Below, piece by piece: positions 1 through 27,631 of a stretch of 27,631 bases of DNA. Within the stretch, counting starts at the first letter, position 1. Each line of letters opens with the position of its first letter. The position numbers and the translations under genes were made by a program. The notes below the pieces were generated by a model. It saw nothing but the letters and a program-made list of their open reading frames with translations. It was not told the DNA's origin and did no database searches. Source of the DNA: a virus; IMG/VR virus record IMGVR_UViG_3300009169_000078, positions 1-27,631 of that record, one strand, 5' to 3'.

Positions 1-959
1 AAACCGAGACCCAGCTCGACCTAGACGGCGTCAAGGTGAGCGATGACTACAACAACACCGAGGTCAGCGACCGGCAGGACAACGACTGGCTACAGGGCGT
101 GGCGGGGGCGCTGCTCGCCCTAGCTTCACGGCGTAAGCACATCGCGGTGTACTGCCCGACGGTGGTGGCCGCCATGCGCGCTGCGGCGGTCATAGGGCGG
201 GTGACCGGCTGGGGCACGGGGGTGGTCACTGGTAGCATGAACGGCCCCGCTCGCCGTGCGGCGCTCAGCGCCTTCACCAGTGGGGAGGTGCGGGTGCTCT
301 GCTCGGTGGACACGCTGACCACGGGCTTTGACTTCCCCGCGCTGGACTGCCTAGTGTGCCTGCGCCCCACGACGTCCTCCTCGCTGTGGGTGCAGATGAT
401 GGGCCGGCTCACGCGGCTTCATTCGGAAAAGAAGAACGGGTTGCTGCTCGACTTTGTCGGCAACCTGCAGCGCCTCGGCGGCGTGGACACGCTTGACAAC
501 TACGTACGTCAGGGTGCCCCGCTGGAGCAGTTAGAAGCGCGGCCCGCCCCGCCCAAGGAGCCCCGCTGCGTGTTGCCTGGGGTGCGTACCCTAGCGGTGA
601 TTGACCCGATGTCCGGTGAGCAGGCCGCCAACGGCGCTATGCTCGAGGTGGAGGTCCACGCGGTGAACTCAGTCGCCATACCTACGCGGCGTAACCCGAC
701 CGAGCCGGCGCTCATGGTGCAGTACGCATGCACGACCGCCGAGGGGGCGCGCATCGACGCCTCCCTCTTTCTCAGCACCGAGCGGCCCACGGCCGAGACG
801 CATCTGTTTTTCAAAAACCGCCGGTTGGCGGTAAACTTACCGGCCCCAGCACGCAGCTTGGGTTGGCAACTCAAAGGAGCTCAGCACCCGACTCATGTCA
901 CAGTCCGTAAAGCCGGTCGCTACTGGAACGTAGTGGCCGAACGCTTCCCCTCACCCTAA
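1..959 (+). CDS. SF2 DEAD/DEAH-type helicase, C-terminal part (5' truncated)
   Basis: The frame is open to the left edge (codons start at base 3), so the gene begins outside the window; the GTG at 36 lies inside the ongoing frame and is not a convincing start. About 318 residues are visible. The second RecA-like domain of a superfamily 2 helicase is clear: a motif V region reading VDTLTTGFDFPAL, then motif VI QMMGRLTRLH (Q codon at 393), which supplies the arginine finger. After about base 560 comes a C-terminal extension ending in VRKAGRYWNVV, a type of tail often seen on phage replicative or recombination helicases. ATP-driven DNA unwinding in phage replication or recombination is inferred from the family. 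The Walker A and B motifs must lie upstream and cannot be checked. It is followed 24 bases later by a small gene of the replication cluster. Confidence 0.85.
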   Translation, partial: TETQLDLDGVKVSDDYNNTEVSDRQDNDWLQGVAGALLALASRRKHIAVYCPTVVAAMRAAAVIGRVTGWGTGVVTGSMNGPARRAALSAFTSGEVRVLCSVDTLTTGFDFPALDCLVCLRPTTSSSLWVQMMGRLTRLHSEKKNGLLLDFVGNLQRLGGVDTLDNYVRQGAPLEQLEARPAPPKEPRCVLPGVRTLAVIDPMSGEQAANGAMLEVEVHAVNSVAIPTRRNPTEPALMVQYACTTAEGARIDASLFLSTERPTAETHLFFKNRRLAVNLPAPARSLGWQLKGAQHPTHVTVRKAGRYWNVVAERFPSP

Positions 960-983
960 TGCACAACAGTACAAGAACTCATA

Positions 984-1298
984 ATGACTAATCTGCTTAG
1001 AAGACAACGCATCAAGCCGGCGCGGGATACCTCCTCCGTCGAGTCACAGATAATACACGCTTACATCGAGCGTAGCGTCCCCGACAAACACAAGATCGCT
1101 ACCGAGCGGGCGCTGCTGGGGCAGATACCCCGTTCAACCGCCATACGGGTCAAGTGCCTGCAGTGCTGCAACTACGAGCGCGAAACGATTAAGCAGTGCG
1201 CGGTGCTCACTTGCGCGCTGTTCCCCGTGCGCCCCTACCAGGACAAGGCCGCAGGCGCTGAAGAGGAGGCCGACGGCGATGACAACCAAGAAGAATGA
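984..1298 (+). CDS. Small Cys-motif phage protein (104 aa)
   Basis: This hypothetical protein has a central cysteine cluster: C58-x2-C61-C62 followed by C72-x4-C77, in the context VKCLQCCNYERE and TCALFPVRPY. Similar short proteins with a KCLxCC...C...CxL.P.R pattern are common next to phage replication genes and may bind zinc; no activity is known to me. The C-terminus is very acidic (EEEADGDDNQEE). The last 20 bases overlap the start of the primase-helicase gene, implying translational coupling. No good Shine-Dalgarno lies before the ATG at 984. Treat it as a probable zinc-binding accessory protein of the replication operon, with function unknown. Confidence 0.7.
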   Translation: MTNLLRRQRIKPARDTSSVESQIIHAYIERSVPDKHKIATERALLGQIPRSTAIRVKCLQCCNYERETIKQCAVLTCALFPVRPYQDKAAGAEEEADGDDNQEE

Positions 1299-3402
1299 GC
1301 TGACCGTGGTGGGCAAGGGGCCAACCCCGCTTGACTACGCGCTGGCCTACGCACAGCGGGGTTGGGCGGTGCTGCCGGTGTGGTCAGTGGACGCCAACGG
1401 CCAGTGCCGCTGCGGACGGCCTAACAGCGAGAAGGGCCACAAGGCCGGCAAGCATCCGCACTCCGAGCTGGCCCCGCATGGGCACCATGACGCGACCACG
1501 AGCGAGGACGTTATCCGCGAGTGGTGGGCTACTGACCCCGACGCAGGCATTGGAGTCTCCCTCTACGACTCCGGACTGCTGGCGCTAGACATTGACCCAC
1601 GCAACGGCGGACGGGAGGCTCTGGACGCCATAGAGGCAGAACACGGGGTGTTGCATAGCGACTGCACCGCGACTACGCAGGGCGGGGGTGAGCACCGGCT
1701 GTTTACCGCCGACCCCGAGATGACCTACCCCGCGACGCTGGGTGAGGGGCTTGACCTGAAGCATCATGGCTACATATGCGTCGCCCCGACGCTCGGCCCC
1801 ACGGGGGACTACAAGTGGGAGGCGGGCCGCTCCCCCCTGTCAAAGAGCCACCCCGCCCAGCCCTCACCCCTGCCCTCGTTGATTGCCAGCCGCGCCCGAG
1901 CGCCGGTGAACTTCAGCCTGACGGAGCGGGGCGGGGTGCCGGTGGCTACGGCGCAGACGTTTGATGACTTGCGCAGTGCGCTTAAGAACGTAGACGCCGA
2001 TGACTATGCTACATGGGTCAACGTGGGTATGGTGCTCAAACCCTACGGCGAGAACGGTTACAAGGTCTGGACCGAGTGGGCCGCCACCAGTGACAAGTTT
2101 GACGCCGCCGCCCAGCGCCGGAAGTGGGACCGCGACCTGAGCACCCCGCACTCGATTACGTACAGGTCGATATTCCGCATGGCGATTGACAACGGCTGGG
2201 CGGGTAATCACGCGCCGGTTAAGAGCGCGGCGACTGGCCAGGGCACTGAGGCTCACCCTCTGAGCCTGAGCCGTGCGCAGGAGTCCGGTGCGAGCGCGGT
2301 GACGGTGTTTGAGTACTTGTATGATGACTTCATGTCAACCGGCGTCAACGTGATTGCCGGCGCTCCAGGGGTGGGCAAGACCACGCTCGTAGTCCCGCTG
2401 GCGCTGGCCACTGCGCACCTGTGCCCTGCGGACTACATTATGAAGCCCGCCGTGCGCCGCAACGTCATCATCATTACGGAGTCGGTGGTGCAGGTTCAGC
2501 GGGTCATTTACTCGCTGCACTCATGGGGCTGCTCAGGGCACCGCGCCGGTGACTTTGAGGAGCGCGTGAGGGTCATCAGCGCGCAGCGGCTTGACCCCCT
2601 CATAGTCGCTCAAGTCGCTGACGAGTACCGAGACTGGACCGTTGACAACCCCAAGGCGGACGGCTCAATGTTTAAAGCGCTGCCGCTGGTCGTGTTTGAC
2701 ACCGCCAACGCCGTGTTCGACCTCGAGAATGAGAACGACAATGCGGAGGTGGGGCGGGCAATGGCGCTCACGAAGCAGCATTTTGCAGCCTTCCCCGTCA
2801 TCATCGTAGCCCACGCGGCAAAGGCCAATGGGATGATGGAGACCGACCAGCTCAGCCCCCGTGGCGCGGGCGCTTGGACCGGCGACGCTCAGGGGGTGTA
2901 CACGGTATTCAAAGACGGCGACCCCGAGGACTCCCCCCGCGTGCTCAAGGCGGTCAAGGTGCGGTTCCCGCTCCGCTACCCCGAGCTGACCTTTGACCTC
3001 GTCAGCCACAAGGAGCGGCATAACGACGTACTGGGCTATCCCGTGGACATGTGGTTCAGCCACTCCATCGCCCGTCCACTGGCCGGCGGGGAGCGCCTGC
3101 AGATGCGCGAAGACCGTAAGGAGGCTAAGGAGCAGGAGAGCTGGTCAAAGCTCTGCGACGAGCTGATGGACCTCATCCGTCGGGACGCTGGCCGAGGCCG
3201 GTCACACTACGAGCGGCTGCCGGTGGCTCAGGGTGGGGTCAAGGCCAGCCAGGAGCGCAAAGAGCGCGCCCTCACCTCATTGCTCAACGACGGCAGCGTC
3301 GAACGCATCGAGCTTGAGACCCCCAAAGGCCGCGCCAACCACTACCTGCGGGTGAACGAGGAAGTTGCCGCAGCGGTTGAGAAAGGCCGGTTCGGCGTAT
3401 GA
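1279..3402 (+). CDS. Fused primase-polymerase / RepA-like helicase (707 aa)
   Basis: Three domains are readable. Residues about 15-200 form a bifunctional DNA primase/polymerase (Prim-Pol) domain: RGWAVLPV opening, CRCG at 43-46, catalytic LALDIDPRNGG with D104 and D106, then GGGEHRLF and the LDLKHHGYICVAPT strand. Residues about 228-300 match a PriCT_2-type primase C-terminal module (DDLRSALKNVDADDYATWVNVG). Residues about 350-600 are a RepA/AAA_25-like P-loop ATPase: Walker A GAPGVGKTT at 361-369, Walker B LVVFDTAN around D474, and VIIVAHAAKA at 508 followed by RGAGAWTGDA. The remaining tail (to 707) looks helical and winged-helix-like. It should synthesise primers and unwind DNA at the phage fork in one polypeptide. 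The start overlaps the upstream gene by 20 bases. The stop lies directly beside the repeat array at 3410-3655, a plasmid-like arrangement. Confidence 0.92.
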   Translation: MTTKKNELTVVGKGPTPLDYALAYAQRGWAVLPVWSVDANGQCRCGRPNSEKGHKAGKHPHSELAPHGHHDATTSEDVIREWWATDPDAGIGVSLYDSGLLALDIDPRNGGREALDAIEAEHGVLHSDCTATTQGGGEHRLFTADPEMTYPATLGEGLDLKHHGYICVAPTLGPTGDYKWEAGRSPLSKSHPAQPSPLPSLIASRARAPVNFSLTERGGVPVATAQTFDDLRSALKNVDADDYATWVNVGMVLKPYGENGYKVWTEWAATSDKFDAAAQRRKWDRDLSTPHSITYRSIFRMAIDNGWAGNHAPVKSAATGQGTEAHPLSLSRAQESGASAVTVFEYLYDDFMSTGVNVIAGAPGVGKTTLVVPLALATAHLCPADYIMKPAVRRNVIIITESVVQVQRVIYSLHSWGCSGHRAGDFEERVRVISAQRLDPLIVAQVADEYRDWTVDNPKADGSMFKALPLVVFDTANAVFDLENENDNAEVGRAMALTKQHFAAFPVIIVAHAAKANGMMETDQLSPRGAGAWTGDAQGVYTVFKDGDPEDSPRVLKAVKVRFPLRYPELTFDLVSHKERHNDVLGYPVDMWFSHSIARPLAGGERLQMREDRKEAKEQESWSKLCDELMDLIRRDAGRGRSHYERLPVAQGGVKASQERKERALTSLLNDGSVERIELETPKGRANHYLRVNEEVAAAVEKGRFGV

Positions 3403-3404
3403 AG

Positions 3405-3472
3405 TTCTCAATCGTTCGGTTTAATCGTGTGGGTAATCGTTCGAACGATTACGCCGAACGAACGATTGAGAA
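3405..3472. repeat. Nested inverted repeats with a perfect 20-bp palindrome
   Basis: The outer arms are TTCTCAATCGTTCG at 3405-3418 and its exact reverse complement at 3459-3472 (14 bp). Between them lies the perfect palindrome GTAATCGTTCGAACGATTAC at 3433-3452. The centre therefore joins two AATCGTTCG half-sites head to head, the classical form of a site for a dimeric DNA-binding protein or a symmetric cleavage site. It begins 3 bases after the primase stop codon. Confidence 0.85.
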
Positions 3473-3655
3473 TTCGCCCCGTTCAAAAACGACTCGACGG
3501 ACGGAGGAGAGGGCTGTTCAGCCTCTCTCCGTAGTCGGTCTGAGTGGTTCAAAGTTAATCGTTCGGTTTAATCGTTCGGTCACTTTTAAGCCTTTGCTGT
3601 TCCCCCTATGAAAGTAATCGTTCGTTCGGTCCCCCTCTCGAAGAGCCGAACGATT
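3410..3655. repeat. Eight-copy AATCGTTCG repeat array
   Basis: Exact copies on the plus strand start at 3410, 3435, 3557, 3570 and 3616. Exact minus-strand copies (CGAACGATT) start at 3442, 3459 and 3647. A degraded copy AATCGTGTG starts at 3423. Copies at 3557 and 3570 belong to a perfect 13-bp tandem repeat (TTAATCGTTCGGT at 3555-3567 and 3568-3580). The 13-mer GTTAATCGTTCGG at 3554-3566 recurs inverted at 3646-3658. Spacing and orientation are irregular, which rules out a CRISPR and fits iterons or protein-binding half-sites. I saw no other exact copy elsewhere in the window by eye. Confidence 0.9.
3501..3532 (+). terminator. Hairpin, possible terminator or structured origin element
   Basis: ACGGAGGAGAGGGCT (3501-3515) pairs with AGCCTCTCTCCGT (3520-3532) around a GTTC loop, with two single-G bulges in the left arm. 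The stem is strong, but no T-run follows, so it is not a textbook intrinsic terminator. It might end the replication transcript with help from a factor, or be part of the origin or packaging structure. Confidence 0.45.
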
Positions 3656-3668
3656 AACCAACCTGAGG

Positions 3669-3674
3669 TATAAT
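3669..3674 (+). promoter_or_regulatory. Putative -10 box (TATAAT) before the small terminase gene
   Basis: A perfect TATAAT sits 7 bases before the ATG at 3682. No convincing -35 hexamer exists at 16-18 bases upstream; that position is occupied by the inverted repeat copy CCGAACGATTAAC (3646-3658), so an activator or repressor bound there would control it. Initiation 6-8 bases downstream would start the RNA at or next to the ATG, giving a leaderless message. The only Shine-Dalgarno candidate (GAGG at 3665-3668) is 13 bases from the ATG. Confidence 0.45.
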
Positions 3675-3681
3675 CTGCACC

Positions 3682-4290
3682 ATGGCTACAAAAAACACCC
3701 CCGCCGCTTCTCCTACGCAGCAGGCCGCACTGGCCGCAAAGCGCCCCACCCCCCGTGAACGCGAGGCGGTGTTTACCGACCTGTGCACCCTGCTTGAGCA
3801 AGGTATGTCTCTGACGGAGGCCTGCAAGTTGGTGCCCGATGCGCCGACTCCGGCGGGCGTTCTGGGCTGGACAAATAAAGACCCCGAGGGGCACGGCAAA
3901 CGGTACGCGCTCGCGCGCGAGACCGGCTACAACCTGCTCGGCGATGAGATAAGCCGAGTTGCTGCAGAGACCCACGCAATCGTCTACGTACAGAAGTGTG
4001 ACGCCGACGGCAAGCCCCTGCGGGATGCGCAAGGCGAACCGCTGCTCGAGAAGGCGCTGGCCCCCTTGAGCGCAGACGTCATGGCGCACAAGCGGCTGAT
4101 GGTGGATACGCTGAAGTGGAAGCTGTCAAAGATGCTGCCCAAGATGTACGGCGACAAGGTGACGACCGAGCACACAGGCCCAGGCGGCGGCCCCGTGCAG
4201 ATTGCCGCGCTGGACCTGAAGAACCTCTCCGACGCCGAGCTGGCACAGATGCAGGAGATGCTCAGCAGGGCGGGCGGCGGTGCCGCATGA
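3682..4290 (+). CDS. terS: Terminase small subunit
   Basis: The 202-aa protein has an Ala/Pro-rich N-terminus, a helical region about residues 24-70 (PREREAVFTDLCTLLEQGMSLTEA) that looks like a helix-turn-helix with a skip motif, and the hallmark of one phage small-terminase family, LKWKLSKMLPKMYGDK followed by TEHTGPGGGPVQ (about 146-172). It should recognise phage DNA and hand it to the large subunit for packaging. The gene lies directly downstream of the repeat array, which is where cos/pac recognition sites often lie in other phages. Its stop overlaps an ATG at 4287. The terL gene follows after one small gene, supporting the assignment. Confidence 0.82.
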   Translation: MATKNTPAASPTQQAALAAKRPTPREREAVFTDLCTLLEQGMSLTEACKLVPDAPTPAGVLGWTNKDPEGHGKRYALARETGYNLLGDEISRVAAETHAIVYVQKCDADGKPLRDAQGEPLLEKALAPLSADVMAHKRLMVDTLKWKLSKMLPKMYGDKVTTEHTGPGGGPVQIAALDLKNLSDAELAQMQEMLSRAGGGAA

Positions 4291-4310
4291 ATCTTTTTGA
4301 AGGACGACTC

Positions 4311-4517
4311 ATGACATTCACGCAACAACAACTTGACGAGCAAGTCGCGCTGGCGCGCAACCAGCTCAAGGCGGAGATCATCGGGATGCTGGAGAGCTAC
4401 GCCGAGGGCTGCCGTCAGCAGGCCCTCGCCCAAGGCATCACCCACGAGACCGACCACCTGCGCGGCTCAATGGAGACCTGCATGTTTATGAGCGCCGTCA
4501 TCAACATGACCGACTGA
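4311..4517 (+). CDS. Small hypothetical protein between terminase genes (68 aa)
   Basis: I chose the ATG at 4311 because GAAGGA at 4299-4304 lies 6 bases upstream; an in-frame ATG at 4287 overlaps the small terminase stop but has only a weak GGCGG upstream and would add 8 residues. The product is a single mostly helical segment (QQQLDEQVALARNQLKAEI ... GSMETCMFMSAVINMTD) without a recognisable domain, signal peptide or membrane segment. Position between terS and terL suggests a packaging accessory role, but function is unknown. Confidence 0.6.
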   Translation: MTFTQQQLDEQVALARNQLKAEIIGMLESYAEGCRQQALAQGITHETDHLRGSMETCMFMSAVINMTD

Positions 4518-4521
4518 GGCA

Positions 4522-6099
4522 ATGAACGCGCCAATCAGCCCCAAGGCGCTCGCCGAGATGATCCAGCGGGAGCAGCTGCGCCGCCGCGCTGAGGTCTCGC
4601 TGTACGAGTTCGTGAAGCAAAGCTGGCACGTGGTGGAGCCTGGAATCCCGTTCATCGGCAGTTGGCACATTGAGCAGATCTGCGAGCACCTTGAAGCGAT
4701 AACGCACGGGGACATACGCCGGCTGCTCATCAACATCCCGCCTCGGCATTCCAAGTCGACCATTGTCAGCGTCATGTGGCCGGCGTGGGAGTGGATAATC
4801 GACCCGCAGCAGAAGTTCCTGTGTGCCTCGTACTCGGGTAACCTGTCAATACGGGACAACTTGAAGACGCGCCGGCTCATCCAGAGCCCGTGGTATCAGC
4901 AGCGCTGGGGCCACATGTTCGTGCTCAGCGGGGACCAGAACGCCAAGCAGCGGTTCGAGAACGACAAGACCGGCTACCGGCTGGCGACCTCGGTGGGCGG
5001 CACCGCCACGGGTGAGGGCGGCTCACGTTTGCTGCTGGACGACCCGCACGGCGCTCAGGCGGCGCAGTCGGACGTCATGCGGGCCTCGGACCTTGAGTGG
5101 TTTGATGTCGTCTGGTCCACACGGCTGAACAACCCGAAGACCGATGCAATGGTCACCGTCATGCAGCGCCTGCACGAGCAAGACATCAGCGGACACATCA
5201 TTGACGACATCAAAGGCTGGGAGCATATCCTGATTCCAGCCGAGTGGGACGGCAAGCGCCGGCGCACGAGCCTCGGCCCGTACGACCCCCGCACTGTCAA
5301 GGGCGAGCTGATATGCCCCGAGCGGTTCGGGCCGGAGGAGATCAGGAACCTGAAGCAGCTGCTCGGCACGTACGGCTCAGCCGGCCAACTACAGCAAGAC
5401 CCGACGCCGAGCGACGGCGGAATACTGAAGACCGACTGCTTCAAGCTCTGGCCCTTGAATGAGCGGCTGCCCCCGTTTGAGTACATCCTACAGTCGTACG
5501 ACACGGCGTTCACCGAGCGCACCACGGGCGACCCCACGGGCTGCGAGGTCTGGGGCGTGTTCACGCTGAAGGGCGTTCGGCAGGCTATGCTCATCGACTG
5601 CTGGGACGAGCACCTCAGCTACCCCGACCTGCGCAAGCGGGTGCTGGACGACTGGACCACCGAGTACGGCGCGGACAGCAGCACCAAGGCCGGTATGCCC
5701 ACACGCGGGCGGCGTCCCGATCGCATCCTCGTTGAGGCCAAGGCCAGTGGTCAATCATTGCTACAGGACTTGCGCTTGGCGAATGTTCCGGCGGTGGGCT
5801 ATAATCCAGGCAACGCCGACAAGGTCAGCCGCGCCCATCAGGCCGCGCCGACCTTGGAGATGGGCATCCTCTGGGTGCCGGAGTCCGCCAAGAACCCAGG
5901 CCAGCCCGTGAGCTGGGCGGGCGAGTTCATGAAGCAACTCGCCAAGTTTCCGGTGGCTGCGCACGATGAGTACGTTGATTGCTTCACGCAGATGGTCATC
6001 TACCTGAAGAATGAGCGGTGGTTTGAGCTACAGGTCGCCAAGGATGTTGACGAGCGCCCCCCAATCCGGAGGGAGCGGGTTAACCCTTACGCGGTGTAA
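4522..6099 (+). CDS. terL: Terminase large subunit (525 aa)
   Basis: The packaging ATPase/nuclease is complete. The N-terminal ATPase has an atypical Walker A, NIPPRHSKST (71-80), and Walker B RLLLDDP with D173-D174. The C-terminal RNase H-like nuclease (Terminase_6C type) shows the three acidic clusters: SYDTAF (D327), ILVEAKASG (E405) and HDEYVD (D482, D486). It translocates DNA into the procapsid and cuts concatemers at the portal vertex. The ATG at 4522 is only 2 bases past GAGG at 4516-4519, too close for a normal Shine-Dalgarno, so translation is probably coupled to the gene ending at 4517. Length is normal for the family. Confidence 0.95.
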   Translation: MNAPISPKALAEMIQREQLRRRAEVSLYEFVKQSWHVVEPGIPFIGSWHIEQICEHLEAITHGDIRRLLINIPPRHSKSTIVSVMWPAWEWIIDPQQKFLCASYSGNLSIRDNLKTRRLIQSPWYQQRWGHMFVLSGDQNAKQRFENDKTGYRLATSVGGTATGEGGSRLLLDDPHGAQAAQSDVMRASDLEWFDVVWSTRLNNPKTDAMVTVMQRLHEQDISGHIIDDIKGWEHILIPAEWDGKRRRTSLGPYDPRTVKGELICPERFGPEEIRNLKQLLGTYGSAGQLQQDPTPSDGGILKTDCFKLWPLNERLPPFEYILQSYDTAFTERTTGDPTGCEVWGVFTLKGVRQAMLIDCWDEHLSYPDLRKRVLDDWTTEYGADSSTKAGMPTRGRRPDRILVEAKASGQSLLQDLRLANVPAVGYNPGNADKVSRAHQAAPTLEMGILWVPESAKNPGQPVSWAGEFMKQLAKFPVAAHDEYVDCFTQMVIYLKNERWFELQVAKDVDERPPIRRERVNPYAV

Positions 6100-6127
6100 C
6101 GTAAACAGGAATTGAGGAGAGCCCCGA

Positions 6128-6301
6128 ATGCCCGCTAAACCCGCCAAGCCCGTTTGGGACAAGAAGCGCCCCGCCGCAGTGGGCAAGCCCCAGCCCCTCA
6201 GCTCCGCCGCTAAGACGAGCGCCAAGCGCTCGGCTGAGGCCGCAGGGCGTCCGTACCCGAACCTGGTCGACAACATGCGCGCCGCGAGGCGGTCCAAATG
6301 A
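6128..6301 (+). CDS. Small basic hypothetical protein (57 aa)
   Basis: An AGGAGA Shine-Dalgarno at 6115-6120 lies 7 bases before the ATG at 6128. The product is Lys/Ala/Pro-rich and highly basic, with a conserved-looking C-terminus, AAGRPYPNLVDNMRAAR. Its TGA at 6299-6301 overlaps the ATG of the next gene (ATGA). No domain is recognised; its charge suggests nucleic-acid or virion association. Downstream of terL it probably belongs to the head gene set. Confidence 0.65.
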   Translation: MPAKPAKPVWDKKRPAAVGKPQPLSSAAKTSAKRSAEAAGRPYPNLVDNMRAARRSK

Positions 6302-6573
6302 CCCAGCGCGTCGACAAGGCTAGCCTGCCGCTCAACCAACCGCGCCGCACCCCTGACCACCCGACCAAGTCCCACGTGGTGAAGACCAAGGTCGACGGCA
6401 AGGAGAAGGTGATTCGCTTCGGCGAGCAAGGCGCTAAGACCGCCGGCAAGCCCAAGACCGGCGAGGGTGCAGCGGTGACCGCCAAGCGCGACTCCTTCAA
6501 GGCTCGGCATGCCTCTAACATCGCCAAGGGGCCAAGCAGCGCCGCCTATTGGGCCAACAAAGTGAAGTGGTAA
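6298..6573 (+). CDS. Small basic protein with SFKARHxxNIAKG motif (91 aa)
   Basis: The start codon overlaps the previous stop by 4 bases, so the two are translationally coupled. The C-terminal half reads RDSFKARHASNIAKGP then SAAYWANKVKW, a motif I recognise from many aquatic phage hypotheticals (DUF6321-like, placed from memory). The sequence RFGEQGAKTAGKPKTGEG before it looks like an RF.DQG-type lead-in of the same family. The protein is basic and has no membrane segment. Function is unknown; a virion or packaging accessory role is inferred only from its neighbours. Confidence 0.65.
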   Translation: MTQRVDKASLPLNQPRRTPDHPTKSHVVKTKVDGKEKVIRFGEQGAKTAGKPKTGEGAAVTAKRDSFKARHASNIAKGPSSAAYWANKVKW

Positions 6574-6579
6574 CCGGTC

Positions 6580-7383
6580 ATGCCTCCAATCGCCTCCGCG
6601 CTCGCAAAGCTGAAAGCCCTCATCGCTAGCCAAGCCCCCGAGCAGGCCGCCCCCATTCGCGAAGCCTTACGTAGGACCGCGCAGACAGGCCGCGAGCACT
6701 CGGTGGTGGGTCCTGCCGCTCGGGGCGGGGCGTCACGGGTGACGATGGGTGAGGAGGCTTCGGTGGTGCCTAACCGGCGTGACATCATGCGGTCGATTGG
6801 TGAAGGCGCTGATCAGCCTATCATGGATTTCCACACCCATCCTGGTGAGGGGTTTTCAGTATTTGAAACCGCCCCCAGTCGACCGGACTTCGCGTTCTAC
6901 AATACCAACTACCCGCTGGTGGCGGGCGGTCGGGACTTTCGCTCGCTGATTGCGGTGCCCCCCACCCGTGAGGGTATGCGTCGGGGTACCTCGTACAATT
7001 ACTTTGAGACCCGCGACCCGCGCCGCGTGTTCGACCCGCAGGCGCTTGACGCGGCGCGGTTCGAGCTCCAGCGGGCGGGGGCGCGGGGGTCTTTCCGCTC
7101 GGTGCAGGACGACCCGCTGTTCAAAGAGTATTTTGACTATGGGGGCGACATGGCGGACCTGCTGGGGGATGCGTCCTCGTTGGCGCTGCTCAGGTACAGG
7201 GCCGGTCAAGGGTTGGGTCGCCACGAGCTTGAGCTCGGCGGCAAGCAGCTCACCCCGAATCGCGCCGCCACCGACACCGAACTGTTCCGACGCCTCGAGC
7301 CGTCGGCGGTCGAGGTGCTACGCTCAAAGAAGTTCAACCAAGGCGGCCTCGCCCAACTCAAGGAGTGCAGCTGCCATGGCTGA
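6580..7383 (+). CDS. JAMM/MPN-like metalloprotease domain protein (267 aa)
   Basis: Residues about 37-105 carry the signature of a JAMM (JAB1/MPN+) zinc isopeptidase: an upstream glutamate in REHSVVG (E39), then the strand IMDFHTHP with H85 and H87, then PSRPDF with S100 and D103. This fits E...HxH...Sx2D, although the H-to-S gap (12 residues) is longer than in canonical members. The C-terminal 150 residues have no recognised fold and end in FNQGGLAQLKECSCHG, sharing an aromatic-x-x-GG motif with other virion-region proteins here. It may cleave a virion protein during assembly, as tail-associated MPN proteases such as lambda gpK are thought to do, or act on host isopeptide bonds after ejection; both roles are inferred. 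The next gene starts inside its last codons. Confidence 0.6.
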   Translation: MPPIASALAKLKALIASQAPEQAAPIREALRRTAQTGREHSVVGPAARGGASRVTMGEEASVVPNRRDIMRSIGEGADQPIMDFHTHPGEGFSVFETAPSRPDFAFYNTNYPLVAGGRDFRSLIAVPPTREGMRRGTSYNYFETRDPRRVFDPQALDAARFELQRAGARGSFRSVQDDPLFKEYFDYGGDMADLLGDASSLALLRYRAGQGLGRHELELGGKQLTPNRAATDTELFRRLEPSAVEVLRSKKFNQGGLAQLKECSCHG

Positions 7384-9970
7384 TGAAGACTACAGCCGGC
7401 CTTACGTCGGTTACCGCTCGGCGGGCCGCCGCCCCGAGTCCCAACAGGACCGCCGCGCCGCCGCTGACGCCCCCCTGAGCGCCCTGCGCGGGTACGTCGC
7501 GGGTACGCTGGGGTTGCCTGGGGACATTGAGGGGTTGCTGCGTATGCTCACTCCTGGGGTGAGCAACGAGACCGCCCTGCCTGGGTCTGAGTACTTCCGT
7601 GGTGTGCTGCCGCTCAAGAGCCTGCAAGACTCCCTCACCGGACGCGCCTTTCAGGAGGTCGGCGGGGCAGCGGGAGGGGCTGGCCTCACCACAGGCGCTC
7701 GTGCCGTAGGAAAGGGCGCGGGCGCGCTGGGTAGGATGACCGCTGAGCAAGTTGCACGCGGGGTTGAGGGCGGGAGCCCGCTGTTCGCCGCTGCAGCGCC
7801 GGCTTACGTGGTTAAGCCCAAGGGCGGCAACTGGCTGGCCGGACAGTCCGAGCGGATTACCGAACAGCTGAAGACGCCCGTATCGCCCACGCTCAGGGAA
7901 GACATGGCCCGCGCCGGCCACCCCGTTGATGAGAAAGCGCTCGCTGACGTCCAGACGTATAACACGTGGGTTGACAAGAAGCTCCGCGACTACGTGCGCA
8001 ACGAGATGGCGACTCCGGAGGATCCGCTGCGCGCTATGGCTGAGAAGTGGGCCACCGAGAAGCCCCAGCGGCTGGCCGAGGCCGACGCTAAGGTCGCCGC
8101 CTTGAACGCTAAGACCCGCGAGTTGATGCAGGAGCGGGGGGTGCCTGAGGCCTACCTCACCCGCCACCGGCAGGATGTCATCGCGGCGGAGAAGGCTAGA
8201 GACCTGATTGAGGCCCGTGAGGCGCTACACACTCCGATGCAGGTGGGTTGGGAGCCTACGGAGCTCGCCGCCAAGCGCCTGCAGCAGGGTTTCCCCTCAA
8301 AAGGAATGGGTGAGAGTGACGCCGCCCGAGCCTGGGAGCAGGCCGCTGATGAGGCCATCGGGGTTGGCCCTGCGGGTAAGCGCTTCGGGGATGCTTGGGG
8401 CGGTCAGACTTTGGCTGACAACCCGTGGCTCGCTAAGGTGCCGCCCGAAACACCGACGTACACCGGCTACGGCCTGAACGAGCTAGGGTTTGAACACCTG
8501 ACCGATGAGCTCGTTAACGCGCTGAACCCCAATAGCGGGCTACCGGCGGAGTTGCTCCTCAAGTACTCAGACCTACCCAAGAAGACCGTACCCGACATCG
8601 TCAACCGCGTGGCGGACATCAATGCCTGGCGCGCTGCGCAGAAGTCCGAGGCCGACCTCAGCAAGGCCAACAACGCCGCCGTGGTGACGTTCAAAGAATA
8701 CCCTGAGCAGGGGCTGGCGTGGAAGCAGATCAAGACGCCCGAGGCACTGCCTGAAGGCTGGCGTGAAACGCAACGCGCATCAGGCTCAAAAGGATGGACA
8801 GATCCAGAAGGGCAACTCAGGGACACAAACCCGAATATACAAACGCTCAGCGATGCTCTCAAGTACGAGGGCGACACCATGCAACATTGCGTAGGCGGGT
8901 ACTGCCCAGATGTTGAATCGGGCCGCTCGCAGATCTTCAGCCTGCGCGACGAGAAAGGCCGCCCACACGCGACCATTGAGGTGAAGGCGGGTCGGCTGAG
9001 CGGTAAAAACTCGCTCGATGAGTGGAAAGCGGCTTTTGCCAAAACCCACGGCGAAGAGAAAGTCGAACCCTTCCTGGCTGAACATCCGGAAATAGCCGAG
9101 GCGTTTAAACCCGCTATCAATCAGATTAAGGGCTTGAAGAACGGCCCACCCGAGGCCAAGTACCTGCCCCAGATCCAGGACTTTATCAAGTCCGGCAACT
9201 GGTCTGAGATTAACGACACCCACCACGCCAAAATGCGCCGCTACGACAACGTGTTCAATGAAAACGAACAGCGCATGATTGAGAAAACCGGCGAGGCTAT
9301 TCCTAATCACGAGTGGTTGACCGGCGAGGATATTCAACGCCTGCACAACGCGATAACCCCTGAGGGTCAACGCTTGAAGTACGGCCCCGCCGGTGAAGTC
9401 ATCGGGCTTGAAGGCGCTCAGGGCTTTGCCGCCGGTGGTTACGTCGAGTACGATCCCGCCCGCGTGGATCAGGTCATGCAGCGAACCCGCGCCGGCTTTG
9501 CTGAAGGCGGCGAGGTTGACGTTGCCGAGTTGGCGCGCTCTAAACCCAAGATGCGCGGCCTGCCAACTCCCGATGATTTAGAATTCCTGCGCCGGTTCAA
9601 CGTCACGGGCGGGGGCAGCTCCAACCAGGAAGTAACCCAGCTCGGCGGGCGCGTGGGTTATACCCAACCGATTGACGAGGACACGCTGATCCGCATGGGT
9701 CTGAGCGGCCACTACGCTAAGGGTAAAGACTGGCGGAACGCGGGTCTGGACAGGGGTGACATCGGCTTTGAGCGTAAGCTCGATCGCAACTCCACGCTCA
9801 AAGCCTCGCTGGGTGCGGGCCGGCGCGGAGTGGACGAGGCCAACATCAGCTACAACCGCCGGTTTGCTGACGGCGGCGCTGTGAACGCAGGAAATGAACC
9901 GATGGCGTACGACCCGACTAAAATTTCTTCAATTGTGGCGCAGCTGCACAAGGAACTGAACAATGGCTAA
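7376..9970 (+). CDS. Large virion-associated protein with PcfJ-like domain (864 aa)
   Basis: The frame is open further upstream, but AAGGAG at 7360-7365 and the 8-base overlap with the preceding gene make ATG 7376 the start. The N-terminal 480 residues are helical and Ala/Gly-rich with no recognised domain. Residues about 490-545 contain a PcfJ-like motif (LKYEGDTMQHCVGGYCPD, with H504 and C505, then IFSLRDEKGRPHATIEV). The C-terminal part has three aromatic-A-x-GG motifs (GFAAGGYV, GFAEGGEV, RFADGGAV). Between the last two is a beta-rich stretch with alternating hydrophobic residues (GGRVGYTQPIDEDTLIRMGL ... YNRRFADGG) that could be a beta-barrel or amyloid-like meander. It lies between terL and the portal, so an internal or ejected virion protein is plausible. 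Base composition shifts toward A/T in and after the PcfJ region. Confidence 0.7.
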   Translation: MADEDYSRPYVGYRSAGRRPESQQDRRAAADAPLSALRGYVAGTLGLPGDIEGLLRMLTPGVSNETALPGSEYFRGVLPLKSLQDSLTGRAFQEVGGAAGGAGLTTGARAVGKGAGALGRMTAEQVARGVEGGSPLFAAAAPAYVVKPKGGNWLAGQSERITEQLKTPVSPTLREDMARAGHPVDEKALADVQTYNTWVDKKLRDYVRNEMATPEDPLRAMAEKWATEKPQRLAEADAKVAALNAKTRELMQERGVPEAYLTRHRQDVIAAEKARDLIEAREALHTPMQVGWEPTELAAKRLQQGFPSKGMGESDAARAWEQAADEAIGVGPAGKRFGDAWGGQTLADNPWLAKVPPETPTYTGYGLNELGFEHLTDELVNALNPNSGLPAELLLKYSDLPKKTVPDIVNRVADINAWRAAQKSEADLSKANNAAVVTFKEYPEQGLAWKQIKTPEALPEGWRETQRASGSKGWTDPEGQLRDTNPNIQTLSDALKYEGDTMQHCVGGYCPDVESGRSQIFSLRDEKGRPHATIEVKAGRLSGKNSLDEWKAAFAKTHGEEKVEPFLAEHPEIAEAFKPAINQIKGLKNGPPEAKYLPQIQDFIKSGNWSEINDTHHAKMRRYDNVFNENEQRMIEKTGEAIPNHEWLTGEDIQRLHNAITPEGQRLKYGPAGEVIGLEGAQGFAAGGYVEYDPARVDQVMQRTRAGFAEGGEVDVAELARSKPKMRGLPTPDDLEFLRRFNVTGGGSSNQEVTQLGGRVGYTQPIDEDTLIRMGLSGHYAKGKDWRNAGLDRGDIGFERKLDRNSTLKASLGAGRRGVDEANISYNRRFADGGAVNAGNEPMAYDPTKISSIVAQLHKELNNG

Positions 9971-12476
9971 CAAGAACGACGACCTGACACTGCCCGAGAA
10001 CGACGAGGGCGAAAATGTAGAGGTTGACGAAAAAGAGTCCGACGTTGAAGACACCGAAGACGGCGGCGCGATGATCCGCCTGGACGACGAACAAGACACC
10101 CGCGAGCAGCGCACGCACTTCGCCAACATCGTTGACGAGGTGGATCAGGGTATGCTTGAGGACGCCGTCACGGACCTGCTCGACAAAATCGAGAAGGACA
10201 AAGACGCCCGCGAAAAGCGCGACAAGCTGTACGAGGAAGGCCTGCGCCGCACGGGCTTGGGCGATGACGCTCCTGGCGGCGCTCAGTTCGCCGGCGCCAA
10301 CAAGGTCGTCCATCCGATGCTCGTCGAGGCCTGTGTGGACTTCTCCGCTCGGGTGATGAAGGAGATGTTCCCCCCGAACGGCCCCGTCAAGAGCAAGATC
10401 ATTGGCGAGCGCGAGAAGGAGAAGGTCGCCAAGGCCGAGCGCAAGGCCGAGTTCATGAACTGGCAAACGACCGAGCAGATGGTCGAGTTCAGGGGCGAGC
10501 TTGAGCAGCTGAGCACGCAGCTGCCCCTCGGCGGCGCTCAGTACCTGAAGCTGCTCTGGAGCCCGCTTCACCGCCGGCCTATGTCCGAGTTCATCCCCAT
10601 TGATGATGTGTACCTGCCGTTCGCCGCGACCAACTTCTACACCGCCGAGCGCAAGACGCACGTGCAGTACATTACGGAGATGGAGTTCAAGCGCCGCGTT
10701 AAGGAGGGCATGTACATTGACATCAACCTCGGCGCTCCCAGCGAGCCCGAGTTCAGCAAGGCCACCCAGGCCAACGACAAGATTGAAGGCCGCAAGGACT
10801 CCTCCTACAACGAGGACGGCCTGCGGATGGTGTTCGAGGTGTACACCCGCTTGGACTTCGGTGACGGCGTAGAGCCCTACATCATCAGCATCGACAAGAC
10901 CACGGGCGAAGCCGTCGCGCTGTACCGCAACTGGGAGAAAGACGATGAGCGCCGCGTCGAGCTCGACTGGATTGTGGAGTTCCCCTTTGTGCCTTGGCGG
11001 GGTGCGTACCCAATCGGCCTGACGCACATGATTGGCGGCCTGAGCGGCGCTGCCACCGGCGCTTTGCGTGCCCTGCTTGACTCGGCCCACATTCAGAACA
11101 TCCCCACGCTGCTCAAACTCAAGGGCGGTCCTGGTGGCCAGACCCTGAACGTACAGCCGACTGAGGTAGTAGAGATGGAGGGCGGGGCGCTCATCGACGA
11201 TGTGCGCAAACTCGCCATGCCGCTGCCGTTCAACGGCCCCTCACCCACGCTTTTCCAGCTCTTGGGCTTTGTGGTGGACGCCGGCAAGGGCGTTGTGCAG
11301 ACTTCGTTCGAGAAACTGAGCGATACCAACGCAAATCAGCCCGTCGGCACCACGATGGCGCTCATTGAGCAAGGTATGGTGGTGTTTTCCAGCATCCACA
11401 GCCGCCTGCACTCGTCGATGGGGCGTGTTTTCAAGATTCTGCACCGCATCAACAGCGCCTACTTGACCGAAGAGGACATCGAGGCCCAACTTTCGGGCAT
11501 CGAGGTGCGCCCGTCGGACTTTGACGGCCCAATGGACGTGGTTCCGGTCAGCGACCCTGCTATTTTCAGCGAAACCCAGCGCTTTGCCCAGACTCAGGCG
11601 GTTATGCAGCGGGCGGCGGCTATGCCCCAGCTGTACGACCCGCGCAAGGTGGAGGAGATGTTCCTCCGGAACCTTAAAATCAGCACCGATGAGGTGCTTC
11701 AGCCCGCGCCAGGCACCGAGGACGTCGACCCCGTGAGCGAGAACGTCGCGGCGGCTATGTCGCGCCCCGTTTACGTGCTCCCCCGCCAGGACCACATGGC
11801 GCACTTCAAGACGCACATGGCGTTCCTTGAGTCGCCGCTGTTCGGCAAGAACCCGAGCATCATCAAGACGTACCTCTACCCCATGGCGGTGCACCTGCGT
11901 GATCACCTGCTCAATTACTACCTGGCTGAGGCGCACGAGGCGGTAGATCAGGCCCAGCGGCAGGGGCTCATCGAGGACAAGTCCGAGCAGCAGGTCGAGG
12001 TCATCCTCAAGGTGCAGCAGTTCATCGAGCAGCAGCTCGCGGGCTTCGAGCAGAAGATGGCGGAGATCGACCAAGCCGCAGCGCCTTACGCTCCGCAGCC
12101 GCAGGTCCCACCGGACAGCAGTATGCAGGTCGCGCAGCTGAACGCACAGACCCAGACCCAGCTGGCTCAGCAGCGTCAGGCCTCGGACCAGGCAAAGCTC
12201 GCGCAGGACGCCCAGCTCAAGGGGGCCGCCCTGCAACAGGACGCCCAACTGGAGCAGGCCAAGCTCGCCGCCGACCAGCAGGACACTCAGGCGCGCTTCG
12301 CGACCGAGCAGATGCGCCAACGGGCCGAGGACGAACGCACTATGGCCGAGCTGCAAGCTCGCATGCAGATGAACGACGCCGACAACAACACCGCTATGCG
12401 GCTGGCGGCGGCGGAGATTGCCAGCGGCGAGAAGGTCGCCGTCAGCACAGGTACAGGCATCAATCCTGGTGTTTGA
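9963..12476 (+). CDS. Portal protein (837 aa)
   Basis: This large protein matches P22-like/podoviral portals in length and organisation. It has an acidic N-terminus (about 1-55), then QFAGANKVVHPMLVEACVDFSARVMKEMFPP (shown in two overlapping reads: QFAGANKVVHPM and FSARVMKEMFPP). The middle contains ERRVELDWIVEFPFVPW, GLSGAATGALRALLDSAH and SDTNANQPVGTTMALIEQ, segments typical of portal wing and stem. The C-terminal 150 residues form a Gln/Ala-rich coiled coil (QLNAQTQTQLAQQRQASDQ...), the expected barrel helix. It forms the dodecameric ring at the unique vertex through which DNA enters and leaves. AAGGA at 9950-9954 is 8 bases before ATG 9963, and the gene overlaps the previous one by 8 bases. 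Confidence 0.9.
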   Translation: MANKNDDLTLPENDEGENVEVDEKESDVEDTEDGGAMIRLDDEQDTREQRTHFANIVDEVDQGMLEDAVTDLLDKIEKDKDAREKRDKLYEEGLRRTGLGDDAPGGAQFAGANKVVHPMLVEACVDFSARVMKEMFPPNGPVKSKIIGEREKEKVAKAERKAEFMNWQTTEQMVEFRGELEQLSTQLPLGGAQYLKLLWSPLHRRPMSEFIPIDDVYLPFAATNFYTAERKTHVQYITEMEFKRRVKEGMYIDINLGAPSEPEFSKATQANDKIEGRKDSSYNEDGLRMVFEVYTRLDFGDGVEPYIISIDKTTGEAVALYRNWEKDDERRVELDWIVEFPFVPWRGAYPIGLTHMIGGLSGAATGALRALLDSAHIQNIPTLLKLKGGPGGQTLNVQPTEVVEMEGGALIDDVRKLAMPLPFNGPSPTLFQLLGFVVDAGKGVVQTSFEKLSDTNANQPVGTTMALIEQGMVVFSSIHSRLHSSMGRVFKILHRINSAYLTEEDIEAQLSGIEVRPSDFDGPMDVVPVSDPAIFSETQRFAQTQAVMQRAAAMPQLYDPRKVEEMFLRNLKISTDEVLQPAPGTEDVDPVSENVAAAMSRPVYVLPRQDHMAHFKTHMAFLESPLFGKNPSIIKTYLYPMAVHLRDHLLNYYLAEAHEAVDQAQRQGLIEDKSEQQVEVILKVQQFIEQQLAGFEQKMAEIDQAAAPYAPQPQVPPDSSMQVAQLNAQTQTQLAQQRQASDQAKLAQDAQLKGAALQQDAQLEQAKLAADQQDTQARFATEQMRQRAEDERTMAELQARMQMNDADNNTAMRLAAAEIASGEKVAVSTGTGINPGV

Positions 12477-12495
12477 GTAAAAGGAGAAAATGAAA

Positions 12496-12639
12496 ATGGC
12501 TACTAACGGAAAATCCACAGGCACCGTGCCGATGAACACCGGCGCGGTTAAGCAGAAACACCGCCTCGCCGCCGGCCTGCCGGTCACGGGTCAAACCCTG
12601 CCCGCCGCCCCCAACCTCGGACCTAAGACGCCGGCGTGA
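12496..12639 (+). CDS. Very small hypothetical protein (47 aa)
   Basis: AAGGAG at 12481-12486 is 9 bases before ATG 12496 and only 3 before the alternative in-frame ATG at 12490, so I prefer 12496. The product, beginning MATNGKSTGTVPMNTG, is Pro/Gly/Thr-rich and probably disordered, with no domain. Its TGA overlaps the GTG start of the next gene (GTGA). The strong ribosome site and tight packing favour a real gene. Function is unknown. Confidence 0.55.
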   Translation: MATNGKSTGTVPMNTGAVKQKHRLAAGLPVTGQTLPAAPNLGPKTPA

Positions 12640-12833
12640 GCTTTGAAGCCGCGCTACTGAACCGCCTGAAGACCGCGCAAACCGAGTTTGCTGTGGAGTC
12701 TTTGAAGCGCCCCCAAAATCGCGACACTTTTGAGTATGGGTTCCGCGTGGGCACCGTAAACGGTTACGAGGCCGCTATCAACATACTTCTTTCAATCTTA
12801 GATGAGGAACGCAATAGTGACAACAACCTATGA
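12636..12833 (+). CDS. Small hypothetical podovirus-type protein (65 aa)
   Basis: The GTG start at 12636 overlaps the preceding TGA by 3 bases, giving coupled translation. The product (LNRLKTAQTEFAVESLKRP, then TFEYGFRVGTVNGYEAAI) resembles short conserved proteins found beside portal genes in podoviruses. It is helical, neutral and without membrane segments. Function is unknown. The last 17 bases overlap the GroES-like gene if that begins at its GTG. Confidence 0.65.
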   Translation: MSFEAALLNRLKTAQTEFAVESLKRPQNRDTFEYGFRVGTVNGYEAAINILLSILDEERNSDNNL

Positions 12834-13224
12834 GGACGCATTGGCGGAGGCTTTTCCAGCTGCAGAGGCAGGAATTCAGCCCTTCGGAAGCCGTGTCCTG
12901 GTTCAGATTCGCAGCCCCAAACAGAAGACCGCCTCGGGCATCATTCTGGACACAGGGACTAAGGACACTGAAAAGTGGAACACACAGGTGGCTAAGGTCA
13001 TCACGGTAGGCCCGTTGGCCTTCAAGAACCGCACCACGATGGAGTCCTGGCCCGAGGGTTCCTGGTGCAAAGAGGGGGACTTTGTGCGCGTCGCCAAGTA
13101 CGGCGGCGACCGCTGGGAAGTCTCACTGCCGAGCGGCGAATCCGCGCTGTTCGTAATTTTCAACGATCTGGACATCATCGGTAGCGTCGTAGGCGACCCG
13201 CTGTTGATCCGTGCATTCATCTGA
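12817..13224 (+). CDS. GroES-like co-chaperonin (135 aa)
   Basis: The core from residue 20 follows the Cpn10 pattern: GIQPFGSRVLVQI, a mobile loop SPKQKTASGIILDTG holding the hydrophobic tripeptide IIL (42-44) that would contact GroEL, then VAKVITVGP, KEGDFVRVAKYGGDRW and FVIFNDLDIIG. It should cap the host GroEL and help fold phage capsid protein, as T4 gp31 does. It is longer than bacterial GroES (about 95 aa) because of an N-terminal extension of about 19 residues, an insert around 66-85 (LAFKNRTTMESWPEGSW) and a short tail. I prefer GTG 12817, which has GAGGA 8 bases upstream, over ATG 12802, which lacks a ribosome site. No GroEL is encoded here. It sits just before the scaffold and capsid genes. 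Confidence 0.85.
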   Translation: MTTTYEDALAEAFPAAEAGIQPFGSRVLVQIRSPKQKTASGIILDTGTKDTEKWNTQVAKVITVGPLAFKNRTTMESWPEGSWCKEGDFVRVAKYGGDRWEVSLPSGESALFVIFNDLDIIGSVVGDPLLIRAFI

Positions 13225-13237
13225 AAGGAGATGACAA

Positions 13238-14191
13238 ATGGCTGACGTAATGAAAGAAGACGACGAGCGCAACAGCGCCGCCGAAGAGATCACCATCGTC
13301 GAGGACAAGTCCAAGCTCAGCGAGCCGGACGACTCTGACGAAGACGAACGCCCCCGTGGCGAGTCAAACAACGACGGCGACACCGATGACGAACGCGAAG
13401 CGATTCGTGAGCGCCGCCGGCTCGAGAAGCTCGAGCGCAAAGACCGCCGTGGCAAGGCTATCTCCCGCGACAAAGTGGAGATGGACTTCCTGCGTAAGCG
13501 TAATGACGAGCTGGAGCGCCGTATGGGCGCTCAGGAGCAGCGCGCATTCCAGACCGACCTGAACAGCTACGACGCGCAGATTGCGAACGCCTCCCGTGAG
13601 GCGGAGATGGCGGAGCGGGTTATCGCCAAGGCGGTTGAGGCCGGCAACGGCGCTGACGTCACGCAGGCCATGCGCTACCGTGATCAAGCCCTGCAAAAGG
13701 CCCAGCAGCTCCAGTACGCCAAGCAGAACGCCGCGCAGCGGGCGGCTCCGGCGGCCCCTGGAATTGATGACCGCACGATGCAGCATGCACAGGAGTTCCT
13801 GAACGAGAACAAGTGGTACGACTCACAGGGCCGCGACGAGGACTCCGCTATCGTGCTGGCGATTGATCAGGGCTTGGTGCGTGACGGGTTTGACCCACAG
13901 TCGGAAGACTACTGGGATGAATTGCGTCACCGCGCCGCCCGTCGGTTGCCTGAGCGGTTCGGTAAGAACCCCCGTCGCGAGAGCACCGAGACTCGCGAAG
14001 AGCGCGCCCCCCGAGGCGGCCCCGCTATTAGCTCCGGACGTGAATACGCACCGGCTAGTACGCGTAAGGAAGTCTACATCAGCCCCGAGCGCAAGCAAGC
14101 CCTCGTTGAGGCCGGCGTGTGGGATGACCCCGTGCTGCGCCAGAAGTACGTCAAGCGTTACGCTGAGTACGACAAGACCAACCGCGCATGA
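13238..14191 (+). CDS. Scaffolding-like protein (317 aa)
   Basis: The architecture is that of a phage scaffold. Residues 1-60 are strongly acidic (VEDKSKLSEPDDSDEDERPR), 60-170 are a long charged coiled coil (RRRLEKLERKDRRGKAISR onward), and the C-terminus is a helix-rich basic segment (YISPERKQALVEAGVWDDP ... RYAEYDKTNRA), where scaffolds often contact the capsid shell. It would direct procapsid assembly and then leave. AAAGGAG lies 7 bases before ATG 13238. It stands between the portal/co-chaperonin genes and the capsid gene, the usual place. No protease motif is seen. Confidence 0.75.
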   Translation: MADVMKEDDERNSAAEEITIVEDKSKLSEPDDSDEDERPRGESNNDGDTDDEREAIRERRRLEKLERKDRRGKAISRDKVEMDFLRKRNDELERRMGAQEQRAFQTDLNSYDAQIANASREAEMAERVIAKAVEAGNGADVTQAMRYRDQALQKAQQLQYAKQNAAQRAAPAAPGIDDRTMQHAQEFLNENKWYDSQGRDEDSAIVLAIDQGLVRDGFDPQSEDYWDELRHRAARRLPERFGKNPRRESTETREERAPRGGPAISSGREYAPASTRKEVYISPERKQALVEAGVWDDPVLRQKYVKRYAEYDKTNRA

Positions 14192-14216
14192 ATTTACTTT
14201 TACCAAATTCACGCCG

Positions 14217-14222
14217 TATAAT
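14217..14222 (+). promoter_or_regulatory. Putative promoter (-10 TATAAT) before the capsid genes
   Basis: TATAAT lies in the 58-base gap between the scaffold and the next gene. TTTACT at 14193-14198, 18 bases upstream, matches four of six bases of a sigma-70 -35 box. This would give a separate transcript for the head genes ending at the terminator at 16369-16404. TATAAT boxes also sit in three of the other gaps (3669, 18410, 26521). Confidence 0.5.
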
Positions 14223-14230
14223 TCACCCAA

Positions 14231-14246
14231 TCGCTGAAAGGAGCGA
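14231..14246 (+). promoter_or_regulatory. Small hairpin presenting a Shine-Dalgarno in its loop
   Basis: TCGCT (14231-14235) pairs with AGCGA (14242-14246) and the loop is GAAAGG, so most of the AAAGGAG ribosome site for ATG 14250 is exposed in the loop. The stem is short (5 bp) and may only modestly affect initiation. Confidence 0.35.
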
Positions 14247-14249
14247 GTA

Positions 14250-14786
14250 ATGTCAGACGAACGCTTAAAGAAATCCGCTGTAGCCGTAGATAACCGTGAG
14301 AGCAGGGCGATGCAAGATCGTCCGGTATCTGAAAACCGCGAGTTGTCCGATGATGAGCGAGTTGCCATGTTCCGTCAACAGTTTTTCCAGTCCTCACTTC
14401 CGGACTTGCCTTCTATCCCTGGCTGGCACATGTGCTGGCTCACCACGACTAACCCCCGTGATTCTATTCAGACCCGTATGCGCTTGGGCTATCAGGCTGT
14501 TAAGCCTGAAGATGTTCCAGGTTGGGAGTATGCCACCATCAAGACTGGTGACTGGAATGGTTTCATTGGTGTGAATGAGATGCTTGCTTTTAAGCTGCCA
14601 ATGGGCCTGTATGAGAAATACATGCAAGAGGCCCATCATGACGCGCCGCTCCGTGAGGAAGAAAAACTCACAGACACCGCCGAGTTCATGGAACAGCAGG
14701 CGCGGGCGTCGAAGTCGAAAATCGTGACGGGTGACGGCAATCAGGAAATTGGACAAAGACGGGAAGCTCGTTTTGAGCTGACCTGA
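14250..14786 (+). CDS. Putative head-associated protein (178 aa)
   Basis: AAAGGAG precedes ATG 14250 by about 6 bases. The N-terminal 45 residues are charged and likely disordered (DNRESRAMQDRPVSENRE). The middle is a compact domain (IPGWHMCWLTTTNPRDSIQT, MRLGYQAVKPEDVPGWEY), and the C-terminus is helical and charged. Proteins of this type occur between scaffold and capsid genes in aquatic podo-like phages; I do not know a function. Gene order suggests a capsid-associated protein. Codons are richer in T-ending forms than in the terminase genes. Confidence 0.6.
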   Translation: MSDERLKKSAVAVDNRESRAMQDRPVSENRELSDDERVAMFRQQFFQSSLPDLPSIPGWHMCWLTTTNPRDSIQTRMRLGYQAVKPEDVPGWEYATIKTGDWNGFIGVNEMLAFKLPMGLYEKYMQEAHHDAPLREEEKLTDTAEFMEQQARASKSKIVTGDGNQEIGQRREARFELT

Positions 14787-14820
14787 CGTGTAATTAATCA
14801 ACCCTCCAGGAGTAACGCAT

Positions 14821-15420
14821 ATGTCTTCGACTAGCGCACCTTTTGGCTTTCGTCCGTCTTTCCACAACAGTGGTCAAATGCGCTCAAAAGCCTACACCAT
14901 CGCGTCTACCTACGCGGCCAACATCTTCTCGGGTGACCCCGTGAAGCTCACCGACAACGGTGTTATCCAGCTCGGCACTTCGGACGGCACTCGTTCGGGT
15001 ACTGTTGCGGGCGTCTTGCTGCTCGGCATCTTCCAAGGTTGCCAGTACGATGACGCTAGCGGCAAACCCACGATCTCGCCTTTCTGGCCTACCGGCGCTA
15101 CTGGCACCAACATCACCGCTTGGGTTCTTGACGACCCAGAGGCGCTGTTCGAGGCTCAGTACACCAATCCAGGTACACCAGGCACCACTACTATGCAGAC
15201 TGCGGTCGGCGAAGAGTGCGACTGGGTTGTGGCCTCACCAGGTGGTTCCACTCGCACGGGTCTGTCTACGACCCAACTCGGCGTTATCGAAAGCGGCACT
15301 GGTCAGTTCCAGATCACCGGCTTCGGCAACAACATCAACGACTCCATCACCGATGCCTACATTGTAGCGATTGCCCGTATCAACGAGCATCATTACAAAG
15401 CAGCGGTTGCTTCAATCTAA
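14821..15420 (+). CDS. Putative capsid decoration / minor head protein (199 aa)
   Basis: CAGGAGT lies 7 bases before ATG 14821. The protein starts SSTSAPFGFRPSFHNSGQM and continues with YTIASTYAANIFSGDPVKL, a pattern common to proteins encoded just before the capsid protein in many uncultured phages. It is Gly/Thr-rich and predicted mostly beta. A decoration role is inferred from position and composition, since no family name is certain. The strong ribosome sites of this gene and the next (AAGGAGG) suggest high expression of both. Confidence 0.6.
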   Translation: MSSTSAPFGFRPSFHNSGQMRSKAYTIASTYAANIFSGDPVKLTDNGVIQLGTSDGTRSGTVAGVLLLGIFQGCQYDDASGKPTISPFWPTGATGTNITAWVLDDPEALFEAQYTNPGTPGTTTMQTAVGEECDWVVASPGGSTRTGLSTTQLGVIESGTGQFQITGFGNNINDSITDAYIVAIARINEHHYKAAVASI

Positions 15421-15433
15421 GGAGGGCTAATAT

Positions 15434-16348
15434 ATGGCTACCCCAATGCGCAGTACGGACTTTCGCTCCGTAGTTGAACCGATCATGAACGAAGTCTTTG
15501 ACGGCGTTTATGATCAACGTGCCGACGAGTGGAAGATGGTCTTCCGCGAGCAAAAAGGCATTCCCCGTAACTACCACGAAGAGCCCGTCCTGTACGGCTT
15601 TGGCGCCGCGCCAGAGCTGCCAGACGGCATGGCTGTTACGTACCAGTCGGGTGGCGTGCTGTTCCTGCAGCGCTACCTGTACAAGGTCTACGGTTTGGCC
15701 TTCGCGCTGACCAAAGTCCTGGTGGAAGACGGCGACCACATCCGTATCGGTCAGACCTACGCCAAGCACTTGGCGCAGTCGCTCATCGAGACGAAAGAGA
15801 CCCTCGCAGCCAACATCCTGAACCGTGCCTTCAACGGCGCGTATCTGGGTGGTGACGGCGTGGCTCTGGTCGCGACCAACCACCCAATCGTGAACGGCAC
15901 ATTCAGCAATCAGCTGACTACGCCCGCCGCGCTGTCGCAGACCTCCTTGGAGCAGATGCTCATCCAGATCCGCAACGCTGTTGACAACAACGGCAAGCGT
16001 ATCCGCTTGACTCCCAAGAAGATCGTCACCGGCCCGTCCAACGTGTTCCAGGCCGAGGTCCTCCTCAAGTCTGTGCTGCGTACTGGCACCGCTGACAACG
16101 ACATCAACCCAGTTAAGTCCATGGGCTTGCTGGCTGATGGCCAAGCTAACTTGTCTCGTATCACCTCCAGCACCGCCTGGTGGGTTCAGACCGACGCACC
16201 GGACGGCCTCAAGCTGCTCATGCGCCGTGGTCTGGAGAAGAGCATGGAAGGCGACTTCGAAACCGACAGCATGCGTTACAAGGCCACAGAGCGTTACGTT
16301 CTGGGCTGGACTGACCCACGCGGCGTGTTTGGTACCGCTGGCGTCTAA
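15434..16348 (+). CDS. Major capsid protein, HK97-fold, Mu gpT-like (304 aa)
   Basis: The protein follows the Mu gpT-like capsid family. It has an N-arm (MRSTDFRSVVEPIMNEVFDG), the long spine-helix region KHLAQSLIETKETLAANILN, then FNGAYLGGDGVALVATNHP, LTPKKIVTGPSNVFQAEVL and a C-terminal A-domain ending YVLGWTDPRGVFG. An HK97-type fold is inferred from this family. AAGGAGG at 15419-15425 is one of the strongest ribosome sites in the window, and translation-favoured codons (CGT, CGC, GGC, ATC) dominate, as expected for the most abundant virion protein. A strong terminator follows 20 bases later. Confidence 0.92.
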   Translation: MATPMRSTDFRSVVEPIMNEVFDGVYDQRADEWKMVFREQKGIPRNYHEEPVLYGFGAAPELPDGMAVTYQSGGVLFLQRYLYKVYGLAFALTKVLVEDGDHIRIGQTYAKHLAQSLIETKETLAANILNRAFNGAYLGGDGVALVATNHPIVNGTFSNQLTTPAALSQTSLEQMLIQIRNAVDNNGKRIRLTPKKIVTGPSNVFQAEVLLKSVLRTGTADNDINPVKSMGLLADGQANLSRITSSTAWWVQTDAPDGLKLLMRRGLEKSMEGDFETDSMRYKATERYVLGWTDPRGVFGTAGV

Positions 16349-16368
16349 CTAGACCCCGCGCTCCCCTG

Positions 16369-16404
16369 AAGCCCCCCACCGGCACAACCGGCGGGGGGCT
16401 TTTT
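16369..16404 (+). terminator. Rho-independent terminator after the major capsid gene
   Basis: AAGCCCCCCACCGG (16369-16382) pairs with CCGGCGGGGGGCTT (16388-16401) around a CACAA loop, with one A/C mismatch, and runs directly into TTTTT (16400-16404). The very GC-rich stem plus T-tract make this the only clear intrinsic terminator in the window. Confidence 0.92.
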
Positions 16405-16454
16405 GGGTGAAGGGGTCATTCCCGATGTTGCAGACAGCGAAGCCCCCGCTGACG

Positions 16455-16487
16455 ACATGCAGACGGCAACATCATTATCTTGCATGT
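16455..16487 (+). repeat. 7-bp inverted repeat in the leader of the next gene
   Basis: ACATGCA (16455-16461) and TGCATGT (16481-16487) are exact reverse complements separated by 19 bases, ending just before the AAGGAA ribosome site at 16488-16493. It could be an operator or a weak leader hairpin; chance cannot be excluded at this length. Confidence 0.3.
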
Positions 16488-16501
16488 AAGGAACCCATAT
16501 C

Positions 16502-16795
16502 ATGGCATCAACCACCTTCTCCGGCCCAGTCACTTCCACCAACGGCTTCATCGGCGCAGTCACCGGCAACATTGTCGGCAACATTGTCGGCAATATTACG
16601 GGAACTGTAACGTCTACAACCGCCACATCAACCACCTTGGGCGCTATCGCGGGTGCGGTTAATACGGCAGATAAAGCTCTGGGTACTACGCTTTACAACA
16701 CGACCACTAAGACGTTCTATGTGGCGCAAGGCCCTGCGGCAGCCGACACGTGGATTGATTCTTCAGACGGCACCACCACGATCACCCCTGCTTAA
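16502..16795 (+). CDS. Small repeat-bearing virion-type protein (97 aa)
   Basis: AAGGAA at 16488-16493 lies 8 bases before ATG 16502. The N-terminal half is Thr/Gly/Val low-complexity with a GNIVGNIVGNITGTV repeat, encoded by tandem 12-bp units (GGCAACATTGTC at 16565-16576 and 16577-16588, then a diverged copy). The C-terminal half (LYNTTTKTFYVAQGPAAADT) resembles fibre-attachment modules. It is the first gene after the capsid terminator. Probably a minor structural protein; function not established. Confidence 0.55.
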   Translation: MASTTFSGPVTSTNGFIGAVTGNIVGNIVGNITGTVTSTTATSTTLGAIAGAVNTADKALGTTLYNTTTKTFYVAQGPAAADTWIDSSDGTTTITPA

Positions 16796-16819
16796 TCTCA
16801 ACACCCAAGGGGAACGCTC

Positions 16820-17125
16820 ATGCGTCAACAGTATCTAACCAAGACAGGCACCGGCGCTAGCGACCCTATCGTCATGAACCTGAACGCCACCCCGTTTAAC
16901 GTGGGTTTTGGTGTGGTGACTACGGGTACGGTAACGTACACTATTCAGCACACTTTTGACAATATCGGCTCGGGTTTTGTCACCTGGTATCCTCATCCGG
17001 TCATCGCTGCTAAGTCTGACAATCAGGACGGCAACTACGCTTTCCCTGTGTCGGGTATTCGCGTGTTGGTCACTGCGGGTGCGGGTACTGCCGATGTCAC
17101 TGTGATTCAGTCGGGTATCATCTAA
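16820..17125 (+). CDS. Small structural protein, beta-rich (101 aa)
   Basis: AAGGGGAA precedes ATG 16820. The sequence pattern KTGTGASDPIVMNLNATPFN, GTVTYTIQHTFD, WYPHPVI and DGNYAFPVSGIRVLVTAG is a conserved short protein I recognise from many aquatic and podo-like phages. It is beta-rich and lacks membrane segments. It is likely a virion component, possibly a head or tail accessory jelly-roll, but the role is not known. Its stop overlaps the next start by one base (TAATG). Confidence 0.65.
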   Translation: MRQQYLTKTGTGASDPIVMNLNATPFNVGFGVVTTGTVTYTIQHTFDNIGSGFVTWYPHPVIAAKSDNQDGNYAFPVSGIRVLVTAGAGTADVTVIQSGII

Positions 17126-17370
17126 TGCCGTACGTCGGTTACTCCGGCGTAGCCAACCAGGCCAACACCACCGATGGCTTTGCCTCGGGGGTGGGGGCCG
17201 CCAATGTGCCGGCGTCTAACGGCTACGGCGAGAACGTAGGCGCGGGCGGTGTGGTTGACTTGTATCATGACGGGGTTGTTATCGTCAAATCCTACATCGC
17301 TGACGAGACCGGTGTTTCCACCTACGTCTTGCAAGAGTCAGGTGACAAAATTGTATTGGAGTCTTCATAA
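17125..17370 (+). CDS. Small hypothetical virion-region protein (81 aa)
   Basis: The ATG at 17125 shares one base with the preceding stop, so translation is probably by re-initiation; no clear ribosome site precedes it. The protein (MPYVGYSGVANQANTTDGFA, then GAGGVVDLYHDGVVIVKSYI) is Gly/Val-rich and beta-prone. It ends one base into the next gene, forming a tightly coupled run of three. Function is unknown. Confidence 0.6.
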   Translation: MPYVGYSGVANQANTTDGFASGVGAANVPASNGYGENVGAGGVVDLYHDGVVIVKSYIADETGVSTYVLQESGDKIVLESS

Positions 17371-17975
17371 TGGCTGACCAGAAAATCTCGGCAATGCCTG
17401 CGGCAACCGTACCCCTCACGGGAGCGGAGCTTGTTCCGTTGGTGCAGGGCGGCGTCAACGTGAGTTCCACGCTGGCGCTGTTTGGCGATTACGCTATCTC
17501 GCAGGTGTCCAACTACGGTGCGTATCAAGACCTTGATGGCGCTCAAAAGCCTGCGGCTGACACGGTAACGCAACTGCGCGTTAATACCGTTGACTTTGAG
17601 CAGGGTGTAACAAAAGCCGTTGGGTCAAATCAGATTTATTTTGATGTGACGGGCGTTTACAGCGTCCTCATCAGTCTTCAGTGCCAGAACACCACGGCCA
17701 ACTACGATATGCTGACGTTTTGGCCCCGCATTAACGGTGTCAACGTGATTAATTCGGCTAGTTCTACGGGTGTTTCTGAGAAAAAGGGCAGCATCAACGG
17801 GCGCACCGTGGTGGCCTGTCAGTACACGCTACAGCTCACGGCGGGGCAGTATTTGGATTTTGCGTTTTATACCGATTCGGGAGACGCCTCCATCATCACC
17901 CTCCCCGCTAGTTTGGTCGCCCCGATCCACCCAGCTGCCGCTGGCGTTATCCTATCCGTTATCCAAGTCGCTTGA
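17370..17975 (+). CDS. Structural protein with jelly-roll-like C-terminus (201 aa)
   Basis: The N-terminal segment KISAMPAATVPLTGAELVPL is a short module also seen, diverged, at the start of the 704-aa fibre-like protein (RVTQLPVAPVASEDSLMMIV), suggesting a common virion attachment point. Residues about 65-200 look like a C1q/TNF-type jelly roll: FDVTGVYSVLISLQCQNT, DMLTFWPRINGVNVI and QYTLQLTAGQYLDFAFY. Such modules trimerise in fibres and appendages. GGAG at 17358-17361 is 8 bases before the ATG. Assignment as a small fibre or spike component is inferred. Confidence 0.6.
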   Translation: MADQKISAMPAATVPLTGAELVPLVQGGVNVSSTLALFGDYAISQVSNYGAYQDLDGAQKPAADTVTQLRVNTVDFEQGVTKAVGSNQIYFDVTGVYSVLISLQCQNTTANYDMLTFWPRINGVNVINSASSTGVSEKKGSINGRTVVACQYTLQLTAGQYLDFAFYTDSGDASIITLPASLVAPIHPAAAGVILSVIQVA

Positions 17976-17988
17976 AGGAGCACATATC

Positions 17989-18384
17989 ATGGGTTGCACA
18001 TACGTTAAAGACTTTGACTTCAAGAAGACCGCCGGCGACATGTCCGCCAAGAAAAGCGGCTACTGCGACGGCGGTATGGCGAAAAAGACCGGCTACGCTC
18101 AAGGTGGCGTGGTCGGCAAAGAGGCCGCTAAGGTGGCCGTGCACAAGCATGAAAAGTCCATGCACAAGGGCGAGCCGATGACCAAGCTCGCCAAGGGTGG
18201 CCCCGCCACCCCCAAGCGCGAGATGATGACCAAGCGCGAGATGATGGAGACTCCGACGGTCCGCCGCGATGAGCTCATGCAGAAGAGCCGCCTGCAAGCG
18301 CCCGCGCGCCGCTCGGTGCCGGTGGCCCCGCAAGGCCCGCTCATCCCGATGAAAACAGGCGGTAAAGTCGCCAAAAAGTGCTGA
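17989..18384 (+). CDS. Lys/Gly-rich protein with repeated xGG motifs (131 aa)
   Basis: The frame is open upstream, but GAAGGAG at 17974-17980, 8 bases before ATG 17989, fixes the start. The protein is very basic and contains GYCDGGMAKK, GYAQGGVVGKEA, KLAKGGPATPK and a terminal KTGGKVAKKC, a spaced set of GG motifs also found in the 267-aa and 864-aa proteins. A tandem KREMMTKREMM is encoded by a 16-base direct repeat (18213-18228 and 18231-18246). No globular domain is visible; it is probably disordered and may bind DNA or another virion protein. Function is unknown. Confidence 0.65.
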   Translation: MGCTYVKDFDFKKTAGDMSAKKSGYCDGGMAKKTGYAQGGVVGKEAAKVAVHKHEKSMHKGEPMTKLAKGGPATPKREMMTKREMMETPTVRRDELMQKSRLQAPARRSVPVAPQGPLIPMKTGGKVAKKC

Positions 18385-18409
18385 ATTAGGCGACGGCGCT
18401 TTCTTCAAC

Positions 18410-18477
18410 TATAATTCCTCTCACACACTCGGGGCGCGCTGACACAGCGGCCATCCTGACTACTACTCGGAGTTGGT
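18410..18477 (+). promoter_or_regulatory. Putative promoter and structured leader, copy 1
   Basis: TATAATT at 18410 is followed by GGGCGC, a mini-hairpin GCTG-ACA-CAGC (18438-18448) and a CTACTAC...CGGAGT ribosome region with GGAG 5 bases from ATG 18478. The same ordered elements occur before the gene at 26577. The -35 region is poor (TTAGGC, 18 bases upstream). The conservation of both box and leader argues for a real transcription start or regulated leader rather than chance. Confidence 0.5.
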
Positions 18478-19461
18478 ATGGCCTATTCTGGCAATGTTAG
18501 CGGTACTGTTTTTAACGCCCTGAAGGTGGTAGACCACGCCTTCAGGCGCTGCCGCGTTCCCGCTCAGGCAATCACCTCTGAGATGCACAGCTACGCGATG
18601 GACTCGCTTCATCTGCTGTTGTCCGAGATGGCTAACGTCAAGACCCCGAGCTGGTGTATTGAGCGCCTGATTCTACCGTTCTACGAGAACCAACCCGATG
18701 TGCGGCTACCCCCAGGCACCGTAGAAGTGCTCAACGCCAACTACCGCGTGCTGCAGCCCCTGACGGCTGAGAGCTTCCAGTCTTTTGCCCGTTCCTACTC
18801 CGTCATCTATAGCGACCCTACCGTGGTTAGCACTGTCGGCGTAAAGTGGGCCGCCGCCGCTGTTCCTCTGACTTTTGAGGCTTCGAGCGACGGCGTCATC
18901 TGGATCAACGTCGGCGGCTCGGTAGCCACGGCTAGCGCTGGCGAAATCACCTGGGCGGACATTGAGGCGGCGCTGGCCTATACTCATTTCAGAATCACCT
19001 CAACTGAGGACATTTTCTACCTCGATATCACACTGGGCAACATGCCCCAGGAGATACCGTTCGGTGTGTTGAACCGCGACACGTATGTGGCGCAGAGCAA
19101 TAAGATCTTTCCTGGGCGGCCCACCAGCTTCTGGTTCCAGCGCGATATCCCCGAGCCGATGATGCACATTTGGCCCGCGCCGTTCCTCGGCGCTGAGCAG
19201 GCGCAGCTGATTGTGTGGCGCCACCGGCACATCATGGACACCGAGAACCTACGTCAGCAGGTCGAGGTGCCCCAGCGCTGGCTGGAGGCCATAATCGCCG
19301 GCCTAGCGGCCCGTGTAGCCGCCGAGACGCCCGCCGTGGACATGAACCTGATTCCGCTGCTCGACTCTAAGTACGCCGCCGCGCAGCAGAAAGCCTGGGA
19401 CGGCGACAACGACGGCTCACCGATCTTCATCCAACCGAGCATCGGGGTGTACACCAAATGA
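18478..19461 (+). CDS. Head-to-tail adaptor-like protein with inserted beta-sandwich (327 aa)
   Basis: The flanks look like a P22 gp4/SU10-type adaptor: an N-terminal helical bundle (TVFNALKVVDHAFRRCRVPA ... MDSLHLLLSEMANV) and a C-terminal helix pair (QRWLEAIIAGLAARVAAETP ... LLDSKYAAAQQKAWDGD), with a MHIWPAP strand between. Residues about 115-187 form an insertion (VPLTFEASSDGVIWINVGG ... EITWADIEAALAYTHFRI) that resembles a discoidin/F5-8C-type carbohydrate-binding sandwich. The adaptor would dock below the portal, and the insertion could decorate the tail. The assignment is by fold-like pattern, not a strong motif. Its stop overlaps the next ATG (ATGA). Confidence 0.55.
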   Translation: MAYSGNVSGTVFNALKVVDHAFRRCRVPAQAITSEMHSYAMDSLHLLLSEMANVKTPSWCIERLILPFYENQPDVRLPPGTVEVLNANYRVLQPLTAESFQSFARSYSVIYSDPTVVSTVGVKWAAAAVPLTFEASSDGVIWINVGGSVATASAGEITWADIEAALAYTHFRITSTEDIFYLDITLGNMPQEIPFGVLNRDTYVAQSNKIFPGRPTSFWFQRDIPEPMMHIWPAPFLGAEQAQLIVWRHRHIMDTENLRQQVEVPQRWLEAIIAGLAARVAAETPAVDMNLIPLLDSKYAAAQQKAWDGDNDGSPIFIQPSIGVYTK

Positions 19462-19772
19462 GCGGTGGGCGGTTCATCGACCCCACGGGCGAACCGACCT
19501 ACGGCATCGGCATTTGCGCCCGCTGCTCGCGGAAGTTCCGTCTGGCGGAGCTGTCGTCAGACCCCAACTCGCCAGGCCTCAAGGTCTGCCGAGAGGACAT
19601 CGACGACTATGACCCGTACCGCCTCGCCCCGCGTAAGGAAGACCAAATTGTGCTTCCGTTCAACCGCCCCGACCTGCCGCTGACAACCAAACCCTCGGGG
19701 GTGATCTCGCAGGACGGCACACAGTTCGTGGTGTCCGAGGACGACGAGCGCTTCCTGTACATTGTAGATTGA
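19458..19772 (+). CDS. Zinc-finger-like conserved phage protein (104 aa)
   Basis: The start overlaps the upstream stop by 4 bases. The N-terminal half has GICARCSRKFRLAEL with C20-x2-C23, then PGLKVCREDIDDYDPYRL with C44, a conserved pattern in short phage proteins encoded among tail genes. The fourth ligand is not obvious (D47 or outside). The C-terminal half (QIVLPFNRPDLPL ... TQFVVSEDDERFLY) is beta-prone. It probably binds a metal. A structural or assembly role is inferred from neighbours only. Confidence 0.65.
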   Translation: MSGGRFIDPTGEPTYGIGICARCSRKFRLAELSSDPNSPGLKVCREDIDDYDPYRLAPRKEDQIVLPFNRPDLPLTTKPSGVISQDGTQFVVSEDDERFLYIVD

Positions 19773-19779
19773 GAACCCT

Positions 19780-21894
19780 ATGGCACAAGTACCTAGCAAC
19801 CTCATCCCCACCCGAGTCACGCAGCTGCCCGTAGCGCCTGTGGCGTCGGAAGACAGCCTGATGATGATCGTGTATCAGGGCAACAACTACCAAATCCGAG
19901 TGGGGGACCTGCTCAGCGTGGCGGGTGTGCTGCCCTCCCGTCAGGTCATCGCAGGCACCGGCCTACAGGGTGGTGGCCAGCTCACCGAGAACGTGACTCT
20001 GAGCGTGGCTCCAGGTGGTATAAACGGCACCCTGCTCGCCGACACGGGGGTGACTCCTGGGGTTTACGGTTCGTCTTCAACGACGCCCGTGCTTACGATT
20101 GACTCAACGGGTCGCGTCATGGCGGCCTCAACGGCTGTCGCTGCCGGCTCGGGTACAGTGACCTCGGTGTCGGCCTCAGCGCCCGCCGGAATGCTGGTCA
20201 CCGGCTCACCCATCGTCAGCTCCGGCACACTGGCGTTTGACTACGCTATCGGCTACTCGCTGCCCACCACGGCGAGCCAGAGCAATTGGGACGCCGCCTA
20301 CGCTGACCGCTTCAAGTGGGACGGCGGCGCTACCGGATTGGTGGCGACCACGGGGCGCACCTCGCTTGGCGCGAGCACCTTGGGCGGTAACCTGTTCACC
20401 ATCACCAACCCGAGCGCCGTTACGTTCCCTCGGTTCAACGCCGACAACACCGTATCGGCTTTGAATGCAGCGGACTTCCGCACGGCGATTGGTGCTGGCG
20501 CTGGAACAGTAACCAGCGTCGGCGGAACAGGTACGGTTAACGGCCTCACGCTCACGGGTACGGTCACTACAGCGGGTGACCTGACGCTGGGTGGAACGCT
20601 TTCGGGTATTGCTAACTCGGCTTTGACAAACAGCTCTGTGACGTTCAACGGCGCAACTGTGGCGCTGGGCGCATCGGGCACAATCACTGCCGCTACCACC
20701 GCCGCATTGACGATTGGTACGGGGTTGTCAGGGACTTCGTTTAACGGCTCCACCGCAGTGACAGTCGCGATTGACTCAACGGTAGCCACCCTCGCAGGGT
20801 CACAGACGCTGACCAACAAGACCCTGACCTCGCCCGTCATCACCACGCCGGCGCTGACGGGCGGCTCAATCAACAACGCAGTCATCGGCGCGGCAACACC
20901 CGCTGCGGCTACTTTCACCTCGGCTGCGATGACCACAGGTACGGTTTCCACGCAGCCGTCCGTGGGTATAGACTTGGCGAACAAAACCTACGTAGACACG
21001 GTCGCTGCGCAGAGCCTGACGTACCATGCTCCGGTTTACGTCGAGTCGCCAAACACAGCGGGTAACCTAAACGCACTGTACAACCAGCCAGGAGGCGCGG
21101 GGGTGGGCGTGGGTGCTACGCTGACCAACAACGGGACCAAGGCGGCGCTGGTGATTGACGGCGTCCTGATGACGACTACCAAGCGTGTCCTCGTCTATAA
21201 CCAGACCAACGCCTTTGAGAACGGTGTTTACACGGTAACGACAGTGGGCACACCTGACCCAGGCGGCACCAACTGGGTGCTGACCCGCGCCACTGACGCG
21301 GATACGTATGCTCCGGCTAACCCCAATGCGCTCGGTCAGGGGGATGCGTTCTTTGTTACGGCGGGTAACACGGGCGCGGGCGAGCTGTATGCTATGAACA
21401 CGATTGGGGTAATCGTATTCGGCTCAACGGCAATCACGTTTGTGCAGATTAGCGCTTCAACCCCCTACCTAGCCGGCACCGGCCTGAACCTGAACCCCGC
21501 GACCACGTTCAACATCTCCAACGTGGGTACGGCGGGTACATACGGTTCGGCTTCAGCCGTGCCGGTGTTCGTCACCAACGCACAGGGTCAAGTCACCGGC
21601 GTCACGGACACGTCTATCGCTATAGCGAACACGGCGGTGTCCGGCCTAGGCACGATGTCTACGCAGGCTGCTAGCTCGGTCGCTATAACTGGCGGTTCGG
21701 TCAACGGTACTACCGTGGGGGCTACAACGGCTAGCACGGGCGCGTTCACCACCCTCAGCGCCAGCAGTACCGTGTCGGGTACCGGCTTCAGCACCTACCT
21801 AGCTAGCCCTCCCGCAATCGGCGGTGCAGCGCCGGCGGCGGGTACATTCACAACGCTCACCGCTACGAGCGGCATCTCAGGGGGGACTTTCTAA
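19780..21894 (+). CDS. Long low-complexity tail fibre-like protein (704 aa)
   Basis: The protein is Thr/Ser/Gly/Ala-rich over nearly its full length, typical of a trimeric fibre. The N-terminus (TRVTQLPVAPVASEDSLMMI) may be the virion attachment segment. Recognisable fibre modules include SGTVTSVSA, GTVTSVGGTGTVNGLTLTG, GSQTLTNKTLTSPVITTPAL, and three related units near the C-terminus: LTGGSINNAVIGAATPAAAT, ITGGSVNGTTVGATTASTGA and GGAAPAAGTFTTLTATSG. A non-repetitive globular part lies around 20990-21450 (GIDLANKTYVDTVAAQSLTY to YAMNTIGVIVFGSTAITF). No chaperone or peptidase motif is visible at the C-terminus. Likely a baseplate/collar fibre or receptor-contacting fibre. The next gene starts at the base after its stop. 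Confidence 0.75.
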   Translation: MAQVPSNLIPTRVTQLPVAPVASEDSLMMIVYQGNNYQIRVGDLLSVAGVLPSRQVIAGTGLQGGGQLTENVTLSVAPGGINGTLLADTGVTPGVYGSSSTTPVLTIDSTGRVMAASTAVAAGSGTVTSVSASAPAGMLVTGSPIVSSGTLAFDYAIGYSLPTTASQSNWDAAYADRFKWDGGATGLVATTGRTSLGASTLGGNLFTITNPSAVTFPRFNADNTVSALNAADFRTAIGAGAGTVTSVGGTGTVNGLTLTGTVTTAGDLTLGGTLSGIANSALTNSSVTFNGATVALGASGTITAATTAALTIGTGLSGTSFNGSTAVTVAIDSTVATLAGSQTLTNKTLTSPVITTPALTGGSINNAVIGAATPAAATFTSAAMTTGTVSTQPSVGIDLANKTYVDTVAAQSLTYHAPVYVESPNTAGNLNALYNQPGGAGVGVGATLTNNGTKAALVIDGVLMTTTKRVLVYNQTNAFENGVYTVTTVGTPDPGGTNWVLTRATDADTYAPANPNALGQGDAFFVTAGNTGAGELYAMNTIGVIVFGSTAITFVQISASTPYLAGTGLNLNPATTFNISNVGTAGTYGSASAVPVFVTNAQGQVTGVTDTSIAIANTAVSGLGTMSTQAASSVAITGGSVNGTTVGATTASTGAFTTLSASSTVSGTGFSTYLASPPAIGGAAPAAGTFTTLTATSGISGGTF

Positions 21895-22239
21895 ATGATT
21901 GAAGAGCTCATCACGCGTATGTTTGAGTCGCGCAACGCGACCCATATTGCGCACTGGAAGACGAAATCCTACTCGGCGCATCAGGCGCTGGGGGACTACT
22001 ACGACAACGTCATCGACTCGCTGGACAAGTACGTCGAGGCGCATCAGGGGGCGCTGGGGATCGTGGGTGAGATTCCAGGTGAGGTTGAAAACGCCTCAAA
22101 ACTAATCAATGACAATATAATTTGGCTCACAAAGAATCGTGAGAAAATAGCACAGAATGTGCCCGCGCTTGAGAACCTCATAGACGAGCTGACCAGCATG
22201 CACATGTCAACCCTGTACAAACTTGAGAACCTGAGGTAA
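21895..22239 (+). CDS. Dps/ferritin-like helical protein, DUF5856-like (114 aa)
   Basis: The gene starts directly after the fibre stop. The protein is all-helical, with MFESRNATHIAHWKTKSYSA, HQALGDYYDNVIDSLDKYVE and AHQGALGIVGEIPGEV. The spaced His/Asp/Glu residues are reminiscent of Dps ferroxidase-site helices and of the DUF5856 family found in large phages (placed from memory). Whether it binds iron cannot be read from sequence alone. The second half is more AT-rich than its surroundings. Its place between two fibre genes suggests a virion or DNA-protecting accessory protein, without proof. Confidence 0.6.
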   Translation: MIEELITRMFESRNATHIAHWKTKSYSAHQALGDYYDNVIDSLDKYVEAHQGALGIVGEIPGEVENASKLINDNIIWLTKNREKIAQNVPALENLIDELTSMHMSTLYKLENLR

Positions 22240-22243
22240 CAAC

Positions 22244-23050
22244 ATGGCGCAAACCGGCTTCACCCCTATTCAGCTGTATTCCAGCACCACCCCCGCCGCC
22301 GCGCCCGTGGCAGGCAACCTCGTGCAGGGCGAGCTGGCTATCAACGTCAGCGATACCGATATGGCGCTCTACGCTGAGAACGCTTCGGGTGTTGTCAAGC
22401 GGCTCATCAACAACCCCGCCGGTATCAAATACCCCACGGCTGACGGCACCGCCGGCCAGTACGTGCAGACTGACGGCTCGGGTAACTTGTCGTTTGTAAC
22501 CCCAACGGTAGGTAGCGGAACCGTGAGTTCGGTTTCTGTGGTTACGGCCAACGGCTTGGCGGGTACGGTGGCTAACCCCACCACCACCCCAGCTATTACG
22601 CTAAGCACCAGCATTACGGGCCTACTCAAGGGGAACGCCACCGCGATTAGCGCCGCCACCGCAGGTACCGACTACGTGACGCCCACGGGCACCGAGACCC
22701 TGACCAACAAGCGCATCACCCCGCGAGCTAACTCAACGGCCACTACGACTTCGCCGTGGGCTTGGAACAGCAACAGCTACGACCAACAAGAATTTACAGC
22801 GCTTGCAAATGCGCTGACCATCAACGCTGACGCAGGGACGCCAACAGACGGGCAGAAGACTATTTTCCGATTTCAGGACAACGGCACTGCCCGTGCCTTG
22901 ACTTGGACAACGGGCACATCAAAATCTTTCCGCGCCATTGGCGTTACGTTGCCGACCACCACGGTCATCAACAAGACCGTCTACATTGGCTGTATATACA
23001 ATTCCGCTGACGCCCGCTGGGACGCCGTGGCTGTGGCACAAGAGGCTTGA
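22244..23050 (+). CDS. Tail fibre-like structural protein (268 aa)
   Basis: The N-terminus, PIQLYSSTTPAAAPVAGNLV then GELAINVSDTDMALYAENAS, is a common phage fibre head module. The middle (TVGSGTVSSVSVVTANGLAG ... TGTETLTNKRITPRANSTAT) shares modules with the 704-aa protein. The last 110 residues (WAWNSNSYDQQEFTALANAL ... CIYNSADARWDAVAVAQEA) form a beta-rich C-terminal domain widespread in phage fibres. It is likely a fibre or fibre-adaptor subunit, with receptor specificity not predictable. Its stop overlaps the upstream side of the next gene's leader. Confidence 0.7.
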   Translation: MAQTGFTPIQLYSSTTPAAAPVAGNLVQGELAINVSDTDMALYAENASGVVKRLINNPAGIKYPTADGTAGQYVQTDGSGNLSFVTPTVGSGTVSSVSVVTANGLAGTVANPTTTPAITLSTSITGLLKGNATAISAATAGTDYVTPTGTETLTNKRITPRANSTATTTSPWAWNSNSYDQQEFTALANALTINADAGTPTDGQKTIFRFQDNGTARALTWTTGTSKSFRAIGVTLPTTTVINKTVYIGCIYNSADARWDAVAVAQEA

Positions 23051-23052
23051 TT

Positions 23053-23289
23053 ATGAAAATTGATTTTGAATTTCAAACGAAGTACGGCAAGTTTTGTGAT
23101 GCGTTGCACTTTGCAGATGATGCCGTGCCCGACGAGGCGGCGATTGAAGCCATGAAGCAGGAGCGTGTGGACAACTGGATAGCAATTATTACCGCCCCTC
23201 CAACACCCTCCCCGTCAAAGTATAAGCGGGATGCAAGCGGCAATTTGGTCCTTGACGAAAACGGCGACCCAATTCTAACTGGGGTGTAA
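23053..23289 (+). CDS. Small conserved fibre-region protein (78 aa)
   Basis: I chose ATG 23053, with AGAGG 7 bases upstream, over an in-frame TTG at 23047. The protein (MKIDFEFQTKYGKFCDALHF then EAAIEAMKQERVDNWIAIIT) belongs to a type of short protein encoded beside fibre genes in many phages. Its tail contains YKRDASGNLVLDENGDPIL. It could be a fibre-assembly chaperone by position and size, but this is only inferred. Confidence 0.6.
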   Translation: MKIDFEFQTKYGKFCDALHFADDAVPDEAAIEAMKQERVDNWIAIITAPPTPSPSKYKRDASGNLVLDENGDPILTGV

Positions 23290-23291
23290 AC

Positions 23292-25343
23292 ATGGCAAAT
23301 CGCTATTGGGTAGGGGGGTCTGGTACTTGGAACACTGTAAGTACAACGAATTGGTCGACCACGTCAGGTGGAGCTGGTGGCGCTTCTGTACCTGGGGAAT
23401 TTGATTCCGTATTCTTTGACCGCACAGGCCCATATACCGTAACGCTTACTGGTAATTTATTTTGCAACGACATCACCGTATCGGTAGGCGTAGTTACTTT
23501 TGCAAACGGTACGTCCCCCTTCCTAGGTGTTTATGGGTCAATGACGTTACTGGCGGGGACGGTCTGGAGTACCACTGCGGAAGTTAGCTTTAGGGCTTCT
23601 ACTTCTGGAAAAACAATCACCACAAACGGCGTGTCTATTTCCGGAAAAGTGGGGTTTGCCAGTTCCTCTGGTAGCTGGACACTTGGTAGCGCGTTAAATG
23701 CGCGACAGGTAACCCTTGGGAGCGGTACAGTTAATACCTCAGCCAGTAACTACGCAGTAACAATTGGCGTTGATGGCTTTTCACAAAGCAGTGGAACTCT
23801 GACGCTTAACGCCTCTACTGTTACCTGTAGCGGCGGTTGGAGTGTTTCTGGCGGTACGTTCAATGCAGGAACATCGACGATTAATTTATCAGCTTCGTTT
23901 ATAACTTTCTATGGTGGGGGCAAGACATACTCCACCGTGTCGTTTACCCGAACCGCCAGTAACGCAATAGTTGTCATATATGATGTAAATACTTTTACAA
24001 ACCTTAGCTTCCCCGCCAAGACCCCAACAGGGGTACGCCCTATAAATTTTGGGGCGAACCAGACGATCACTGGCACGTTTACAGTAACTGCTGGGGCAAA
24101 CGCAACAATCAGAACTGCGGTGTTCTCGGATACCTTTGGTACAACTCGTACGCTCACTTGCGCGGCAGTGTCCTTAACGGACGTTGATTTTCGGGACATC
24201 ACCATCGCGGGCGCTGCTGCTCCGGCTTCGGGGACGCGCTTGGGAAATTGCTACGGCAACAGTGGGATTACGTTTACCGCAAGCAAAACCGTTTATTGGA
24301 ACTTGGCGGGCACAAATGCTTGGGAGGCTACGGCGTGGGCATCAACGTCAGGTGGAGCGCCAGCGGCAAATAATTTTCCGTTGGCACAGGATACGGCGGT
24401 CATTAACAACGCGGGGGCAGCTACTCAAATAAACTTCGCCCAGACGTATTACATGCCTGCCATCAACGCAAGTTCAAGAACTACGGCGGTTGCGATAAGC
24501 GTAGACTCTGGTGTTGAGATGTATGGAAGCCTAACAAGCGGTTCTGGGTGTTCTTTTCCGGGGGGTTCATCTATAACATTTGCTGGGCGCACTACACTAA
24601 CCCTAACCAGTGCGGGCAAAGTTTTTGGTAATCCTTTTATTATAAATAACTTGACTGGAACGGTTACGCTGCAAGACGCACTTACTACTAGCAGCTCTAA
24701 TCTTTTTGCCATTAACCTCGGTAGTGGGACATTTAACGCGAACGGATTTAATGTTACTTTATCAGGGGCTTCATCCGCCGTATATATTGGTGGGAGTGTT
24801 ACCCGCACATTAAACGTCGGTGCTGGTACATGGTCTATTGCCGGTTCTAACCCAAACTGGGCATGGACTACTGATGGCGGAACAAGCCTCACCGTTTTGG
24901 GTGCCGGTACTGTTAGTTTTACAAGCAGCTCTTCCAAACTTTTTATAGGCGGCGGGCTTTCTTACCCATTCACTTTAAATCAAGGCGGGGCCGGTGCGCT
25001 TACAATCCAAAGCTCAAATACGTTTAATAATATAACAAATACATACGGAAGCACAGGAGCTACCTCTATTCGGTTTACCGCAGGGACAACCAACACGTTC
25101 ACCAATTGGAACGCAAGCGGAACCTCTGGGAAATTGCTAACAATTAGTTCCGACACCGCAGCTTCTCACACCTTATCCAAATCAACCGGAACCGTCAATG
25201 CTAATTATTTGTCGCTAAGTTACTCTACGGCTACTGGTGGCGCTACATGGAATGCGACTGATTCAGTAAATGGTGGTAACAACACCGGATGGAATTTTAT
25301 TTCAAGCGTATTACCCAGCAGCATGTTGATGTTCTTTAACTAA
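23292..25343 (+). CDS. Beta-rich tail fibre / receptor-binding protein (683 aa)
   Basis: The protein opens with NRYWVGGSGTWNTVSTTNWS then GGAGGASVPGEFDSVFFD, a repeat-type module widely found in phage fibre and adhesin-like proteins; a second copy-like segment (TVYWNLAGTNAWEATAWAST then GGAPAANNFPLAQDTAVINN) occurs around 24290-24410. The rest is Ser/Thr/Gly/Asn-rich with regular short strands, consistent with a beta-helix or beta-solenoid. No signal peptide, catalytic motif or C-terminal chaperone is apparent. The DNA is markedly more AT-rich than the surrounding genes, with A/T-ending codons, indicating recent exchange, as expected for host-range genes. It lies directly before the lysis cassette. 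Confidence 0.75.
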   Translation: MANRYWVGGSGTWNTVSTTNWSTTSGGAGGASVPGEFDSVFFDRTGPYTVTLTGNLFCNDITVSVGVVTFANGTSPFLGVYGSMTLLAGTVWSTTAEVSFRASTSGKTITTNGVSISGKVGFASSSGSWTLGSALNARQVTLGSGTVNTSASNYAVTIGVDGFSQSSGTLTLNASTVTCSGGWSVSGGTFNAGTSTINLSASFITFYGGGKTYSTVSFTRTASNAIVVIYDVNTFTNLSFPAKTPTGVRPINFGANQTITGTFTVTAGANATIRTAVFSDTFGTTRTLTCAAVSLTDVDFRDITIAGAAAPASGTRLGNCYGNSGITFTASKTVYWNLAGTNAWEATAWASTSGGAPAANNFPLAQDTAVINNAGAATQINFAQTYYMPAINASSRTTAVAISVDSGVEMYGSLTSGSGCSFPGGSSITFAGRTTLTLTSAGKVFGNPFIINNLTGTVTLQDALTTSSSNLFAINLGSGTFNANGFNVTLSGASSAVYIGGSVTRTLNVGAGTWSIAGSNPNWAWTTDGGTSLTVLGAGTVSFTSSSSKLFIGGGLSYPFTLNQGGAGALTIQSSNTFNNITNTYGSTGATSIRFTAGTTNTFTNWNASGTSGKLLTISSDTAASHTLSKSTGTVNANYLSLSYSTATGGATWNATDSVNGGNNTGWNFISSVLPSSMLMFFN

Positions 25344-25389
25344 TCATAAAAGACAAGCGCTAAGCTGATTATTTTTTGAAAATAAACAC
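25344..25389 (+). other. Short A/T-rich gap before the lysis genes
   Basis: This 46-base gap is A/T-rich, with the small dyad AAGCGCT...AGC and TATTTT-TTG-AAAATA. No convincing terminator, ribosome site or promoter consensus is present. It shares the A/T-rich composition of the upstream fibre gene and may mark the right edge of the exchanged segment. Confidence 0.4.
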
Positions 25390-25611
25390 ATGGATTATCA
25401 AGTCTTGTTCAACGGCGCTGTTATTTTGGCGTCCTTCTTCGGTGGGTGGACACTGAACACTATCACCAAGTCGCTAGAGCGCCTTGACGCCGACGTGCGG
25501 GCTATGCCTACTAGCTACGTGGCCCGTAATGATTATCGCGAAGACACCCGCGAGATAAAAGACATGCTCAGCAAGATCTTTGACAAGCTGGAAAACAAGG
25601 CCGACAAATGA
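25390..25611 (+). CDS. One-TM lysis-cassette protein (73 aa)
   Basis: Residues about 5-24 (VLFNGAVILASFFGGWTLNT) are a single hydrophobic membrane segment, followed by a charged helical domain (SLERLDADVRAMP ... EIKDMLSKIFDKLENKADK). This layout recurs upstream of 3-TM holins in many phages. It may modulate the holin or form a membrane-anchored pinhole partner, but that is inferred. No good ribosome site precedes ATG 25390. The stop overlaps the holin start by 4 bases (ATGA). Confidence 0.65.
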   Translation: MDYQVLFNGAVILASFFGGWTLNTITKSLERLDADVRAMPTSYVARNDYREDTREIKDMLSKIFDKLENKADK

Positions 25612-25976
25612 TAATAGAGTCGGTGATTGGGGCGCTGGTGCCGGTGGGCGTCGAGGGTATTAAGCAGCTGATGACGCGCTTTTTCGGCGGCGTCAAAGCC
25701 ACCAGCATTGATGACCAGATCAAGCTAGACGCTAACGAGATTGAGAAGATAAAAGCCCTAGCCGAGCTTGACAAGCCGATTGGGCAGCCGTCGCAGTGGG
25801 TAGTTGACCTGCGCGCCTCGGCTCGGTACATAGGGGCGCTGATAGTCATCACAGTCGGCGTTAGTACGCTCTACGCCCCCGCGCCGGCTGAGGTCAAAGT
25901 CATTGCGCTCGAGGCCGCTAACATTGCTTTCGGCTTCTTGTTCGGTAGCCGGATTGTAGCGGGCTTCAGAAAATGA
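25608..25976 (+). CDS. 3-TM holin of the gene-transfer-release type (122 aa)
   Basis: The protein matches the three-TM holin family (PF11351-like). It has an N-terminal amphipathic/hydrophobic stretch (IIESVIGALVPVGVEGIKQL), a central charged linker, then the signature QWVVDLRASARYIGALIVIT (63-82) leading into a TM, and a last hydrophobic segment (ALEAANIAFGFLFGSRIVAG, 100-119). Holins permeabilise the inner membrane at the end of infection so the endolysin can reach the wall. The 4-base overlaps with the genes on both sides form a coupled lysis operon. Confidence 0.85.
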   Translation: MIIESVIGALVPVGVEGIKQLMTRFFGGVKATSIDDQIKLDANEIEKIKALAELDKPIGQPSQWVVDLRASARYIGALIVITVGVSTLYAPAPAEVKVIALEAANIAFGFLFGSRIVAGFRK

Positions 25977-26485
25977 AAGAGAACTTCCAAGCCGCCCTAC
26001 AAGCCCTGCTCAAGCATGAAGGCGGGTTCAGTAATCACCCGCTTGACCCAGGCGGTATGACCAACCTCGGCGTCACTAAGACCGTCTGGGAGGAGTGGGT
26101 CACCCACCCTGTCACCGAGGCCGAGATGCGCGCCCTAACCCCCGCTAAAGTGGCTCCTCTGTACCGCCGCAAGTATTGGGACAGGGTCTGCGGTGACGAA
26201 CTCCCAACGGGTGTAGATTTAGCGGTGTTTGACTACGCCGTGAACTCAGGCCCAGGGCGCGCCGTCAAGACGCTGCAGAAAGTGCTGGGCGTTACGGTTG
26301 ACGGGGCGCTGGGCCCAAAGACCCTAGCCCAGGCGGTCAACCGAGACAGCAGCGCATTGGTCGAGGCCTACAACGCGGAGCGGTTGATGTTCCTACGGGC
26401 GCTGCCGGCGTTTGAGACTTTCGGCCGAGGGTGGTCACGGCGGGTGGCTGAAGTCACCGCCCAAGCCGCACAAATGACGGCCTAA
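25973..26485 (+). CDS. Endolysin, GH108 muramidase with C-terminal binding domain (170 aa)
   Basis: The N-terminus has the GH108 signature HEGGFSNHPLDPGGMTNLGV, with catalytic glutamate E16, and KYWDRVCGDELPTGVDLAVF in the expected place. Residues about 95-165 match PG_binding_3 (LQKVLGVTVDGALGPKTLAQ ... FGRGWSRRVAEV). It should hydrolyse the glycan backbone of peptidoglycan. There is no signal peptide, so export depends on the upstream holin. No spanin gene is evident downstream before the next promoter-like element. Length is normal for the family. Confidence 0.92.
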   Translation: MKENFQAALQALLKHEGGFSNHPLDPGGMTNLGVTKTVWEEWVTHPVTEAEMRALTPAKVAPLYRRKYWDRVCGDELPTGVDLAVFDYAVNSGPGRAVKTLQKVLGVTVDGALGPKTLAQAVNRDSSALVEAYNAERLMFLRALPAFETFGRGWSRRVAEVTAQAAQMTA

Positions 26486-26520
26486 CGCGCCTTTACGGGC
26501 TTTGGATTCTGTTTCAAGGC

Positions 26521-26576
26521 TATAATTTTCCATCAGGGCGCATGCTGCATCAGCTGCTAATACCACCGGAGTATTT
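26521..26576 (+). promoter_or_regulatory. Putative promoter and structured leader, copy 2
   Basis: TATAATT at 26521 is followed by GGGCGC, mini-hairpin GCTG-CAT-CAGC (26544-26554), CTAATACCAC, and CGGAGT with GGAG 5 bases before ATG 26577. These are the same elements in the same order as at 18410-18477. The -35 region is not recognisable, so an activator or a phage-modified polymerase may be needed. Confidence 0.5.
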
Positions 26577-27209
26577 ATGAGCTATAGCATGACTTACACG
26601 AGTCTGCTCGAAGACGTCAGGCGCTACCTCGAGCGGGGTTTCACCCTTGAGAGCGACCAGATCGTTTATGAGCAGTTGCCCCGCCTTATAACGCTAGGCG
26701 AGCGGCGCATCGCCCGTGAGCTGAAGATTGAAGGCTTCATCAGGGCGGTTTCAACCCCCCTGCAGGTCGGCGTCGCAGTGCTGCGCAAACCGGACCGCTG
26801 GCGCGATACCGTCAGTATGACCGTTGACAATGGCGCTGTGTTTGCCCGCTCGTACGAGTACTGCCGGTCTTACTGGCCCAATGAAGCCGAAAAAGACACC
26901 CCTCAGTTCTACGCCGACTACGACTACAACCACTGGCTGCTGGTGCCGACTCCGAGCGCCGTGCAGACCCTTGAGATTCTCTACTACGAGCAGCCGCGCT
27001 TCCTGGGGGAGGACTTTCAGACCAATTGGCTCACCGAGTACGCCCCCGATGTGCTGCTCTACGCAACGCTGCTCGAGGCCACCCCGTTCCTCAAGAATGA
27101 TGAGCGTGTGGCTATGTGGCAAAACATGTATGACCGCGCCGCGCAGGCGCTCAACGGCGAAGACCTGAAGCGTATTCTGGACCGAGCCGCCAACAGGAGT
27201 GAAGCATAA
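26577..27209 (+). CDS. SU10/gp4-type adaptor protein (210 aa)
   Basis: The pattern MTYTSLLEDVRRYLERG, LITLGERRIARELKIEGF, then WRDTVSMTVDNG, HWLLVPTPSAVQTLEILYYE and a C-terminal helical part (WLTEYAPDVLLYATLLEATP, MYDRAAQALNGED) matches the phage adaptor family typified by phage SU10. It would form the ring below the portal that joins the short tail. It starts 91 bases after the lysis cassette behind a TATAAT box and is followed, with one-base overlap (TAATG), by another structural gene. This places a virion gene set downstream of lysis. Confidence 0.78.
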   Translation: MSYSMTYTSLLEDVRRYLERGFTLESDQIVYEQLPRLITLGERRIARELKIEGFIRAVSTPLQVGVAVLRKPDRWRDTVSMTVDNGAVFARSYEYCRSYWPNEAEKDTPQFYADYDYNHWLLVPTPSAVQTLEILYYEQPRFLGEDFQTNWLTEYAPDVLLYATLLEATPFLKNDERVAMWQNMYDRAAQALNGEDLKRILDRAANRSEA

Positions 27210-27631
27210 TGGCCTATACCGACGTCTTTGGCGGCGCGAACATTTACCCGAGCGAGATTAGCTACAGCGCCGTTACGCTCGACTCGAACATCGTCCTGAG
27301 CTGGCCCGAGGAAACCTCCGCCGTAAACAACCTCGCCACGCGCATCATGGATGTGACAGCGGTCACAACGGGGTTCTCAATCACCCTGCCCGATGCGGCC
27401 AAGACCGGCACCGGCCAGACAATCCTGTTCAACAACCAGGGGGCGAATGCGTTCCTGGTTAACGATGCCGCCTCGGTGCAGGTGGTTTCGATTGCTCCTG
27501 GCACCGTGTGGCAGGTCTATCTCACTGATAACAGCACCGTCGCCGGTGAGTGGGAGACGCTGCAATTCGGGGCCACGACTTCGGTCGCTAACGCCTCCGC
27601 ACTGGCCGGCACGGGTATTGTGGCGGTGGGT
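27209..27631 (+). CDS. Structural/fibre protein, N-terminal part (3' truncated)
   Basis: The ATG at 27209 overlaps the previous stop and the frame stays open through the right edge (141 codons visible). The sequence MAYTDVFGGANIYPSEISYS, LSWPEETSAVNNLATRIMDV, TILFNNQGANAFLVNDAASV and TVWQVYLTDNSTVAGEWETL is a conserved N-terminal module of podoviral structural/tail proteins. The visible part ends ATTSVANASALAGTGIVAVG. CAGGAGTGAAGC just upstream supplies a ribosome site. Likely a tail or fibre component; the C-terminus is outside the window. Confidence 0.75.
   Translation, partial: MAYTDVFGGANIYPSEISYSAVTLDSNIVLSWPEETSAVNNLATRIMDVTAVTTGFSITLPDAAKTGTGQTILFNNQGANAFLVNDAASVQVVSIAPGTVWQVYLTDNSTVAGEWETLQFGATTSVANASALAGTGIVAVG

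Follow-up and report, generated by a model that had tools for sequence, protein, structure and literature searches.

A putative replication origin and its candidate winged-helix reader in a group of uncultured tailed phages

The region between the replication and terminase genes

The window analyzed here, the complete stretch of 27,631 bases of the IMG/VR record IMGVR_UViG_3300009169_000078, belongs to a tailed phage with genes for an Sf6-like small terminase subunit (TerS), the large subunit (TerL) and a portal protein. Positions 1279 to 3402 of the plus strand encode a replication protein in which Pfam profiles (PF09250, PF08707, PF13481) identify a Prim-Pol domain (amino acids 21-199), a PriCT_2 domain (233-302) and a RecA-type helicase of the AAA_25 family (344-517), in agreement with a sequence-only reading of this DNA that had described primase and helicase as one polypeptide. 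A winged helix (wHTH) is predicted at about amino acids 639-693 (coding positions 3193-3357, plus strand), with a candidate recognition helix at about amino acids 657-671. The AlphaFold2 (AF2) model of the C-terminal 140 amino acids, built from 32 sequences, has a mean pLDDT of 83 and shows a helix-helix-wing topology after a long helix (helices at 74-79 and 91-104 and wing at 107-125 of the piece), and a Foldseek search with this tail retrieved generic winged-helix proteins (RTP, MarR) with probability near 1 and E-values of 0.02 or worse. The full-length model (pLDDT 70, pTM 0.37) is too weak for claims on domain arrangement.

The stop codon of this gene (3400-3402) is followed by a gene-free stretch of 279 bp (3403-3681) that ends at terS (3682-4290, plus strand; PF20901). 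It had been taken for the only large gene-free stretch; under the ORFs accepted in our analysis, on which such sizes depend, two others exceed it, at 17976-18477 (502 bp) and 12477-12801 (325 bp). As had been reported, AATCGTTCG is present in eight exact copies on both strands, all of them within 3410-3655, with starts at 3410, 3435, 3557, 3570 and 3616 on the plus strand and at 3442, 3459 and 3647 on the minus strand, so that seven bases separate the stop codon from the first copy. There is no further copy in the 27,631 bases, where 0.17 would be expected by chance, and none of 100 shuffles reached eight; a variant ninth copy, AATCGTGTG, lies at 3424-3432. The repeats thus form what is typical of iteron-type origins, namely a non-coding cluster of several short repeats close to a replication gene. 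An ORF of 70 amino acids (3399-3611) overlaps the array and is unlikely to be the cause of the repeats because the iterons occur in all three frames.

The iterons fall into two clusters, each with copies on both strands, that flank a hairpin. The left cluster (3410-3467) contains four copies of AATCGTTCG, two per orientation, together with AATCGTGTG, and its middle pair overlaps to form a 16-bp palindrome; the right cluster (3557-3655) contains the other four, the final two being inverted and 31 bp apart. The GC content is 0.42-0.47 in the clusters versus about 0.6-0.7 around them, with no distinct AT-rich block. The sequence-only reading, which had recognized the repeats, missed both the conserved hairpin and a TATAAT box before terS. 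This box (3669-3674, plus strand) is, judging from its sequence, the probable -10 element of a terminase (late) promoter; it has no good -35 partner, and scanning for the consensus gave no complete sigma-70 promoter. Only seven bases separate the TATAAT from the start codon of terS (3669-3684), and the spacing is similar in two related contigs (G002 and G004); the late transcript could therefore have almost no leader.

The hairpin (about 3490-3547, plus strand) consists of an outer stem, a 3x3 internal loop, an inner stem with one bulged T and a small loop. The fold z-score of the region is -5.9 as RNA and -5.5 as DNA. In an alignment of 22 sequences (A4, for which G038 was cut by hand and G033, G017 and L023 were left out), 13 of the 19 pairs changed on both sides and 89.7% of the cells pair; the covariation score is 0.385, whereas shuffles score 0.155 and slid controls no higher than 0.17. 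Only 5 of about 375 paired cells are G-U, one column with a shifting bulge excluded, and the rarity of such pairs weakly favors DNA over RNA. The very stable predicted fold and the covariation would be in line with a structured RNA, that is, a transcript-processing or terminator element in which the repeats are merely stems. Yet there is no T-run terminator, Rfam yields no match (a single miRNA model scores far below the gathering threshold), G-U pairs are few and, as described below, the iterons track a DNA-binding domain, so that we consider this interpretation extremely improbable.

Conservation and genomic position of the array

Relatives were collected by a primase scan, which gave 15 related viral contigs, and by a scan with the hairpin pattern, which gave 20 stretches. 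The array element is present, with its geometry (including that of the right cluster) preserved, in over 30 contigs of related uncultured phages, with 5-14 sites per contig against shuffle means of at most 0.28. The layout is the same in nearly all of them: left iterons, hairpin, right iterons, a -10-like box and terS. The sequence-only reading had proposed a search for the same gap and the same 9-mer in related phages; array and hairpin are conserved, but the 9-mer itself varies. No real match was obtained when the hairpin pattern was searched in bacterial genomes or the array DNA in named phages, and the cultured Roseobacter phage CRP-902 (TerL 44%) showed no such array upstream of terS. Distant AAA_25-type (RecA-helicase) genes with a repeat array at the 3' end occur in Brachymonas chironomi and in a beta-proteobacterial MAG. 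One record, G028 (IMGVR_UViG_3300047121_000347, 101,830 bases), holds two different copies of primase plus array, in the regions of 30-50 kb and 85-102 kb, and is possibly two phage genomes joined.

The proximity of array and primase, emphasized in the sequence-only reading, turned out not to be the conserved relation; what is conserved is the position before the terminase genes. In four contigs (L010-L013), primase and array are two to three kilobases apart, with unrelated genes in between, and in five others (G018, G028b, G031, G032, G038) the primase is 5-9 kb away from the array, mostly on the opposite strand; in all nine the array has kept its place immediately before the terminase genes. 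The same holds for every complete case, and in G031 and G047 the terminase module that follows the array is of another family. Two side features were noted. In a low-GC clade, another inverted pair of iterons, AATCGTTCGTTCTATTAAGAAATAGACCGAACGAACGATT, is found where the portal gene ends (L015:7790-7829, L018:11406-11445, L022:17162-17201, G013:5855-5892), possibly a second binding site or a transcript hairpin. In L070 (4343-4984) and L071 (718-1359), array and terS are separated by a gene that, on visual inspection, probably encodes a GIY-YIG endonuclease. The start of the latter gene lies inside the array region, and it may be mobile or encode an origin-directed nuclease, for which Odn of ICP1 (PMC8263062) offers a comparison.

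Repetition as such is a poor guide: an 8-mer with four or more copies, taken alone, is not a specific sign, since such 8-mers also occur in 15 of the 37 TerL loci that lack this primase, in some cases as part of other arrays. The TerL relatives that encode this primase carry the array, in some cases in variant form, and the TerS homologs found without this primase lack it. Where the same TerL is accompanied by a P4-alpha-like or SF3 replication protein, the repeats behind the replication gene are different ones, such as AGGTTCGA directly behind a PriCT_2/DUF5906 protein (L098:4757-5077) and TGGCACAGGAT directly behind a Toprim/D5/Pox_D5 protein (L138:3269-3613).

An origin is not required to stay before the terminase module, and the fact that the array always does so, even when the primase is distant, counts against the origin reading. 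This constant neighborhood, unexplained by an origin alone, is the best argument that the region is instead a late-gene switch at which the replication protein, bound to the iterons, represses or activates the terminase promoter at 3669-3674 and thereby couples replication to late expression. Such a switch would fit the position upstream of unrelated terminases (G031, G047) or far from the primase, the -10-like box found before the next gene in 13 of the 15 contigs checked, and the second iteron pair behind the portal gene in the low-GC clade. It would, however, need neither a covarying hairpin nor 8-14 sites on both sides of it, and arrays also lie directly behind the replication genes of phages with other replication proteins. 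We therefore regard a switch in place of an origin as unlikely, although it is the strongest of the alternatives and possibly an added function.

Iteron variants follow the winged-helix domain

The sequence-only reading had held that loss of the repeats from a close relative that keeps the primase-helicase would speak against an origin. One such relative, L009 (primase 91% and TerL 93% identical), lacks AATCGTTCG but has an unchanged hairpin and five replacement iterons, four exact copies of AACCGTGTG and one of AATCGTGTG; the objection thus applies to it only superficially. Other variants among the TerL relatives are ACCCGTTA (L070, L071), ATCAAGTG (L142) and ACCCGGCG (L023), and further scans added AATCGTGTG in L171, CCTAAATAAG in G037, TGATCAGTC in G017, and CCGGGCTTTCG and CCGGGCATTCG in G030 and G033. 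In most of these genomes a hairpin of other sequence persists.

Mantel tests relating iteron distance to the distances of individual protein parts across 30 genomes single out the wHTH (r 0.64; p 0.0005, a value that, like the other Mantel p-values, is indicative because label permutation corrects shared ancestry only in part). This correlation amounts to 0.51 given the helicase and 0.61 given TerS, and is stable without L023, without the carriers of stand-alone wHTH proteins and after dereplication. Iteron distance is not correlated with Prim-Pol distance (r -0.05), and the correlations with the helicase (r -0.15) and TerS (r 0.14, p 0.17) are lost once the wHTH is taken into account. A pair of phages illustrates the pattern: L142 and G047 differ in their Prim-Pol domains and terminases, yet share the iteron ATCAAGTG and the residues RGSQ where the wHTH recognition helix starts; in L101, whose full-length protein is 82% identical to that of L142, these residues are GYSQ and the iteron is ATCGTTCG. 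As is the case for iteron-type origins, the repeats thus follow the DNA-binding domain of the candidate initiator, with exceptions in L009, G018 and the pair G030/G033.

In the former two, the iterons are shifted and the wHTH is little changed, and both encode a stand-alone wHTH. A profile search identified such paralogs adjoining the array, between it and terS, in six genomes (L009, L200, G017, G018, G024, G029), among them L009:4964-5350, L200:2421-2840, G018:51909-52310, G024:19413-19997 (minus strand) and G029:14345-14896 (minus strand), the last two comprising tandem domains. Deviating iterons are found in L009, G018, L200 and G017, and the paralog may take over or modulate iteron recognition in these genomes. 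G030 and G033 differ in concert at one iteron base and have near-identical wHTHs; a search for a wHTH paralog in these two found none, and no cause of the iteron change is visible in the protein. The earlier statement that the window holds no iteron-binding initiator is probably wrong, the best candidate being the wHTH at the C-terminus of the primase-helicase itself.

The same comparisons bear on TerS, which was considered as an alternative reader of the iterons. It does not track them once the wHTH is controlled for, and identical iterons occur with unrelated TerS proteins, the ATCGTTCG motif standing beside an unrelated TerS and TerL in G031; TerS is probably not the reader. In P1 pac and lambda cosB, repeats surround a central element, and this resemblance, along with the constant position before terS, would suit a packaging site (pac or cos) bound by TerS. 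Against such a site stand the results just given and the TerS homologs that have no array without this primase. Furthermore, contigs run through the array, three of them are circularly closed elsewhere and none ends at the hairpin; the motif read by TerS and the DNA ends or packaging start that mark such a site are not indicated by these results. A packaging site thus appears very unlikely.

A putative origin and its relation to known systems

Taken together, the conserved array and hairpin, the tracking of the replication protein by the iterons and the different arrays that accompany other replication proteins agree with the origin proposed in the sequence-only reading. The check suggested there, cumulative GC skew, gave it no support: computed on 8 and then 18 contigs, the skew tracks the coding strand, has its minima kilobases away from the array and is uninformative. 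DnaA boxes are at chance level; such boxes are not required. From these sequence comparisons we infer that 3403-3681 is probably a replication origin, with the wHTH tail of the Prim-Pol/PriCT_2/RecA-helicase protein as its putative initiator.

At such an origin, several copies of the protein would bind the iterons through their winged helices and open the local duplex, the clusters having about 42-47% GC as compared with about 60-70% around them. The RecA-type ring would then load and unwind the DNA, and the hairpin, exposed in one strand, would mark the place where Prim-Pol primes, as RepB' does at the IncQ ssi hairpins. The models for this presumed priming role are the RSF1010 ssi hairpins and the pRN1 stem-loop (PMC4234260). 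The latter is essential, and similar loops have been proposed in some phages (PMC4234260). Bound beside the TATAAT box, the protein may in addition set the timing of the late terminase promoter. A single polypeptide that reads the iterons, opens the DNA and primes would do the jobs of the separate RepC, RepA and RepB' of RSF1010. Tentatively, the system could be a one-protein version of IncQ in which iteron reading falls to the wHTH, DNA opening to the ring and priming at the hairpin to the protein's own Prim-Pol; in some lineages a split-off wHTH would take over or modulate the reading and so free the origin code to change.

The phage element resembles the logic of P4 alpha, SaPI Rep/Cch2, pRN1 and IncQ but fails a defining feature of each. 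The P4 alpha helicase belongs to SF3, and that of SaPI Rep and Cch2 is of another (AAA+) type than the phage helicase. With P4 alpha, SaPI Rep and pRN1 ORF904 the phage protein shares a C-terminal winged-helix domain, predicted by AF2 and Foldseek; it lacks the SF3 helicase that would place it among them, Pfam identifying AAA_25, a RecA-type ATPase. P4 alpha likewise is a single polypeptide comprising a primase, a helicase and a C-terminal winged helix, with repeats as origin (PMC4234260), but its primase is of the Toprim type, whereas the phage has a Prim-Pol (AEP), a RecA-type AAA_25 helicase and a conserved hairpin between the iteron clusters. In SaPI Rep and SCCmec Cch2, a C-terminal domain reads iterons and the origin lies directly behind the gene (PMC7581432); these proteins, unlike that of the phage, have no fused Prim-Pol. 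The pRN1 protein ORF904 joins Prim-Pol, helicase and C-terminal winged helix, with a stem-loop 3' of the gene (PMC4234260), but contains an SF3 helicase, and the pRN1 origin is without iterons. In the phages, too, a conserved stem-loop lies 3' of the Prim-Pol gene, although kilobases away from it in some relatives. The IncQ origin, RSF1010 oriV, has iterons, the RepA helicase and a primase that starts at the short stem-loops ssiA and ssiB (PMC4234260); there, three separate proteins (RepA, RepB' and RepC) and two ssi hairpins stand in place of the one fused polypeptide, seen by Pfam, and the one hairpin of the phage. In the PLE satellites of Vibrio cholerae, the DNA-binding domain of the initiator RepA and the origin iterons covary, and modules are exchanged (PMC8263062), but this initiator is of the RepA_N type and is not a fused primase-helicase.

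Origins have rarely been located in lytic phages known from metagenomes only. Comparison here links an origin-like element with the protein that probably reads it, and the phage group concerned has hundreds of TerL relatives in IMG/VR. The natural specificity switches among ATCGTTCG, ATCAAGTG, AACGGGT, CCGGGCTTTCG, CCTAAATAAG and ACCCGGCG provide a protein-DNA code that can be tested in vitro. The fusion of a primase, a RecA-type helicase and an origin reader suggests a solution beyond those of the SF3-based P4, SaPI and pRN1 systems.
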